Part shown: one piece after another, positions 1 through 64,000 of the stretch
How the letters are laid out: each line of letters begins with the position of its first letter
Position numbering within the stretch: position 1 is the stretch's first letter
Assembly: GCF_013294025.1 (NCBI RefSeq)
Contig: NZ_JABSNL010000011.1
Span: forward strand, 62,001 to 126,000
Direction: 5' to 3'
DNA: 64,000 bases
From: Flavobacterium aeripolare
GTDB taxonomy: Bacteria; Bacteroidota; Bacteroidia; Flavobacteriales; Flavobacteriaceae
The notes under the pieces: model-generated
Database searches by the model: none
Seen by the model: only the letters and a program-made list of their open reading frames with translations
What the model was told of the DNA's origin: nothing
Program-made: the position numbers and the translations under genes

Positions 1-1
1 T

Positions 2-1243
2 ACGCTTGCAATTGCTTCGGCATTTTCAACAGTTAGTGCTCAGACAACTCCTGAGAAAATGACTACCAATGAAGAGTACAACAAATGGTCTATTGAAGTA
101 GCAGGTGGTGTAAACAAACCACAAAGACCATTAACTTCAGGTTATTTCACTTCAACTCCAAGCCCATATGTTATTGATTTAGGAGTTAGATACATGTTTA
201 ACAACAAATTCGGTTTAAAAGCGGATGTTGGATACAACAGTTTTGAAGGAAAAAACAATTCTGCAAGCTTTGATACTAAGTACTACAGAGTAGACTTACA
301 AGGTGTAGCAAACTTAGGTAGAATTATGAACTTTGAAACTTGGACGAATACTATTGGTTTAGTAGGACATGCTGGTTTTGGTTTAGCTCAATTAGAAGAT
401 GAGAATTCATCTTTGAAAGACAGAATGGGTAACTTTATGGCTGGTATTACAGGTCAAATTAAATTATCTAATAGAATTGCTTTAACAGGTGATTTTACTA
501 CAATCTTTAACGCTGATCAAAACGCAACTTTTGACGCTGTTAAGAAAGGTACTACAAGAGGCTTCCAAGGAATTCTTTTTAATGGTACTGTTGGTGTAAC
601 TGTTTACTTAGGTAAAAACGCTAAGCATGCTGACTGGGTTACTTTAGTAGATAAAGATGTATTGAGTTTAACAAATAGAGTTGGTACATTAGAGACTATG
701 TTAGTTGATTCTGACCAAGATGGTGTTGCTGATTATTTAGATCTTGAGCCAAACACTATATCTGGTGTAATGGTAGATTCTAAAGGTAGAGCTATTGACT
801 TAAACAACAATAACGTTCCTGACGAATTAGAAAGCTATTTATTGAAAACTTACGGTAGCAAAACTGATAACAACCCAGCATTATCTAACAACGAATTAAT
901 TTCTAAATTAATCAACGGTGGATATGTTGCTACATATTTTGATTTCAACAAATCAACTCCAACAAACGTTTCTACTGAAGGAATCGACTTTATCTTAACT
1001 TACTTAAGAAACAACCCTTCTGCTTCAGTTGACATTATTGGTCATGCTGACGAAATTGGAAGAACAGCTTACAACGATAAATTATCTAACGCTAGAGCTC
1101 AAAAAGTAAAAAGTATTTTACTTAAAGCTAAAGTTGATGCTTCAAGATTGAAAGTTATCGCAGCAGGTGAAGATAATTCAGTTGAAAAAGATTCAGAATT
1201 AGCTAGAAAATTAGTTAGAAAAGTTACTTTTAGAGTAAAATAA
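2..1243 (+). CDS. OmpA-family outer membrane protein with TSP3 repeats (5' end outside window)
   Basis: Outer-membrane beta-barrel protein that anchors to peptidoglycan. The reading frame is open from base 2 and encodes the rest of a signal peptide (ends TVSAQ) before the first internal ATG at 59, so the gene is truncated by the window edge and does not start at 59. An N-terminal barrel is followed by a short Asp-rich calcium-binding thrombospondin type 3 stretch (DSDQDGVADYLD, then DLNNNNVPDELE), then a C-terminal OmpA domain (YFDFNKSTP ... IIGHADEIG ... LSNARAQKVKSILL). Two such proteins (the other is at 43487) occur here. A strong hairpin terminator follows directly. Family call is secure; the exact role (structural porin or adhesin) is inferred. 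Confidence 0.93.
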   Translation, partial: TLAIASAFSTVSAQTTPEKMTTNEEYNKWSIEVAGGVNKPQRPLTSGYFTSTPSPYVIDLGVRYMFNNKFGLKADVGYNSFEGKNNSASFDTKYYRVDLQGVANLGRIMNFETWTNTIGLVGHAGFGLAQLEDENSSLKDRMGNFMAGITGQIKLSNRIALTGDFTTIFNADQNATFDAVKKGTTRGFQGILFNGTVGVTVYLGKNAKHADWVTLVDKDVLSLTNRVGTLETMLVDSDQDGVADYLDLEPNTISGVMVDSKGRAIDLNNNNVPDELESYLLKTYGSKTDNNPALSNNELISKLINGGYVATYFDFNKSTPTNVSTEGIDFILTYLRNNPSASVDIIGHADEIGRTAYNDKLSNARAQKVKSILLKAKVDASRLKVIAAGEDNSVEKDSELARKLVRKVTFRVK

Positions 1244-1262
1244 TTCTCAACTTAAATATAGT

Positions 1263-1299
1263 AAAGCCCTAAAAGGAAATTCCTTTTAGGGCTTTTTTT
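1263..1299 (+). terminator. Rho-independent terminator of the ompA-like gene
   Basis: A 16-bp perfect inverted repeat (arms 1263-1278 and 1280-1295, core AAGCCCTAAAAGG) ends in a T run. It lies 20 bp after the stop codon. Confidence 0.9.
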
Positions 1300-1322
1300 A
1301 TGCGCTATATTTTCAACACGCA

Positions 1323-1353
1323 TTGTATACTATTTGCAATTTGAATATTTTTG
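1323..1353 (+). promoter_or_regulatory. Bacteroidota-type promoter for the CAT-like gene
   Basis: TTG at 1323-1325 and TATTTTTG at 1346-1353 (20 bp apart) match the -33/-7 consensus TTG / TAnnTTTG of Flavobacterium. Transcription would start near 1360, which excludes the ATG at 1323 as start codon and favours the TTG at 1368. Confidence 0.6.
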
Positions 1354-1367
1354 TAAAAAAAAACATC

Positions 1368-1997
1368 TTGAAAAAGAAGCTAGACATTAAAAACTGGAAT
1401 AGAAAAGAGCATTTTGAGTTTTTCAAAGATTTTGACGAACCTTTCTACGGAGCGACTGTAACTATTGACTGCAGCCGCGCATACGAGCGAGCAAAGGAAC
1501 TGGAATGTTCTTTTTTCATTTACTCTTTGCATAAAACGTTAACCGCCGTAAACGCTGTAGAAGCTTTTACCTACCGCATTGAAGATGATGAGATAATCAT
1601 TCACGATACTATCGACGCATCAGCAACTATAGGACGCCCAGACGGCACCTTTGGGTTTTCTTTAATTCCTTATTCGAAAGATTTAAATACGTTCAAAATA
1701 CAGGCAGAAAATGAGAGTGCTCGTGTGGCCACTACTACCGGTCTTTTTACACGCTCTTTTGACTTGGACAACTTAATTCATTTCTCGGCGATTCCGTGGC
1801 TAAATTTTACTTCTCTATCTCACGCAAGAAGCTACAACTTTCCTGACAGCTGCCCTAAAATCTCTTTTGGCAAAATAACTACAACAGCTAACAATATTAA
1901 AACGATGCCAATGTCTGTACATGTGCACCACGCTTTAATAGACGGCTTGCAACTCAGTCATTTTGTTGACCACTTTCAAGAACTGATGAACGAATAA
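1368..1997 (+). CDS. Chloramphenicol acetyltransferase-fold protein (type A CAT family)
   Basis: Acetyl-CoA-dependent O-acetyltransferase of the trimeric CAT fold. The protein (about 209 aa) is close to the usual CAT length and carries the catalytic His motif HHALIDG near the C terminus, plus the family region around the FxxFxxPFYG N-terminal segment. I place the start at the TTG at 1368 (protein begins KKKLDIKNWNRKEHF) because the upstream ATG at 1323 lies inside the promoter, and homologues commonly begin with that segment. The gene stands alone between a terminator and the next promoter. Flavobacterial chromosomal members are often not resistance determinants, so the physiological substrate is unknown. 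Confidence 0.85.
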   Translation: MKKKLDIKNWNRKEHFEFFKDFDEPFYGATVTIDCSRAYERAKELECSFFIYSLHKTLTAVNAVEAFTYRIEDDEIIIHDTIDASATIGRPDGTFGFSLIPYSKDLNTFKIQAENESARVATTTGLFTRSFDLDNLIHFSAIPWLNFTSLSHARSYNFPDSCPKISFGKITTTANNIKTMPMSVHVHHALIDGLQLSHFVDHFQELMNE

Positions 1998-2066
1998 GCA
2001 TTCAACTTATATTTACAAATTAGAAATTGAAATAGTTAAAATTTAATCTCAATCTGTAAAAACGAC

Positions 2067-2074
2067 TACCTTTG
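2067..2074 (+). promoter_or_regulatory. TAnnTTTG promoter element for the Lys-rich miniprotein
   Basis: TACCTTTG matches the -7 consensus; no clear TTG sits at the proper distance upstream. Its position overlaps the ATG at 2072 and so argues that translation starts later, at TTG 2099. Confidence 0.5.
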
Positions 2075-2098
2075 CATTGTAAGACAACATTCATAACA

Positions 2099-2302
2099 TT
2101 GGGTAAGAAAGACGAAAAGAAGGAAAAGAAAAAGGAAAAAAAAGACAAAAAAGAAAAGAAGGACCCTGCGCTCAAAAAATTAAAAAAGAGCGAAACCTTC
2201 AAATCAAAGTGCTGCAAAAAATTTAAAAAAGGAGAAGAAAAGCGCTGCAAACGTTGTCCATTTTTTAATACTATAAAAATAGAAAGCACACCTCTTGAAT
2301 AG
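2099..2302 (+). CDS. Small Lys-rich protein with C-terminal Cys cluster
   Basis: A 67-residue protein made of an extremely basic N-terminal half (about 20 residues of alternating Lys/Glu/Asp) followed by a C-terminal module containing KCCKKF and KRCKRCP, four cysteines that could bind a metal. The TTG at 2099 (MGKKDEKK...) is preferred to the ATG at 2072, which lies in the -7 element. I do not recognise a named family, but the layout, charged helix then CC...CxxCP, looks conserved rather than random. Function unknown; nucleic-acid or metal binding is only a guess from composition. Converges on ssb. Confidence 0.6.
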   Translation: MGKKDEKKEKKKEKKDKKEKKDPALKKLKKSETFKSKCCKKFKKGEEKRCKRCPFFNTIKIESTPLE

Positions 2303-2346
2303 AAGCGTGCTCTCAATTTGACATTAAGTATTATGCCTATTTAATT

Positions 2347-2679
2347 TTACTTACTTAAAAGCAAAATTTCGTTTACCACTACTTCTGTTACATAGCGTTT
2401 TTCTCCATTCTTATCATCATAGCTGCGATGCGTCAATTTACCTTCTATAGCAACTTCCTTTCCTTTTACAGCATATTTTTCAATTATTTCAGCTGTTTTA
2501 CCCCAAGCGACTAATCGATGCCATTGTGTTTCTTCCACTTTTTCACCTTTGTCGTTTTTATAACTATCATTTGTAGCTACGGTAAAATTGGCTAACTTTT
2601 TTCCTCCTTCAAAATTTTTGATTTCTGGATCGTTTCCTAAATGTCCAATTAATTGAACTTTGTTTTTTAATGCATTCAT
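2347..2679 (-). CDS. ssb: Single-stranded DNA-binding protein, short form
   Basis: Binds single-stranded DNA through one OB fold. The 110-residue protein covers the whole fold (NKVQLIGHLGNDPEI start, FTVATNDSYKN, TQWHRLVAWGKTAEI, GKEVAIEGKLTHRSY) but stops right after the last beta strand (VNEILLLSK). The glycine-rich linker and acidic DDxLPF tail that recruit partner proteins in the housekeeping SSB are absent. This suggests a secondary paralogue; the main ssb would be elsewhere. It stands alone and diverges from the gene at 2868. Confidence 0.92.
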   Translation of the reverse strand: MNALKNKVQLIGHLGNDPEIKNFEGGKKLANFTVATNDSYKNDKGEKVEETQWHRLVAWGKTAEIIEKYAVKGKEVAIEGKLTHRSYDDKNGEKRYVTEVVVNEILLLSK

Positions 2680-2867
2680 GGCGTGTAAAATTTAAATGTT
2701 ATTGTTAAGTATATAGTTGTCTAACGCATTTCGTTTCGACAGTGCAAAGATTAGCCTGCAACCCCACCTTATTCGGTTCGCAATCAATTACTTTCGGTTG
2801 TAAATAATTGTAAACGTTTGTAAATGGCTATTAATTTGACTATATTAGCATCAAATTACATTTATTT

Positions 2868-4394
2868 ATGCCGACAAATATCAAGTCAATAGAACTACGC
2901 AATCTCCAAATTGAAGATTATAAAGAATTAAAAAAATCGATGATTGAATCATATCCAGAAATGGCAGAATCATTTTGGAAAGAAGATCAAATCGAATTAT
3001 TACTACAAAAATTCCCCGAAGGACAACTCGTAATTGTGGTTGATGGAATCGTTGTAGGATCTGCATTATCATTGTTAGTTACCGAAGATTATGCTTTTAA
3101 AACTAAAACATACAAAGCCATAACAGGCAATTTTACATTTTCAACACACAACCCATTAGGAGAAGTTTTATACGGGATAGATGTTTTTATAAATCCGCAA
3201 TACCGCGGTTTGCGTTTAGGACGTAGATTATATGATGTGCGTAAAGAACTTTGCGAGCAGCTAAATCTAAAATCAATCATATTTGCAGGTAGAATTCCGA
3301 ACTACGGAAAGTTCAAGAATGAAATCACACCTAAAGTATACATTGAAAAAGTAAAGAAAAAAGAAGTTTATGATCCGGTATTGTCTTTTCAATTAAGCAA
3401 CGATTTCCATGAATTAAGAGTTCTTAAAAACTATTTAGAAGGAGATACAGAGTCTCTTGAATATGCTGTTTTACTTGAATGGAATAATATTTACTATGAC
3501 GATAGCCCTAAATTAATCAATACGACAAAAAGTGTTGTGAGATTAGGACTTATTCAATGGCAGATGCGCTCTCTACCTAATTTAGATGCCTTATTCGAAC
3601 AAGCAGAATTTTTTATCGATGCTGTTTCTGGCTACGGAAGTGACTTTGCGTTATTCCCAGAATTCTTTACGGCACCGTTAATGGCAGACTATAATCACCT
3701 ATCAGAAGCCGAGGCAATTAGAGAACTTGCACGCCATACTGATGCTGTGAAAGCTAAATTCCAGGAGTTTGCTATTTCATACAACATAAATATTATCACA
3801 GGAAGCATGCCCTTAATAGAAGACGATCATGTCTACAATGTTGGGTTCTTATGCAAACGTGACGGTACTAATGAAATGTACCGCAAAATACACATCACCC
3901 CTAACGAGGTTTTCCATTGGGGAATAACAGGTGGCGATATCATCCAAACTTTTGATACCGACTGTGGTAAAATAGGAATTGTAATTTGTTATGATGTCGA
4001 ATTCCCTGAATTATCAAGGTTAATGGCAGACCAAGGAATGAATATTTTATTTGTACCATTTTTAACGGATACTCAAAACGGATATACGCGTGTTAAACAT
4101 TGCGCGCAAGCAAGAGCGATTGAAAACGAATGCTATGTGGCTATTGCAGGTTGTGTAGGTAATTTACCAAAGGTGAATAACATGGACATACAATATGCAC
4201 AAGCAGCCGTGTTTACCCCTTCAGATTTTGCATTTCCAAGCAATGGTGTCAAAGCAGAGGCAACCCCAAACACCGAAATGACTTTGATCGTAGATGTAGA
4301 TATGAATTTATTAAAAGAACTTCATGAGCATGGAAGTGTCAACACAATGAAAGACAGAAGACATGACTTGTATAGTTTGAAACAATTAAAATGA
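2868..4394 (+). CDS. GNAT acetyltransferase - nitrilase-superfamily amidohydrolase fusion
   Basis: Two enzymes in one 508-aa chain. Residues 5-200 are a GNAT N-acetyltransferase with the acetyl-CoA motif around 103-125 (INPQYRGLRLGRRLYD). Residues 222-505 are a carbon-nitrogen hydrolase with the full Glu-Lys-Cys triad: E265 in FPEFF, K340 in YRKIHI, C374 in VICYDVEFPE. Such fusions are known in Bacteroidota; the nitrilase half resembles Nit2-type omega-amidases more than true nitrilases, and the natural substrate is unknown. The stop codon overlaps the start of the next gene by 4 bp (ATGA), so both are probably co-translated. Confidence 0.9.
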   Translation: MPTNIKSIELRNLQIEDYKELKKSMIESYPEMAESFWKEDQIELLLQKFPEGQLVIVVDGIVVGSALSLLVTEDYAFKTKTYKAITGNFTFSTHNPLGEVLYGIDVFINPQYRGLRLGRRLYDVRKELCEQLNLKSIIFAGRIPNYGKFKNEITPKVYIEKVKKKEVYDPVLSFQLSNDFHELRVLKNYLEGDTESLEYAVLLEWNNIYYDDSPKLINTTKSVVRLGLIQWQMRSLPNLDALFEQAEFFIDAVSGYGSDFALFPEFFTAPLMADYNHLSEAEAIRELARHTDAVKAKFQEFAISYNINIITGSMPLIEDDHVYNVGFLCKRDGTNEMYRKIHITPNEVFHWGITGGDIIQTFDTDCGKIGIVICYDVEFPELSRLMADQGMNILFVPFLTDTQNGYTRVKHCAQARAIENECYVAIAGCVGNLPKVNNMDIQYAQAAVFTPSDFAFPSNGVKAEATPNTEMTLIVDVDMNLLKELHEHGSVNTMKDRRHDLYSLKQLK

Positions 4395-4741
4395 TGAAAA
4401 CTTGCTTAGAATGTGATGAGAAAATTGTGGGTCGCGAAGATAAAAAGTTCTGTAGCGACGGTTGCCGTAATGCATACAATAACAAAATCAATAAAGACAG
4501 TAATAATTTTATGCGCAATGTTAACAACAAACTGCGTAAAAACTACCGCATTCTATCCCTTTTAAACATCGACGGAAAATCAAAAACAACCCGAGCTAAG
4601 CTCCTTAGCAAGGGTTTTGATTTTGATTTTTTCACAAACATATTGCATACAAAAACCGGAAACACCTACTACTTCCTTTATGACCAAGGTTACTTGCTAC
4701 TAGATAATGATTATTTCATGCTAGTAAAAAAAGACATTTAA
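4391..4741 (+). CDS. Small zinc-ribbon protein
   Basis: A 116-aa protein with an N-terminal treble-clef/Zn-ribbon (CLECDEKI...KKFCSDGCRNAYNN, cysteines in a CxxC...CxxxC arrangement at residues 5-25), followed by a basic helical segment and a C-terminal part rich in aromatic residues. Translationally coupled to the GNAT-nitrilase gene and followed 18 bp later by the M28 peptidase, so probably one operon. Domain recognition is good; cellular role unknown (nucleic-acid or protein binding is possible). Confidence 0.8.
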   Translation: MMKTCLECDEKIVGREDKKFCSDGCRNAYNNKINKDSNNFMRNVNNKLRKNYRILSLLNIDGKSKTTRAKLLSKGFDFDFFTNILHTKTGNTYYFLYDQGYLLLDNDYFMLVKKDI

Positions 4742-4759
4742 AAACTGGAACTAAATAAT

Positions 4760-7156
4760 ATGAAGAAAAGCTTTGCCGAAATAGTTAGCACCTTGTTTAT
4801 CCTTTTAATACTAGGTTTTATTTATTGCACGATGATGCCTAGAACACTTACCGCTGATTTAAGTACCTTATCTGAGTTTTCTACAGATCGCGCTTATACT
4901 CAAGTAGAGAACATTTCACAATACCCACATTACGTAGGCTCACAACATCATGAAACCGTTGCTTCTTACTTACAATCGCAGCTGCATGAATTAGGACTTA
5001 CTATAAGCACACAACAAGGATACACCTTAACAGAATGGGGAAACTTAGCAAAGTCAAAAAATATTCTTGCTAGAATAAAAGGTAGTGGCAATGGCAAAGC
5101 CTTATTATTATTATCCCATTATGACAGCGCACCGCATTCAGCTTCAAAAGGAGCGAGTGATGCAGGCTCTGGAGTAGCAACAATCTTAGAAGGAGTTCGT
5201 GCTTTTCAAAACGGCAAGAAAAAACATAAAAACGACATCATTATTCTATTTACAGATGCAGAAGAGCTAGGCCTTAATGGCGCAGCTTTATTTGTAACTG
5301 AGCATCCATGGGCAAAAGATGTAGGCGTAGTCTTAAACTTTGAAGCTAGAGGAACTTCTGGGCCAAGCTATATGTTGATGGAAGCAAATAAAGGCAACAA
5401 GCAGTTAATCGAGGATTTCGCTGCAGCGGCACCACAATATCCTGTTACAAACTCCTTAATGTACAGCATTTATAAAATGCTACCCAACGATACTGATCTT
5501 ACCGTTTTTAGAGAAAAAGGAGCCATTCAAGGCTATAGTTTTGCTTTCATAGATGGTCATTATAATTACCACACCGCACAAGATATAAGCACTAACTTAG
5601 ATAAAAACAGTTTAAAGCATCAAGGAGCCTACTTAATGCCGTTGCTCGATTATTTCAGTAATACTGCTTTTAATACACAACAAACATCTGAAGATTCTAT
5701 ATATTTCAACATTCCTTTCACCGTCTTGATGTATCCTTTTACATGGGCAATCCCAATGGCCGCAATCGCATTAGCCTTATTTGTTCTACTTGTTATTGTA
5801 GGACTAGGAAAAAGAGTGCTACTAGCAAGCGAAATAGTTAAAGGTTTCATTCCATTAGTTTGTTCGCTACTTATCACATTTCTCACGGTATTCTTAGGAT
5901 GGAACCTAGTATTACTTTGTTATCCACAATACAAGGACCTTTTAAATGGATTTACGTATAATGGACATGATTACATAGCCGCATTTACGCTTTTAACCTT
6001 AGCAATAAGCTTTGCATGCTATCAGCTGTTTTCAAAAGTGCAAACCACAATGAACCATTATGTAGCAGCATTATTCATTTGGTTAGTGATTAATGGAACA
6101 CTTGCTATCTTTTTAACGGGAGCAGGATTTTTAATTATACCAGTATATTGCGGATTGTTAGGATTAGCCTATTTTGTGATTACGCAACGCTCTAGTAAAG
6201 TACTCAATGCAATCTTAGCCATCCCAGCTTTAATTTTAATTGTTCCTTTTATCCAGATGCTACCTATAGGACTTGGCTTAAAAATCTTATACGGAAGCGC
6301 ATTGTTGACCTCATTAACTTTTGCATTATTACTCCCTGTTTTTGGAGCTTATAAAAACAAAATTGTTTGGTCATTCCTATTCTTGTTAGGGAGTATTTTC
6401 TTTTTTATAAAAGCAAATGAAAACGCAGCCTACGGACCTAACAAAGCAAAATCAAACAGTCTACTTTATGTCTACGATGCCGATACTAATAAAGCGAGTT
6501 GGGCAACTTACGATAAAAACCTAGACCCTTGGACTAAGAATTATCTAGGTCAAAATCCTAAATTAGTAACAGCCGAAAGTAAGAATAAGCTATTCAGCAA
6601 ATATAATTCTGACTTTACTTATCGTACAAATACAGCGGTAATACCTTTAAAAACGCCAACAATTGTATTCGAAAAGGACTCTACAGCTGGAGACATGCGT
6701 TATTTAAAAATAAAAATTATTCCTAATCGAAAAGTCAACCGCTACGATTTATTTGCTGGCGACCAAATGACATTTTTCAATTTTAAAGCTAACGGAGTCA
6801 AATCATTAGAACAAAAAGGAGACCAATTAAATCGAAAAGGAAGAAAATTACTGAGCTACTATGTTGTTGATAACGAACCATTAGAAGTGCAATTCTCAAT
6901 TCCGAAAGCAGCGTTGTTCGATATGCAATTAATGGAATCATCATTTGACTTATTACAAAATCCATTATTTAATATATTAAAAAGAGCCAGTTGGATGATG
7001 CCAACACCCTTTGTATTAAATGATGCAGTGGTTATAAATCAGCGTTTAAATCCTTCGACTATTGCACCTGAAATCGTTGTTGAACAACCAGTAAAAGCGC
7101 AACCAAGAGCAAGAAAACCAGTTTACAAACTGAAGGACACTACTGCAGTAGAATAA
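4760..7156 (+). CDS. Membrane-bound M28 family zinc peptidase (ERMP1-like)
   Basis: Putative aminopeptidase with an N-terminal membrane anchor (residues 8-26), a catalytic M28 domain (about 45-300) and a C-terminal half with a block of about eight hydrophobic segments (320-560), then a soluble tail. The di-zinc ligands and catalytic acid are visible: H120 (SHYDSAP), D134 (SDAGSGV), E168/E169 (DAEELGL), E195 (NFEARG) and H271 (YHTAQD). The architecture matches the ERMP1/Pff1 subgroup, where the catalytic domain is combined with a multispanning region. Substrate unknown. Probably expressed with the upstream Zn-ribbon gene. Confidence 0.92.
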   Translation: MKKSFAEIVSTLFILLILGFIYCTMMPRTLTADLSTLSEFSTDRAYTQVENISQYPHYVGSQHHETVASYLQSQLHELGLTISTQQGYTLTEWGNLAKSKNILARIKGSGNGKALLLLSHYDSAPHSASKGASDAGSGVATILEGVRAFQNGKKKHKNDIIILFTDAEELGLNGAALFVTEHPWAKDVGVVLNFEARGTSGPSYMLMEANKGNKQLIEDFAAAAPQYPVTNSLMYSIYKMLPNDTDLTVFREKGAIQGYSFAFIDGHYNYHTAQDISTNLDKNSLKHQGAYLMPLLDYFSNTAFNTQQTSEDSIYFNIPFTVLMYPFTWAIPMAAIALALFVLLVIVGLGKRVLLASEIVKGFIPLVCSLLITFLTVFLGWNLVLLCYPQYKDLLNGFTYNGHDYIAAFTLLTLAISFACYQLFSKVQTTMNHYVAALFIWLVINGTLAIFLTGAGFLIIPVYCGLLGLAYFVITQRSSKVLNAILAIPALILIVPFIQMLPIGLGLKILYGSALLTSLTFALLLPVFGAYKNKIVWSFLFLLGSIFFFIKANENAAYGPNKAKSNSLLYVYDADTNKASWATYDKNLDPWTKNYLGQNPKLVTAESKNKLFSKYNSDFTYRTNTAVIPLKTPTIVFEKDSTAGDMRYLKIKIIPNRKVNRYDLFAGDQMTFFNFKANGVKSLEQKGDQLNRKGRKLLSYYVVDNEPLEVQFSIPKAALFDMQLMESSFDLLQNPLFNILKRASWMMPTPFVLNDAVVINQRLNPSTIAPEIVVEQPVKAQPRARKPVYKLKDTTAVE

Positions 7157-7282
7157 CAATCCAATCATTTTTAACGCATTTACCACCGCTACGATCTATA
7201 AAAACTACTTTTAAAAAGCATTATTATTGCTATCTAACTTGCTACTATTTATAGTATTTTTACAATCTATATTACAAGTACA

Positions 7283-8107
7283 ATGAGACAAATTAGTGTA
7301 TTAGGTTGCGGTTGGTTAGGTTTACCATTGGCAAAAGCCTTACTCCAACAAGAATTTACAGTTAAAGGATCAACAACTACAAGCGAGAAATTGCCTAGCC
7401 TTAACCAAGCCGGAATTAAAGCGTACTTGATCGAGTTAGAAAGCGACAAAGCACCGCTTAACATTGGTGATTTTTTAGAAGGTAGTGAAACGCTTATAAT
7501 AGCAATACCTCCACGATTACGCGGAAAAAATAAAGATTATAGTGATGCAAATGCCAACTCATTTGTAAAAAAAATCACGATGCTACTCCCTACGATTGAA
7601 AAAGCAGCTATTTCACACTTATTATTTGTGAGCTCGACTGCCATATACGGTGATATTAATACCGACATTTATGAAAGCACACCACCTCAACCACAAACCG
7701 AAAGCGGAAAACAACTACTCGAAATAGAGCAAATATTACAACAGCAGACGGCATTCAAAACCACTATAGTACGATTTGGCGGACTTATAGGTCCTAATCG
7801 AAATCCTGCTCGTTTTATGGCAGGAAAAGAAGGTATCTCTAATCCAGATGCTGCTGTTAATTTAATTGAACAAGAGGACTGCATCAACATTATTTTAAGA
7901 ATCATTGCAACAAATACTTGGGGAGAAGATTTTAACGCCGCAGCTCCTTATCACCCTGGCCGTGAAAAATATTACACTGCAAAAGCAATTGAACAAGGTC
8001 TCGTACCTCCCGTTTTTGATCATAGCAAACCTTCTGAAGGGAAAACAATCAATAGCGACAAGCTAATTAAAATGCTAAATTATACATTTATCAATACGAC
8101 GTTATAA
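7283..8107 (+). CDS. NAD(P)-binding epimerase/SDR-like protein (YeeZ type)
   Basis: Extended-SDR/epimerase-like protein of 274 aa with a Rossmann nucleotide-binding loop at the N terminus (GCGWLGLPLA), an SSTAIYG strand end, and an RFGGLIGP segment. The canonical catalytic YxxxK is not evident, as in YeeZ proteins, so catalytic activity is uncertain. It ends one base before the GTG of the DMT transporter, so the two are likely co-transcribed. Substrate unknown. Confidence 0.8.
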   Translation: MRQISVLGCGWLGLPLAKALLQQEFTVKGSTTTSEKLPSLNQAGIKAYLIELESDKAPLNIGDFLEGSETLIIAIPPRLRGKNKDYSDANANSFVKKITMLLPTIEKAAISHLLFVSSTAIYGDINTDIYESTPPQPQTESGKQLLEIEQILQQQTAFKTTIVRFGGLIGPNRNPARFMAGKEGISNPDAAVNLIEQEDCINIILRIIATNTWGEDFNAAAPYHPGREKYYTAKAIEQGLVPPVFDHSKPSEGKTINSDKLIKMLNYTFINTTL

Positions 8108-8108
8108 A

Positions 8109-9083
8109 GTGGTAAGAAGAATAAAAAACAAACTTTCCAGCGGCATTGATTTCGTTGGATTGCCAATATTAGCGCTAGCCGTGGTTTGTTTTTGTTGGGG
8201 AACAACGTGGATCGCCTCAAAAGAAGGTGTGCGCCATATGCCCGCTTTACAACTAGCAGCAATTAGACAATTTATAGGTGGTAGTGTTTACATTTGCTAC
8301 TTTTTATTCAAAGGAGCCACTTGGCCAAAAGGCAAACAATGGAAGACAATTTTGATATTGAGCGTACTAAACTTTGCTATAAGTAATGGATTAAGTACCT
8401 GGGGTGTAAAATTTATAAGTAGTGGTTTAGGCGCAATTTTAAATGCAATTTTTCCGCTATGGATTGTTATTATCACTTTTTTTCAAGGTGAGAAATTAGC
8501 ACGTTTAGCCATCATAGGATTAGTGGTTAGTTTTAGTGGTGTTTGTGTAATCTTTTATGACCACTTAGCTGATTTCTTGCAAGCCGATTTTAGATTTGGA
8601 ATATTCCTTTCGATAATCGCAACAATTACATGGGCGTTTGGTAGTTTATATACTAAGAAAAAAGCAGCAACATTCAACCCTTATTTTAGTTTGGGATTGC
8701 AAATGTTTATTTCGAGTAGCATCCTGCTTACCATCACAGAAACTACTGGCCTAAGTGTGCCTTTAAGTTCGATCCCTGCAACCTCGTGGTACGCTATCGC
8801 TTATTTAGTACTTGTAGGCTCAATTATGTCCTTTATTGCTTATGTTTATATGCTACAAAAGTTACCGGCAGAGATAAGCAGTATATACGCTTACATCAAT
8901 CCTATCGTAGCCATTTTATTAGGGGCACTACTCTTTGACGAATCTCTAAATGCTGCCATAGTCTTTGGAGGTGCAATTACTTTAAGCGGTTTATTCTTAG
9001 TCAATAAATCAATTAGAAAAACCCGCAGATTAGCCCTGTTGAACAAAATACAGCAAGAAGCTTTATCTCCCCTAACTACTTAA
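8109..9083 (+). CDS. EamA/DMT family transporter
   Basis: Inner-membrane drug/metabolite exporter with two EamA repeats and about ten hydrophobic helices across 324 aa. The first helix carries the typical CFCWGTTWIASKEG segment, the second repeat starts around ATITWAFGSLYTKK. The start is a GTG one base after the preceding stop; no better ATG exists upstream of the first helix. Substrate cannot be deduced. Confidence 0.87.
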   Translation: MVRRIKNKLSSGIDFVGLPILALAVVCFCWGTTWIASKEGVRHMPALQLAAIRQFIGGSVYICYFLFKGATWPKGKQWKTILILSVLNFAISNGLSTWGVKFISSGLGAILNAIFPLWIVIITFFQGEKLARLAIIGLVVSFSGVCVIFYDHLADFLQADFRFGIFLSIIATITWAFGSLYTKKKAATFNPYFSLGLQMFISSSILLTITETTGLSVPLSSIPATSWYAIAYLVLVGSIMSFIAYVYMLQKLPAEISSIYAYINPIVAILLGALLFDESLNAAIVFGGAITLSGLFLVNKSIRKTRRLALLNKIQQEALSPLTT

Positions 9084-9089
9084 AAACAA

Positions 9090-9124
9090 AAAATCCCAAG
9101 CGACATACATCACTTGGGATTTTC
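9090..9124. terminator. Bidirectional terminator between the EamA gene and pepO1
   Basis: Inverted repeat AATCCCAAG (9092-9100) and CTTGGGATT (9113-9121), flanked by an A run on the left and T residues on the right, between convergent genes. The core CCCAAGC is shared with the terminator at 11336. Confidence 0.8.
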
Positions 9125-9140
9125 ATTATTTATTATTTAA

Positions 9141-11204
9141 CTACCAGATTCTAACTCTTTTTTCTGGAGCCACATACATACCATCATTAGCTTTAATATC
9201 AAAAGCTTGATAGAACGTATCTATATTTTGTAATGGAACATAAGCACGGTACATTCCTGGAGAATGAGGATCTGTCTTTACTTGGTTTTTAATTGCTTCA
9301 TCACGCATTTTTGTACGCCAGATTGTTGCCCATGAAATAAAGAAACGTTGCTCTGGAGTATATCCATCGATTAATCCCGGATTTCCATTTTCTTTTAAAT
9401 ACAATTGCAAACCGTCATAAGCTGCGTTTACACCACCTAAATCACCTATATTTTCACCTAATGTAAATTTACCATCTACAAATGTTCCTGCTAAGGGTTC
9501 AAGTGCACTATACTGATCAGCAAGAGCAGTTGTTAAAGCTGCAAATTGCTTAGAATCATCTGCAGTCCACCAGTCTACTAAGTTACCATCGGCGTTGTAT
9601 CTTGATCCTGAATCATCAAAACCATGAGAGATTTCGTGACCTATTACTGCACCTATTCCACCATAATTAACCGCTTCGTCAGCTTGATAATTATAGAAAG
9701 GTGGCTGTAAAATTGCCGCTGGAAAAACAATCTCGTTATAAGACGGATTATAATATGCATTTACCGTCTGTGGAGACATTCCCCATCTTGATTTATCAAC
9801 TGGCTTATTAAGATCTGCTAGATCTTCTTCAAAACGCCATTTGGCCATGTTTTTTGTGTTTTCAAAATAGCTACCGCCTTGCTCTGGTCCTTTGATTTCA
9901 AGAGCCGAATAGTCTTTCCATTTATCAGGATATCCAATTTTGATTACTGATTTATGTAATTTTGCTACCGCACTAATTTTAGTCTCAGGAGACATCCATG
10001 TTAGGTTATTGATTCTGTTTTCGAAAGCAACAAAAATGTTTTTGATCATTTTCTCTGCTTTTGCTTTAGCTTCAGCTGGAAATTTTTTCTCTACATACAA
10101 TTTCCCTAACGCCTCCCCTATTCTACCATTCACTACTTGCAGTGCACGCTCATCGCTTGGTCTTTGTTTAACAGCTCCGGTCAATGTTTTACCGTAAAAA
10201 TCAAAATTAGCATTCTCAATATCAGTAGATAACTGACTTGACGCTCTATTTAATAATGACCAACGCATGTAGGCTTTCCAATCGTTTACCTTGTTCTCCT
10301 TTAAAATAGTTTCTAATGCTGCCATGTATTTAGGCTGTGAAACGATTATAGAATCAGCATTTTTAAATCCCACCTCAGTGAAATAAGTTTTCCAGTTAAT
10401 TGAAGGAGTCATTTTTTGAAGATCCGCAATTGTCATAGGATTGTACGATTTTCTTCTATCTCTTCTTTCTACACGGTCAAAGCGAGGCTGAGACATTGCG
10501 GTTTCTAACGCTAGAATTTGCTCTGCATGTGTTTTTGCATCTGCTGGTTTTTCACCAAGGAAACCTAACATTTTTGCTACATGAACTACATATTTTTCTC
10601 TCTTTTCTTTTGAGTCGGCATCATCAGAAACATAGTAATCTCTATCAGGAAGCCCTACACCACCAGGGCCAACACTTAGTACATTTCGATTACTATTTTT
10701 AGCATCTGAACCTACATTAGCTCCAAAAAAACCAATACCACCTAACGGTTCCATTTCGATTAAAAGCGCTTCTAAATCTTTAACGTTTTTAACCGCATCA
10801 ATTTTTTTCAAATAAGGCTTCAATGGGGCAATTCCCATTTTACTACGACCCACAGTATCTAAAACTGTTTTGTACAAATTGATTGCTTTACCTTGATCAG
10901 TATCAGCTTTATATTTTGGATTGTTTAGGGCCTCTTTTAAAATAGCTAGCGCATCTTCATCTGTACGCTGTCTTAATGCATCAAAACTACCCCAACGTGT
11001 TCTATCTGAAGGGATCTCAGTGTTACTCAACCAAGTTCCGTTTACATATTGAAAAAAGTCATTACTTGGCTTTACTGATTTATCCATGTAATTTACATTG
11101 ATACCCGGTTCTTTCTCTGCGCTACCGCTTTGTGCTTGAATTGTAGTCACCGCAAATAATGCAGGAAGCACAAATAATAGCGGCTTTTTAAAATTTTTAT
11201 TCAT
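9141..11204 (-). CDS. M13 family metallopeptidase (neprilysin/PepO-like), copy 1
   Basis: Secreted zinc endopeptidase of 687 aa. ATG at 11204 gives a typical signal peptide (MNKNFKKPLLFVLPALF...IQAQ); a longer frame to 11282 adds 26 residues without signal character and is rejected. The M13 hallmarks are present: VNAYYNPSYNE, zinc motif HEISH near residue 523 followed by GFDDSG, and ENIGDLGG supplying the third ligand. Length matches PepO/neprilysin. It is a tandem paralogue of the next upstream gene, equal in length and without visible gaps. Confidence 0.95.
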   Translation of the reverse strand: MNKNFKKPLLFVLPALFAVTTIQAQSGSAEKEPGINVNYMDKSVKPSNDFFQYVNGTWLSNTEIPSDRTRWGSFDALRQRTDEDALAILKEALNNPKYKADTDQGKAINLYKTVLDTVGRSKMGIAPLKPYLKKIDAVKNVKDLEALLIEMEPLGGIGFFGANVGSDAKNSNRNVLSVGPGGVGLPDRDYYVSDDADSKEKREKYVVHVAKMLGFLGEKPADAKTHAEQILALETAMSQPRFDRVERRDRRKSYNPMTIADLQKMTPSINWKTYFTEVGFKNADSIIVSQPKYMAALETILKENKVNDWKAYMRWSLLNRASSQLSTDIENANFDFYGKTLTGAVKQRPSDERALQVVNGRIGEALGKLYVEKKFPAEAKAKAEKMIKNIFVAFENRINNLTWMSPETKISAVAKLHKSVIKIGYPDKWKDYSALEIKGPEQGGSYFENTKNMAKWRFEEDLADLNKPVDKSRWGMSPQTVNAYYNPSYNEIVFPAAILQPPFYNYQADEAVNYGGIGAVIGHEISHGFDDSGSRYNADGNLVDWWTADDSKQFAALTTALADQYSALEPLAGTFVDGKFTLGENIGDLGGVNAAYDGLQLYLKENGNPGLIDGYTPEQRFFISWATIWRTKMRDEAIKNQVKTDPHSPGMYRAYVPLQNIDTFYQAFDIKANDGMYVAPEKRVRIW

Positions 11205-11335
11205 CGTTACTTGATTTAAATTAATACTGCAGCTGCTATATAACAGCTTACCATCACTACCCGAACTAAACAAAGTAATCACAGCATGTTACTTAATTAG
11301 TATTTTAAAGTTAAGTTAAGTTACAAAAATTAACA

Positions 11336-11367
11336 TAAAAAAAATCCCAAGCATTACTGCTTGGGAC
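11336..11367 (-). terminator. Terminator of M13 peptidase copy 2
   Basis: Perfect 8-bp stem TCCCAAGC (11345-11352) / GCTTGGGA (11359-11366) with an A run to its left, which reads as a T run on the minus strand. It resembles the hairpin after copy 1. Confidence 0.85.
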
Positions 11368-11381
11368 TCTTACACTCTATA

Positions 11382-13445
11382 TTACCAAATTTTCACTCTC
11401 TTCTCAGGCTCAATATACATACCATCCCCTTTTTTAATATCGAATGCTTTATAGAAAGCGTCCACATTTTGAGTGGGAACATATGCTCTATACATTCCTG
11501 GAGAATGCGGATCTGTTTTTACTTGATTCTTAATTGCTTCGTCACGCATTTTTGTACGCCATACTGTCGCCCACGAGATAAAGAAACGCTGATCAGGAGT
11601 AAATCCATCAATAAGACCTGGATCGCCATTTTCTTTTAAATACAACTGCAAACCATCATAAGCTGCGTTCACACCACCTAAATCTCCAATGTTTTCACCT
11701 AAAGTAAATTTACCATCTACATGAACACCAGGCAAAGGCTCAAGCGCACTATATTGATCTGCAAGTGCAGTTCCTAGTTTAGTAAATTGCTCTAAATCAT
11801 CAGCAGTCCACCAGTCAACCAAATTACCATCTGCGTTATAACGCGCACCTGAATCATCAAATCCATGAGAAATTTCGTGACCTATTACAGCTCCTATTCC
11901 ACCATAATTTACAGCTTCATCCGCTTGATAATTGTAAAATGGCGCTTGTAATATCGCTGCAGGAAAAACAATTTCGTTATACGGTGGATTGTAATATGCA
12001 TTTACGGTTTGTGGTGACATGTACCACTCTGTTTTATCAACCGGCTCATCTAGTTTATCAATTCCTTTTTTGAAATTCCATTTAGATAAGTTTTTCATAT
12101 TACTTAAGTAGCTTCCGCCATCAGCAACACTTTTTATTTCTAATGCAGAGTAGTCCTTCCATTTATCAGGATATCCTATCTTAATATTGATTTTATTTAA
12201 TTTTTCGATTGCTTTAACCTTAGTTTCAGCAGACATCCATGGTAAATTGTTAATACGGTTAGCATAAGCAATGATAATGTTCTTGATCATTTTCTCTGCC
12301 TTTTCTTTTGCTTCAGCAGGAAACATTTTCTCTACGTATAATTTACCCAGCGCTTCTCCTATTGTTCCGTTTACTGTTTGTAACGCCCTTTCTTCACGAG
12401 GTCTTTGATTGATTGCTCCGGTTAACGTTTTTCCGTAGAAATCAAAGTTTGCTGCTTCGATATCTGTAGACAACAATCCTGATGCACCATTAATTAAATC
12501 CCATTTCATGTATTCTTTCCAAGTAGACACGTCATTTTTAGCAAGAATAGTCTGCAAGGCTTTCATGTATTTAGGCTCTGAAACAATTACACTATCTAAT
12601 TTTGTAAACCCTACTCCGTCAAAATAATTTTTCCAGTTTATAGCTGGTGTTATTTTTTGTAATTCAGCAATAGTCATTGGGTTGTATTGCAATCTACCAT
12701 CTCTACGTTCCACTCTATCAAGACGAGGGCTAGATAATTCTTTCTCAAAAGCTAGAATCTTAGCTGCATTAGCTTTGGCTGCAGCCGGAGTTTCCCCAGT
12801 AAACTGTAACATCCTTGCAATGTGCAATTCGTATTTATCTCTTTTCTCTTTAGTATCTTTCTCTTCAGATGTATAATAATCTTTATCAGGTAATCCCAAT
12901 CCGCTTACGCCAATATTTAAAGAATTCTTAGTACTATTTTTATCATCTGCTCCAACTCCTACACCAAAAAATCCGATTCCGCCGATAGGTTCCATTTCGA
13001 TTAACAATCTCTGTAAATCTTCAACGTTTTTAACCTTATCAATCTTAGCCAAATACGGTTTCAAAGGAGTAATTCCTTGCTTGTTTCTAGCTACTGTATC
13101 TAGAATTGTGTTGTACAAATTAACTGCTTTACCTTGATCAGTAACTGATTTGTATTTTGGGTTTTTAGAAGCTTCCTTCAAAATTGCCAAAGCATCAGCA
13201 TCAGTCTTTTTTAGCAATTCGTTAAAGCTACCCCACGAAGTTCTATCACTAGGAATTTCGGTTTTGTCTAACCATGTTCCGTTAACGTATCTAAAAAAAT
13301 TGTCTGACGGCTTCACCGTATTATCAAAGAACGTAGTGTTTATACCTGGCTCTTTAATTACTTCCTTTTTTTGTGCTTGCATCTCTGTAAACCCTATGAT
13401 TGCAGGAATCACAAAAAGTAATGGCTTATTATAATTAAATTTCAT
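11382..13445 (-). CDS. M13 family metallopeptidase (neprilysin/PepO-like), copy 2
   Basis: Secreted or periplasmic zinc endopeptidase, 687 aa, with signal peptide (residues 1-24, ending EMQAQ). Active site: VNAYYNPPYNE at 481-491, H523-E524-H527 (HEISH), E584 and D588 in ENIGDLGG. Very similar to copy 1 throughout, including the N-terminal VNGTWL..TEIPSDR segment. Each copy has its own terminator and a gap of about 175 bp lies between them, so they can be expressed separately, with copy 2 upstream. The pair arose by tandem duplication; whether they differ in substrate cannot be told. Confidence 0.95.
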   Translation of the reverse strand: MKFNYNKPLLFVIPAIIGFTEMQAQKKEVIKEPGINTTFFDNTVKPSDNFFRYVNGTWLDKTEIPSDRTSWGSFNELLKKTDADALAILKEASKNPKYKSVTDQGKAVNLYNTILDTVARNKQGITPLKPYLAKIDKVKNVEDLQRLLIEMEPIGGIGFFGVGVGADDKNSTKNSLNIGVSGLGLPDKDYYTSEEKDTKEKRDKYELHIARMLQFTGETPAAAKANAAKILAFEKELSSPRLDRVERRDGRLQYNPMTIAELQKITPAINWKNYFDGVGFTKLDSVIVSEPKYMKALQTILAKNDVSTWKEYMKWDLINGASGLLSTDIEAANFDFYGKTLTGAINQRPREERALQTVNGTIGEALGKLYVEKMFPAEAKEKAEKMIKNIIIAYANRINNLPWMSAETKVKAIEKLNKINIKIGYPDKWKDYSALEIKSVADGGSYLSNMKNLSKWNFKKGIDKLDEPVDKTEWYMSPQTVNAYYNPPYNEIVFPAAILQAPFYNYQADEAVNYGGIGAVIGHEISHGFDDSGARYNADGNLVDWWTADDLEQFTKLGTALADQYSALEPLPGVHVDGKFTLGENIGDLGGVNAAYDGLQLYLKENGDPGLIDGFTPDQRFFISWATVWRTKMRDEAIKNQVKTDPHSPGMYRAYVPTQNVDAFYKAFDIKKGDGMYIEPEKRVKIW

Positions 13446-13559
13446 GTTTTTAATTTATTTGTTTAGTTTCACAAAGCTATTGATAAAACTTGTAACTAAT
13501 GTTAAAATTAATAACGAAATTCTAAAGCCTAAAACAACCTTAGAAAACATTCGTTTTTG

Positions 13560-13567
13560 TATTTTTG
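13560..13567 (+). promoter_or_regulatory. TAnnTTTG promoter for the SCO gene
   Basis: TATTTTTG lies 16 bp before the ATG at 13584; the -33 TTG is not clear. Confidence 0.5.
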
Positions 13568-13583
13568 TACAAATTAATTTTCT

Positions 13584-14249
13584 ATGAAATCTATATTTAA
13601 AAAGTACCGTATTTTCATTGGTATTTTCGCCATATTTTCGATCATCACTTTGTTTTTATTCTATTCCGCTTTAAAACCTGCAAAGACATTACCTATTTTT
13701 AACCCTAGCGATGTCAATCCAGAGCTAGTTGATAGCACGGTACAATACATCAGTAAATACCACACTATAGCTGATTTTACCTTCACCAATCAAAACGGAA
13801 AAACGATTACTCAAAAAGATTATGAAGGTAAGATTTACGTAGCCGATTTCTTTTTTACAACCTGTACTTCTATCTGTCCTAAGATGACAGCCAACTTATT
13901 TGATGTGCAAGCAGCTATTAAAGATAACCCGAAGGTTATGTTACTTTCTCACACCGTTTTCCCGGAGACTGACAGCGTTCCTGTTCTTAAGGCTTATGCC
14001 AAAAAATACAATATCGACGATAAAAAGTGGAATCTAGTAACAGGGGATAAAAAAGAGATTTACACCATGGCTAGAAAATCATATTTAGCCGTAAAATTAG
14101 GAAAGCCTGACGAACTATATGATATGGTACACACCGAAAACTTTGTGCTGGTAGACACTAAAAAAAGAGTGCGTGGTTTCTATGACGGAACCAAAAAAGA
14201 AGACATTAAAAAACTAATTGAAGATATTAATTTTTTATCGAAAGAGTAA
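13584..14249 (+). CDS. SCO1/SenC family copper chaperone
   Basis: Membrane-anchored thioredoxin-fold protein that delivers copper to the CuA centre of cytochrome c oxidase or acts as a thiol reductant. One N-terminal helix (residues 10-28) anchors it with the rest in the periplasm. Copper ligands are C94 and C98 (FTTCTSICPKM) and H183 (MVHTENF), the full SCO set. 221 aa is normal for the family. Monocistronic; no oxidase genes are nearby, which is common. Confidence 0.93.
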   Translation: MKSIFKKYRIFIGIFAIFSIITLFLFYSALKPAKTLPIFNPSDVNPELVDSTVQYISKYHTIADFTFTNQNGKTITQKDYEGKIYVADFFFTTCTSICPKMTANLFDVQAAIKDNPKVMLLSHTVFPETDSVPVLKAYAKKYNIDDKKWNLVTGDKKEIYTMARKSYLAVKLGKPDELYDMVHTENFVLVDTKKRVRGFYDGTKKEDIKKLIEDINFLSKE

Positions 14250-14384
14250 AACACTTTTTAAATTTTTAAAAGATACAATTATTTACCGCATCAAGATGTC
14301 GTTAAACTCAATGGAGGAACAGAATGAATGCACTCGATAATATTACCTTAGTATTCGCTCGTTCGGTTTCAAAATTACTATTTC

Positions 14385-14972
14385 ATGAATAAATTTTACA
14401 CGCTATTACTTTCGTTATTTAGTTTGCTTACTCATGCGCAAAACCAGGAACACATTTATGACATTTCGGTTAATGGGAATACTGTTGGTGAACTAACTGT
14501 TTCAAAATTAGTAGAAGGAGAAAAAACTACCTACAAACTTAATAGCAAATCAGTAATTTCTCTTTTTAGAAAAACGACAATAACTACTTCATTTATAGGT
14601 GTATTTAAAAATAACATTTTACAAACTAGCAGCTACATCTCACAAAAAAACAGCAAACCCTACGACAACAGCATAATTACTGAAAACAATGGCGTTTATA
14701 CGATAACTCGCAAAGGAAAAAAAGCTACAATCAATAAACCTATTAAATACGTGACTTGCTTGCTGTATTTTGAAAAGCCCGTTGTAAACGAACCCTATTT
14801 TGACGTACTCGAAGCCGTTTTTAGTCCTATTACGGCAGTGGATCAAAACAAATACGTATTAATTGATTCCAGTAATAACGAGAAAACAACTTATGATTAC
14901 CTCAACGCTGTCTTGCAACAAGGCAGTACGAAGCATGTTTTATATGATTTTACATTTACTTTGAGAAAGTAA
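14385..14972 (+). CDS. Secreted protein, DUF6134-like
   Basis: A 195-aa protein with a signal peptide (MNKFYTLLLSLFSLLTHAQ). The mature part has alternating beta-strand character (YDISVNGNTVGELTV, TTYKLNSKSVISLF) and fits the small flavobacterial family usually labelled DUF6134; I assign this from memory and with limited confidence. No catalytic motif is visible. It follows the SCO gene after 135 bp without recognisable features, so it may have its own promoter. Confidence 0.7.
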   Translation: MNKFYTLLLSLFSLLTHAQNQEHIYDISVNGNTVGELTVSKLVEGEKTTYKLNSKSVISLFRKTTITTSFIGVFKNNILQTSSYISQKNSKPYDNSIITENNGVYTITRKGKKATINKPIKYVTCLLYFEKPVVNEPYFDVLEAVFSPITAVDQNKYVLIDSSNNEKTTYDYLNAVLQQGSTKHVLYDFTFTLRK

Positions 14973-15066
14973 AGCTGACAATGAGCTTTTTAACAGCAAA
15001 CAATACATCAAAGTCTTTTAAAACTATACTCTTTCAATAGAAACAATCAATTAAGCCGGTTTTAGA

Positions 15067-15096
15067 ATAAAAAAACTCTCTACAAGAGCGAGTTTT
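15067..15096 (-). terminator. Terminator of the M43 protease gene
   Basis: Imperfect hairpin AAAACTC...GAGTTTT (15072-15096) with an inner CTCT/AGAG pairing; A-rich on the left, giving a T run on the minus strand. It lies 23 bp after the stop. Confidence 0.6.
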
Positions 15097-15118
15097 ATAA
15101 ATGAAATTATGTGATTAA

Positions 15119-16090
15119 TTATCTAAACGATGATCTCGATCCAGATGAAGAAAAGATCGCGGCCATTCTACTTGCTTGCCCATTAGAGAACATATACATT
15201 CCTTTATCATCAGTATAATCCATATAGTTCATATACATTTCTAAAGGAGTTCCTGTACATGTACTTCTAAGCCCAGCAGCTGGCACACCATAATTAGGTG
15301 CGTCGTGTGAAGGCGTGTCAGTTACTAAATCAGAACCACAGTTTGCATCACCCCAAATATGGCGTAAATTCATCCAATGTCCTACTTCATGAGTAGCTGT
15401 TCTACCTAAATTGTAAGGAGCAGCGGCAAGACCATTTGTACCTGTACAATAGTTACCACACACGATTCCGTCTAAAGCTGCGGTCGTTGTACCAGGAAAT
15501 TTACCATACCCTAATAATTGACTATTATCTGATTTTCTTCTAAGGTTAGAAACCACCCAATAATTTAATTTTGTAGTAGGAGAAGTTGCTGTTATACCTG
15601 TTGAAGCACTCTTCATAAATTCATCTTCAGAATACCATACTGTTCTTGTCGTTGCTTTTCTGATTACCTGATCGATAACAAATTTAACGTTCAACGCACC
15701 TCTAACACTATTGTAAGCATTGCTTGAATTATAGTCTGAATTTGTACCTTGAAAATCAGCATTCAAAACATCAATCTGCGATTGAAGCTGAGCTAATGAG
15801 ACATTTTCGGCAGCTGTACTGTAAAGCACATTGAAAACAACAGGAATTTCGAGAACACCATTTATTAGTTTACCACTAGCCATTGCTTTAGCATTCTTTA
15901 ACTCCATCTCTTGTAATCGTTGGGCTAATGTAGGATCATTTTTTAACTGGATCTCTAGCATATCTTGCGTTGCACACGATCTCTTGGTCGCGATTGAAAA
16001 TGCAGCAGGCGTTACTTCTAAATCAGACTCGTCATTTTGACATGAAAATACGAGGAGGGCAACGCTGAAAACTAACAATAATTTTTTCAT
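15119..16090 (-). CDS. M43 family (pappalysin-like) zinc metalloprotease lipoprotein
   Basis: Secreted zinc protease of the metzincin clan. ATG at 16090 gives a lipoprotein signal peptide with lipobox Cys at residue 17 (VFSCQNDES); the in-frame TTG at 16099 adds only three residues. The extended zinc motif HEVGHWMNLRH (residues 234-244) and Met-turn MNYMDY (287-292) are intact, and a Cys pair around CGSD..TCTG fits M43 disulfides. About 323 aa. Monocistronic. Similar enzymes in Bacteroidota degrade extracellular proteins; the target is unknown. Confidence 0.93.
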   Translation of the reverse strand: MKKLLLVFSVALLVFSCQNDESDLEVTPAAFSIATKRSCATQDMLEIQLKNDPTLAQRLQEMELKNAKAMASGKLINGVLEIPVVFNVLYSTAAENVSLAQLQSQIDVLNADFQGTNSDYNSSNAYNSVRGALNVKFVIDQVIRKATTRTVWYSEDEFMKSASTGITATSPTTKLNYWVVSNLRRKSDNSQLLGYGKFPGTTTAALDGIVCGNYCTGTNGLAAAPYNLGRTATHEVGHWMNLRHIWGDANCGSDLVTDTPSHDAPNYGVPAAGLRSTCTGTPLEMYMNYMDYTDDKGMYMFSNGQASRMAAIFSSSGSRSSFR

Positions 16091-16448
16091 AGTAGGCAAT
16101 GTTTAAGATTAGGGAATATTAAATATTTTATTAAAATAATTAACAATATTATACCTATTTAATCAATATTCAAAACGAATTGTTAAAATTATATTAAAAT
16201 AATTAGTTATTATGCATTAGCCTTATATAAAAGACATATAACAATTTAATAGTCAGACAATTAATTACTAGCTGCCCAATTAAATACTAGAACGATACGG
16301 CTACCCTGAGAAGAAAGAGACATGCAGTAGATTAGCAACCTTCGACCACGCTGTTAAACTCAAACTAACAGCATTGTTAATCTTCAGCCAATTTCCCTGA
16401 GACAGCCATAAAAATGATAATTAGTATTCATTTTTCCTTTATAATCCG
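16091..16448. other. Intergenic region between the M43 gene and feoA, with a structured segment
   Basis: No gene of credible length lies here. 16091-16250 is very AT-rich. 16260-16410 is distinctly less AT-rich and contains nested inverted repeats: GATTAGCAA (16330-16338) with TTGTTAATC (16374-16382, one mismatch or G-U pair), enclosing GCTGTT (16350-16355) with AACAGC (16367-16372). The octamer CCCTGAGA occurs twice (16304 and 16395). It may be a leader, a small RNA or part of the divergent regulatory region. No known riboswitch consensus was matched. Confidence 0.4.
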
Positions 16449-16456
16449 TATTTTTG
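16449..16456 (+). promoter_or_regulatory. TAnnTTTG promoter for feoAB
   Basis: TATTTTTG is located 26 bp upstream of the TTG start of feoA; -33 TTG not evident. Confidence 0.5.
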
Positions 16457-16482
16457 CAATCTTAATTCAATCTAAATAAGAC

Positions 16483-16722
16483 TTGCGTACCACGATAAAT
16501 TCACTTAAAAAAGGAGAGAAAGCCATTATCAAAGATTTTGATATAGATGTTATTCCGTTGAAGCTACTTGAAATGGGTTGTTTGCCTGGAAACACTGTTG
16601 AGCTGTTACAAATAGCTCCTTTTGGTGATCCTTTGTATTTAGATATCAATGGTTCTCATTTAGCCATTCGTGTGGAGACAGCAGCCGAAATTGAAGTTGA
16701 ATTGATCAAAATCCAACTTTAA
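16483..16722 (+). CDS. feoA: Ferrous iron transport accessory protein FeoA
   Basis: A 79-aa SH3-like FeoA domain protein that supports the FeoB iron permease on the cytoplasmic side. Recognisable by LKKGEKAIIKDF, the LLEMGCLPGNTVELLQIAPFGDPL segment and a strand that ends AIRVETAAEIEV. The start is a TTG at 16483 (TTG CGT ACC); no ATG fits. It ends one base before feoB, so the two are translationally linked. Confidence 0.95.
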   Translation: MRTTINSLKKGEKAIIKDFDIDVIPLKLLEMGCLPGNTVELLQIAPFGDPLYLDINGSHLAIRVETAAEIEVELIKIQL

Positions 16723-16723
16723 A

Positions 16724-18823
16724 ATGATTAATCAAAATATAAATGTTGCTTTAATAGGGAATCCTAATGTAGGTAAGACGTCCGTTTTTAATCAATTGAC
16801 AGGACTAAACCAACAAGTGGGAAACTATCCCGGAATTACAGTGGAGAAAAAAATTGGGTTTTGTAAATTACCTAATAATGTTAAAGCGAATATCTTAGAT
16901 TTACCAGGAACTTACAGTTTAAACGCTAGCTCTATTGACGAGAATGTAGTGATCGAACTACTATTGAATAAAAACGATAAATTATATCCTGACGTTGCTC
17001 TTGTAGTAACTGATGTCGAGAATCTAAAACGTAATTTATTACTTTTTACACAAATTAAAGATTTAGAAATACCCACGATTTTAGTCATTAATATGGCTGA
17101 CAGAATGGAACATAAAGGAATTTCTCTTGACATACCTTATTTAGAAGAACAGCTTAAAACTAAAATTGCTTTAGTAAGTTCGCGCAAAGGTTTTGGAATC
17201 GAAGAATTAAAAAAACTAATTGTTACTTACAAAACCATATCGAGCGAACCTTGCTTGAATGCTTCGATAATCGATCCTGAGTATTTTAGCAGTTTGCGCA
17301 AAGCGTTCCCAGGACAATTATTATACAAATTATGGTTGGTGATTACACAAGATGTGAATTTCCTAAACTTAGAACGTAAAGAAATTCATAGTTCGTTTAC
17401 AAAATCACATACTGATTTAAAGCGTTTACAACAAAAAGAAACTATAAAAAGGTACCAGTTTATAAATGATACTTTAAAGGTAGGGTTGACAGTAGATACA
17501 TCAGTAGCTAAAGATTTTCGCTCAAAGCTAGACCGAGTATTAACGCACAAAGTGTGGGGATATGTTATTTTCTTTTTAATATTATTTGTAATATTTCAGT
17601 CTATTTTCGAATGGTCAAAACTTCCCATGGATTTCATCGATAGCAGTTTTGCCTCGTTGAGTACTTGGGCAAAAGACAGCTTACCAGACGGCGTACTTAC
17701 AAATTTAATTTCACAAGGAATTATTCCGGGTATTGGAGGAATTTTAATCTTTATTCCGCAAATTGCATTTTTATTTTTATTCATATCCATACTTGAAGAA
17801 AGTGGGTACATGAGTCGTGTAGTCTTTTTAATGGATAAAATAATGCGAAATTTTGGACTATCAGGTAAAAGTGTTGTTCCGTTAATTTCGGGAACAGCCT
17901 GCGCAATTCCAGCAATTATGGCAACACGTAACATCGAGAACTGGAAAGAACGATTAATCACTATACTAGTAACTCCTTTTACAACTTGTTCAGCTAGGTT
18001 GCCAGTTTACGCAATTATAATCGCACTTGTTATCCCAGATAAGCGCGTTCTAGGAATTCTTAATTTACAAGGACTAACTTTGATGTTGTTGTATTTATTA
18101 GGTTTCGCAATGGCGATATTTTCTGCTTATGCTTTAAACAAGGTCATGAAAATAAAAAGTAAAACGTTTTTTGTGGTCGAAATGCCAAATTACAAATTGC
18201 CTATGTTTAAAAATGTAGCCATTAATGTAATCGAAAAGACAAAAGCATTCGTTTATGGAGCTGGAAAAATCATTCTTGCCATATCTATCATTCTATGGTT
18301 TCTTGCTTCTTACGGTCCAGGAAAACAATTTAATAATGCCGAAGAAATCATAAAGGCAAAAACTGAAAGTGCCACACTTACACCACTTGAATTAGAGAAT
18401 GAAGTAGCCTCTTTTAAATTAGAGAATTCATATATAGGTCTTATGGGTAAAACTATAGAACCTGTTATATCTCCTCTAGGTTATGATTGGAAAATAGGTA
18501 TTGCAATCATTAGCTCATTTGCAGCACGAGAAGTATTTGTAGGGACATTAGCAACAATCTACAGTGTGGGAGGTAGCGACAATGACGATACCATAAAAAA
18601 TAAAATGGCAGCCGAAATCAATCCTGTGACTGGAGAGAAAGTATTCAATTTCGCTTCTGGTATCTCTTTATTACTTTTTTATGCCTTCGCTTTACAATGT
18701 GCAAGTACATTAGCAGTGACAAAGAAAGAAACCAATTCGTGGAAATGGCCTTTAGGTCAACTGATATTCATGAGTGGATTTGCCTATTTACTAGCATTAA
18801 TCACGTATCAAATCTTAAAATAA
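16724..18823 (+). CDS. feoB: Ferrous iron transporter FeoB
   Basis: Inner-membrane Fe(II) permease with an N-terminal G domain. The GTPase motifs are intact: G1 GNPNVGKTS (12-20), G3 DLPG (59-62), G4 NMAD (123-126) and G5 SSRKG (about 152). A helical spacer precedes the membrane domain, which includes the Gate motif regions IPQIAFLFLFISILEESGYM and VTPFTTCSARLPVY. 699 aa is full length. Third position in feoA-feoB-Cys-rich peptide operon. Known role: uptake of Fe(II) under low-oxygen conditions. Confidence 0.97.
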   Translation: MINQNINVALIGNPNVGKTSVFNQLTGLNQQVGNYPGITVEKKIGFCKLPNNVKANILDLPGTYSLNASSIDENVVIELLLNKNDKLYPDVALVVTDVENLKRNLLLFTQIKDLEIPTILVINMADRMEHKGISLDIPYLEEQLKTKIALVSSRKGFGIEELKKLIVTYKTISSEPCLNASIIDPEYFSSLRKAFPGQLLYKLWLVITQDVNFLNLERKEIHSSFTKSHTDLKRLQQKETIKRYQFINDTLKVGLTVDTSVAKDFRSKLDRVLTHKVWGYVIFFLILFVIFQSIFEWSKLPMDFIDSSFASLSTWAKDSLPDGVLTNLISQGIIPGIGGILIFIPQIAFLFLFISILEESGYMSRVVFLMDKIMRNFGLSGKSVVPLISGTACAIPAIMATRNIENWKERLITILVTPFTTCSARLPVYAIIIALVIPDKRVLGILNLQGLTLMLLYLLGFAMAIFSAYALNKVMKIKSKTFFVVEMPNYKLPMFKNVAINVIEKTKAFVYGAGKIILAISIILWFLASYGPGKQFNNAEEIIKAKTESATLTPLELENEVASFKLENSYIGLMGKTIEPVISPLGYDWKIGIAIISSFAAREVFVGTLATIYSVGGSDNDDTIKNKMAAEINPVTGEKVFNFASGISLLLFYAFALQCASTLAVTKKETNSWKWPLGQLIFMSGFAYLLALITYQILK

Positions 18824-18829
18824 AATAGT

Positions 18830-18955
18830 ATGTTACAAGAAATTATAGCCTTTATAATCCTTGGTTTAGCCCTAGGGTTTTTAACAAAAAAATATTTTTT
18901 TAAAGCAAAGAAATCATCTAAGAGTTGTGGTAGCAATGACTGTGGTTGCCACTAA
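18830..18955 (+). CDS. FeoB-associated Cys-rich membrane miniprotein (FeoC/FeoP-like position)
   Basis: A 41-residue peptide beginning MLQEIIAFIILGLALGFLTK: a single transmembrane helix, a short basic stretch (YFFKAKKSSK), and a tail CGSNDCGCH with three cysteines and a terminal His that could bind iron. It starts 6 bp after the feoB stop and ends 15 bp before the terminator, so it is the last gene of the operon. Small Cys-rich proteins in this position are known in Bacteroidota as FeoB-associated proteins and are often left unannotated. Metal handling at the FeoB exit side is an inference. Confidence 0.88.
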   Translation: MLQEIIAFIILGLALGFLTKKYFFKAKKSSKSCGSNDCGCH

Positions 18956-18969
18956 AAAATTGCAATAAA

Positions 18970-19008
18970 AAAACGCAAAGTAAATTTATATTACTTTGCG
19001 TTTTTTTT
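18970..19008. terminator. Strong terminator of the feo operon
   Basis: A 14-bp perfect stem (18970-18983 and 18991-19004, core ACGCAAAGTAA) with a 7-base loop, A run before and T run after; it can serve feoAB and the convergent regulator gene. Confidence 0.92.
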
Positions 19009-19054
19009 ACTATTAAACAGACGCTGTCTTACTCACTTAATTACACAACCTTTC

Positions 19055-19708
19055 TTAACTGAATTTTACAAATAAGTTAGAAGCAATTTTATTCGAAATA
19101 GATAATGATTTCCCATCAACACGTATTCTAACCGATTGGTCAAAACTTTCTCTCGCTAAAATTTCGATCTTCGAACCCAAAGCAATTTCTTGCTTATCTA
19201 GATATTTTAAAAACTCTGAAGAAGTGTCTTTTACTCCTACGCAAATTCCTTTTTGATGCACTAAAAGCTCAGAAAGCAACTGCTTTTCAATTTTAAAAAT
19301 TTCACCTTGTGCATTTGGTATAGGATCTCCATGCGGATCTTCGGTGGGGTTGCCTAAAAAATCATCCAACTTATTGATCAATTTCTCTGATTTAATGTGT
19401 TCTAATTGCTCGGCTACATCGTGTACCTCATCCCAAGAGAAATCTAATTTCTCCACTAAGAAAACCTCCCATAAACGGTGTTTTCTAACGATCATTTTAG
19501 CAGCAAGTTTCCCTTGATCTGTTAAGGAAACGCCTTGGTATTTTATATAATTTACCAAATCCTTTTCGGCTAGCTTTTTAAGCATGTCGGTTACTGATGA
19601 GGCTTTGGTCTCCATCATTTCGGCAATCGCATTAGTACTCACATCAGTGTTAGAAATTACGGTGAGATGGTATATAGCTTTGAGATAATTTTCTTCGGAA
19701 AGTGTCAT
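19055..19708 (-). CDS. mntR: Metal-dependent transcriptional repressor, MntR/DtxR family
   Basis: Winged-helix repressor that binds DNA when loaded with metal. Residues 1-65 form the HTH (TNAIAEMMETKASSVTDMLKKL), 70-140 the dimerisation/metal domain, 145-217 an SH3/FeoA-like domain. Ligand candidates line up with the manganese-type set of MntR: H77, E100, E103 and H104; a Glu, not the Cys of DtxR/IdeR, is at the 100 position. N7 and K10 replace the first-helix Asp/Glu ligands, so metal specificity is not certain. It lies downstream of mntH on the same strand, separated by a repeat element, and next to feoAB, which supports a role in Mn/Fe homeostasis. Confidence 0.88.
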   Translation of the reverse strand: MTLSEENYLKAIYHLTVISNTDVSTNAIAEMMETKASSVTDMLKKLAEKDLVNYIKYQGVSLTDQGKLAAKMIVRKHRLWEVFLVEKLDFSWDEVHDVAEQLEHIKSEKLINKLDDFLGNPTEDPHGDPIPNAQGEIFKIEKQLLSELLVHQKGICVGVKDTSSEFLKYLDKQEIALGSKIEILARESFDQSVRIRVDGKSLSISNKIASNLFVKFS

Positions 19709-19725
19709 GGTGTCTTTGTGTTTTT

Positions 19726-19801
19726 AGCCCTGATTGCAGCGGCATCCTTGCTCTTTTTTCTTAAAAAGAGCAAGATATAGCGGAAAGCAGGAAATAGCTC
19801 C
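19726..19801 (-). repeat. Dispersed intergenic element, copy 1
   Basis: About 75 bp with conserved ends. On the minus strand it begins GGAGCTATTTCCTGC 6 bp after the mntH stop codon, then GCTATATC, a variable perfect hairpin (TTGCTCTTTTT / AAAAAGAGCAA), GGATGCCGCT and ends CAGGGCTAAAAA. Other copies: 27671, 27962, 33940, 40150 and a degenerate one at 26624. Confidence 0.85.
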
Positions 19802-19807
19802 TAATTA

Positions 19808-21679
19808 TTATTCTCTTACAATTAATAGCGGAATGGTAATTTTATGTCTCAATTTATCTACAGTAGTTCCAAAAATCAAATCCTTGAAACCAGTGTGACC
19901 GTGTGTTCCCATTACTAAAATGTCAAATTCGCCTTCATTTATAATTGTTGGAATTACTTTATTAGGCTTACCAAAACCAAGCTGAATACTGACATTAAAT
20001 CCTTTTTCGAATAACATTTCTTTGTATTCCTCAAGTAATTTCTCGTCAACTAAAGTCTCGTGATCATCAATGTGCTCTCCATACATTAAAGCTCCTACAG
20101 TTTCTACAATATGAATCAAAGTATATTTTGCCTGCTTCCCTCCTAGTTCAAATGCACTATTTAAAGCAGCCTCATCAGCAGCAGAGAAATCAACTGTAAC
20201 GGCTATATTCTTTTTATCATAATCTTTAGATTTAGAAAAACGCAGCTTTAAATTATTCGGGGAGTGATTATGAAAGTCGGCTTTTGACTTAGATATAAAA
20301 GGCTTGATCACGATATATAGTAGCAAAATCAAGAAAGCAAAAGCTAGCGGAACTACGGTAAGCCATAGAACAATAGGGTTTTCGGCTGTTTCAAGCCATC
20401 CTGTGATTTCGTCAAGAACTAATTTCCCGTTCAAGATAACGATGATCGAAGCAACAATCCAAGAAGCAATTTGTGTCCATTTACCAATATGAAATCCGCG
20501 CATTTTTGACTTATCGCTCACAAAGTGAATCAACGGTATAATAGCAAATCCCAACTGCAAACTTAAAATTACCTGACTAAATATTAGCAATTTTCCGGTT
20601 ACGCCTTCGCCAAAAATTGTAATTACAATAACGGCTGGAACGATTGCAATTAATCGGGTAATGATACGACGCACCCAAGGTTGGATTCTTAAATTTAAAT
20701 AGCCTTCCATGATAATTTGTCCCGCAAGGGTTCCTGTTATAGTCGAACTCTGTCCTGCAGCGATTAAGGCCACAGCAAACAATATAGGTGCCCACTTTGT
20801 ACCTAGCAACGGTTGTAAAAATTTATGTGCATCTTGGATTTCGGCAACGTTATGCATACCTACTTTATAAAATGTGGCTGCTGCCAAAATTAAAATAGCA
20901 GCGTTCACAAAAAACGCCAAGTTTAAGGCAATAGTAGAGTCGATTAAATTGTATTTTAAAGCTTGTTTGATTCCGGCTTTTGAGCGATCAAATTTTCGGG
21001 TTTGCACCAGTGAGGAATGCAAGTATAAATTGTGTGGCATTACTGTAGCACCAATGATACCAATGGCAATGTACAAAGCGGTTTCGTTAGGCATTGTTGG
21101 AATTAATCCCAGCATCACTTTGTCTAGTTCCGGTTGGGCAAAGAACATTTCGAACACAAAAGAAACTCCAATTACCAAGACTAAAGCAATGATAAAGGCT
21201 TCCATTTTTCGAATTCCTTTATTGATTAAAAATAGTAGTAGGAAAGTATCTAGAACCGTAATCATCACTCCTTCGATCAACGGAATATCAAATAATAAAT
21301 TAATACCAATCGCCATTCCTAAAACCTCAGCAAGATCACAAGCAGCAATGGCAATCTCTGCCAGAAAATACAAGATATAATTGATAAACGGAGAATACGT
21401 CTCGCGTGACGCTTGTGCTAAATCGCGTTGGGTAACGATTCCTAAACGGGCACTTAAACTTTGCAATAGCAAGGCCATGATGTTACTCATTAATAAAACC
21501 CAAAGTAAAGAATACCCAAACTGGCTTCCTCCTGCTAGATCGGTTGCCCAGTTTCCTGGGTCCATATATCCTACACTTATTAAATATGCAGGACCAAAAA
21601 ATGCTAATATTTTACGAAAAACTGATTTCTTATTCTGAGTGGAAACGGACTCGTTTACCTCTTCTAATGACTTACCCAT
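19808..21679 (-). CDS. mntH: Nramp divalent metal (Mn) transporter fused to a UspA domain
   Basis: Proton-coupled Mn(II)/Fe(II) importer in the inner membrane. Residues 22-460 are the Nramp core with the substrate-binding motifs D40-P-G-N43 in helix 1 and AxxMPHN with M214 in helix 6. Residues about 488-623 form a universal stress protein domain with the ATP-binding signature GTHGHTGFKDLIFGTT. The UspA tail is absent from E. coli MntH but is found on some Bacteroidota members; it could sense nucleotides and regulate transport. Gene order mntH then mntR on the minus strand, divergent from a TonB receptor, suggests one metal-regulated unit. Confidence 0.94.
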   Translation of the reverse strand: MGKSLEEVNESVSTQNKKSVFRKILAFFGPAYLISVGYMDPGNWATDLAGGSQFGYSLLWVLLMSNIMALLLQSLSARLGIVTQRDLAQASRETYSPFINYILYFLAEIAIAACDLAEVLGMAIGINLLFDIPLIEGVMITVLDTFLLLFLINKGIRKMEAFIIALVLVIGVSFVFEMFFAQPELDKVMLGLIPTMPNETALYIAIGIIGATVMPHNLYLHSSLVQTRKFDRSKAGIKQALKYNLIDSTIALNLAFFVNAAILILAAATFYKVGMHNVAEIQDAHKFLQPLLGTKWAPILFAVALIAAGQSSTITGTLAGQIIMEGYLNLRIQPWVRRIITRLIAIVPAVIVITIFGEGVTGKLLIFSQVILSLQLGFAIIPLIHFVSDKSKMRGFHIGKWTQIASWIVASIIVILNGKLVLDEITGWLETAENPIVLWLTVVPLAFAFLILLLYIVIKPFISKSKADFHNHSPNNLKLRFSKSKDYDKKNIAVTVDFSAADEAALNSAFELGGKQAKYTLIHIVETVGALMYGEHIDDHETLVDEKLLEEYKEMLFEKGFNVSIQLGFGKPNKVIPTIINEGEFDILVMGTHGHTGFKDLIFGTTVDKLRHKITIPLLIVRE

Positions 21680-21735
21680 TTGATAACTATTTAAGACAAA
21701 TGTAATTATGTTTTTTTGCTAAATCAAATATAATT

Positions 21736-21751
21736 TTTAGATTTGTCTAAA
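21736..21751. promoter_or_regulatory. Candidate palindromic operator between mntH and the TonB receptor gene
   Basis: TTTAGA-TTTG-TCTAAA is a 6-4-6 inverted repeat in the 104-bp divergent intergenic region; a related half-site, TTTAAGACAAAT, occurs close to the mntH start (about 21685). DtxR/MntR repressors bind palindromes of this type; assignment to the neighbouring MntR is inference. Confidence 0.4.
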
Positions 21752-21783
21752 TTTAATATTTACTATAACCTAAAAAATATATT

Positions 21784-24036
21784 TTGAAAACCTTAAAAGT
21801 CGCCTTATTACTACTCTTGACAAGCATTTCCTTTGCTCAATCGGGTCTAAAAGGAACAGTTACCGCAGATGGAATGCCATTGCCACAAGCGAATATTTTG
21901 ATCAATAAAGCATCAAAATCTATAGTTTCAGATGCCGATGGAAATTATTTTATAAAAGATTTGGCCGAAGGTGATTACGAAATCGCCGTTTCCTATACTG
22001 GTTTTCGCACAGAAAAACGACAAATTACTCTTATAGATAGCACCGAAACCATTCTTGATTTTAAATTGAGAGAAGACAATTCCCTAGACGAAGTGGTCAT
22101 TACGGGAACTATGAAACCGGTAAGCCGTTTAGAAAGTCCTGTTCCTGTAGAAGTGTACAAGCCTACGTTTTTCAAGAAAAATCCAACATCAAATATCTTT
22201 GAAGCTTTGCAAAATGTAAACGGTGTGCGTCCGCAATTGAACTGTAATGTTTGCAACACGGGAGACATTCACATTAACGGGCTTGAAGGACCTTACACTT
22301 TAGTGCTCATCGACGGTATGCCTATCGTGAGCGGTTTGTCTACGGTTTATGGCTTATCTGGAATTCCGAATTCGCTTTTAGAACGCATTGAAATCGTCAA
22401 AGGCCCAGCCTCTTCGCTTTATGGTAGCGAAGCCGTGGGTGGATTGATTAATATTATCACTAAAAATCCAACAAACGCTCCTGTATTTTCAGCAGATTCA
22501 TTTATCACAGATTATGGCGAACTCAACGTAGACCTAGGTTTTAAAGGAAATGTAGGTAAAGCAGCTTCTGTTTTAACGGGAGTAAACTATTTTAACTATA
22601 GTAATCCCGTTGACAACAACAACGATAATTTTACCGATGTTACTTTGCAAGACCGCATCTCCGTTTTTCAAAAATGGAATTTTAATCGAAAGAGCAACAA
22701 GCAGCTCTCGCTTGCCGGACGTTTTTTCTATGAAGACCGATGGGGTGGCGAACTGCAATGGAATAAAGGCTTTCGCGGAGGCGATGAAGTATACGGAGAA
22801 AGTATCTATACCAAACGCTGGGAACTATTGGGCGCCTACGAATTGCCTACGGTAGAAAAGATGCTTTTTTCGTTCTCTTATACAGACCACGATCAAAACT
22901 CGGTTTATGGAAACACGCCCTATTTAGCAAAACAGCGCATTGGTTTTGGACAATTGACTTGGGATAAAAAAATAAACAAACACGATTTGCTTTTTGGAAC
23001 CGCGCTGCGTTACCAGTATTATGATGACAACACCACCGCAACAGTAACGGAAGATGTAAACTGGATTCCGAGTTTGTTTGTGCAAGACGAAATCGCCTTC
23101 AACGACAAACACAAAATTTTGTTAGGAGCGCGCTACGATTACAACAACAACCATGGAAATATATTTACGCCAAGATTTGCCTACAAATGGAAAATCAATG
23201 ACAATAACATTCTGCGTTTCAATACTGGGACAGGTTTTAGAATCGTCAACCTTTTTACCGAAGAACATGCCGCACTAACAGGATCAAGAGACGTTATTGT
23301 ACTCGAAGATTTAAAACCAGAACGTTCTATTAACGCCAACATAAATTACCTGAAAAAGTTTTATACCAACAATGGAAACTTCATTGGGCTAGAAACAACG
23401 GCTTGGTACACGCGATTTAGCAATTCGATTATTCCAGATTACGATACCAATCCCAACCAAATCATCTATAAAAATCTTGATGGCCATGCCGTAACAAAAG
23501 GAGTCAGCGCCAATCTTGATTTTGTGTTCAACAATGGGTTGAAAATGATTCTTGGGGCAACGTATATGGATGTATCCAAAACTGAAAATGGTATTACCAC
23601 ACAACAAATATTAACCGAGAAATTCTCGGCTACTTGGGCGATTTCGTACAGAATCAATAAATTATTTCTTGATGTTGACTACACTGGAAATGTCTATGGA
23701 CCGATGCGTTTGCCATTATTGGGAGGCTTAGATCCAAGGCAAGAATACTCGCCTACATGGAGCATTCAAAACATTCAATTTACATTTAATAAATTAAAGA
23801 ATATCGAAATCTATGCGGGTGTAAAAAACTTGCTAAATTGGACCCCAAACAAAGGAAACCCTTTCATCGTTGCCAGAGCAAATGATCCATTTGACAAAAA
23901 TGTACAGTTTGATAGCAGCGGCAATGTGCAAGCAACTCCAGATAATCCGTATGCCTTAACATTTGATCCTTCGTATGTGTATGGACCCAATCAAGGTGTG
24001 CGCTCTTTCTTTGGAGTACGCTATACTTTGAAGTAA
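21784..24036 (+). CDS. TonB-dependent outer membrane receptor, probably for a metal species
   Basis: A 750-aa outer-membrane active transporter. TTG start at 21784 followed by a clean signal peptide (KTLKVALLLLLTSISFAQ). Then a carboxypeptidase-D regulatory-like domain (20-95), the plug (105-230) with VEVYKPTFFKKNP, IHINGLEGPYTLVLIDGMP and ERIEIVKGPASSLYGSEAVGGLINII, and a barrel ending with an aromatic/Lys terminus (FFGVRYTLK). The plug holds a CxxC at 154-157 (NCNVCNTG). Divergent from mntH across a candidate metal operator and followed by a thioredoxin-like gene, which argues for Mn or Fe import; substrate remains inferred. Confidence 0.92.
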   Translation: MKTLKVALLLLLTSISFAQSGLKGTVTADGMPLPQANILINKASKSIVSDADGNYFIKDLAEGDYEIAVSYTGFRTEKRQITLIDSTETILDFKLREDNSLDEVVITGTMKPVSRLESPVPVEVYKPTFFKKNPTSNIFEALQNVNGVRPQLNCNVCNTGDIHINGLEGPYTLVLIDGMPIVSGLSTVYGLSGIPNSLLERIEIVKGPASSLYGSEAVGGLINIITKNPTNAPVFSADSFITDYGELNVDLGFKGNVGKAASVLTGVNYFNYSNPVDNNNDNFTDVTLQDRISVFQKWNFNRKSNKQLSLAGRFFYEDRWGGELQWNKGFRGGDEVYGESIYTKRWELLGAYELPTVEKMLFSFSYTDHDQNSVYGNTPYLAKQRIGFGQLTWDKKINKHDLLFGTALRYQYYDDNTTATVTEDVNWIPSLFVQDEIAFNDKHKILLGARYDYNNNHGNIFTPRFAYKWKINDNNILRFNTGTGFRIVNLFTEEHAALTGSRDVIVLEDLKPERSINANINYLKKFYTNNGNFIGLETTAWYTRFSNSIIPDYDTNPNQIIYKNLDGHAVTKGVSANLDFVFNNGLKMILGATYMDVSKTENGITTQQILTEKFSATWAISYRINKLFLDVDYTGNVYGPMRLPLLGGLDPRQEYSPTWSIQNIQFTFNKLKNIEIYAGVKNLLNWTPNKGNPFIVARANDPFDKNVQFDSSGNVQATPDNPYALTFDPSYVYGPNQGVRSFFGVRYTLK

Positions 24037-24049
24037 TTATAAAAATCGC

Positions 24050-24517
24050 ATGAAAAATACACTACTCTTACTCGTTTTATTTTGCGCAATGCCGTCTGGT
24101 TTTGCGCAATTAAAAACGCATACTTTTCAAGAAGCCGAACAATTATCAAAAGCCAACCCAAAACCCATCGTAGTTTTTATCCATACTTCGTGGTGCAACT
24201 ACTGCAAAATGATGGAAAACAGTACCTTTAAAAACAAAGAAGTGGTTGCAGAGTTGAACGACAATTTTTATTTCGTATCCTTTGATGCCGAAACCAAAGA
24301 GCAAATAATTTTTAATAATCATGCCTTCAAGTTTAAACCAACGGGCACCAATACTGGCATTCATGAGTTGGCAACAGCATTAGCAACTATAAACGGTCAA
24401 GTGGTCTATCCTACGGTAACCATTTTAGGAACTGATACTTCGATTGTTTTTCAACAGCATTCGGTTATTCGAGCAAAGGCAATGCTATCTATACTTCAAA
24501 AAGCAAACGGTCTTTAG
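24050..24517 (+). CDS. Periplasmic thioredoxin-family protein
   Basis: A 155-aa thioredoxin-fold protein with a signal peptide (cut after GFAQ, residue 20) and the redox motif C49-N-Y-C52 (TSWCNYCKMM), similar to SoxW/DUF255-like thioredoxins. The later cis-Pro region is VVYPTVTIL. It follows the TonB receptor after 13 bp, so the two form an operon. It may reduce the CxxC in the receptor plug or maintain a metal-binding thiol; this pairing is an inference. Confidence 0.88.
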   Translation: MKNTLLLLVLFCAMPSGFAQLKTHTFQEAEQLSKANPKPIVVFIHTSWCNYCKMMENSTFKNKEVVAELNDNFYFVSFDAETKEQIIFNNHAFKFKPTGTNTGIHELATALATINGQVVYPTVTILGTDTSIVFQQHSVIRAKAMLSILQKANGL

Positions 24518-24557
24518 ACAAAGTGAAGCTGACTTTTATTTAGATTAAAATCTGAAA

Positions 24558-24643
24558 TACTAGCTGTGAAAATCTGCCAAATCTGCGTGCACTGTTTTTT
24601 CACGCAGATTTTCACAGATTTCACAGATTTTCAAAAGAGCTAG
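24558..24643. repeat. Long imperfect inverted repeat (AATCTGCGTG family)
   Basis: The 333-bp gap between the thioredoxin gene and crtY has no gene. It contains AATCTGCGTG (24580-24589) paired with CACGCAGATT (24601-24610), flanked by further GAAAATCTG / CAGATTTTC and TAGCT / AGCTA pairings, and three copies of the CAGATTT-type heptamer. It can fold into a long hairpin; function unknown (it may terminate transcription). From 24660 to 24780 I see nothing specific. Confidence 0.6.
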
Positions 24644-24820
24644 CAAGAATTAAAAAATAACCACCGATTAATTCAAACGAAATTGCATTTTAAATAAATC
24701 CTAAAATCTGGTGTAAAATCAAAAACCAATACCATACGTTTTACAAACTCAATACATTAAATAAATACTGTAAAAAATGGCTTATTATAATTTTGGCTAC
24801 AGCCTAAAAAATAATATCAC

Positions 24821-24828
24821 TATTTTTG
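24821..24828 (+). promoter_or_regulatory. TAnnTTTG promoter for lycopene cyclase
   Basis: TATTTTTG, 22 bp before the ATG; a second match TAATTTTG is at 24788-24795. Confidence 0.45.
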
Positions 24829-24850
24829 GAATAAATTTCGAATACACTTT

Positions 24851-25999
24851 ATGAAAAACTACGATTACATTTTTACAGGCTCGGGTTTAGCAGCATTGAT
24901 GACGGTGTATAAAATGATCCAATCGGGTGATTTTAAGGACAAATCTATTTTGCTAATTGACCAAGACACTAAAAAAACCAACGATCGTACCTGGTGTTTT
25001 TGGCAAGAAGGAACGTCGACTTGGGATCAATCCGTGTCTAAAAAATGGGACTCGGCATTGTTTGCTAATGCGCATTTTAAGAGAGATTTAGACCTACAAT
25101 CTTACCATTACAATCAAGTTAAAGGACTCGATTTTTACAATCAAGTATTTGATTTGATTTCGAAACAAGAAAATATTCACTTTCTAAACGAAACGGTGAC
25201 GGATATTAACGAACTCGAAACGCACGTATTTGTCGCAACCGCTACTGAAAATTTTACCGCAAGCGCCGTTTTTAATAGTATCTATCGAAAAGCCGAAGTG
25301 GAAACGCAAACCCAATATCCGGTGTTGCAACAGCATTTCATCGGTTGGTTTATAAAAAGTAAAGAAGCTGCTTTCAATCCAGAACAAGCTACTTTTATGG
25401 ATTTCTCGGTGGCTCAAAAAGGCAACACCCGTTTCATGTATGTGTTACCAACAGCAACTACCGAAGCTTTATTGGAGTACACTTTGTTTTCGCATGATTT
25501 ATTGGCGAAAAGCGAATACGAAAGCGAAATTCAAAACTACATTTCGAAACTCGGTATCACTGACTACGAGATAATCGAAAAAGAACAAGGCAGCATCCCA
25601 ATGACTTGCTACCCTTTCTGGAAAAAAAACAGCCAACGCGTTTTGAATATAGGAACTGCCGGCGGATGGACCAAAGCCAGCACCGGATACACCTTTAAAA
25701 ATTCTGATAAAAAATCGACCCAATTAATCGCTTTTTTGAAACAAGAAAACGATTTTAGAAAGTATCATAAACGTAGCAAATTTTGGTTCTATGATTTACT
25801 CTTGTTAGATATCTTAGACCGGAAGAACGAAAAAGGAAATGCGATATTCTCGTCCATGTTCAAAAAAGGAAGTCCCGCGCTGATTTTCAAATTCTTAGAC
25901 GAAGAAACCTCTTTTTATGAAGATATTAAAGTGATCTTAAAATGTCCTAAAACGCCTTTTATCTGGTCATTAGTTAGATCTGTGCGCTATCTTTTCTAA
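24851..25999 (+). CDS. crtY: Lycopene beta-cyclase
   Basis: Flavoprotein that forms the beta-ionone rings of carotenoids from lycopene. N-terminal FAD-binding motif (DYIFTGSGLAALMTVYKM), the family signature NDRTWCFWQ at about residue 45, QHFIGWFIK in the middle, and GTAGGWTKASTGYTF near 280, the conserved T-x-G-Y-x-F segment of bacterial CrtY. 382 aa is normal. In many flavobacteria this supports zeaxanthin-type pigments. No other crt gene is in the window, so it is separated from the phytoene synthase and desaturase genes. Confidence 0.93.
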   Translation: MKNYDYIFTGSGLAALMTVYKMIQSGDFKDKSILLIDQDTKKTNDRTWCFWQEGTSTWDQSVSKKWDSALFANAHFKRDLDLQSYHYNQVKGLDFYNQVFDLISKQENIHFLNETVTDINELETHVFVATATENFTASAVFNSIYRKAEVETQTQYPVLQQHFIGWFIKSKEAAFNPEQATFMDFSVAQKGNTRFMYVLPTATTEALLEYTLFSHDLLAKSEYESEIQNYISKLGITDYEIIEKEQGSIPMTCYPFWKKNSQRVLNIGTAGGWTKASTGYTFKNSDKKSTQLIAFLKQENDFRKYHKRSKFWFYDLLLLDILDRKNEKGNAIFSSMFKKGSPALIFKFLDEETSFYEDIKVILKCPKTPFIWSLVRSVRYLF

Positions 26000-26110
26000 T
26001 AAAACTAGGCGGCTATCAAACAATAACAAAACTTTATAGTTGATGTTATAGAGTTCATTGTAAACTTCGTAACTTTGCACATTCAAAACTAATATTTAAA
26101 ATATAACGAT

Positions 26111-26521
26111 ATGTATCCACAAGACATGGTACTCCCAATGCAAGCTGAATTAACAACTGCAGGGTTTCAAGATTTACATACTGCTGAAGAAGTAGCAAAC
26201 GCGATAAAAGCAGAAGGAACAACACTAGTAGTTGTGAACTCAGTATGCGGTTGTGCAGCAAGAAACGCACGTCCAGGAGCAAAAATGAGCTTAGACGGTG
26301 CTAAAAAACCAGACCACTTAATCACTGTTTTTGCAGGAGTTGATAAAGATGCAGTAGATGCAGCAAGAGAGCAAATGTTCCCTTTCCCTCCATCTTCACC
26401 ATCAATGGCGTTGTTCAAAAACGGAGAATTGGTTCACATGTTAGAGCGTCACCACATTGAAGGTCGTCCAGCTGAAATGATCGCTGAAAACCTACAAGAT
26501 GCTTACAACGACCACTGTTAA
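26111..26521 (+). CDS. Bacilliredoxin, BrxA/BrxB family
   Basis: A 136-aa thiol-disulfide protein that removes bacillithiol or similar low-molecular-weight thiols from proteins. Motif C46-G-C48 (NSVCGCAARNARPG) defines the family (YphP/YqiW). Full length. TAACTTTG (26070-26077), 33 bp upstream of the start, can serve as -7 promoter element. Bacteroidota members are common; whether this organism makes bacillithiol cannot be seen here. Confidence 0.94.
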   Translation: MYPQDMVLPMQAELTTAGFQDLHTAEEVANAIKAEGTTLVVVNSVCGCAARNARPGAKMSLDGAKKPDHLITVFAGVDKDAVDAAREQMFPFPPSSPSMALFKNGELVHMLERHHIEGRPAEMIAENLQDAYNDHC

Positions 26522-26541
26522 GACTTTTGTTTTAAAATAAG

Positions 26542-26622
26542 GTGCTCTAACTTTTACGTAAAGAGCACAAAATTTATTTACCGCAAATTCCCAGATTATT
26601 TCTGTGAGTTTGCGGTTTTTTT
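26542..26622 (+). terminator. Double hairpin terminator after the bacilliredoxin gene
   Basis: First hairpin GTGCTCT / AGAGCAC (26542-26568), second ACCGCAAA / TTTGCGGT (26580-26616) followed by a run of T. A related ACCGCA hairpin follows the gene ending at 55946. Confidence 0.75.
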
Positions 26623-26623
26623 T

Positions 26624-26690
26624 GGAGCTATTTCCAGCCCCCGATGCTTCGGAGCATAGGTAGATACCTGCGCTAACGGTTGTGGTTGCT
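26624..26690 (+). repeat. Degenerate copy of the dispersed intergenic element
   Basis: Begins GGAGCTATTTCCAGC like the other copies, then a hairpin GATGCTTCGGAGCAT, but the second conserved end is not recognisable. The rest of the 325-bp gap (26690-26846) shows no other feature. Confidence 0.5.
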
Positions 26691-26846
26691 GAACATACAA
26701 TTAACATTCTTTGATTTTAGTATTATTAATAGCATCAATGATTCTATTTGTTGTCATTAAACCACTTGAGAGCCTTATCAAGTTAAACTTTACACAAAAA
26801 TCAGCATCTGTTTTTAGTTCCCTATAAAAACCAATATTTTTATAAA

Positions 26847-27632
26847 ATGAAAAAATCGATACTTACTCTTTGCGTTTTAGCAGCCGTTACTATCTCTTGT
26901 AATTCTAAAAAAGAAAATCAGGACGAAATTGTTAAAAAAGAAACTACTGAAATGGCTAAACCGCTATCTAAAGCAGATTCTATTATCAATACTGCCATAA
27001 AAGCTCATGGTGGTGAATTATACGCTAAAGCCGATTATTCATTTACTTTTAGAGATAAAAAATACCGTTTTAAAAATGACGGTAACAATTACGAATATTC
27101 ATCTGAGGTACAAAAAGGAGATTCACTTATCAAAGATGTAATGATCAATAGTGATTTCACTCGTTACATTAACTCTCAAAAACAAAATCTTACTGCTGAA
27201 GATGGCGGTAAATACGGGGAATCATTGAATTCTGTTATTTATTTTGCTACGCTTCCGTACAAACTTCAAGATCCTTCTGTACATAAAAAGTATGTAGAAG
27301 AAACAACTATTAAAGGCAAAAAGTACGATGTAATCGAAGTGACTTTTGGTCAAGATGGTGGCGGAAAAGATTTTGATGACCAGTACCAATATTGGATCAA
27401 TAAAGAAACACACTTAATGGATTACTTCGCATACAATTACCAAGTCAATGAAGGTGGTGTGCGTTTTAGAGCTGCTTTCAATACAAGAGTAGTTGATGGT
27501 GTTACTTTTCAAGATTACATCAATTATGAAGCGCCGGTAAAAACCCCTTTGAAAGATTTACCCGCTTTATACGAACAAGGTAAATTAAAAGAAGCTTCAA
27601 AAATATTGACCGAAAACGTAGTTGCTAATTAA
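26847..27632 (+). CDS. Lipoprotein, DUF6503-like
   Basis: A 261-aa lipoprotein: signal peptide with lipobox Cys (TISCNSKKEN, residue 18), then AKADSIINTAIKAHGGELYAKA and a beta-rich domain (YSFTFRDKKYRFKND, YQYWINKETHLMDYFAYNY). The layout fits LolA/outer-membrane-lipoprotein-sorting-like folds grouped as DUF6503 in flavobacteria; I assign this from memory. No enzymatic motif. Its last 30 codons and the following 155 bp are repeated downstream at 27831. Confidence 0.75.
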   Translation: MKKSILTLCVLAAVTISCNSKKENQDEIVKKETTEMAKPLSKADSIINTAIKAHGGELYAKADYSFTFRDKKYRFKNDGNNYEYSSEVQKGDSLIKDVMINSDFTRYINSQKQNLTAEDGGKYGESLNSVIYFATLPYKLQDPSVHKKYVEETTIKGKKYDVIEVTFGQDGGGKDFDDQYQYWINKETHLMDYFAYNYQVNEGGVRFRAAFNTRVVDGVTFQDYINYEAPVKTPLKDLPALYEQGKLKEASKILTENVVAN

Positions 27633-27786
27633 ATCTAAAAAATATCTTGTTAGCAGTAGTCATTACAAGTAGCCCAGATAGCAGCGGCATCCTCTTGTGG
27701 TAGCTATAGCGGACACAAGAGATATAGCGAATAGCTGGAAATAGCTCCTGAAAAAATACCGCAAATTCGCAAATTAAAAATCTTTA
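27540..27786 (+). repeat. Direct repeat, copy A (3' end of the DUF6503-like gene plus downstream DNA)
   Basis: 247 bp repeated at a constant offset of 291 bp (copy B 27831-28077) with about nine mismatches and no indels by eye. Contains the last 30 codons, the stop and dispersed-element copy 2. Confidence 0.92.
27671..27749 (+). repeat. Dispersed intergenic element, copy 2
   Basis: AGCCCAGATAGCAGCGGCATCC, hairpin CTCTTGTG...CACAAGAG, GATATAGCGAATAGCTGGAAATAGCTCC (each part shown shorter than the full element). Orientation relative to the upstream gene is opposite to copies 1, 4 and 5. Confidence 0.85.
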
Positions 27787-27830
27787 GCTATTGCTGTAAC
27801 TTGAAATTAAATTAAGTAGTAGTATTCAGC

Positions 27831-27923
27831 AAAACGCCTTTGAAAGATTTACCCACTTTATACGAACAAGCTAAACTAAAAGAAGCTTCAAAAATATTGA
27901 CCGAAAACGTGGTTGCTAATTAA
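27831..27923 (+). pseudogene. Duplicated 3' fragment of the DUF6503-like gene
   Basis: 30 codons plus stop that match the end of the gene at 26847 (KTPLKDLPTLYEQ..., ends ENVVAN). No start codon or upstream part exists, so it is a remnant from a local duplication. Two of five codon changes are non-synonymous. Confidence 0.88.
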
Positions 27924-27961
27924 ATCTAAAAAATATCTTGTTAGCAGTAGTCGTTACAAGT

Positions 27962-28040
27962 AGCCCAGATAGCAGCGGCATCCTCTTGTGGTAGCGATAG
28001 CGGACACAAGAGATATAGCGAATAGCTGGAAATAGCTCCT
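27962..28040 (+). repeat. Dispersed intergenic element, copy 3
   Basis: Nearly identical to copy 2 because it was duplicated with it. Confidence 0.85.
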
Positions 28041-28084
28041 GAAAAAATACCACAAATTCGCAAAATAAAAATCTTTATGAAATT

Positions 28085-28200
28085 ACTTTACTCCGGAACT
28101 CTAAAGATTTAAAAATCTAAAACTTTGAAACTCCTAAACTCTGAAGCTTTGAAACTCTGTAACTCTGTAACTCTGCAGCTTTGAAACTAAGAGACCAAGA
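28085..28200 (+). repeat. Degenerate short tandem repeat (CTTTGAAACTCTG-like)
   Basis: Irregular repeats of AACTCTG and CTTTGAAACT over about 110 bp between copy B and the trhO promoter. No coding potential. Confidence 0.6.
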
Positions 28201-28204
28201 AACT

Positions 28205-28234
28205 TTGCCACTTAGTCACTTTTCCGTACTTTTG
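28205..28234 (+). promoter_or_regulatory. TTG-N19-TAnnTTTG promoter of trhO
   Basis: TTG at 28205-28207 and TACTTTTG at 28227-28234 with 19 bp between them; 35 bp before the start codon. Confidence 0.65.
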
Positions 28235-28269
28235 CAAAAAAAATTTTTCACACTTAAACCGTTTATAGC

Positions 28270-29646
28270 ATGCAACTGTATAACACTTTAAGCGCAGAAG
28301 AAAGAGCCATCATGATTGATGATGCCGGAAAACAAAGACTTACTTTGTCTTTCTATGCTTATGCGCAAATTCAAGATCCAACACAATTTCGTAACGATTT
28401 ATTCCGTGCTTGGGACCTGCTAGTGGTTCTTGGTCGAATTTATGTAGCCAAAGAGGGAATTAACGCTCAGTTATCACTTCCGGCAGATAACTTCTATGCT
28501 TTTAAGGATACAATCGAGCAGTATGATTTCATGCAAGGAATGCGATTGAATATTGCCGTAGAGCATGATGACCACTCGTTCTTGAAACTGACGATTAAGG
28601 TTCGTGACAAAATTGTTGCTGATGGTTTGAATGATGAAACTTTTGATGTGACAAACATTGGCGTGCATTTAAAAGCAAAGGAATTCAATACTATTTTAGA
28701 CGATCCCAATACGATTGTGGTTGATTTTAGAAATCACTACGAAAGTGAAATTGGCTATTTTAAAGGGGCGATTACACCAGATGTGGATACTTTTAGAGAG
28801 TCATTGCCTATCATCAACGAACAATTAAAAGATTTTAAAGAAGATAAAAACTTAGTGATGTATTGCACCGGAGGAATTCGTTGTGAGAAGGCTTCGGCTT
28901 ATTTTAAACACCAAGGTTTTAAAAATGTATACCAACTTGAAGGTGGAATTATTAATTACGCCAAACAAATCAAAGAGGAGAATTTAGAGAGTAAATTCAT
29001 TGGTAAAAACTTTGTGTTTGATCACCGCTTAGGCGAAAGAATTACAGACGACATCGTATCTAAATGCCACCAATGCGGAAAGCCTTGTGATGTACACACC
29101 AATTGCATCAACGAAGGTTGCCATTTATTGTTTATTCAGTGTGAAGACTGTGCGCAGGCCATGCAAGGATGTTGTTCACAGGACTGTGTAGACGTGATTC
29201 ACTTACCAGAAGAGGAGCAAAAAGCGATTCGTCGTGGCGTGAAAAACGGCAATAAGATTTTCAAAAAAGGGAAATCGGACGTGTTAACTTTCAAGAACAG
29301 AGAGGCGAATGTTGATCCTTTGGCGGCAGTTCCTAACCTTGCTGATTTAACAAAATCGAAAGCGTTGGCTAAAAAAGAGCCAAAGATTAAGAAACAGTAC
29401 ATAGGAAGTGGAACACATTTTTATCCAAAACCAAGTATTGGACAATTCAACATCGAAGAAAATGAAATCAACGTAGGCGATACTATTTTAATTAAAGGAA
29501 TGACTACCGGTGAGCAAAAACTTGTATTAACTGAGATGCAGGTAAATGATGTAAAAGCTAATAAAGCTGTTGCAGGAGATGTTTGCACCTTCAAATTACC
29601 GTTTAGAATACGATTGTCAGATAAGCTATATAAGATTTTAGACTAG
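28270..29646 (+). CDS. trhO: tRNA uridine(34) hydroxylase TrhO (rhodanese family)
   Basis: Oxygen-dependent hydroxylation of uridine 34 in tRNA, the first step of 5-(carboxy)methoxyuridine formation. N-terminal acylphosphatase-like domain (FYAYAQI...YVAKEGINAQLSL), rhodanese domain with catalytic C199 (YCTGGIRCEKAS), then the Cys-rich segment CHQCGKPCDVHTNC...CC..DC typical of the YceA family. At 458 aa it is longer than E. coli TrhO (about 350 aa) because of a C-terminal extension of around 110 residues (from about 345) with basic linker and a beta-rich end. Own promoter and terminator. Confidence 0.94.
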   Translation: MQLYNTLSAEERAIMIDDAGKQRLTLSFYAYAQIQDPTQFRNDLFRAWDLLVVLGRIYVAKEGINAQLSLPADNFYAFKDTIEQYDFMQGMRLNIAVEHDDHSFLKLTIKVRDKIVADGLNDETFDVTNIGVHLKAKEFNTILDDPNTIVVDFRNHYESEIGYFKGAITPDVDTFRESLPIINEQLKDFKEDKNLVMYCTGGIRCEKASAYFKHQGFKNVYQLEGGIINYAKQIKEENLESKFIGKNFVFDHRLGERITDDIVSKCHQCGKPCDVHTNCINEGCHLLFIQCEDCAQAMQGCCSQDCVDVIHLPEEEQKAIRRGVKNGNKIFKKGKSDVLTFKNREANVDPLAAVPNLADLTKSKALAKKEPKIKKQYIGSGTHFYPKPSIGQFNIEENEINVGDTILIKGMTTGEQKLVLTEMQVNDVKANKAVAGDVCTFKLPFRIRLSDKLYKILD

Positions 29647-29669
29647 ATACATCCTTTTAAAAAAATTAA

Positions 29670-29706
29670 AAAATGCCTATTTCAAATCGTTGAAATAGGC
29701 ATTTTT
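29670..29706 (+). terminator. Terminator of trhO
   Basis: 15-bp perfect stem (29671-29685 / 29690-29704, AAATGCCTATTTCAA arm) with a 4-base loop and T run. Confidence 0.92.
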
Positions 29707-29831
29707 CATTTAACCAACTCAAACCCATCAAGTTGTTAACTATTGCAACTTACGCTTAAAAAATACTATCTTTACACATTAAACGTTTTAAGAACATAAG
29801 TTGTGCGCGTCACAACACTATATATAAAATT

Positions 29832-31154
29832 ATGGCATGTACAAGTTGTTCAACTTCTGATGGTGGCTCACCTAAGGGTTGTAAAAATAATGGGACTTGC
29901 GGCACCGATAGCTGCAATAAATTGACAGTATTTGATTGGCTTTCTAATATGAGTTTACCAAACGGCGAAGCACCATTTGACTGTGTTGAAGTTCGCTTTA
30001 AGAATGGTAGAAAAGAGTTTTTTCGCAATACTGAGAAGCTAACGTTATCAATGGGTGACATTGTTGCTACAGTTGCTTCCCCAGGTCACGATATTGGAAT
30101 TGTTACACTAACTGGAGAGTTAGTTAAAATCCAAATGAAGAAAAAAGGAGCAAATTACAATGGTAACGAGATTCCGAAAATATATAGAAAAGCATCTCAA
30201 AAAGACATTGACATTTGGTCAGCAGCTCGCGAGCGTGAAGAACCTATGAAAGTAAGAGCGCGTGAATTAGCCATTCAGCACAAACTAGAAATGAAAATAT
30301 CTGATATTGAATTTCAAGGGGATGCATCCAAAGCTACATTTTACTACACTGCAAACGATCGTGTCGATTTTAGAATGTTGATTAAGGATTTTGCTAAAGA
30401 ATTCAGTACTAGAGTCGAAATGAAACAAGTAGGTTTCCGTCAAGAAGCAGCTCGTTTAGGAGGAATTGGATCTTGTGGACGCGAATTATGTTGTTCTACA
30501 TGGCTAACCGACTTTAGAAGTGTGAATACATCGGCAGCACGTTACCAGCAATTGTCTTTAAACCCTCAAAAGTTAGCGGGACAATGTGGTAAATTAAAAT
30601 GTTGCTTGAACTATGAACTAGATACGTACATGGATGCTTTAAAAGGCTTTCCTGATTTTGAAACTAAATTAGTTACCGAAAAAGGAGATGCTATTTGCCA
30701 AAAGCAAGATATTTTCAAAGGATTAATGTGGTTTGCTTATACTAACAATTTCTCAAACTGGCACGTTCTTAAAATTGATAAGGTAAGAGAGATCATGGCT
30801 GAGAACAAATTGAAAAATAAGGTTTCGGCACTAGAAGACTATGCTATTGAAATCATTCAGGAAACTGAAAAAGACTTTAATAACGCGATGGGACAAGAGA
30901 GTTTAACTCGTTTTGACCAACCTAAGAAAAGTAAGAGAACTAATAAAAAGCCTAAAAAAGCAGGAGAAAATGTAATTGTCGCTAACAATAAAAAACCAGC
31001 TGACAATAAAATTGTTCCTACCGCTAAAAAGCCTGCTCATAAAAAATCGAGCAATCAAAATGAGAAAAAACCGGCTGCTGCTCCCGCTACTACAGCGCAA
31101 GCAAACGCACCGAGAAAACCTATAATTATTAAAAAAAATGAAGCTAAAAAATAG
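29832..31154 (+). CDS. ricT: PSP1-domain protein, RicT/YaaT family
   Basis: Cytosolic PSP1-domain protein. In Bacillus, RicT (YaaT) belongs to an Fe-S-containing complex that acts with RNase Y. The 440-aa protein has a Cys-rich N terminus (residues 3-28, five Cys), the PSP1 core (RARELAIQHKLEMKISDIEFQGD..KATFYYTANDRVDFR) and conserved cysteine motifs CGRELCC and CGKLKCC. The C-terminal 90 residues are low-complexity Lys/Ala/Pro. It overlaps gldH by 17 bp, so expression is coupled to the gliding lipoprotein. The role in this phylum is not established. Confidence 0.88.
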   Translation: MACTSCSTSDGGSPKGCKNNGTCGTDSCNKLTVFDWLSNMSLPNGEAPFDCVEVRFKNGRKEFFRNTEKLTLSMGDIVATVASPGHDIGIVTLTGELVKIQMKKKGANYNGNEIPKIYRKASQKDIDIWSAAREREEPMKVRARELAIQHKLEMKISDIEFQGDASKATFYYTANDRVDFRMLIKDFAKEFSTRVEMKQVGFRQEAARLGGIGSCGRELCCSTWLTDFRSVNTSAARYQQLSLNPQKLAGQCGKLKCCLNYELDTYMDALKGFPDFETKLVTEKGDAICQKQDIFKGLMWFAYTNNFSNWHVLKIDKVREIMAENKLKNKVSALEDYAIEIIQETEKDFNNAMGQESLTRFDQPKKSKRTNKKPKKAGENVIVANNKKPADNKIVPTAKKPAHKKSSNQNEKKPAAAPATTAQANAPRKPIIIKKNEAKK

Positions 31155-31617
31155 CATTCTAGTACTTTTAATAGCTGTAGTATTTTGTTCTTGTGACAAG
31201 ACTAGAGTTTTTGATGAATATAAATCTGTTGGAAGTGCTTGGCACAAAGACAGCATTGTAAGTTTTGATTTGCCACAACTGGACTCAACACAGCGTTATA
31301 ACATGTTTATAAACGTGCGAGATAACGACAATTATAAATTCAATAATTTATTTTTGATTGTGTCTTTAGAGTTGCCTAATGGTTTTACAAAAATTGATAC
31401 TTTAGAATATCAAATGGCAGAACCTGATGGTACGCTTCTAGGCAATGGATTTACAGATATCAAAGAAAGTAAATTGTTCTACAAAGAGGGTGTACGCTTT
31501 AGAAGCCCATACAAAGTAAGTATTAAACAAGCGGTTAGAGAGACTGGTAAAATACCTGGAGTTCAAGAGCTTGATGGAATAACAGAAGTAGGTTTAAGAA
31601 TTGAAAAAATAGAATAA
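31138..31617 (+). CDS. gldH: Gliding motility lipoprotein GldH
   Basis: Lipoprotein needed for flavobacterial gliding motility. Signal peptide with lipobox (VVFCSCDKTRVF, Cys about residue 19); mature part with the characteristic AWHKDSIVSFDLPQLDS and YNMFINVRDNDNYKFNNLFLIV segments and EPDGTLLGNGFTDIKESK. 159 aa is the normal length. Starts inside the end of ricT and precedes the PBP1A gene by 6 bp, the usual gene order in flavobacteria. Motility itself cannot be concluded from this gene alone. Confidence 0.95.
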   Translation: MKLKNSILVLLIAVVFCSCDKTRVFDEYKSVGSAWHKDSIVSFDLPQLDSTQRYNMFINVRDNDNYKFNNLFLIVSLELPNGFTKIDTLEYQMAEPDGTLLGNGFTDIKESKLFYKEGVRFRSPYKVSIKQAVRETGKIPGVQELDGITEVGLRIEKIE

Positions 31618-31623
31618 TAGTAT

Positions 31624-33930
31624 ATGACTACTAAAAAAAACAATAATCCAGGCAAGAACAAGTCTAACGATTACAAGCGCTATACAAAGAATTTTTGGAA
31701 GTTCTTTGCGTACGGAATCAGTGGAATAATTTTACTTTTCTTACTTGCTTCGTGGGGACTTTTTGGAACGATGCCTTCATTTGAGGATCTTGAAAATCCA
31801 GATTCTAATTTGGCCACTGAGATCATCTCTGCTGATGGTGTTGTGATTGGAAAATACTTTCAACAAAACCGTTCACAATTAAGATATTCTGATTTACCTA
31901 AAAACTTTGTAGATGCACTTGTAGCTACTGAGGACGAGCGTTTTTATGAGCACTCAGGAATCGACGGTCGCGGAACTTTGAGAGCCATCTCAAGTCTAGG
32001 ACGCGCCGGTGGAGCTTCAACGCTTACGCAACAACTTGCAAAACAATTGTTTCACCGCGAAGGATCAAAATTTTTACCATTTAGAATTGCTCAAAAAATC
32101 AAAGAATGGATTATTGCTATTCGATTAGAAAGACAATACACTAAAAACGAAATCATTGCAATGTATTGCAATGTGTACGATTTTGGTAATTTCTCTGTGG
32201 GTGTTAGTTCAGCAGCCCAAACTTACTTTTCAAAAACACCTAAGCAACTTACCGTAGACGAATCAGCTATACTGGTAGGGATGTTTAAAAATTCTACTTT
32301 ATACAACCCTGTAAGAAATCCACAAGGAGTAAAAAATAGAAGAAATGTTGTATTGGCTCAAATGGAAAAAAGCCACATGATCACTACTGCTGAGAAGCAA
32401 AAATACCAAGAGTTACCGATCACTTTAAAATTTAAATTAGAAAGTCATAGAGAAGGAACCGCAACGTATTTTAGAGAATACTTACGCGATTATATGAAAA
32501 AATGGGCTGAAGAGAATAAAAAGGCAGACGGTTCTGATTACGATATTTATAAAGATGGTTTAAAAATCTACACTACAATAGATTCTAGAATGCAATTACA
32601 TGCTGAAGCAGCTGTATCAGCGCATCTAGCTAATTTACAAGAAGAGTTTTTTATTCAAGCAAAAACAAATAAAAACGCCCCTTTTGTAAATATTTCCGAC
32701 AAAGAAACACAGCGTATTCTAACACAAGCAATGAAATCATCAAATAGATGGTCAGTCTTAAAATCATTAGAAAAAACAGACGAGGAGATTATTCAATCCT
32801 TTAATGTAAAAACTAAAATGACCGTCTTTACCTGGAAAGGTGAAAAAGATACTACGATGACTCCTATGGATTCCATTCGTTACTACAAACACTTCTTACA
32901 ATCAGGTTTAATGGCTATGGAGCCACAAACTGGAAGCATTAAAGCATGGGTTGGTGGTATCAATTATAAATATTTTCAATACGATCACGTAGGTCAAGGA
33001 GCAAGACAAGTAGGGTCTACCTTCAAGCCGTTTGTTTACGCCACCGCAATCGAACAATTAAATATGTCTCCTTGCGATTCAATCATCGATGCGCCTTTTA
33101 CAATTCCTGTAGGACGCCATCACGTGACTGCATCATGGACACCACGTAACTCTGACAACAGATATAGAGGAATGATTACTTTGAAAAAAGCATTAGCAAA
33201 CTCTATCAACACAGTTTCTGCTAAGCTTATGGATAAAGTTGGTCCTGAAGCAGTAGTTAAATTAACGCACAAATTAGGTATTAAGTCAGAGATTCCTTTA
33301 CAACCTTCTATCGCACTTGGTGCAGTAGACATCACTGTAGAGCAAATGGTAGCAGCTTACAGCACCTTTGCCAATCAAGGAGTATACAATAAACCACAAT
33401 TTTTATCTCGCATTGAAGACAAGAGCGGTGTCATAATTTACGAACCCATCCCTGAGTCACACGATGTATTGAATAAAGATATCGCATTTGCCATTATAAA
33501 ATTACTTGAAGGCGTTACCGAGGGTGGTTCTGGAAATAGATTGAGAACGCAAGGTGGCGGTAATGGTTACAATAGAATCACAGGGTATCCATACATGTTT
33601 ACAAACCCTATCGCAGGTAAAACAGGTACCACACAAAATCAATCTGATGGTTGGTTTATGGGTATGGTTCCTAACTTAGTTACCGGTGTTTGGGTTGGTT
33701 GCGAGGATCGTTCGGCACGTTTTAAAAGCATCACTTACGGTCAAGGAGCAACAGCTGCTTTGCCAGTTTGGGCTTATTTCATGAAATTGTGTTACGCTGA
33801 TAAAGACTTAAAAGTATCTAAATCAGAATTTGAGCGTCCAGCAAATCTTTCTATAAAAGTGGATTGTTATGCCGCACCAAAAATAGTAGACACAACAGCT
33901 GTTCAAAATACAGATGAATTCGAATTTTAA
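31624..33930 (+). CDS. Class A penicillin-binding protein (PBP1A-type)
   Basis: Bifunctional peptidoglycan glycosyltransferase/transpeptidase. Short basic cytoplasmic tail, one membrane helix (28-46), glycosyltransferase domain with catalytic E103 (EDERFYEHSGID) and ASTLTQQLAKQL, then the transpeptidase with S465-TFK, S527-IN and K666-TGT. 768 aa full length. Third gene of ricT-gldH-PBP; stop followed 9 bp later by a dispersed element (copy 4). Cell wall synthesis in the periplasm. Confidence 0.96.
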   Translation: MTTKKNNNPGKNKSNDYKRYTKNFWKFFAYGISGIILLFLLASWGLFGTMPSFEDLENPDSNLATEIISADGVVIGKYFQQNRSQLRYSDLPKNFVDALVATEDERFYEHSGIDGRGTLRAISSLGRAGGASTLTQQLAKQLFHREGSKFLPFRIAQKIKEWIIAIRLERQYTKNEIIAMYCNVYDFGNFSVGVSSAAQTYFSKTPKQLTVDESAILVGMFKNSTLYNPVRNPQGVKNRRNVVLAQMEKSHMITTAEKQKYQELPITLKFKLESHREGTATYFREYLRDYMKKWAEENKKADGSDYDIYKDGLKIYTTIDSRMQLHAEAAVSAHLANLQEEFFIQAKTNKNAPFVNISDKETQRILTQAMKSSNRWSVLKSLEKTDEEIIQSFNVKTKMTVFTWKGEKDTTMTPMDSIRYYKHFLQSGLMAMEPQTGSIKAWVGGINYKYFQYDHVGQGARQVGSTFKPFVYATAIEQLNMSPCDSIIDAPFTIPVGRHHVTASWTPRNSDNRYRGMITLKKALANSINTVSAKLMDKVGPEAVVKLTHKLGIKSEIPLQPSIALGAVDITVEQMVAAYSTFANQGVYNKPQFLSRIEDKSGVIIYEPIPESHDVLNKDIAFAIIKLLEGVTEGGSGNRLRTQGGGNGYNRITGYPYMFTNPIAGKTGTTQNQSDGWFMGMVPNLVTGVWVGCEDRSARFKSITYGQGATAALPVWAYFMKLCYADKDLKVSKSEFERPANLSIKVDCYAAPKIVDTTAVQNTDEFEF

Positions 33931-33939
33931 AATAATTAG

Positions 33940-34012
33940 AAGCTAATCCAGCTCTACGCTATATCTTTCTGGCTGAACCCCAGCCACAAAGGATGCCGCT
34001 TTGATCTGGGCT
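33940..34012 (+). repeat. Dispersed intergenic element, copy 4
   Basis: Begins AGCTAATCCAGC 9 bp after the PBP stop codon, then GCTATATC, hairpin TGGCTGAACCCCAGCCA, GGATGCCGCT and CTGGGCTAAAAAAAA. Same orientation relative to the upstream gene as copies 1 and 5. Confidence 0.85.
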
Positions 34013-34052
34013 AAAAAAAATACTATTAATTACACTATTATAACCGCAATAC

Positions 34053-34751
34053 ATGATTAATAAAAAAGTAAACAGTGTACAAGAAGCACTAGAGGGAGTA
34101 CAAGACGGAATGACTATTATGTTAGGTGGTTTTGGTCTATGCGGAATTCCTGAGAATGCCATTGCTGAACTTGTAATCAAAGAGACTAAAGAACTGACCT
34201 GTATTTCTAACAATGCAGGAGTAGATGATTTTGGATTAGGATTGCTTTTACAAAAGCGCCAAATCAAAAAAATGATCTCTTCTTACGTGGGCGAAAACGC
34301 AGAGTTTGAACGTCAAATGCTTTCGGGCGAATTAGATGTTGAGCTAACTCCACAGGGAACTTTAGCTGAAAAATGCCGTGCTGCTCAAGCTGGTATTCCT
34401 GCTTTCTTTACACCAGCAGGTTACGGTACTGAAGTAGCCGAAGGCAAAGAAACACGCGAATTCAATGGTAAAATGCACATCATGGAGCTAGCTTATACTG
34501 CTGATTTTGCTATTGTAAAGGCTTGGAAAGGCGACGAAGCGGGTAACCTAATTTTCAAGGGAACCGCTCGTAATTTTAATGCTTGCATGGCAGGTGGTGC
34601 TATAATCACAGTTGCCGAAGTAGAGGAATTATTACCTGCCGGATCACTAGATCCAAACGAAATTCATATTCCAGGAATCATGGTTCAACGCATTTTTCAA
34701 GGTGAGAAATTCGAAAAAAGAATCGAACAAAGAACTGTAAGACAAAAATAG
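34053..34751 (+). CDS. scoA: 3-oxoacid CoA-transferase subunit A
   Basis: Alpha subunit of a succinyl-CoA:3-ketoacid (acetoacetate) CoA transferase. Motifs: [15 protein letters not shown] with the glycine loop, [36 protein letters not shown] and [18 protein letters not shown]. 232 aa is normal. The B subunit follows after 86 bp; together they link ketone bodies to the TCA cycle. Confidence 0.94.
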
Positions 34752-34837
34752 CATCAAGTGCTTACTGACTTACAGTGATTATTTTTATAAAAAAAACGTA
34801 ATAATCTTTAATGCCACAGCGGTTTAAATAAAAGTTT

Positions 34838-35494
34838 ATGTTAGGAAAAGAAGAAATAGCAAAAAGAATAGCCAAGGAGGTACAAGACCGTTTCTATGTG
34901 AATTTAGGAATAGGCATTCCAACATTGGTAGCCAATTATGTTAGAGAAGATATTAATGTAGAATTTCAAAGTGAGAATGGAGTTTTAGGCATGGGTCCGT
35001 TTCCTTTTGAAGGAGAAGAAGACGCAGATATTATTAACGCCGGAAAACAAACAATAACAACCCTAGCGGGCGCTTCATTCTTTGATTCGGCTTTTAGCTT
35101 TGGTATGATTCGCTCTCAAAAAGTAGATTTAACTATTCTAGGCGCTATGGAAGTAGCGGAGAATGGTGACATTGCTAACTGGAAAATACCAGGAAAAATG
35201 GTAAAAGGTATGGGTGGTGCTATGGATTTAGTAGCCTCTGCTGACAACATTATCGTTGCTATGATGCATGTCAATAAAAAAGGAGAATCAAAAATACTTA
35301 AAAAATGTACGCTTCCCTTAACTGGTGTTGGTTGCGTTAAAAAAGTAGTAACAGAACTTGCAGTACTCGAAGTTACTCCTAAGGGTTTTAAATTATTAGA
35401 GCGCGCACCAGGAGTTTCTGTAGAACATATCATTGCTTCAACTGAAGCTACATTAATCATTGAAGGAGAAATTCCAGAGATGATTATCGATTAA
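34838..35494 (+). CDS. scoB: 3-oxoacid CoA-transferase subunit B
   Basis: Beta subunit with catalytic Glu46 in the SENG motif (EFQSENGVLGMGP), which forms the CoA thioester intermediate. GIGIPTLVANYV, AGASFFDSAFSFGMIR and GAMDLVASADNIIVAM follow the family pattern. 218 aa. Followed by a strong terminator. Confidence 0.95.
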   Translation: MLGKEEIAKRIAKEVQDRFYVNLGIGIPTLVANYVREDINVEFQSENGVLGMGPFPFEGEEDADIINAGKQTITTLAGASFFDSAFSFGMIRSQKVDLTILGAMEVAENGDIANWKIPGKMVKGMGGAMDLVASADNIIVAMMHVNKKGESKILKKCTLPLTGVGCVKKVVTELAVLEVTPKGFKLLERAPGVSVEHIIASTEATLIIEGEIPEMIID

Positions 35495-35531
35495 AACACC
35501 TATTGAATTAGTGATAATTCATGAAGATATC

Positions 35532-35567
35532 AGGTTGCTTTTTTAAATAAAAGCAACCTTTTTTTTA
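35532..35567. terminator. Terminator between scoB and the convergent receiver gene
   Basis: 11-bp perfect stem (35532-35542 / 35549-35559, AGGTTGCTTTT arm) with T run after and A-rich interior; it overlaps the stop of the gene on the opposite strand. Confidence 0.88.
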
Positions 35568-35948
35568 GTCAAAATCAATATTAAGATTAGCCAAAATACT
35601 TTTACTAAAAGGCTTTTCTACAAAATTTACAATCTTAGCATACTGTGCTGCTTTGTCTTTATCCTCTTGATCCACAGATGATGTCACCATTATTACTTCT
35701 ATGGGATGACAAAAACCCTCCTCGTGTATCACATCGAGCAATCCCCAGCCATCCATAACAGGCATATTCACATCAAGAAACAACAGGACTGGCCTAGTAT
35801 CTCCCTTTATGCTCGCAATATAATCTAGAAATTTTTGTGCAGAATTAAACGATTTAGACTCTTCGCTAAGGGCTACACTTTGCAAAATTTTTCGATGCAG
35901 AAATAAGATGATATCATCGTCATCAACAACCACTACGTTATAATTCAT
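35565..35948 (-). CDS. Single-domain response regulator
   Basis: A 127-aa stand-alone CheY-type receiver: acidic pocket D9-D12, phospho-acceptor D59 (FLDVNMPVMDGW), Thr/Ser switch in VTSS, and the conserved Lys in VEKPF. No output domain, so it probably acts by protein contact or as a phosphorelay intermediate (Rcp1-type). Its start overlaps the end of the upstream PAS/kinase-like gene by 11 bp, so they are a pair. Confidence 0.92.
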   Translation of the reverse strand: MNYNVVVVDDDDIILFLHRKILQSVALSEESKSFNSAQKFLDYIASIKGDTRPVLLFLDVNMPVMDGWGLLDVIHEEGFCHPIEVIMVTSSVDQEDKDKAAQYAKIVNFVEKPFSKSILANLNIDFD

Positions 35949-36963
35949 CTGAGTTTATTTTATTGATGGTTTCTGTTTTTTTAACAACTGCCCTAATTAT
36001 CGTATCTAACTCTTTCCCTGATTCGAAAAAATGACTAAGCAAATGTTCGTATTCTAGTGGTACCATTTTAGATTCTATCATAAAATCAACTATGGACATC
36101 ATCTTAGCCAGCGGTGCTCTAATAACGTGAGAATGGGTCCACGCTATGTCTTTCAAGCTCTTATTTTGAGCTTCGATAGTAGCAATATGCTGTATGTGCT
36201 TAGTGATATCATTAGCCATAACCAACTTAGCCCGTTGATTGTCAAAAAATATCAAATTACTTTGAATCTCAACATCTATAATGTCACCTTCCTTAGATTG
36301 ATGTCTTACATATCGTTGTTTTAAATTATCTTTATATTGATCAAAAGAATTGACCTCATCATCAAACAAATGATAGTCCTCAGGGGGTCGGATTTCTTTA
36401 GTCGTCATTTCTAAAAACTCCTCTTTAGAGAAACCATATTTCTCTATTGCCGCTTTGTTCACATCTAAAAACCTAAACGTACCCAGATCATAAACCCACA
36501 TAGGCAAAGGACTGAGGTGAAAAAGGTCACTATAACGTGACTTAGCTAACTCGTAAGAGAAAAAAATCTTTTTACGCTCTATAGCGCAAATAATACTTTT
36601 ATGTAGGCAAGAAACCTCTAATTCTTCTTTGACTAAATAATCAGAGATACCGCTTTTAATAGAATCTAGTGCAAAGTCAATGTGCTTGTGAGGAACAACT
36701 GCTATAATAGGGCATAGATAAACGAGTTCTACCACCTCTGCGACAACCTGATCCATTGCGATATCAGGTAATGTAGGACTTAATAAAACAACATCAAAAA
36801 ATTTATCTGAGCTAGATAAAATGGTCGCAGCCTCACTAAAGTTTGCTGCATGCCTAACATCAGACACTAAATTTGCTTCTTTAAGCAACTGTCTAATTTT
36901 TCCATAGTCTACCTCGTTATCCTCGATAACTAAAATAGCATATGTTTTAACGGCTTCAATCAT
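35938..36963 (-). CDS. REC-PAS-HisKA-like protein without ATPase domain
   Basis: A 341-aa signalling protein. Residues 7-130 are receiver-like, but the phospho-acceptor position reads LLSPTLPD with S62 where Asp is expected; E14/D15 and K112 remain. Residues 143-265 form a PAS domain (SPLPMWVYDLGTFRFLDVNKAAIEKYG). Residues 268-335 resemble the dimerisation helix of Bacteroidota kinases with H279 in SHVIRAPLAKM. The chain ends there; no N, G1 or G2 box of a HATPase_c domain exists. It overlaps the receiver gene, so it may act as phosphotransfer or docking partner. Function inferred only. Confidence 0.85.
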   Translation of the reverse strand: MIEAVKTYAILVIEDNEVDYGKIRQLLKEANLVSDVRHAANFSEAATILSSSDKFFDVVLLSPTLPDIAMDQVVAEVVELVYLCPIIAVVPHKHIDFALDSIKSGISDYLVKEELEVSCLHKSIICAIERKKIFFSYELAKSRYSDLFHLSPLPMWVYDLGTFRFLDVNKAAIEKYGFSKEEFLEMTTKEIRPPEDYHLFDDEVNSFDQYKDNLKQRYVRHQSKEGDIIDVEIQSNLIFFDNQRAKLVMANDITKHIQHIATIEAQNKSLKDIAWTHSHVIRAPLAKMMSIVDFMIESKMVPLEYEHLLSHFFESGKELDTIIRAVVKKTETINKINSDEL

Positions 36964-37087
36964 TTTATCAAATTTAAAATTAATCTAAGATTACTTTGAA
37001 TTCTCTAACTCATTTTGAAAGTAGTGCCCTATCAAAGACACTAAGTTATGCAAAATTGTCTCGATATCTAAATAATTAAGGCAAAAG

Positions 37088-38794
37088 CTACTCTGGCACT
37101 TCATTATCAGCACCTTTTGGAATCGCATTAATCAATTTCTTAGTGTATTCTCTCTGTGGATTAGCGTACAACACATCGGCATCAGCAATTTCCTCAATTT
37201 CTCCCTTGTTCATAACTAGTACTTGATCACTCATGTATTTTACAACCGCCAAATCATGTGAAATAAACACATAAGTAAACCCAAAATTCTCTTTGAGTTC
37301 GTTGAGCAAATTTAGCACTTGTGCTTGAACAGAAATGTCTAAAGCAGAAACTGACTCATCGCAAACAATCAATTTAGGTTGTAAAGCAATCGTTCTAGCA
37401 ATCCCTATTCGCTGCCGCTGCCCTCCCGAAAATTCATGTGGGTAGCGATTAAAAACAGCTGCAGTCAACCCTACGCGTTCAAGAATTTCGATTGTTTTAG
37501 CTTTTCTTTCTTTATCATTTTTATGCAATCCATGTACCTTCATCGGTTCCATTATAGCAGGTCCTACTGGAATACGCGGATTTAAAGAAGAATAGGGATC
37601 TTGAAAAATAATTTGAATTTCTTTTCTTAGTTTTTTAATCGCTTTTTTATCTAGCGTAGTGATATCAACTCCTCTGTATATAATTTGGCCAGCCGTCGCT
37701 TTATCAAGTTGCAATATTGCGTTCCCTAAGGTCGACTTACCACAACCACTCTCCCCTACTAATCCTAAAGTTTCTCCCTCATACAATTTAAAGCTGACAT
37801 TATTAACCGCTTTGAAGCCCGTTTTTTTTCCAAAAAATCCTGCTGTAGAAAAATACTCTTTATCAACATTTACAACCTCTAGCAAAGGCGCTTGAGCATA
37901 CAACTTATCGTGGAACGCAGCTCGATCTGCTGGACTCACAGTTGCAGTATTGATAGTATTGCTTAAAAAATCTTGAATAGTAGGCAACCTTTTTAATCTA
38001 ACATCTAAAGAAGGCCTCGATGCTATTAATGCTTTTGTATAATTGTGTTGTGGGTTTTTAAAGATCTGCTGCACCGCTCCTTGCTCTACAATTGCTCCTT
38101 TGTACATTACTAAAACACGATGTGCAATATCTGAAACTAAAGACAAATCATGAGAAATAAAAATAATGCTCATTCCTGTTTCTTGTTGGATATCTTTAAG
38201 CAATTGTATAATTTCTTTTTGCACTGTAACGTCAAGGGCCGTGGTAGGCTCATCAGCAATAAGTAATTTTGGTTTACATGCTATCGCCATCGCAATCATA
38301 ACCCTTTGCTTTTGACCTCCAGAGATCTCATGCGGATATTTATCGAAAATTACTTCTGGATTAGGCAGTTTTACTTTTTCAAAAAGAGATAGCGTTTCGT
38401 TTTTACTCGCTGACTTAGACAAACTAGTGTGTTGCAGTAAAATTTCTTGCACTTGAAATCCACATTTTAATGAAGGATTTAGCGAACTCATAGGTTCTTG
38501 AAATATCATAGCGATATCATTACCTCGTAAAGCTTGTAAATCTCCCTCTGCGAGTTCCTCGATTGATTTACCGGCAAATATAATTTTACCGTGAGTTACT
38601 TTTGAAATAACCTTAGGCAACAATCCCATAATGGCGAGAGAAGAAACAGATTTTCCTGATCCAGATTCTCCCACGATACCTAAAATTTCGTTTTGGTGTA
38701 AATCGTAATTAATCTCATGGATTACGGCAGTATAACTTCCTTCTTTCTTAAAAGAAATTGCTAATTCTTGTACAGATAATAGTGGCTCAGTCAT
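37088..38794 (-). CDS. Fused dipeptide/oligopeptide ABC transporter ATPase (two NBDs)
   Basis: Two DppD/DppF-type nucleotide-binding domains in one chain (568 aa). Domain 1: Walker A GESGSGKSVSS, signature SGGQKQRVMIA, Walker B LLIADEPTTALDV. Domain 2: GESGCGKSTLGNA, SGGQRQRIGIA, LIVCDESVSALDI. Both carry the C-terminal oligopeptide extension. It energises import (or possibly export, as in YejF) of peptides; the permease and binding-protein genes are not adjacent. YejF-like organisation is the closest parallel. Confidence 0.94.
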   Translation of the reverse strand: MTEPLLSVQELAISFKKEGSYTAVIHEINYDLHQNEILGIVGESGSGKSVSSLAIMGLLPKVISKVTHGKIIFAGKSIEELAEGDLQALRGNDIAMIFQEPMSSLNPSLKCGFQVQEILLQHTSLSKSASKNETLSLFEKVKLPNPEVIFDKYPHEISGGQKQRVMIAMAIACKPKLLIADEPTTALDVTVQKEIIQLLKDIQQETGMSIIFISHDLSLVSDIAHRVLVMYKGAIVEQGAVQQIFKNPQHNYTKALIASRPSLDVRLKRLPTIQDFLSNTINTATVSPADRAAFHDKLYAQAPLLEVVNVDKEYFSTAGFFGKKTGFKAVNNVSFKLYEGETLGLVGESGCGKSTLGNAILQLDKATAGQIIYRGVDITTLDKKAIKKLRKEIQIIFQDPYSSLNPRIPVGPAIMEPMKVHGLHKNDKERKAKTIEILERVGLTAAVFNRYPHEFSGGQRQRIGIARTIALQPKLIVCDESVSALDISVQAQVLNLLNELKENFGFTYVFISHDLAVVKYMSDQVLVMNKGEIEEIADADVLYANPQREYTKKLINAIPKGADNEVPE

Positions 38795-38843
38795 GGCAGT
38801 AAAAGTAACTATTTAAGATCTAATTAAAATGAGGAATAGTATA

Positions 38844-39557
38844 TTAAACATGAATTATTTCATCCTCGATTAATAGACTCTCTTGACGCAATCGCAGCAA
38901 TACTTGAGCAACTGCAATCGTATCTTTTTCACAATACGTAATAATCCGATCGATATCTTTATCTACGTAATAGACCTGCCCTACTTGACTACCATCGATA
39001 TCCCCTTTAGGTGAAGGAATCCCAAGAACTTTACACATTAACTTAAGCGAAGTATAGTGTTTATAATCACCAAATTTCCATAGTTCAAGCGTATCTAAAT
39101 GCGGAATTTCCCATGGTTTCTTACCAAATAAATTTAACTTATTAGGAATAGTGATGTTATTGATGATCATGCGTCTTGCCAAAAACGGAATATCAAATTC
39201 TTTAATATTATGTCCGCAAAGTAGGTGTTGCGCTTGATTAAAATGATTGTTAAGTAAATTATTGAAGTCTTTTAAAATTGCAGGTTCCTCACCAAAAAAA
39301 GAGGTCACTCTAAAATTACGTATATCCTGCTTGTTCACAAAATAACCTACAGAGATACAGACTATTTTACCAAACTCAGCCCAAATCCCTGCACGATCAT
39401 AAAATTCCTCTGCAGAATATTCTTCTTTACGCTGGTACTTTGTTTTCTGTTCCCATAGTTCTTGCAACTCTGTGTCTAGCGTGTTGAAATCTTCATTTTC
39501 TGGAACTGTTTCTATATCAAGGAAAAGAATATTATTGAGATTTATTTTTTCTATCAT
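38844..39557 (-). CDS. DEDD-type 3'-5' exonuclease domain protein
   Basis: A 237-aa RNase-H-fold nuclease of the family described as predicted PolB-associated 3'-5' exonuclease. Motif I is D14-I-E16 (FLDIETVP), motif II HNIKEFDIPFL, motif III CEKDTIAVAQV; metal-binding acids appear complete. It is probably cytosolic and acts in DNA or RNA processing; the exact substrate is unknown. It lies 39 bp upstream of ogt's end, on the same strand, and may be transcribed with it. Confidence 0.88.
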   Translation of the reverse strand: MIEKINLNNILFLDIETVPENEDFNTLDTELQELWEQKTKYQRKEEYSAEEFYDRAGIWAEFGKIVCISVGYFVNKQDIRNFRVTSFFGEEPAILKDFNNLLNNHFNQAQHLLCGHNIKEFDIPFLARRMIINNITIPNKLNLFGKKPWEIPHLDTLELWKFGDYKHYTSLKLMCKVLGIPSPKGDIDGSQVGQVYYVDKDIDRIITYCEKDTIAVAQVLLRLRQESLLIEDEIIHV

Positions 39558-39596
39558 GTTTGAAAATTTTGGTAAAATAATAACTTGACATTTATT

Positions 39597-40067
39597 TTAA
39601 AATAAGCTTTGCTGTCGCATTGGGTTTTCATGTTCTAATAGCCATTTTTTACGCCATAGCCCGCCAGCATAACCTGTAAGAGAACCATCAGATCCAATAA
39701 CACGGTGGCAAGGTAATACAATCCACAAAGGATTTTTGCCATTTGCAGCAGCCACTGCACGAATCGCCTTGACATCACCTAGTATTTTTGCTTGTTCTAG
39801 ATAGGTTCTGGTTTTTCCAAAAGGGATTTCTTCAAGTGACTTCCAGACTTTCTTTTGGAAATCAGTCCCTTGTGGATTCAAGTGTAAATCAAACGCATTT
39901 CTCTCACCTGAAAAATACTCATTTAATTGTGAGACAGCTTCCTGTAAACAACTTGGAATCTCGTTAGATAGCGCAACGTCCTCCACTAAAGATAATGTAG
40001 CAATGCCTTGCTTGTCTCCTTCTATTTTTGCGATACCTAATGGTGTTTGAATATAAATAGATTCCAT
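39597..40067 (-). CDS. ogt: Methylated-DNA-protein-cysteine methyltransferase
   Basis: Suicide repair enzyme that removes alkyl groups from O6-alkylguanine. Active-site motif LPCHRVIGSDG with acceptor Cys, followed by LTGYAGGLWRKKWLLEHE. 156 aa fits the Ogt/MGMT size without an Ada domain. Confidence 0.96.
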   Translation of the reverse strand: MESIYIQTPLGIAKIEGDKQGIATLSLVEDVALSNEIPSCLQEAVSQLNEYFSGERNAFDLHLNPQGTDFQKKVWKSLEEIPFGKTRTYLEQAKILGDVKAIRAVAAANGKNPLWIVLPCHRVIGSDGSLTGYAGGLWRKKWLLEHENPMRQQSLF

Positions 40068-40117
40068 TTTTTAAAGATATTGTTTTTTAATAACAGAGCG
40101 AAATTGCAGCATAAAAA

Positions 40118-40138
40118 AACCATCCCTAACGAGATGGT
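40118..40138 (-). terminator. Terminator of the cytochrome c gene
   Basis: Stem AACCATC / GATGGTT (40119-40138) with an A run on the left (T run in the minus transcript). It lies beyond element copy 5, so that element is in the 3' UTR of the cytochrome gene. Confidence 0.7.
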
Positions 40139-40149
40139 TCTTATTTTTT

Positions 40150-40223
40150 AGCCTTGATAGTAGCGGCATCCTCTTGTGGTGGTGTTCACCACAAGAGATA
40201 TAGCGAATAGCGAGAATAGCTCC
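40150..40223 (-). repeat. Dispersed intergenic element, copy 5
   Basis: In minus orientation begins GGAGCTATTCTCGCTATTCG 5 bp after the cytochrome stop codon, then GCTATATC, perfect hairpin CTCTTGTGGTG / CACCACAAGAG, GGATGCCGCT and AAGGCTAAAAAA. Confidence 0.85.
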
Positions 40224-40228
40224 TTCAA

Positions 40229-40630
40229 CTACTTTGCATTACTATAAATATACGCTTCGAGTCCTTTTAACTCCTCATCGCTCATTGCTTTTGTGAGTCC
40301 GAAGTTTGTTTTCATTACCTCATACTGACTTGGATCAACAATAGGCTTAGCATCATCTTTTAAAAAAGCGACAATATTACCGCCCTTAGCTTTATAAATT
40401 GAAGCGATTTCTTGAATACTTGGTCCCACCACTTTTTGATCTACCTGATGACAAGCAACGCAATTCCCTTTTCCGCTGAAAATTTGTTTTCCAAGTTCTA
40501 CAGGAGTTTGGTCCTTTGCTGGCATACCCTCAGATATTTCATTGTCTACAGCAGCTCCAAAAGATTCTGTCTCTTGCTTTTTACAAGCAAAAGCCAACAA
40601 TACAAAACCGCAGATTATTAATTTTTTCAT
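40229..40630 (-). CDS. Cytochrome c lipoprotein
   Basis: A 133-aa class I c-type cytochrome. Signal peptide with lipobox Cys16 (LAFACKKQ), one heme site C57-x-x-C60-H61 (GNCVACHQVDQ) and KVVGPS after it; the distal Met ligand is probably in GLTKAMSDEEL. It is anchored in a periplasm-facing membrane and could carry electrons in respiration. Its neighbours are repair and heme genes, so the electron partner is unknown. Confidence 0.93.
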   Translation of the reverse strand: MKKLIICGFVLLAFACKKQETESFGAAVDNEISEGMPAKDQTPVELGKQIFSGKGNCVACHQVDQKVVGPSIQEIASIYKAKGGNIVAFLKDDAKPIVDPSQYEVMKTNFGLTKAMSDEELKGLEAYIYSNAK

Positions 40631-40696
40631 GATTTTAGATATTTGTTTATCAAATATAAAACTTTTAAAAAGTTCTAGATATGACCTATGTCAGGT

Positions 40697-41692
40697 TTAT
40701 TTATTCAAAAGTATAGCTGCCTCTTTTGCAAAATAAGTCGAAATCAAACTTGCTCCTGCTCTCTTGATGCACATTAATTGCTCCATCATAATTTTATCGT
40801 GATCCAGCCAGCCTCTTTCGGCTGCCGCTTTGATCATAGCATATTCACCAGAAACATGATAAACCGTTACCGGAACATTTACTGCGTTTTTAACCTCGCG
40901 AACGATGTCTAAATAGGCAATTCCTGGTTTTACCATTACCATATCGGCACCTTCTTCCACATCCCAAAGTGCTTCTTTGATAGCTTCAATGCGGTTAGCA
41001 TAATCCATTTGATACGTTTTCTTGTCTTTTGGCACTTCGACATCAGCTTCCCTTGGCGCACTATCTAATGCATCGCGAAAAGGCCCGTAAAATGCCGAAG
41101 CGTACTTCGCTGAATAGCTCATGATCCCCACATTATGAAAACCTGCAGCATCAAGACCTTGGCGCAAACGCAATACGCGTCCGTCCATCATATCACTTGG
41201 TGCTACAAAATCGGCTCCTGCTTGTGCATGTGAAACTGCCATTTTCACTAAGGCTTCGTTTGTCAATTCATTATCTACATCACCGTTTGCAATGATTCCG
41301 TCATGACCGTAAATAGAATAGGGGTCTAATGCTACATCGGGCATCACGACCATCTCTGGGCAAGCAGTTTTAATAGCACGAATGGCGTCTTGCATCAATC
41401 CGTTTTCATTCCAAGCTTCTTTTCCTGTATTGTCTTTTAAATCTTCGCTGACCTTTACATAAATATTTACAGCGCGAATACCCAATTCATATAATTCTAT
41501 AACCTCTTTTACCGTTAAATCTATCGAACGACGAAAGATTCCTGGCATAGAAGCAATTTCTACTTGTACGTTTTCTCCCTCTGCAATAAACATGGGAAAC
41601 ATAAAATCTGACGGACTTAATGTCGTCTCACGAACTAATGAACGAATAGATTCACTTGTTCTTAATCTTCTACCTCTTTGTAATGGGAACAT
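40697..41692 (-). CDS. hemB: Delta-aminolevulinic acid dehydratase (porphobilinogen synthase)
   Basis: Condenses two 5-aminolevulinate molecules to porphobilinogen. Catalytic lysines K196 (SYSAKYAS) and K255 (MVMVKPGIAY), and the APSDMMDGRV segment. The active-site metal region reads DVALDPYSIYGHDG, with Asp and no Cys triad, so this is a Mg-dependent type rather than a zinc enzyme. 331 aa. Separated from hemF by the transposase/repeat insertion. Confidence 0.97.
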   Translation of the reverse strand: MFPLQRGRRLRTSESIRSLVRETTLSPSDFMFPMFIAEGENVQVEIASMPGIFRRSIDLTVKEVIELYELGIRAVNIYVKVSEDLKDNTGKEAWNENGLMQDAIRAIKTACPEMVVMPDVALDPYSIYGHDGIIANGDVDNELTNEALVKMAVSHAQAGADFVAPSDMMDGRVLRLRQGLDAAGFHNVGIMSYSAKYASAFYGPFRDALDSAPREADVEVPKDKKTYQMDYANRIEAIKEALWDVEEGADMVMVKPGIAYLDIVREVKNAVNVPVTVYHVSGEYAMIKAAAERGWLDHDKIMMEQLMCIKRAGASLISTYFAKEAAILLNK

Positions 41693-41707
41693 ATGTTTTA
41701 GCGTTTA

Positions 41708-41773
41708 GCTCCATGGGAGCGGTATAATTATAGAAATGTGTATCAATTTACAAAAACCAAACCCCAGAGGGGT
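41708..41773. repeat. REP-like palindromes on the 3' side of the transposase gene
   Basis: GCTCC-AT-GGGAGC (41708-41720) and ACCCC-AGA-GGGGT (41761-41773), similar in type to the palindromes on the other side of the transposase gene. Confidence 0.55.
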
Positions 41774-41784
41774 GGGATATTGTT

Positions 41785-42243
41785 TTAAACATCATCAAAG
41801 ATAAATTCATTTTTAAAATCTATATTGAATGCTTTTAAAAAATCAAGATATTCTTCTTTGAAGGTTTTCTTTTTATGATGCTCTTCTTGTTTTTGGATGT
41901 AATTTATAACATTAGTTAGTTGAGAATGGCTATACGAAAAAGCACCAAATCCCGTTTGCCATTCAAATTTACCATTAATCCATCTTTTCTCATTTATAAA
42001 ACGAGAGGAATTAGCTTTCATTGCTCTAACCAAATCAGACAATGATTTGTCAGGTTTTAATCCAATCAAAATATGAATATGGTCCGGCATTCCATTAATC
42101 GCGATTAATTTTTGACCTTCGTTAGTAACTATTCCCGTGATGTATTTATATAATTCATCCTTCCAAATTGTGGAAACTAGATTTTGCCTGCCTTTAACGG
42201 CAAAGACAATTTGAATATATAATTGCGTATAGGTATTTGCCAT
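41785..42243 (-). mobile_element. IS200/IS605-like HUH single-strand transposase (REP-associated type)
   Basis: A 152-aa Y1 transposase. HUH motif H55-I-H57 (MPDHIHIL), catalytic Tyr candidate Y115 with Q119 four residues later (NYIQKQEEHHKKKTF), as in TnpA enzymes that cut and join single-stranded DNA hairpins. No TnpB or accessory gene. Palindromic units lie on both sides, one regular array upstream (42272-42549). This suits a RAYT-type domesticated or slowly mobile enzyme rather than a classical IS; intact ORF, so probably active. Confidence 0.9.
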
Positions 42244-42271
42244 TTGAAATTGATATTATTTAAAATATGCC

Positions 42272-42547
42272 ATCCCTACGGGATTTAATAAAATCGGATT
42301 GAATATTGTCTATAAATATTTCATCCCTATGGGATTCAACAAAACCGCATTGAATATTGTCTATAAATATATCATCCCTATGGGATTCAATAAAAAACGC
42401 ATTGAATATTGTCTAAAAATATGTCGCTCCCATGGAGCTTTTACAGCCAATCCTTAGGATTTTCTTCGTCTACAAATATGTCATCTCTATGGGATTAAAT
42501 AAAAAACGCATTGAATACTGTCTACAAATATGTCGATCCCATGGAGC
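42272..42547. repeat. Array of six REP-like palindromic units (~51-57 bp period)
   Basis: Cores start at 42272, 42323, 42374, 42426, 42483 and 42536; type ATCCCTAyGGGAT (1, 2, 3, and 5 with one change) or GCTCCCATGGAGC (4, 6 similar). Spacers share GAATATTGTCTAtAAATAT and AATAAAAAACGCATT. No coding region. Unit 4 carries a copy of the hemF 3' end. Confidence 0.92.
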
Positions 42548-42549
42548 TT

Positions 42550-43473
42550 TTACAGCCAATCCTTAGGATTCTCTAATACTTGTATTAATTTTTCTTCCTC
42601 ACTGCCTTCTTCTGGATGATGGTCATACACCCATTGCACATGCGGTGGCAAACTCATCAAAATTGATTCAATTCTTCCATTGGTTCTCAAACCAAATAAT
42701 GTTCCTTTATCGTGAACCAAATTGAACTCCACATAACGACCACGACGAATTTCTTGCCATGTTTTTTGAGCTGGAGAATACTCCAAATCTTTTCTTTTTT
42801 CTACAATTGGAACATAAGCTTGCAAGAAACTATTCCCAACTTCAGACACAAAGCTGAACCAATCTTCCATCTTCATATCATCAGTTGCTTTGCAATAATC
42901 AAAGAACAATCCTCCAATTCCGCGCGCTTCATGACGATGGGCATTCCAGAAATAGGCATCACACTGTTTTTTATATTTTGGATAAAAATCTGGATTGTGT
43001 TTATCACAAGCCGTCTTACACGTTTCATGAAAATGTTTTGCATCTTCTTCGAATAAATAGTAAGGCGTTAAATCTTGTCCACCACCAAACCACTGCTGAA
43101 TCACTTTTCTTGGACCTGTACTGAGCTCTGTCGAAGTATCGTACATTTCAAAATAGCGCCAATTCGCGTGTACCGTAGGCACCATGGGGTTTCTTGGGTG
43201 CAAAACCAAGCTTAGTCCGCAAGCAAAAAAATCTGCTTCGCCAACATTAAATAGCTTTTGCATGCTCTCTGGCAATTTACCGTGAATAGCCGAGATATTG
43301 ACACCCCCTTTTTCAAAAACTTTTCCGTTCTCGATTACACGTGTGCGACCTCCTCCACCTTCTGGGCGATCCCAAAGATCTTCTTTGAATTTGGCTTGAC
43401 CATCAACAGTTTCTAGTCCTGCTACAATTTGGTCTTGTAAGTTTTGTATGTATGCGAAAAACTGCTCTTTCAT
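42550..43473 (-). CDS. hemF: Oxygen-dependent coproporphyrinogen III oxidase
   Basis: Oxidative decarboxylation of coproporphyrinogen III to protoporphyrinogen IX with O2. Family segments: FKEDLWDRPEGGGGRTRVIENG, HPRNPMVPTVHANWRYFE, WWFGGG-type motif QQWFGGGQDLTPYYLFEEDA, and RGIGGLFFDY. 307 aa. The aerobic enzyme fits an aerobe. The 3' end of the gene directly meets the repeat array. Upstream (13 bp) is an OmpA lipoprotein gene. Confidence 0.97.
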   Translation of the reverse strand: MKEQFFAYIQNLQDQIVAGLETVDGQAKFKEDLWDRPEGGGGRTRVIENGKVFEKGGVNISAIHGKLPESMQKLFNVGEADFFACGLSLVLHPRNPMVPTVHANWRYFEMYDTSTELSTGPRKVIQQWFGGGQDLTPYYLFEEDAKHFHETCKTACDKHNPDFYPKYKKQCDAYFWNAHRHEARGIGGLFFDYCKATDDMKMEDWFSFVSEVGNSFLQAYVPIVEKRKDLEYSPAQKTWQEIRRGRYVEFNLVHDKGTLFGLRTNGRIESILMSLPPHVQWVYDHHPEEGSEEEKLIQVLENPKDWL

Positions 43474-43486
43474 TATAATTTTTATT

Positions 43487-44533
43487 TTAAAACTTCACTA
43501 ATTCGACTCTACGGTTTTTAGCTTTGTTTTCTTCTGAATTATTAGTTTCGATTGGCTTTTCAGAACCAAATCCACTTGCTTTTAACCTTTTTATATCGAT
43601 TCCTTTGGCTGCAAGAGCATACATAACTGTATTGGCTCTATCTGCAGACAATTTTTTATTATGTTCTAAACTTCCACTGTTATCGGTATGTCCCTCAATG
43701 GAGAGTTTTAATATTTTGTTTTTAGACAATAAAGCAAAAATTTCATCTACTACTTTTTGTCCATCATCTTGCAAAGTTGCTTTGTCAATATCAAAATTAA
43801 TATTCAAAACTGCTTTTCCTTTCGAGTCAATTTCTTTCTGCATCTCTGAAGCAGTTGGTGCTTTAATTGTTTGCTTAAAACCTTCTAATTCAATAACTCC
43901 TATTTCAGAATGAGCAGAATTAGAACCCAACTGAATGAATATTTTTCCGTTTTTATGATTCAAAGCATAATTCCGAACTGAATTATCATAAGGACTTCCG
44001 GCACTTTGAATGTATTTGTATGCTGCTTTTTCTTCTGATTGCTGTAGCGCATCTAACTCACCTACAGGAATTTGACCGCCAAATAATAAAACTGCTCCAA
44101 TTTTTTTTAGATAATTATCAACGCTTTTATCAAATTTTAATTGATTAAATTCGGCATTATCATCTTTCATGATCAAATACAAACTAGCTTTTTTACCTTC
44201 AGCTCTAATAAAAGAATTGCCGTCATAGATAAACAATTTATTGAAATCGAAAAAATTTGTCATTCCGTTTTTGGCAACCTCAGTGCTTCCCTCTTCTTTA
44301 ATAATAAAACCTTCTGGCGCTGTTATATAAGGGAAAACTCCTATGTCGATTGTTGATTCTTGTATTTTTGACCAATCGAATGAATCAACAAAAAGTGTTT
44401 CCTTTGAAGCTTCACTACTATCCGCAGCGTTTTCTTTTACCTCAGAAACATTCTTATTTTGAACCGCATTATTTTCTTTTTTGCAAGAGCCTATAATGAT
44501 ACTCAAAAAGGCAAGTGTTAGAATCTTTTTCAT
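43487..44533 (-). CDS. OmpA-family lipoprotein
   Basis: A 348-aa cell-envelope lipoprotein. Lipobox GSCKKEN (Cys about 17), a linker rich in Ser/Glu/Ala, a unique middle domain (55-225), and a C-terminal OmpA peptidoglycan-binding domain (INFDIDKATLQDDGQKV...IEGHTDNSGSLEHNKKLSADRANTV). Links outer membrane to peptidoglycan; middle domain not recognised. Close spacing to hemF suggests co-transcription. Confidence 0.9.
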   Translation of the reverse strand: MKKILTLAFLSIIIGSCKKENNAVQNKNVSEVKENAADSSEASKETLFVDSFDWSKIQESTIDIGVFPYITAPEGFIIKEEGSTEVAKNGMTNFFDFNKLFIYDGNSFIRAEGKKASLYLIMKDDNAEFNQLKFDKSVDNYLKKIGAVLLFGGQIPVGELDALQQSEEKAAYKYIQSAGSPYDNSVRNYALNHKNGKIFIQLGSNSAHSEIGVIELEGFKQTIKAPTASEMQKEIDSKGKAVLNINFDIDKATLQDDGQKVVDEIFALLSKNKILKLSIEGHTDNSGSLEHNKKLSADRANTVMYALAAKGIDIKRLKASGFGSEKPIETNNSEENKAKNRRVELVKF

Positions 44534-44628
44534 TTTATCTAATTAAATAGTTTACAATTAGTTATACTTAACTAAATTACAACCTATAAAATATAAAAAG
44601 TTATTCTATCATTAATTCTAAGTTATCC

Positions 44629-45009
44629 CTACATCAATTTTTTAAGGTTAGCAATCTTGGCAGAAATCCCAAAAGAAAAGGTCTTACTATCTACTTGAAT
44701 CTGCTCATAAATAGCTAATGCTTTAGCTTTGTAATCAAATTGGTTACCTACAGAATAAGTTATCAAAAAATCGGCAAACTTTTCTTTTTGCTCCCAATCC
44801 ATTTCGTATTTATCTAACACTTTTATCAAATCTTTTTCTTCAATTTGATCCAGAATAACAGTTGTTAAATCAAAATCTGTCAATTGATTATCGATTAAAC
44901 TTGTGTCCTCCATATTCCAAATCTTCGGAGCAAAAACATAGGCAAGCAAGGTATTTAACATCTTGTCTGCCTTTAATTTTTTCTCGTCTCTTACTCCTTT
45001 GTTTAGCAT
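44629..45009 (-). CDS. Conserved-looking hypothetical protein
   Basis: A 126-aa soluble, mostly helical acidic protein without signal peptide or membrane segment (MLNKGVRDEKKLKADKML..., KVLDKYEMDWEQKEKFADFLITY). No motif recognised. It lies between hemE and the OmpA lipoprotein in the same direction. The codon use matches its neighbours, so I regard it as real. Confidence 0.6.
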   Translation of the reverse strand: MLNKGVRDEKKLKADKMLNTLLAYVFAPKIWNMEDTSLIDNQLTDFDLTTVILDQIEEKDLIKVLDKYEMDWEQKEKFADFLITYSVGNQFDYKAKALAIYEQIQVDSKTFSFGISAKIANLKKLM

Positions 45010-45019
45010 TATTTTGAGT

Positions 45020-45362
45020 TTTCGGTTTTCAGTTTTCAGTCGCAGTGAGCAGTCGCAGTGGTCAGTTTTCAGTAGCAGTCTCAGTGATCAGTTGGCAGTC
45101 GCGGTTTGCGGTTTTCATTAGCAGTCTCAGTTGGCAGTCGCGGTTTGCTGTTAACAGTAACTAATTTTCTGTATGGAGATACATGTGGATTTGTAATTGC
45201 TACTTACAACTCACTGAACAGCCAAAGTTGAATACTGAGACTGTAAACTGAAACTGAGTACTAATAATCGCAAATTGAGACTGAGACTGAGACTGAATAC
45301 TGAGACTGAAAACTAATCACCGTCAACTGAGACTGAGACTGAGACTGAGACTGTAAATTGTA
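45020..45362. repeat. Simple-sequence region of (GAGACT)/(AGTCTC) repeats with inverted arms
   Basis: 358-bp non-coding gap between hemE and the next gene. Left part (45030-45150): many CAGTCGCAGT, CAGTCTCAGT, CAGTTGGCAGT repeats. Right part (45225-45360): the complementary ACTGAGACTG repeats, with four consecutive GAGACT hexamers near 45330-45352. The arms are reverse complements, so the region can fold into a large hairpin. Confidence 0.85.
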
Positions 45363-45367
45363 AAAAC

Positions 45368-46393
45368 CTACTGTCCGTATTCCTTCACAGCATCAATAAA
45401 CGCCTTAGCGTGATCTACTGGAATATTTGGTAAAATACCGTGACCTAAGTTCACGATGTATTTATCTTTTCCGAATTCGTCAATCATTTCGTGAACCATT
45501 TTCTTGATTACCGGAATTGGCGATAACAATCTTGATGGATCGAAATTTCCTTGCAAAGTAATGTTTCCACCAGAAAGGTATCTTGCGTTTCTAGGCGAAC
45601 AAGTCCAGTCTACTCCTAATGCAGAAGCACGGCTTTTTCCCATTTCGCCAAGAGCAAACCAACAACCTTTTCCGAAAACAATAACCGGAGCATCGTCAGC
45701 AAGTGCTTCAACGATTTGGTTGATGTATTTCCATGAAAATTCTTGATAGTCAACTGGAGACAACATTCCGCCCCACGAGTCAAAAATTTGAACGGCATTT
45801 ACTCCCGCTTTCACTTTTTCTTTTAGGTATAAAATAGTGGTATCTGTGATTTTTTGTAATAAAACATGTGCCGCTTCTGGGTATTGAAAACAAAATCCTT
45901 TAGCTTTATCAAAGCTTTTTGATCCTTGTCCTTCTACCGCGTAGCACATAATTGTCCAAGGCGAACCTGCGAAACCAATTAATGGCACCTCATCGTTCAA
46001 CATTTCCTTAGTCAATTTGATAGCATCAAAAACATATCCTAACGTTTCATGAACATCAGGAACAATTACGTTCTCAACATCTTGAATCGTACGAATTGGA
46101 TGTGGCAAATACGGACCAAAATTTGGTTTCATCTCTACATCAATCCCCATTGCTTGTGGAATCACCAAGATATCTGAGAACAAAATCGCAGCATCTGGAG
46201 CGATTCTACGAATAGGTTGCACCGTAATTTCGGCAGCCAATTCTGGAGTTTGACAACGGGTGAAAAAATCATATTTATCACGCAATGCGATAAATTCTGG
46301 TAAATACCTACCCGCTTGACGCATCATCCATACTGGCGGACGCTGTACTGTTTCTCCTTTTAATGCTCTTAAAAATAAGTCGTTTTTTATCAT
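45368..46393 (-). CDS. hemE: Uroporphyrinogen decarboxylase
   Basis: Decarboxylates uroporphyrinogen III to coproporphyrinogen III. Signature near the N terminus [47 protein letters not shown] and [13 protein letters not shown]. 341 aa. Third gene after hemC and hemD on the minus strand. Confidence 0.98.
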
Positions 46394-46455
46394 TTTATTG
46401 CTATTGGCTAGTCGCTTTTGGCTTTTAGCTGATGGTTTATCTTGTTTTGTTTCTT

Positions 46456-47148
46456 TTAATTACCTTCTTCAGGCATTGGTGTGTAATGCTGAATTACTTC
46501 GAGAATTACTTCTTCAATAGTAGGCACTTCAGGAATTATGATATTTTTTATTTTTTTCTCTTCTAGGGCAGCAGCTGTTGTGCTACCAATACAAAAGCAA
46601 AATTCTTTTTTGATTTTATTATTCGATAAATAACTTTCTACAGCTGATGGACTGAAGAACAGTATTCCGTCAAAATTTTCTTGATCCGAAATTTTAAACG
46701 GCGCTAATGTAGTTTGGTACACTTCGATTTCGTTAAACGTAATTCCGGCATCTTTCAAAGCTTGTGGCAACGTCTCTTTACGCAAGTTTCCGCTAAAAAA
46801 AGTATAGCTTTCTTGGTTGTAGATTAAGGTAATAATCTCCGCTAATTCTGATGCATAATCAAGATAAACGTCTACAGTAAACCCATTTGCTTCTAATAAT
46901 TCTTTGGTTTTGATACCCACACAAAAAACTGGTTTGGTTTTTAATGCTTCCCAGCCGTTTTGCTCCATCAAACTAATAACAGCATTTTGACTACTAAAAA
47001 TTAAATTGGTATTGATTTTGTCTAGATCAAAAAGGTTATTTTTAATTTCGATAAAATCTTGTTCTAATAGATCAAAATCTGCGTCCAGAAATACTTGTCT
47101 CTGTTCGTCTGATAATGTTTTAGTGGATAAGATGCTTATTTGGCTCAT
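46456..47148 (-). CDS. hemD: Uroporphyrinogen III synthase
   Basis: Ring closure of hydroxymethylbilane with inversion of ring D. Sequence conservation in the family is low; the HemD fold is suggested by [33 protein letters not shown] and [15 protein letters not shown], ending [17 protein letters not shown]. 230 aa. Overlaps hemC by one base, which confirms the identity. Confidence 0.95.
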
Positions 47149-48074
47149 TATTTCTTCAAATTATTTTTGATTTCCGTCATCAGTTTTATTCCTCCATTAT
47201 TCAGCACTTCTTGAGCCGAATAAAATCCTAGTTTCTTCCATTCTTCGATAGGAACAATTTTATCAACTTCAATTTTTTCTTTTCCGTCAAGCGAAAACAA
47301 TACTCCTTGAAAATGGATGGTATCTTCTTCTTCATTATAACGTGCCAAAGCACCAATTGGCGCCGTACAACCGCCTTCGAGAGTTTTAAGGAATTGGCGT
47401 TCTATATAGGTTACGATTTCTGTTTCAATGTCATTTAAATGCGAAAGAGCATCAAGTGTAAAGGCATCATTTTGCATCGCCACCACAAGCATAGCGCCTT
47501 GTGCTGGTGCAGGAATCATCCAATCTAAGTTGATGTAATTCTCTGGTTTCAAATTGATTCTTTCTAATCCTGCTGCTGCAAATACAGCGCCACTCCAGTC
47601 GCCTTCGTTGAGCTTTTTCATGCGCAAATTTACATTTCCGCGAAGGTCAACTACATTGTGGCTAGGATATTTGTTTAACCATTGTGCTTGACGACGCAAA
47701 CTTCCAGTGGCAATAGTTCCAGAAGCAGTAAGAAAATCAAGGTTTCCTTTGTGCACTAAAATATCTAAGGTATTGGCTCTTTCAAGAACCGCTGCCTGCA
47801 CAATTCCTTGTGGCAAAGCAGTAGGAACATCTTTCATAGAATGCACTGCAATATCTACCGCACCATTAATCATGGCAACATCTAAAGTTTTAGTAAATAT
47901 ACCCGTAATTCCTAATTCGTACAGTGGCTTATCAAGAATGACATCTCCAGTTGATTTTACAGCAACAATTTCGGTTTTATAACCTAAATCATTTAACTTT
48001 TTCTCTACAATATGTGCTTGCCAAAGTGCGAGTTCGCTATCGCGAGTTCCTATTCTTATTGTCTTTTCTGCCAT
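47148..48074 (-). CDS. hemC: Hydroxymethylbilane synthase (porphobilinogen deaminase)
   Basis: Polymerises four porphobilinogens. Dipyrromethane cofactor attachment C236 (LEGGCTAPIGAL), IRIGTRDSELALWQA at the N terminus, VHSMKDVPTALP, and LDLRGNV-like VVDLRGNVNLRM. 308 aa. Confidence 0.98.
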   Translation of the reverse strand: MAEKTIRIGTRDSELALWQAHIVEKKLNDLGYKTEIVAVKSTGDVILDKPLYELGITGIFTKTLDVAMINGAVDIAVHSMKDVPTALPQGIVQAAVLERANTLDILVHKGNLDFLTASGTIATGSLRRQAQWLNKYPSHNVVDLRGNVNLRMKKLNEGDWSGAVFAAAGLERINLKPENYINLDWMIPAPAQGAMLVVAMQNDAFTLDALSHLNDIETEIVTYIERQFLKTLEGGCTAPIGALARYNEEEDTIHFQGVLFSLDGKEKIEVDKIVPIEEWKKLGFYSAQEVLNNGGIKLMTEIKNNLKK

Positions 48075-48182
48075 TTTTATTTTTTGATCTCAAAATAAGT
48101 TTTGATTTAAAACCATTAAGAAATTAAGATTCATTAAGTTGTACTCTCTTCAAATAACTTCAAAATAAAGATTGTGTCAACC

Positions 48183-49439
48183 TTACTTCGCTGCTAATCC
48201 TATTTTAAAAACTTTTTCGATCCATTCAATGCTTTCATCCACCATTGTATCATCATCTTTTAAATGATTAGCAAACTGTGTGGTGATTTTTTGAATAATT
48301 CGTGCAGAAATAATTTCTGCTTGTTCTTCGTTAAAATCAGCTATTTTTTTACTTTGGAAATTCAACTCAGATTTTTTGATAGCATTCAATTTTTCTTTTA
48401 AGGCATGAATTGTAGGAGCAAATTTGCGTCCTTTTGTCCATACATTAAATTCTTCTTTGATTTCTTCGATGATAGCTTCCGCTGCAGGAATATGATTTTT
48501 TCTGTTTTCTAAAGTTTCGTCCGTTAATTGCGAGAGGTAATCCATGTGAATTAAAGTCACATCCTTTAAATCCTCAACATCTGCATGTACATTTTTCGGA
48601 ATTGATAAATCTAAAATTAACAACGGTTTTTTAAGGTTCAATATTGCCTTATCAACCGTAGGGTTTTGAGCTCCAGTAGCCACAACTACAACATCTGCTT
48701 TTTGTAATTCTAAATGTAACTCTGAGTAATCTTTTACAATAAGATTTAATTTCCCAGCTAGTCGTTCAGCCTTGTCTTTAGTTCTATTAATAAGAGTGAT
48801 GTGCTCATTCTTAGTATGTTTTACCAAGTTCTCACAAGTATTTCTACCTATTTTACCCGTACCAAATAACAAGATGTTCTTATTACCAATATCTTCAACG
48901 TTCTTAATAATATATTGAACCGCTGCAAAAGAAACCGAAGTCGCTCCTGAACTAATTTCTGTATCGTTTTTGATTTTTTTACTAGCCTGAATTACGGCAT
49001 TCACTAAGCGCTCCATGTAATTATTAGCTAATCCCATTGCTTTTGACTGCGTGAAACTAGAACGAATTTGAGATATAATTTCAAAATCCCCTAGAATCTG
49101 ACTATCTAAACCTGTTCCTACTCTAAAAATATGATTGATCGCTTCTTGGTTTTTATATACAAAACCTACTTTTTGAAACTCTTCTACACTACCGTTGCTG
49201 TTCTCACAAATCAATTTTATTAATTGAAAAGGATGCTCAGCAAAACCGTATATTTCAGTTCTGTTGCAGGTTGAAGTCACGATTAAACTCTCGATTCCTT
49301 CCGTTTTTGCTTGTTCTAGTAAACGTGTTTTTGCTAAAGTATCTAAGCTGAATTTACCTCTCATTTCGGCGTCAGCTTTTTTATAGCTTAATCCAACAGA
49401 ATAGAAATAGTGATGCTTTGATTGGTTATTATTTTCCAT
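48183..49439 (-). CDS. hemA: Glutamyl-tRNA reductase
   Basis: First committed step of C5 heme synthesis: reduces Glu-tRNA to glutamate-1-semialdehyde with NADPH. Catalytic C58 in TSTCNRTEIYG, NADPH loop GTGKIGRNTCENL, and the C-terminal dimerisation helix. ATG at 49439 (MENNNQSKHHYF, 418 aa) is preferred to a TTG at 49454 because the candidate -7 element lies at 49465-49472. The partner hemL, needed for the next step, is not in the window. Confidence 0.96.
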   Translation of the reverse strand: MENNNQSKHHYFYSVGLSYKKADAEMRGKFSLDTLAKTRLLEQAKTEGIESLIVTSTCNRTEIYGFAEHPFQLIKLICENSNGSVEEFQKVGFVYKNQEAINHIFRVGTGLDSQILGDFEIISQIRSSFTQSKAMGLANNYMERLVNAVIQASKKIKNDTEISSGATSVSFAAVQYIIKNVEDIGNKNILLFGTGKIGRNTCENLVKHTKNEHITLINRTKDKAERLAGKLNLIVKDYSELHLELQKADVVVVATGAQNPTVDKAILNLKKPLLILDLSIPKNVHADVEDLKDVTLIHMDYLSQLTDETLENRKNHIPAAEAIIEEIKEEFNVWTKGRKFAPTIHALKEKLNAIKKSELNFQSKKIADFNEEQAEIISARIIQKITTQFANHLKDDDTMVDESIEWIEKVFKIGLAAK

Positions 49440-49464
49440 ATAAATACTTTTCAAGAAAGTGAAG

Positions 49465-49472
49465 CAAAATTA
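49465..49472 (-). promoter_or_regulatory. TAnnTTTG promoter for hemA
   Basis: Minus-strand TAATTTTG, 25 bp before the ATG of hemA; no clear -33 TTG. Confidence 0.45.
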
Positions 49473-49566
49473 TCACTATAGTATTTATAAAAGTAACGCT
49501 GTAAGTACTTTTTATATCGCTACATGTTTTTTTACTTCTAAACAGCTGAAAATTACTAAAAAACCC

Positions 49567-49574
49567 TATTTTTG
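49567..49574 (+). promoter_or_regulatory. TAnnTTTG promoter for the AraC-type regulator
   Basis: TATTTTTG, 93 bp before the start at 49668; a long 5' leader would result. Confidence 0.4.
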
Positions 49575-49667
49575 TACTGAAATCAAGTTATATCGCTTCA
49601 CTTATTTAGAGTTGTTCTAAATTAAACGAAACGATAATTATTCGATTGTTCTTTAAAAAATATCGCT

Positions 49668-50540
49668 ATGGGTTCTCAAGAAATAATTAAAATAGAAGAT
49701 GATTTTACCTTAATTAGGTTTCAAAATGATAGCGCTGAGACATTCCTAGCGCAACGCGAAGTAAGCAGTGGCTTGATTCAGTTTCATTTTGGATTAAAAG
49801 GAGGTGCTAAATTTATCTTTAATCAAGGGAATTATGCTCTCGAACTTCAAGAGGAAAAATCGCTACTATTATACAATCCACAAAAAGAATTGCCCCTCAA
49901 TTTAGAGTTGGCTCCTAACTCATGGGTCATATCCGTAATTATTTCGATTAAAAAATTTCATGCCTTATTTTCTTCTGAGGCTGATTACATCACTTTTTTA
50001 AGTGGGGAGAATAAAGACAAGAAATACTATAATGAAGGGAAAATTAGTCCTTCAATGGCAATTGTTTTAAGTCAGTTGTTTCATTACAATTTACATCCTT
50101 CGATAAAAAACCTTTACTATCGCGGGAAAGGCTACGAGTTATTAAGTTTATACTTTAACCGCACCGAAGATCCAAATGCAGAGCAATGTCCGTTTCTTAC
50201 AGATGAAGACAATGTAATAAAAATTAGAAAAGCCAAAGAAATCATTTTAGCTAACATGGCTGAACCACCCGGATTGCAAGAATTAGCAGATCAAGTAGGT
50301 TTGACTTTGAAGAAACTTAAAATGGGTTTCAAGCAAATATATGGTGATACCGTCTACGGGTTTCTATTTGACTATAAAATGGATTTTGCTCGAAAACTAC
50401 TCGACAGCGGTTCTTATAATGTAAACGAGGTAGGATTAAAAATTGGGTACAGCACCGGAAGTCATTTTATTGCTGCCTTTAAAAAGAAATTTGCAACCAC
50501 ACCTAAAAAATACTTAATGTCTATAAATCCTGTCACTTAG
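49668..50540 (+). CDS. AraC/XylS family transcriptional regulator
   Basis: A 290-aa regulator: N-terminal sensory domain (1-180) of cupin-like character and a C-terminal double HTH (about 195-288; LQELADQVGLTLKKLKMGFKQIYG and VNEVGLKIGYSTGSHFIAAFKKKFATTPKKYL). It resembles PchR-type iron/siderophore regulators in its C-terminal part. It lies between divergent hemA and hemH, so control of heme or iron genes is plausible but inferred. Confidence 0.9.
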   Translation: MGSQEIIKIEDDFTLIRFQNDSAETFLAQREVSSGLIQFHFGLKGGAKFIFNQGNYALELQEEKSLLLYNPQKELPLNLELAPNSWVISVIISIKKFHALFSSEADYITFLSGENKDKKYYNEGKISPSMAIVLSQLFHYNLHPSIKNLYYRGKGYELLSLYFNRTEDPNAEQCPFLTDEDNVIKIRKAKEIILANMAEPPGLQELADQVGLTLKKLKMGFKQIYGDTVYGFLFDYKMDFARKLLDSGSYNVNEVGLKIGYSTGSHFIAAFKKKFATTPKKYLMSINPVT

Positions 50541-50612
50541 ACAGTATTGATTTTATATATTAAACAATAAATAAATAATAGTTAATCTCAATTTATAAAA
50601 AGTATGTTTCTG

Positions 50613-50620
50613 TACTTTTG
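50613..50620 (+). promoter_or_regulatory. TAnnTTTG promoter for hemH
   Basis: TACTTTTG, 18 bp before the hemH ATG. Confidence 0.5.
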
Positions 50621-50638
50621 TAAACAAAAAATCACACA

Positions 50639-51670
50639 ATGAAAGGCGTATTATTAGTAAACCTTGGATCTCCTGAAAGTCCTACACCCAAAGACGTTAA
50701 ACCGTATTTAGACGAATTTTTAATGGATAAATACGTAATTGACGTTCCGTTTTTATTACGAGCACTGCTTGTTCGCGGAATTATATTACAAACAAGACCT
50801 AAAAAATCGGCTGCCGCTTACGCAAAAATTTGGTGGGATGAAGGTTCGCCTTTAGTTGTTATCTCAAAGAGAATGCATGAAAAAGTAAAGCAACAAGTTG
50901 AAGTACCCGTTGCGCTAGCAATGCGTTACGGAAATCCTTCTATACTTGCAGGTTTACAAGAATTGAGGGACAAAGGGGTTACTGAAGTGTTGCTTTTTCC
51001 GTTGTACCCACAGCATGCTATGGCATCAACAACAACAATATTAGTACTAGCAGAAGAGCTGCGTAAAAAACATTTCCCAGAGATGAAATTTGCTTCTGTA
51101 CCTGCTTTTTATAACAAACCTGGTTATATTAAAAACTTAGCCGATTCTATCAAAGGACATTTGGCTAATTACGATTATGATCACTTACTGTTCTCTTACC
51201 ACGGTATTCCAGAGCGCCACATTCGCAAGACAGATGTAACTAAATCACATTGTAAAATCGATGGGTCTTGTTGCAATACACCATCACCAGCACATGAGTT
51301 TTGTTACCGTCATCAATGTTATGAAACAACAAAGCAAGTGGTGAAATTATTAGGAATTCCAGAAGGGAAATACAGCCAAACATTTCAATCACGTTTAGCA
51401 GGTGACAAGTGGTTAACACCTTATACTGACGTCGAAGTAAACAAAATGCCTGAAAAAGGAATTAAAAAATTAGCTGTAGTAACTCCTGCCTTTGTATCTG
51501 ACTGTTTAGAAACACTGGAAGAGATTGCAATGGAAGCTAACCATGAATTCAAAGCACACGGTGGAGAAGAGTTTTTAGCCATTCCTTGTTTAAACGATGG
51601 TGATGAATGGTGTGGTACCGTAAGTAACTGGATTAATAATTGGGCAATATCTGATAAGCTAGCATACTAA
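50639..51670 (+). CDS. hemH: Ferrochelatase
   Basis: Inserts Fe(II) into protoporphyrin IX (or coproporphyrin). Catalytic His188 (FSYHGIPERH); MKGVLLVNLGSPESPT start and DEFLMDKYVID are typical. The segment 205-227 carries five cysteines (HCKIDGSCCNT...EFCYRHQC), which is a possible internal [2Fe-2S] cluster site as described for some bacterial ferrochelatases; not proven. 343 aa. The stop TAA is followed at once by the ATG of the MATE gene. Confidence 0.97.
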   Translation: MKGVLLVNLGSPESPTPKDVKPYLDEFLMDKYVIDVPFLLRALLVRGIILQTRPKKSAAAYAKIWWDEGSPLVVISKRMHEKVKQQVEVPVALAMRYGNPSILAGLQELRDKGVTEVLLFPLYPQHAMASTTTILVLAEELRKKHFPEMKFASVPAFYNKPGYIKNLADSIKGHLANYDYDHLLFSYHGIPERHIRKTDVTKSHCKIDGSCCNTPSPAHEFCYRHQCYETTKQVVKLLGIPEGKYSQTFQSRLAGDKWLTPYTDVEVNKMPEKGIKKLAVVTPAFVSDCLETLEEIAMEANHEFKAHGGEEFLAIPCLNDGDEWCGTVSNWINNWAISDKLAY

Positions 51671-53029
51671 ATGGCAGTAACTACAGAGGAGTTAGGCACA
51701 CAAGACATTAAGAAACTCTTAATGAAACAAGCAATTCCAGCTTCGGTGGGAATTCTATTTATGTCGGTTAATATTTTAATCGACACCATTTTTGTGGGAC
51801 AATGGATCGGGTCACTTGCAATTGCTGCAGTGACCGTGGTCTTGCCTATTACTTTTTTTATCTCCTCTCTAGGAATGGCAATTGGTGTGGGTGGTGGTTC
51901 TGTTCTCTCTCGAGCATTAGGCGGGAATAATAAAGAAAAAGCACTGCTTACATTTGCAAACCAAATCATGATGACTTTTTTAGTTGCCTCTGTGTTTGTA
52001 GTACTAGGAATGTTTTTTAGCGACGAAATGCTAACGTTATTTGGTGCCAAAGGAGCTATTGTACAACCGGCCAAAGAGTTTTTCTTTCCCATTATTTTAT
52101 CGGTTCCCTTTTTAGCACTTTGCATGATGGGAAACAACATCATTAGAGCCGAGGGAAAAGCAAAATTTGCCATGTATGCCATGATTATTCCCGCTTTTGT
52201 AAACATTATTTTAGATATTGTTTTTATAAAATTAATGAACCTTGGAATGCTAGGAGCAGCATTAGCAACTTCTATATCGTATGTAATGTGCTTTCTATTT
52301 GTGCTGTGGTTCTTTGTTAATAAAAGTGAACTCAAATTAGAGCTCAAGCATTTTAAATTCAACTTTCCCATTATAAAAGAAATCACTGAGCTAAGCTTTG
52401 TGACATTTTCAAGACAAGGAGTAATTAGTATCTTGTCTATTATATTAAACCATACTTTGTACAATTATGGAGGAGAACATTCGATTGCTGTGTATGGTAT
52501 TATCAGTCGCATGCTAATGTTTGCTTTGTTTCCTGTACTGGGCATCACACAAGGATTTATTCCTATTGCCGGATATAATTTTGGAGCTAATAATTATAGT
52601 AGAGTTAAAGAGTCTATCCAAATTTCGATTAAATACGCGGCACTATTAGCTGCGGTAATATTTGTTGTTATACTATTTTTTGCAAAACCTATTGTTGCCG
52701 TTTTTACTACTGATCCGCAAGTAATTGCCGAAACACCCAATGCCCTACGATGGGTATTTGCGGCCTCGCCCATTATAGCCATACAATTAATAGGAGCTGC
52801 ATACTTTCAAGCAGCAGGAATGGCAAAAAAAGCCTTGTTTTTAACCTTAAGTAAACAAGGATTTTTCTTGATTCCGCTGGTGCTAATTTTACCCAATTTT
52901 TTCGGTATTTTTGGCGTTTGGATTTCCTTCCCTATTGCCGATGTGTTATCGACACTAATTACAGGATACTTTTTGAAAAAAGAAATGAATACTAAACTGA
53001 CAACTACAACCAATGGATCAATACTATAA
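51671..53029 (+). CDS. MATE family efflux transporter
   Basis: Cation-coupled multidrug/metabolite exporter with about twelve helices in 452 aa (two MATE repeats: QAIPASVGILFMSVNILIDTIFVG in the first, IPIAGYNFGANNYSRV motif in the second half). Directly joined to hemH and overlapping hemJ by 17 bp, so it is co-expressed with heme synthesis. Export of a porphyrin or heme-related compound is possible but unproven. Confidence 0.93.
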   Translation: MAVTTEELGTQDIKKLLMKQAIPASVGILFMSVNILIDTIFVGQWIGSLAIAAVTVVLPITFFISSLGMAIGVGGGSVLSRALGGNNKEKALLTFANQIMMTFLVASVFVVLGMFFSDEMLTLFGAKGAIVQPAKEFFFPIILSVPFLALCMMGNNIIRAEGKAKFAMYAMIIPAFVNIILDIVFIKLMNLGMLGAALATSISYVMCFLFVLWFFVNKSELKLELKHFKFNFPIIKEITELSFVTFSRQGVISILSIILNHTLYNYGGEHSIAVYGIISRMLMFALFPVLGITQGFIPIAGYNFGANNYSRVKESIQISIKYAALLAAVIFVVILFFAKPIVAVFTTDPQVIAETPNALRWVFAASPIIAIQLIGAAYFQAAGMAKKALFLTLSKQGFFLIPLVLILPNFFGIFGVWISFPIADVLSTLITGYFLKKEMNTKLTTTTNGSIL

Positions 53030-53678
53030 CTACCTTAAATCATTACATTTAATCTTTGTTATTACGTGGTTTGCGGGATTATTTTACATTGTCAGGCTTT
53101 TTGTATATCAAATAGAAGCATCAACAAAAACTTCACCTGAAAAAGAGATACTTCAAAAACAATATAAAATAATGACGTATCGATTATGGTATATCATTAC
53201 TTGGCCGTCGGCAGTTCTAGCAAGCATCTTTGCTTTTTGGATGTTATTTTTTACTACGACAGGTAGCGCTTGGTTACAAATGCCGTGGATGCATGTAAAA
53301 CTTGGCTTTGTTTTTGTGCTATACTTGTACCATGCAAAATGCCATAGCATCTTTAAACAACTACAAAATGATCAGGTAAATTACAGCACTAACTACATGC
53401 GATTGTGGAATGAGGGTGCAACAATTATCTTATTTTCAGTAGTATTTTTAGTAGTATTAAAAAATGCATTCAACTGGATTTATGGCGTAATAGGCATCAT
53501 TTTATTTTCGGTATTAATTATGTTGGGCTTTAAATTTTACAAAAGAATAAGAGAAAGAAAAGAAATTACCACATTAAAGAATCAAACTGATAATATAAAA
53601 AAATCAAAATTCATATTTACAGCTTTTCTTCAGTTAAAACGCGTGTCAAAAGAAAAACAAGCAAAAGAAAACAAATAA
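53013..53678 (+). CDS. hemJ: Protoporphyrinogen oxidase HemJ
   Basis: Membrane enzyme oxidising protoporphyrinogen IX to protoporphyrin IX, the step between hemF and hemH. Family features: H12 in SLHLIFVITWFAGLFYI, RLFVYQ, RLWYIITWPSAV, WMHVKLGFVFVLYLYH. Four hydrophobic helices and a charged C-terminal tail; 221 aa, slightly longer than typical. The C-terminal 55 residues are basic. Its place in a hem cluster without hemG/hemY supports the call. Confidence 0.93.
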   Translation: MDQYYNYLKSLHLIFVITWFAGLFYIVRLFVYQIEASTKTSPEKEILQKQYKIMTYRLWYIITWPSAVLASIFAFWMLFFTTTGSAWLQMPWMHVKLGFVFVLYLYHAKCHSIFKQLQNDQVNYSTNYMRLWNEGATIILFSVVFLVVLKNAFNWIYGVIGIILFSVLIMLGFKFYKRIRERKEITTLKNQTDNIKKSKFIFTAFLQLKRVSKEKQAKENK

Positions 53679-53684
53679 AATAAT

Positions 53685-55154
53685 ATGCTAAAAGGTTTTA
53701 AATTATCAATGCTATCACTACGAATTCGGATTTTTCTTTCGATGATTGTATTAATAATACTAGCCTCTGTTTTACTAGCTTCTATTTCGATCATACAATT
53801 TAAAACCGAAGCAAAAGAGTACCATCAAGAACGCTTAGAACGCAAAGAAAATGCCGTAAAAGAACATATCAATTATGTGCTTTCTACTACCACTTACCCG
53901 CTAACTACAGATAATTTAGATCTTATTTTTAAAGATAAAATACACGAGTTAGCACACATTCACAATATCGAAATCAACATTTATAGTCTTGATGGAAAAT
54001 TGTTAAAATCCTCAAAGGAAACGTTCTCTGTGGATCGTGCTGCTCCACCTATTCCTAAATATATTTTAAAACTTGTGCGCTCCTCAATTGAAAAGCGCTA
54101 TGTAGATATTAAAACAATCAATGGCGTTAAAAACCGTTCCTCGTACACACAAATTAAGGACGATAAATTCAAGCCCTTAGGAGTTCTTAATTTACCTTAC
54201 TTAGAAGACGATGGTTTTTATGATAAAGAACTGAACAATTTTCTCATTAGATTAGGACAAGTATATTCTTTCATGTTAATTGTAGCCTTTGCAATCGCTT
54301 ACTTTTTATCTTCCTATATCACAAAATCTTTAAAAACCATTTCAGATAGAATAAACGAAACCAGCTTTAACCAAAAAAACAAGAAAATCGTACTTGAAGC
54401 CAGCAGTAAAGAGATTAATTTACTTATAGCTGCATATAATCGAATGGTAGATGAACTCGAAATAAGCGCTGTAAAATTAGCTCAAAGTGAACGTGAGGAA
54501 GCTTGGCGCGAAATGGCAAAGCAGGTAGCACACGAAATTAAAAATCCGTTGACGCCAATGCGATTGACCGTTCAAAGTTTTCAAAGAAGATTTAGTCCCG
54601 AAGATCCTAATATCATTCAAAAAATGAAGGATTACTCAGATACCTTGATCCAGCAAATTGATACAATGAATGCAGTGGCTTCGGCTTTTTCTAACTTCGC
54701 TTCTATGCCGGCACAACAAAACGAAACCTTAAACGTGGTAGAAGTTGTCGAGTTAACACTAGATATTTTTAATGAAGAACATATTATTTTCGAAAAAGAA
54801 TCGCCTGAAATTATTTCAAAAATAGACCGTACCCAATTAATTAGAATCATAACTAACTTAGTTAAAAACGCCATACAATCTATACCTGAAGGCCGTCAAA
54901 AAAGGGTCGCCGTTACCGTTACAAAGCGCGATAACAATGTGCTTATCACCGTTGAGGATAACGGAATTGGTATTAAACCCGAAGATATAATTCGTATCTT
55001 TGAACCTAAATTTACTACTAAAAATAGCGGTATGGGTCTTGGTTTAGGGATTATCAAGAACATCATAGAAAACTATAAAGGAACAATCACTTTTGAAACA
55101 GAATATGGAACAGGAACTAAGTTTACTGTTTCTTTACCTATTATAAACTCATAA
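53685..55154 (+). CDS. Sensor histidine kinase
   Basis: A 489-aa membrane kinase. Two helices (15-37 and 190-212) enclose a periplasmic domain of about 150 residues; a HAMP-like linker follows, then HisKA with H283 (VAHEIKNPLTPMRL) and HATPase_c (NLVKNAIQSIP, VEDNGIGI, MGLGLGIIKNII). NtrY-like arrangement. Starts 6 bp after hemJ; no response regulator is adjacent, so the partner is elsewhere. Confidence 0.92.
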   Translation: MLKGFKLSMLSLRIRIFLSMIVLIILASVLLASISIIQFKTEAKEYHQERLERKENAVKEHINYVLSTTTYPLTTDNLDLIFKDKIHELAHIHNIEINIYSLDGKLLKSSKETFSVDRAAPPIPKYILKLVRSSIEKRYVDIKTINGVKNRSSYTQIKDDKFKPLGVLNLPYLEDDGFYDKELNNFLIRLGQVYSFMLIVAFAIAYFLSSYITKSLKTISDRINETSFNQKNKKIVLEASSKEINLLIAAYNRMVDELEISAVKLAQSEREEAWREMAKQVAHEIKNPLTPMRLTVQSFQRRFSPEDPNIIQKMKDYSDTLIQQIDTMNAVASAFSNFASMPAQQNETLNVVEVVELTLDIFNEEHIIFEKESPEIISKIDRTQLIRIITNLVKNAIQSIPEGRQKRVAVTVTKRDNNVLITVEDNGIGIKPEDIIRIFEPKFTTKNSGMGLGLGIIKNIIENYKGTITFETEYGTGTKFTVSLPIINS

Positions 55155-55163
55155 ACTATCATA

Positions 55164-55946
55164 ATGATTTACGAAAACATTCTTACCGCAACAGATAACA
55201 ATATCACTACAATAACAATTAACAGACCTACTAAATTAAATGCACTTAATAAGAAAACAATTGATGAGTTGCACCATATTTTTTCGGCTGTAGCCAAAGA
55301 CAAACAAACTAAGGTAATTCTATTGACTGGTAGTGGAGAAAAAGCATTTGTTGCTGGTGCAGATATTGCTGAATTTGCAAACTTTTCTGTAGAAGAAGGG
55401 GTCCAACTTGCTGCCAGCGGACAAGAAAAGTTATTCAATTTTATCGAAAATTCAAAAATTCCGGTAATTGCTGCCGTAAACGGCTTTGCTCTAGGAGGCG
55501 GATTAGAACTTGCAATGGCTTGCCACATAAGAGTAGCTTCAGATAATGTTAGAATGGGCTTACCAGAAGTATCATTAGGAGTGATTCCTGGATATGGAGG
55601 TACGCAACGATTGCCACAACTTGTAGGTAAAGGTCGCGCCATGGAAATGATTATGACAGCAGGAATGATTAATGCTGAAGAAGCTCACAGAACAGGTTTA
55701 GTAAATCATGTAGTCGCTCAAGCAGACTTAATTGAATTTTGCACTGATATTGCAAAAAAAATGATGAAAAACTCCCCTATGGCAATCGGTATGGCAATTA
55801 AGGCCGTAAATGCTAATTTTACAGAAGGAGAAAATGGATTTGACACTGAAATAAAATCTTTCGGAAAATGCTTTGGAACAGCAGATTTCAAGGAAGGAAC
55901 CACTGCGTTTCTTGAAAAAAGAAAAGCTGTGTTTGTAGGGGAGTAA
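55164..55946 (+). CDS. Enoyl-CoA hydratase/isomerase
   Basis: Crotonase-fold enzyme of fatty acid or amino acid oxidation (260 aa). Catalytic acid regions GGGLELAMACHIR and LPEVSLGVIPGYGGTQRLPQLVG include both Glu residues of hydratases; the C-terminal tail DFKEGTTAFLEKRKAVF is typical of short-chain enoyl-CoA hydratases. 9 bp behind the kinase gene. Followed by a terminator. Confidence 0.93.
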   Translation: MIYENILTATDNNITTITINRPTKLNALNKKTIDELHHIFSAVAKDKQTKVILLTGSGEKAFVAGADIAEFANFSVEEGVQLAASGQEKLFNFIENSKIPVIAAVNGFALGGGLELAMACHIRVASDNVRMGLPEVSLGVIPGYGGTQRLPQLVGKGRAMEMIMTAGMINAEEAHRTGLVNHVVAQADLIEFCTDIAKKMMKNSPMAIGMAIKAVNANFTEGENGFDTEIKSFGKCFGTADFKEGTTAFLEKRKAVFVGE

Positions 55947-55962
55947 GACAGTATAAAATAGT

Positions 55963-56009
55963 AACCGCAGATTTGGAGCAAAAATAGCCTTCAAATCTGC
56001 GGTTTTTTA
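55963..56009 (+). terminator. Terminator of the enoyl-CoA hydratase gene
   Basis: 13-bp perfect stem (55963-55975 / 55992-56004, AACCGCAGATTTG arm) followed by T run. Confidence 0.92.
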
Positions 56010-56041
56010 TTTACCTAAAGAAAATTTTCTCACAAAGCATT

Positions 56042-56070
56042 TTGCTTTTCAGCTACAAAAGCTAATTTTG
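56042..56070 (+). promoter_or_regulatory. TTG-N18-TAATTTTG promoter
   Basis: TTG 56042-56044 and TAATTTTG 56063-56070; 40 bp before the start of the next gene. Confidence 0.6.
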
Positions 56071-56110
56071 CAATCACTCATTTAGAGTATTATAATTTTA
56101 AAATCACGAC

Positions 56111-56512
56111 ATGTCATACGAACCTATATTTGCCCAATTCTGGGAAAGCGTAAAACAAAGTATTCAAAACGGAACCTACGCTAAACTAACTTTGGCGAAG
56201 ACCATAGGAGATACCGAACTAAAGAACATGTACATAAGACCTGTTTTATTAGACGAAGGAGGGTATACATTATCTGTAATTGCACGCTATAAGACAGAGG
56301 AAATAGAAAGTTTTCATACTATTGATGAAGCGTATGCAATTTTGTTTCCCTACATGAACAATCCTTTTATGACTGCCTTGTTATTCACTACAGAAAATGA
56401 CATCACTTTTAAGTTAAATAAAAAAAGAGTGGGGTCTATAATCGAGCAGGCACCTACTTTTAAAAGTGCCTCAGATGTTATTATCGAAATGAAAGAAAAA
56501 GGAATAATTTAA
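56111..56512 (+). CDS. Hypothetical cytosolic protein
   Basis: A 133-aa protein without signal peptide or membrane segment: MSYEPIFAQFWESVKQSIQNG, SVIARYKTEEIESFHTIDEAYA, a hydrophobic middle and a Lys-rich C terminus. No family recognised. It has its own promoter and terminator, so it is a real transcription unit. Confidence 0.75.
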   Translation: MSYEPIFAQFWESVKQSIQNGTYAKLTLAKTIGDTELKNMYIRPVLLDEGGYTLSVIARYKTEEIESFHTIDEAYAILFPYMNNPFMTALLFTTENDITFKLNKKRVGSIIEQAPTFKSASDVIIEMKEKGII

Positions 56513-56537
56513 TTCTGTACCTACAATATATAAAAAA

Positions 56538-56566
56538 CAAAGCCACTCAAATCGAGTGGCTTTGTT
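56538..56566. terminator. Bidirectional terminator
   Basis: Stem CAAAGCCACTC (56538-56548) / GAGTGGCTTTG (56554-56564), between convergent genes, A run on left and T on right. Confidence 0.88.
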
Positions 56567-56612
56567 GATCTAAGGGGATCTATAAAGACTATTAAACTTT
56601 ATATGACAACTA

Positions 56613-58070
56613 CTAATTCCAACCTCCCCCTAAAGATTTATACATGCTAACTCGCGCAGCTAATTGTTCTTTCTTAGCAGAAACCAAATCTAACTTAGCT
56701 TCAAGAGCATCTCTTTGCGTTAACAAAACCTCCATATAATCAGCTCTTGCTGCTTTAAATAAAGTATTTGTAATGTTGATGGCATTATTCAAAGCAATCA
56801 CTTGCTTCTCTTTTTGTCCATATATTTGCTTTAAATTCTCAATATTAGATAGTCCATTGAGTACCTCAACATGTGCATTTAAAACGGTTTTTTCGTAATC
56901 AAAAATGGCTTGTAATTGGCGATCATTTGCATTGTAATAAGCAGCTTTAATCGCATTTCGGTTAATGATAGGCGCAACCACATCTCCAGCTAAACGATAC
57001 AAAACAGACTCTGGAGTGGTAGTAATGTATTTTAATTTAAATGACGCTACACCTACTCCAGCGCGCAATGTTAATGAAGGATAAAAGTTAGCCTTAGCTA
57101 CTTTTGTATCTAGCTTAGCGGCACTTAACTCGTATTCTGCTTTTCTAATATCGGGGCGGTTGACTAGCAATTGTGATGGCACACCTACATACATTGTGTC
57201 TATTGGCTTTTCGATAAAATCCTCAGAGGCACGTGTAATATGCTGTGGCGACCTACCTATTAAAAAGTTCAACTTATTTTCTACCACAACGAGTTCTTGT
57301 TTAACACGATACAACTCACTAGTGTTTTTGAAAACCTCAGCCTCTAAACGCTGCACTCCTAATTCAGTGGCTTTAGCAGCTAACTTTTGTAATCTCACGG
57401 TGCGCAAACCATCATTTTGCAATTCAAGATTTTTCTTGATAATCATCAGTTTGTTGTCTAAAGCTTGCATATCGTAATACGAATCGGCAATTTCAGCAAT
57501 AAGATGCGTCACCATAAAGTTTTTCCCTTCGATAGAAGATAAATACTCCATAACCGCTGCTTTCTTTGCATTGCGTAACTTTTTCCAAACATCTACTTCC
57601 CAAGTAGCAAATGCGCCAATGCTGTAATTAGGTAAAGCTTCTGGAAACTCCTGATCTCCTTTTACATTAGTATTTGCATCGCTAGCGCCTTGACTAGTGT
57701 ACCTCCCTACTTTCTCAACCTCAGCAGCAGCAGCAATCCCTACAGATGGTAAATATTCTCCTTTTCTAGATTGAATCTCGTTCTTTGCCATATCCACCTG
57801 CTGCAACATAATATTTAGCTCTTGATTGTTGACTAAGGCAGTATCTATCAAGGCATTCAAATTAGTGTCATTAAAAAATTGCTTCCACTTAATCGTAGCA
57901 GAATTAATAGTATCGCGACCGCTAATCGAGTCAAAACGCTCTGGTAAGGCGGTTTTTTCTGTTCGAATATCCCTCTTAGGCACACAACTTTGTAACATCG
58001 CTAAAGATAAGGTCAGCAGCAAAGCCGACCTCATTTTTACATTTTTAAAAATTAACTTACTCATTATCAT
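56613..58070 (-). CDS. RND efflux outer membrane lipoprotein (TolC/NodT family)
   Basis: Outer-membrane channel of a tripartite pump. Lipobox LAMLQSCVPKRD (Cys about 29 from the first Met), two OEP repeats (coiled coil around 110-220 and 300-470). 485 aa. Its start overlaps the end of the permease gene by 14 bp. Several in-frame ATG near the start (58070, 58064, 58034) leave the N terminus slightly uncertain. Confidence 0.93.
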   Translation of the reverse strand: MIMSKLIFKNVKMRSALLLTLSLAMLQSCVPKRDIRTEKTALPERFDSISGRDTINSATIKWKQFFNDTNLNALIDTALVNNQELNIMLQQVDMAKNEIQSRKGEYLPSVGIAAAAEVEKVGRYTSQGASDANTNVKGDQEFPEALPNYSIGAFATWEVDVWKKLRNAKKAAVMEYLSSIEGKNFMVTHLIAEIADSYYDMQALDNKLMIIKKNLELQNDGLRTVRLQKLAAKATELGVQRLEAEVFKNTSELYRVKQELVVVENKLNFLIGRSPQHITRASEDFIEKPIDTMYVGVPSQLLVNRPDIRKAEYELSAAKLDTKVAKANFYPSLTLRAGVGVASFKLKYITTTPESVLYRLAGDVVAPIINRNAIKAAYYNANDRQLQAIFDYEKTVLNAHVEVLNGLSNIENLKQIYGQKEKQVIALNNAINITNTLFKAARADYMEVLLTQRDALEAKLDLVSAKKEQLAARVSMYKSLGGGWN

Positions 58071-61000
58071 CTCTTTTCATTAATTTCTTTACTTGTTTAT
58101 TTAATGCTTTCAGTTTAAGGCTCATTTTGCTTTCGTTTTCACTTGTATGCATAAATTCCTCTGAAGCAGGCTCAAAATTTTCGTTTTTAATTAATCCACG
58201 ACCATCGGCCATTTTAGCAAACACATAGTATAATCCTGGAATAATAATCACACCAAAGAGCGTTCCCATAAACATACCACCCATAGCCGAACCACCAATA
58301 GTTCTATTACCAATTGCGCCTGCACCAGACGCCATTACTAACGGAATCAATCCTGCGATAAAGGCAAAAGACGTCATCAAAATAGGTCTAAATCTCAATC
58401 TAGCTCCTTCAATAGCAGCATCTAGAATGCTCATTCCTTGCCTACGTTTTTGCACAGCAACCTCAACAATCAACACGGCATTTTTACCAAGCAGACCCAC
58501 AAGCATAATAACTCCAATTTGTGCATAAACATCATTAGACAGTCCCATTAATTGCAGTAATGCAAAAGAACCAAAGACACCTACAGGCAATGAAAGCAAT
58601 ACCGCAAATGGCAATAAGAAACTTTCATACTGAGCTGCTAGTACCAAGTACACGAATATTAAAACAATACCAAAAACGTACAGGGCATCATTACCTCGAT
58701 TGGCTTCATCATAAGACAGTCCTTCCCAGGCAATATCATACCCTCTAGGTAATTTAGTTAAGGCAACTTCTTTGATCGCGTTGATAGCATCAGCACTTGT
58801 AAATCCTTTAGCGGGTAATCCACGTATTGCAGCCGAATTGTACAAATTGTATCTTGTAATCTCGTTAGGTCCCAACGTTTTTTCCATCTTCATAAATGAT
58901 GAATAGGGCACCATTTCACCGGCTTCGTTTTTTACATACAATTGCTCTAAATCTGATGGGATCTTGCGATACTCAGGAGCAGCTTGTGTATACACTTTAA
59001 AGAAACGTCCGTATTTAATGTATCCTTGTTCGTAGGTACTACCAATCAAGATGTTTAAATTTTCCATTGCTTTACCAATAGAAACTCCTTTTTGCATTGC
59101 TGCTTTGTTATCGATATCTAATTTATATTGTGGGTAATTTGCAGAGTAAAAAGTAAAAACTCCAGACAATTCTTTTCTCTTACCAAGCTCAGCTAAAAAG
59201 TTATTATTTACCCTTTGAAATTCTTGGTAATCAGTTCCGTTAGTTTTATCTAATAAACGCAAAGAAAACCCTCCAGATGATCCAAAACCAGGAACTGCAG
59301 GCGGTTCAAAATACTCAACAACGGCACCCAAGTTCTTTGTTTTCTCTTCTAATTCTTCCATGATTTCATGAACCGAATGACTTCTTTCATCCCATGGTTT
59401 TAAGTTAATTAAACAAGTACCCGCATTAGATCCACGTCCTTCAGTCATGATCTCATAACCCGCTAGAGAGGAAACAGAAGCCACACCGTCAATCTTTTCA
59501 CAAATAGCTTGCAATCGTGTAGCAACTTCATTGGTACGCTCTAGCGTTGCTCCAGGAGGCGTTTGAATAATGGCATAAATCATTCCTTGATCTTCACTAG
59601 GAATAAATCCTGCAGGCAATATTTTATTAGTTACAAATGTTCCAAAACAAAACACAATTAATATCCCAAATGTGATGACCCTTCTATTGACAATGTACTT
59701 TAGTAAACTAACGTAACGTCCCGTAATTTTTTCGAATCCACCATTGAACCAGTCGATAAATCGGTTAATAGGTGTTTTCTTTCTAGGATTACCGTGATGA
59801 TTTTTCAACAACATTGCACAAAGTACAGGAGTAAGAGTCAAAGCAACAATCGCTGAAATTACAATAGAACCAGCCATTGTGATCGAAAACTGTCTATAAA
59901 AGACTCCTACTGGACCAGACATAAACGAAATTGGAATAAAAACAGAAACCATTACCATTGTAATTGCAATGATGGCACCACCTATTTCTCCTAATACTTC
60001 TTGAGAAGCCTTGAAGGGTGTGATATTTTCATCTTCCTCCATTTTTAAATGGACCGCCTCGACGACGACAATGGCATTATCGACAACAATACCAATGGCT
60101 AATACTAATGCAAACAGTGTAATTAAGTTGATTGATAACCCAAACATTTGCATGATAAAAAATGCTCCAATCAAGGAAACAGGAACTGCAATAATAGGAA
60201 TCAATGTAGAGCGCCAATCTCCTAAAAACAGGAAAACAACTATAGCTACTAATACAAAGGCATCTCGTAATGTATCTATTACTTGATCGATAGAAGCATT
60301 CAAGAAATTAGAGACATCATAACTAATTTTATACTCTACGCCCGGTGGAAGCCCTTTCTCTAACTCGTTTAATTTGTCTTTTACATCCTTAATTACGTCA
60401 CTACCATTACTTCCAAAGGTTTGTTTTAAAACTATCGAAGCACTCGGTTTACCGTCAAGATTAGAGTAGATATCATAAAATTCGCTACCTAGTTCCACAT
60501 CAGCGATGTCACCAAGTTTAATCATCTCCCCTTCTGAATTGGATTTGATGATTACATTTCTATATTCTTCTGGTTCGCTGTACCTATCTCTATAAGTTAA
60601 AACATATTCTAAAGCTTGTGATTTTTTCCCAGAACTTTGTCCTATTCTTCCCGGTCTCGCAAGTATACTTTGTTCTTGCATCGCCTCCATTACTTCTTCA
60701 GCAGATATTTTATACGCACGCATTCTATCTGGTTTTAACCAAATACGCATGGCATATTTACGACTCCCAAGAATTTGCGCACTGGCAATACCTTTTACAC
60801 GTTGAATTTCGGGAATCATCTTAGTGTACGCATAATTGTAAAGGAACTTTTCATCCATTCCTTTATCCTTACCGTACAAATTCACGTACATCAACATACT
60901 TGGTTGAACGGGTGTAATTACAACACCTTCACGTTGCACTAAATCTGGCAGTAAAGGCATTACTTGATCGACTCTTGTCTTAACTCTAACTACAGCATCA

Positions 61001-61302
61001 TTAGGGTCTGTACCAGGTTCAAATACAATACGCAAAGTCCCTTCTCCCGCACTAGTAGCATCTGAAGCGATGTAACGCATTCCTTGCACACCGTTGATAG
61101 CAGTCTCTAACGGAATTAATGTAGACTTTACCAATACGTCAGAACTTGAGCCTGGATATGCTATAAATATATTTACTGTTGTAGGTGCTATTTGCGGAAA
61201 CTGCGATATAGGCAGTTGTTTAATGGCCAGCAATCCCGTAAATACTATAATGACCGAAATAACGATCGCTAGTACCGGTCTTTCTATGAATTTTTTAAAC
61301 AT
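58057..61302 (-). CDS. RND efflux permease, HAE1 family
   Basis: Inner-membrane proton-driven multidrug transporter, 1081 aa with twelve helices and two large periplasmic loops (MFKKFIERPVLAIVISVII start). Proton-relay Asp in helix 4 region (GIVVDNAIVVVEAVH). The C terminus has a 60-residue charged extension. Middle gene of adaptor-permease-channel operon, 20 bp after the adaptor. Confidence 0.96.
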   Translation of the reverse strand: MFKKFIERPVLAIVISVIIVFTGLLAIKQLPISQFPQIAPTTVNIFIAYPGSSSDVLVKSTLIPLETAINGVQGMRYIASDATSAGEGTLRIVFEPGTDPNDAVVRVKTRVDQVMPLLPDLVQREGVVITPVQPSMLMYVNLYGKDKGMDEKFLYNYAYTKMIPEIQRVKGIASAQILGSRKYAMRIWLKPDRMRAYKISAEEVMEAMQEQSILARPGRIGQSSGKKSQALEYVLTYRDRYSEPEEYRNVIIKSNSEGEMIKLGDIADVELGSEFYDIYSNLDGKPSASIVLKQTFGSNGSDVIKDVKDKLNELEKGLPPGVEYKISYDVSNFLNASIDQVIDTLRDAFVLVAIVVFLFLGDWRSTLIPIIAVPVSLIGAFFIMQMFGLSINLITLFALVLAIGIVVDNAIVVVEAVHLKMEEDENITPFKASQEVLGEIGGAIIAITMVMVSVFIPISFMSGPVGVFYRQFSITMAGSIVISAIVALTLTPVLCAMLLKNHHGNPRKKTPINRFIDWFNGGFEKITGRYVSLLKYIVNRRVITFGILIVFCFGTFVTNKILPAGFIPSEDQGMIYAIIQTPPGATLERTNEVATRLQAICEKIDGVASVSSLAGYEIMTEGRGSNAGTCLINLKPWDERSHSVHEIMEELEEKTKNLGAVVEYFEPPAVPGFGSSGGFSLRLLDKTNGTDYQEFQRVNNNFLAELGKRKELSGVFTFYSANYPQYKLDIDNKAAMQKGVSIGKAMENLNILIGSTYEQGYIKYGRFFKVYTQAAPEYRKIPSDLEQLYVKNEAGEMVPYSSFMKMEKTLGPNEITRYNLYNSAAIRGLPAKGFTSADAINAIKEVALTKLPRGYDIAWEGLSYDEANRGNDALYVFGIVLIFVYLVLAAQYESFLLPFAVLLSLPVGVFGSFALLQLMGLSNDVYAQIGVIMLVGLLGKNAVLIVEVAVQKRRQGMSILDAAIEGARLRFRPILMTSFAFIAGLIPLVMASGAGAIGNRTIGGSAMGGMFMGTLFGVIIIPGLYYVFAKMADGRGLIKNENFEPASEEFMHTSENESKMSLKLKALNKQVKKLMKRDDNE

Positions 61303-61322
61303 TTTATTATTTTTTAGGATTC

Positions 61323-62405
61323 TTACTCAGCGTAAACATCTAGACTAGTCAATACTTTTTGAGGGTTTTCAAGATTGTATTTAATTTTTTCCTTGTCTTT
61401 CACCAAGCGCAATCCATCTAATAGAATTTTGTCTCCTACTTTTAATCCTTTGTTTACCACAAATAAGTTTTCTAAAGCCTGACCTACTTCTATTTCTCGT
61501 TGTTCGATCTTACTATCTTTATCGATTACAAAAACATATTTTTTACTCAGGACCTCAAAAGTTGTTTTTTGCGGAATAAGCATTGCGTTTTTGAGAGGCA
61601 TGGGCATTAAGATTGTGCCTGTTTCTCCGTGTCTTAAAATACCTTTTGGATTATCAAATGCGGCTCTAAAGGCAATATTTCCTGTTTCATTATTAAATTC
61701 TCCTTCGATTGTTTCTACAATTCCAGGCAAATTAAATTGTTGATTATTTGCCATTAATAAATTTACCTTTTGCTTTTTATCTTTATCAGCGCTCATGATA
61801 AAATTCAAGTACTCTGCTTCAGGAACGTTAAAGTAAACCCACATTTTACTGTTGTCAGAAAGTGTTGTTAAGAGCTCCCCTTCATCAAGCATACTTCCTT
61901 CTCTTACATGAAAGTGATCTATTACGCCATTAAATGGTGCTTTGATTGTAGTGAAACCAAGATGCGTAGCAGCCAAATTAATCTCAGCATTGGCTTTGTC
62001 AAATTTAGCTTTAGAAAGCGCTAACTCATTTGGAGATACCACTTTACCATCCAATAAAAGTTTAGTGTTTTTGTACTCTATTTCAGCAGCATTTCCTTCC
62101 GCTTTAGCACGTTGCAATTCGGCTTGATAAATGTTTGGCATTATGGCAAACATGGTTTGTCCTTTGTGTACATTTTGTCCTTCATCAATACTAATTGATT
62201 TAAGGTATCCTTTTTCCATAGCTCTCAATTCGATGTGACGAATTGAATGGATTTGGCAAACATATTCTTTAGTTATTGTGGTGTCCATAACCACAGGTTG
62301 AGTTGCTTCAAATGTGCGTTCTTCCTTTTTTTCTTCTTTGTGAGATTTACAGCCAATTGTGCATAGCGCGGCCATAAGACCAATGAAAATTACAGTTCTT
62401 TTCAT
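61323..62405 (-). CDS. RND efflux periplasmic adaptor (MFP)
   Basis: Lipoprotein adaptor (Cys about 19 in LCTIGCKSHKEEKK), biotinyl-lipoyl-like domain (KGYLKSISIDEGQNVHKGQTMF), hairpin (98-150), and beta-barrel with MPMPLKNAMLIPQKTTFEV. 360 aa. First gene of the efflux operon. No regulator is adjacent. Confidence 0.95.
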   Translation of the reverse strand: MKRTVIFIGLMAALCTIGCKSHKEEKKEERTFEATQPVVMDTTITKEYVCQIHSIRHIELRAMEKGYLKSISIDEGQNVHKGQTMFAIMPNIYQAELQRAKAEGNAAEIEYKNTKLLLDGKVVSPNELALSKAKFDKANAEINLAATHLGFTTIKAPFNGVIDHFHVREGSMLDEGELLTTLSDNSKMWVYFNVPEAEYLNFIMSADKDKKQKVNLLMANNQQFNLPGIVETIEGEFNNETGNIAFRAAFDNPKGILRHGETGTILMPMPLKNAMLIPQKTTFEVLSKKYVFVIDKDSKIEQREIEVGQALENLFVVNKGLKVGDKILLDGLRLVKDKEKIKYNLENPQKVLTSLDVYAE

Positions 62406-62556
62406 GATATTTTTTAAATTGTTACGATAAGGTGTTCTGAAAATTGACGCGAAGTATAGTATTTAAACTGCGTGTCAAAACATACTTTAATGCCAATAAT
62501 TATTGACAAAAAAATAGAATTAATATAGCACTAGTTTGTGCTAAGAAAAGTAAAAA

Positions 62557-62973
62557 TCAGATACGGTAAACCTCAAACAATACGTACAAGGGAGTGCTGT
62601 ACAGTGATAATGGTGAGAAATCGTTACTAGGAGATAACGTTTCTTTAAAAGTATTGCTGCTAAGATCAGTATTAGTATGTTTCAAGAAAGAAACAAAACA
62701 ACTTACTTTATCTACAGCTTTCTTTTGTGTATTATGTTCATAATTTTCTTCTTCATTATCAACAATAACCGCTTTTTTCTTAGTGTTAACCACTACTGAA
62801 TTGCTAGCTATTAAATGAAGGCTAAGCGATAAATTATTACTAGATACTAGCATTTCTACATTTGGAGACACGGCAGGCTTAATGGCTGCAACAAAAGTTT
62901 TAGCATACACATGACCACAACTGTAAAGCAGTATCATACAAAAAGGGATAATATGTCTAAGCGTGTTCCTCAT
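62557..62973 (-). CDS. Hypothetical secreted protein
   Basis: A 138-aa protein with an N-terminal hydrophobic segment (IIPFCMILLYSCGHVYA) that could be a signal peptide, then a low-complexity Ser/Asn/Lys region (ASNSVVVNTKKKAVIVDNEEENYEHNTQ). Promoter CAAAAATA on plus (TATTTTTG on minus) at 62982-62989, so it would be the start of a short transcript upstream of the efflux operon. No family recognised. Confidence 0.55.
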   Translation of the reverse strand: MRNTLRHIIPFCMILLYSCGHVYAKTFVAAIKPAVSPNVEMLVSSNNLSLSLHLIASNSVVVNTKKKAVIVDNEEENYEHNTQKKAVDKVSCFVSFLKHTNTDLSSNTFKETLSPSNDFSPLSLYSTPLYVLFEVYRI

Positions 62974-63094
62974 TAATGCTGCAAAAATAAGTAATTTGGT
63001 TTAGAAGTCGTAAATAAAACTACGTTATAAAATTACTAAAAAATAATAAATTGTGAAAAATGCTGTCAACTTGAAGTACTGATAATAGTAAAAA

Positions 63095-63121
63095 AGCCTG
63101 CTAACAATTCGTTGTCAGGCT
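63095..63121 (-). terminator. Terminator of the HD-domain gene
   Basis: Stem AGCCTG.TAACAA / TTGT.CAGGCT with TTCG loop, A run on the left (T run on minus). Confidence 0.8.
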
Positions 63122-63136
63122 CTTCCGTTGTTATGT

Positions 63137-63790
63137 TTATTTCTCTCCATCCCATTCGGCATAGAATTGCGCTAGAAAACTTTCCATGTAACGATGTCTT
63201 TCGGTAGCAATTTCTTTTCCTGAGGCTGTATTCATTTTGTCTTTAAGCAATAACAGCTTCTCATAAAAATGATTTAAAGTAGGCGCTGTGCTATTTTTAT
63301 ACTCTTCCTTAGTCATATTTAAGTTGGGTGCCAAATTAGGATCATGCAGTCCTCTATTTTTAAAGCCACCATAATTAAATGCTCTAGCTATTCCTATAGC
63401 ACCTATAGCGTCTAAACGATCCGCATCTTGAACTATATCTAATTCAATAGACTTAAATTCTTGTTGTACTTTACCTCCTTTAAAAGAGATATTTTCAATG
63501 ATTTTGATCACGTGATTAACCGTTTCCTCACTAACTTCTTCTTGTTTTAAAAATGCTCTCGCTACAGCCGGTCCTACGGTTTCATCACCAGCATGAAATT
63601 TACTATCGGCAATGTCATGCAATAAGGCCCCTAGCTTCACTACAATTAGGTCACAAACTTCATTTTGAGCTATCAGCAAACTATTTTTATATACTCTTTC
63701 AATATGGAACCAGTCATGTCCCCCTTCTGCACCATCTAATTTATCCTTAACAAATGCAATTGTTTTACTAATGATATCGCTATTTTCCAT
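63137..63790 (-). CDS. HD-domain phosphohydrolase
   Basis: A 217-aa metal-dependent phosphohydrolase of the HD superfamily: H29 (HDWFHIERV), H58-D59 (ALLHDIADSKFH) and a further Asp in QDADRLDAIGAIG. Cytosolic; resembles the YedJ/HDIG phosphatase group. Substrate unknown (nucleotides or phosphorylated metabolites). Confidence 0.9.
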   Translation of the reverse strand: MENSDIISKTIAFVKDKLDGAEGGHDWFHIERVYKNSLLIAQNEVCDLIVVKLGALLHDIADSKFHAGDETVGPAVARAFLKQEEVSEETVNHVIKIIENISFKGGKVQQEFKSIELDIVQDADRLDAIGAIGIARAFNYGGFKNRGLHDPNLAPNLNMTKEEYKNSTAPTLNHFYEKLLLLKDKMNTASGKEIATERHRYMESFLAQFYAEWDGEK

Positions 63791-63895
63791 TGGCTTATTG
63801 AGTTAAAAAAAATGCTGATTTAAAAAGTTTTACACCTTAAAAATCAACATTTTATTTCAGTTATTTTTGTTTTCGAAAATTTCGAAAATTATAAA

Positions 63896-64000
63896 TTATA
63901 TTTTTGCAGGCTCTACCCATTTAAAAATATGTGACTCTTGAGGAACTACGATTCTATCAGAAATTCTAGCCATTCTAGCAGGCAATTTCATTAGATAATC
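63896..64000 (-). CDS. 3' end of an unidentified gene (cut by the window edge)
   Basis: Reading on the minus strand from the right border gives 34 codons and a TAA at 63896-63898: DYLMKLPARMARISDRIVV...KWVEPAKI. No family recognised from this short tail. It is on the same strand as the HD gene, 105 bp upstream of it. Confidence 0.6.
   Translation of the reverse strand, partial: DYLMKLPARMARISDRIVVPQESHIFKWVEPAKI

Follow-up and report, generated by a model that had tools for sequence, protein, structure and literature searches.

Class-2 enzymes (RAYTs) are known to have REPtrons and REPINs, and the end hairpins of IS200/IS605 elements lie on one strand. Transposition of IS200/IS605 is strand-specific, and in both this family and TnpA-REP the cut site is chosen by sequences 5' of the hairpin (PMC8266576). 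In the survey of TnpA-Y1 enzymes by Quentin et al. 2018 (PMC6006769), Table 1 gives YxxNP as the class-2 tyrosine motif and lists IS200/IS605 subclass 1.1 at a mean of 4.8 copies per genome, with 99% identity. Subclass 1.2 is characterized there by the motifs DH[IV]H, WQ and Y---Q--HH, a median length of 148 aa and low genomic copy number, and its hosts are mainly Cyanobacteria and Bacteroidetes. Typical IS200 terminal structures are described in the survey as generally absent from subclass 1.2, and the entry for REPs in Table 1 is 'no'. The automatic REP search of the survey accepted only stems of at least 7 together with GT[AG]G, and a unit that has a 5-bp stem and no GTAG would escape it. 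Repeats with GTAG and CGTC tags are described in PMC3733652.

Here we analyze a tnpA gene and its flanking palindromes in the window, that is, the whole 64-kb stretch of DNA under study (Table 1). An initial annotation had placed a Y1 transposase with HIH and Tyr115 between hemB and hemF, and this was borne out. Y1_Tnp is the one Pfam match of the protein (2e-26), HIH corresponds to residues 55–57 and the tyrosine to residue 115, and both are invariant in 41 aligned relatives. The IS200/IS605 NCBIfam model scored 69.3, above its cut-off of 55. A class-2 RAYT identity was ruled out: NCBIfam REP_Tyr_transpos (NF047646) gave 35.3 bits against a cut-off of 80. The protein has YIQKQ at the tyrosine, so the YxxNP motif of class-2 RAYTs is absent. 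For the AlphaFold model (pLDDT 89.8), the closest solved folds were ISDra2 and IS608 TnpA (Z 13.0 and 12.9; best match rmsd 2.3, 108 aligned), with TnpA-REP 4er8 below them (Z 10.9, rmsd 3.7, 127 aligned).

All three subclass 1.2 motifs are present in the protein, as PDHIH, EWQ and YIQKQEEHH, and its length (152 aa) and copy number (1; it is the only Y1 transposase of its genome) also fit that subclass. Using our own patterns, we found the three motifs together in 104/110 relatives. Counted singly, the HuH-like motif occurred at 110/110 loci, W[QT] at 108/110 and Y---Q--HH at 106/110, the exceptions to the last being L020 and L023, where Arg replaces the first His, and L007 and L125, which have stop codons. 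Judged by sequence, tnpA is consistent with subclass 1.2, within the IS200-like class, sharing its motifs, its size of ~150 aa, its low copy number and its occurrence in Bacteroidetes. The best plasmid relatives of the protein, on two plasmids, were 58.7% and 38.7% identical; a search of phages for relatives covering 80% returned none.

Table 1. Features of the tnpA locus, in window coordinates; scores are those of covariance model R1
Feature	Position	Strand	R1 score	Remarks
hemB	40697-41692	(-)		tnpA neighbour
Outermost downstream unit, GCTCC type	41706..41735	(+)	34.2 bits	13 bp before hemB start codon region
Inner downstream hairpin, ACCCC type	41759..41788	(+)	17.0 bits, E 0.2	degenerate tail; overlaps tnpA stop codon
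tnpA, Y1 HUH transposase, 152 aa	41785..42243	(-)		motifs PDHIH, FEWQ, YIQKQEEHH; subclass 1.2 signature
Unit 6, inner upstream hairpin	42257..42286	(-)	18.7 bits, E 0.082	degenerate tail; just before tnpA start
Unit 5, ATCCC type	42308..42337	(-)	37.9 bits	
Unit 4, ATCCC type	42359..42388	(-)	37.4 bits	
Unit 3, GCTCC type	42411..42440	(-)	36.0 bits	
Copy of hemF 3' end inside array	42440..42467	(-)		part of 109-bp tandem duplication 42359-42467 / 42468-42576
Unit 2	42468..42497	(-)	26.7 bits, E 0.0013	stem decayed
Unit 1, outermost upstream	42520..42549	(-)	25.5 bits, E 0.0024 in window	stem decayed; abuts hemF stop codon
hemF	42550-43473	(-)		tnpA neighbour

Eight units surround tnpA, six upstream and two downstream, and the tail faces the gene in 6/6 and 2/2 of them. 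The six units first noted on one side at a period of 51–57 bp were confirmed, with spacings of 51, 51, 52, 57 and 52 bp, and TRF reported a 51-bp repeat in 5.4 copies and a 109-bp repeat in 2 copies at the array. Palindromes of one type had been described on both sides. Hairpins do occur on both, but ATCCCTAYGGGAT is confined to the upstream side (three exact copies and one decayed), and the rest have GCTCC or ACCCC stems: the remaining two upstream units and the downstream hairpin at 41708 are of the GCTCC type, and the downstream hairpin at 41761 is of the ACCCC type. The 64-kb window contains seven perfect 5-bp/3-nt hairpins whose stems have 3 or more GC, and six of the seven fall in 41700–42560. 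The two units nearest hemF (42468 and 42520) have mismatched stems and do not fold as 5-bp hairpins. Unit 6 and the inner downstream hairpin are weak by R1 alone, and were placed from the hairpin together with spacings of 51 and 53 bp, respectively.

The unit amounts to more than a palindrome, with a 5-bp stem and a 3-nt loop, 3 nt, and then ATATTTATAG. The consensus is RCYCC-RKM-GGRGY-GAM-ATRTTTATAG, or 5'-CTATAAAYAT-NNN-hairpin on the opposite strand. The foot is CTATAAAYAT, 3 nt off the stem; the GT[AG]G foot of class-2 REPs is absent, and the unit contains neither GTAG nor CGTC, unlike the tagged repeats described in PMC3733652. Stem partners vary together (GCTCC/GGAGC, ATCCC/GGGAT, GCCAC/GTGGC and others). 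Because the stem differs between species while the tail is constant, an exact search for ATCCCTAYGGGAT finds the window locus only. Although only the tail was used to orient the units, the loop is asymmetric, with a purine first and A or C last, as would be expected if one strand is recognised.

To quantify hairpins around tnpA, we counted those with a stem of at least 5, at least 3 GC and a loop of 2–5. Density was 7.30/kb within 350 bp of tnpA versus 0.80/kb at 1050–1400 bp, a ∼nine-fold difference; a single set of dinucleotide-shuffled sequences gave 0.67/kb. All 101 usable relative loci had at least one hairpin inside 350 bp, 97 had at least two, and 75 had hairpins on both sides of tnpA; when a stem of at least 6 was required, hairpins were found in 65/101. 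The 100% stem pairing in alignment A1 is not counted as evidence, its 80 rows having been preselected for perfect stems, and a test based on the tail alone stands in for the A1 pair counts. In that test, 89 of 117 exact ATATTTATAG near tnpA were accompanied, always at the same offset, by a perfect 5-bp stem, and 0 perfect stems were seen at offsets shifted by 1–4 either way. Far from tnpA, a perfect stem accompanied 1/9 exact ATATTTATAG.

In total, 394 units were counted over 106 tnpA loci (controls: shuffled 12, reversed 23), with 279 facing tnpA and 115 facing away. Of the 216 spacings shorter than 160 bp between units in the same orientation, 145 measured 48–53 bp. Nineteen of the 106 loci had no unit of the CTATAAAYAT type; other hairpins are present there. 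The same 3-nt offset was found at 28/29 close loci and, with a close variant of the tail, at 7/8 loci of Poribacteria, 1/1 of Opitutales and 1/1 of Anaerolineales, and more rarely elsewhere (1/5 Saprospiraceae/Chitinophagales and 3/7 Cytophagales loci). The relatives are flanked by REP-like units, a difference from the 'no' given for subclass 1.2 in the survey table, an entry that describes the subclass but does not define it.

The position of the gene is also conserved. In 23 distinct loci that have full-length copies of the two genes, tnpA follows hemF. Distances for tnpA and hemF were correlated over these loci (Mantel r 0.62; 0/2000 permutations as high), and median dN/dS was 0.081 for tnpA and 0.055 for hemF, with 159/253 pairs unsaturated. 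By these sequence comparisons, tnpA is evidently under purifying selection and vertically inherited. In 11/12 of the closest pairs listed, dS was lower for tnpA than for hemF (e.g. 0.139 versus 0.647), so some gene exchange between lineages is likely. In-frame stops interrupt 3/23 hem-linked tnpA genes (L007, L008 and L065), which are otherwise conserved; tnpA of L125 is likewise broken. Fifteen hem loci with tnpA hold 71 units, a count that is discounted in part because some of these units trained R1. The R1 search detected 0 units in 15 hemF–hemB loci lacking tnpA, all of them outside R1 training, and the hemF–hemB spacer without tnpA measured 68–290 bp in 13 loci. Among the other 8 of the 23 tnpA-less hemF loci, units were seen in L060 only, one strong and one weak on the far (5') side of hemF. 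A minimal element with two hairpins on each side is found in L069 and L070, and the window shares this layout except that its upstream arm holds six. In L008, L009, L068, L069 and L070, the hemF frame seems to enter the outermost hairpin and to have its stop codon there.

How did the upstream arm come to hold six units? The initial annotation had credited the enzyme with growth of the array, a claim that the data do not establish. What we see are tandem duplications of the hemF end: the 109-bp duplication in the window takes in the last bases of hemF, and L008 and L081 have independent hemF-tail duplications of other lengths. The hemF-derived piece starts just after the unit tail, a possible site of enzyme cutting, in the window and L008 but not in L081, and with junctions split 2/3 to 1/3 they favour neither the enzyme nor slippage. 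That the units belong to the enzyme but slippage during replication, or unequal exchange between repeats, enlarged the array without it has, in our estimate, a little better than an even chance. Carriage of the hemF end within the 109-bp duplication, the independence and differing lengths of the L008 and L081 events, the L081 junction away from the unit tail, and short shared bases at the junctions (judged by eye) all point this way. The junctions just after the unit tail in the window and L008 argue for the enzyme, as does a long tandem array in L028 (850–1345), which consists of ∼26-bp units of hairpin plus tail with no spacer. Next to this array are a TnpA of 46% identity and further palindromes that differ in type. 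At L066 (3597–3621), a 25-nt tnpA-end remnant follows an inserted gene; it has hemF on one side and the intact tnpA on the other, and looks as it might after duplication of a whole element. The patterns in the window, L008, L081, L066 and L028 would all fit tandem duplication.

We then considered units away from tnpA. A scan of 100 genomes with R1 (E≤0.05) detected units in 31; per-genome counts are lower bounds, with 73 candidates scored per genome and stricter filters. Units were present in 24/38 genomes with a tnpA match versus 7/62 without (P 8e-8) and, within the genus, in 18/28 versus 6/33 (P 5e-4). No unit was found in 14/38 tnpA-bearing genomes. Whether the palindromes are equally dense without the transposase had been raised in advance; mostly they are not, as these counts and the 15 empty hemF–hemB loci show, but seven tnpA-less genomes do have units, including G004 with at least 19 and G017 with at least 10. 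These two may harbour orphan repeat populations. Sixteen of the 28 tnpA-bearing genomes of the genus, the window's own included, have at least 4–65 units each. The view that the units are tandem rather than scattered holds for the window's own genome, where all strong units are at the tnpA locus and the R1 matches outside it were three weak ones (E 0.23, 2.9 and 4.7, on C1 and C12), but not for the genus, where units are dispersed. A genome-wide check, as had been proposed, thus gave one Y1 gene in the own genome and dispersed units in related ones.

One genome, G015, was examined in detail. At E≤1 its 76 units form 28 clusters, and all but one of these, 27 in number, are away from the hem-locus tnpA. 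Of these 27, 17 run + then –, 2 run – then +, and 8 showed no inverted pair in the scan. The full four-hairpin order + + – – occurs in 6 G015 clusters, and neighbours in the same orientation are 49–54 bp apart in 30/35 cases. Both order and spacing match the tnpA loci, so the dispersed element resembles the tnpA element minus the gene; what G015 disperses is tnpA-less elements, not tnpA copies. Groups of units like those in G015 were found in stretches of six other genomes, and dispersed elements often lie near gene ends. At the site of one dispersed G015 element, compared over five genomes, units are present in G015, G057 and G049 and absent in G054 and G042; the right edge is unalignable, and neither a target-site duplication nor an exact end could be read there.

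We put the probability at roughly 0.7 that the locus is a REPtron-like unit, comprising a single-copy, vertically inherited TnpA-Y1 of subclass 1.2 and flanking cognate REP-like units, with a new REP type on the IS200-like branch. Observed directly are the unit, its tie to the enzyme family, its orientation to tnpA, the ∼51-bp pairing in the same orientation, the tnpA-less elements and the inheritance. Like class-2 RAYT/TnpA-REP systems, this one has a single-copy gene flanked by palindromes, along with dispersed inverted palindrome pairs that lack the gene. It differs from them in its class-1-type YxxxQ, the absence of a GTAG foot and the presence of two hairpins ∼51 bp apart per end. The palindromes of RAYTs both flank the gene and are dispersed in the host genome; here they flank the gene, and dispersal is seen in many relatives but not in the own genome. 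The suggestion of a RAYT-like pair in a flavobacterium therefore survives as a Y1 transposase with cognate REP-like units, but not as a class-2 RAYT (NF047646, 35 versus 80) and not with GTAG. What is new here is that subclass 1.2 has a REP-like partner, along with the tail of that partner and the element ends made up of two hairpins; in the open-access literature, we found no earlier description of these units or of a Flavobacterium RAYT/REPIN.

By analogy with IS200/IS605 and TnpA-REP, TnpA would bind single-stranded DNA at the hairpin and at the CTATAAAYAT foot 5' of it, and would cut nearby via Tyr115. It may then move or copy, in trans, short elements delimited by hairpin pairs in inverted orientation. 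In the own genome, the parent locus alone would be left, its upstream arm having probably gone from two to six hairpins by tandem duplication.

It is improbable that the locus is instead an ordinary or decaying IS200/IS605 insertion whose palindromes are the usual subterminal left- and right-end hairpins. The Pfam match, the NCBIfam IS200 score and the ISDra2/IS608-like fold, nearer than TnpA-REP 4er8, are what such an insertion predicts, as is a compact element with units at either end, and the likeness extends to HUH/Y chemistry (by homology) and to hairpin recognition elements with sequence 5' of the foot. Yet the end units are inverted (6/6 and 2/2), unlike the one-strand hairpins of IS200/IS605. 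Moreover, the genome has a single Y1 gene, in contrast to the multi-copy habit of subclass 1.1; at 23 distinct loci the gene sits in one and the same position next to hemF, and it is under purifying selection; and the elements dispersed in G015 lack tnpA. Selection of the hairpins for another job, such as forming transcript ends or regulating tnpA or hemF, with the enzyme incidental, is just as hard to credit: the outermost hairpin directly adjoins the stop codon of hemF, the start of tnpA comes right after the inner one and dispersed elements are often near gene ends, but the 15 hemF–hemB loci without tnpA have no unit, the tail keeps one fixed offset across phyla, and Rfam gave no family match at the locus at E≤1.

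The REPtron-like reading can be extended, tentatively and at slightly less than even odds, to the subclass as a whole. Subclass 1.2 may be a separate REP-mobilising lineage of the IS200-like branch, apart from the class-2 RAYTs, which recognises a 5'-CTATAAAYAT-NNN-5-bp hairpin across several phyla and spreads ∼160-bp elements with inverted hairpin pairs 51 bp apart; the tnpA locus, with its centrally placed gene, would be their parent. This subclass was published without a DNA partner or role, and the cognate unit, whose offset and tail are fixed across phyla, provides a candidate substrate obtainable as a synthetic oligonucleotide and open to testing. The locus also offers an example intermediate between IS200 transposons and domesticated RAYTs. 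With full, empty, expanded and decaying loci in one genus, the change from a transposase to a host-kept spreader of repeats can therefore be studied.

Palindromes of other kinds were also encountered. L230, the intergenic counterpart in G042 of the G015 four-hairpin site, has palindromes of the GGCTTTAGCC type, perhaps from another repeat family. At L030–L034, which encode distant relatives of the enzyme (37–40% identity), the flanking hairpins are longer and of other sequence (e.g. CCCACGG/CCGTGGG), suggesting that unit types may differ by enzyme clade.
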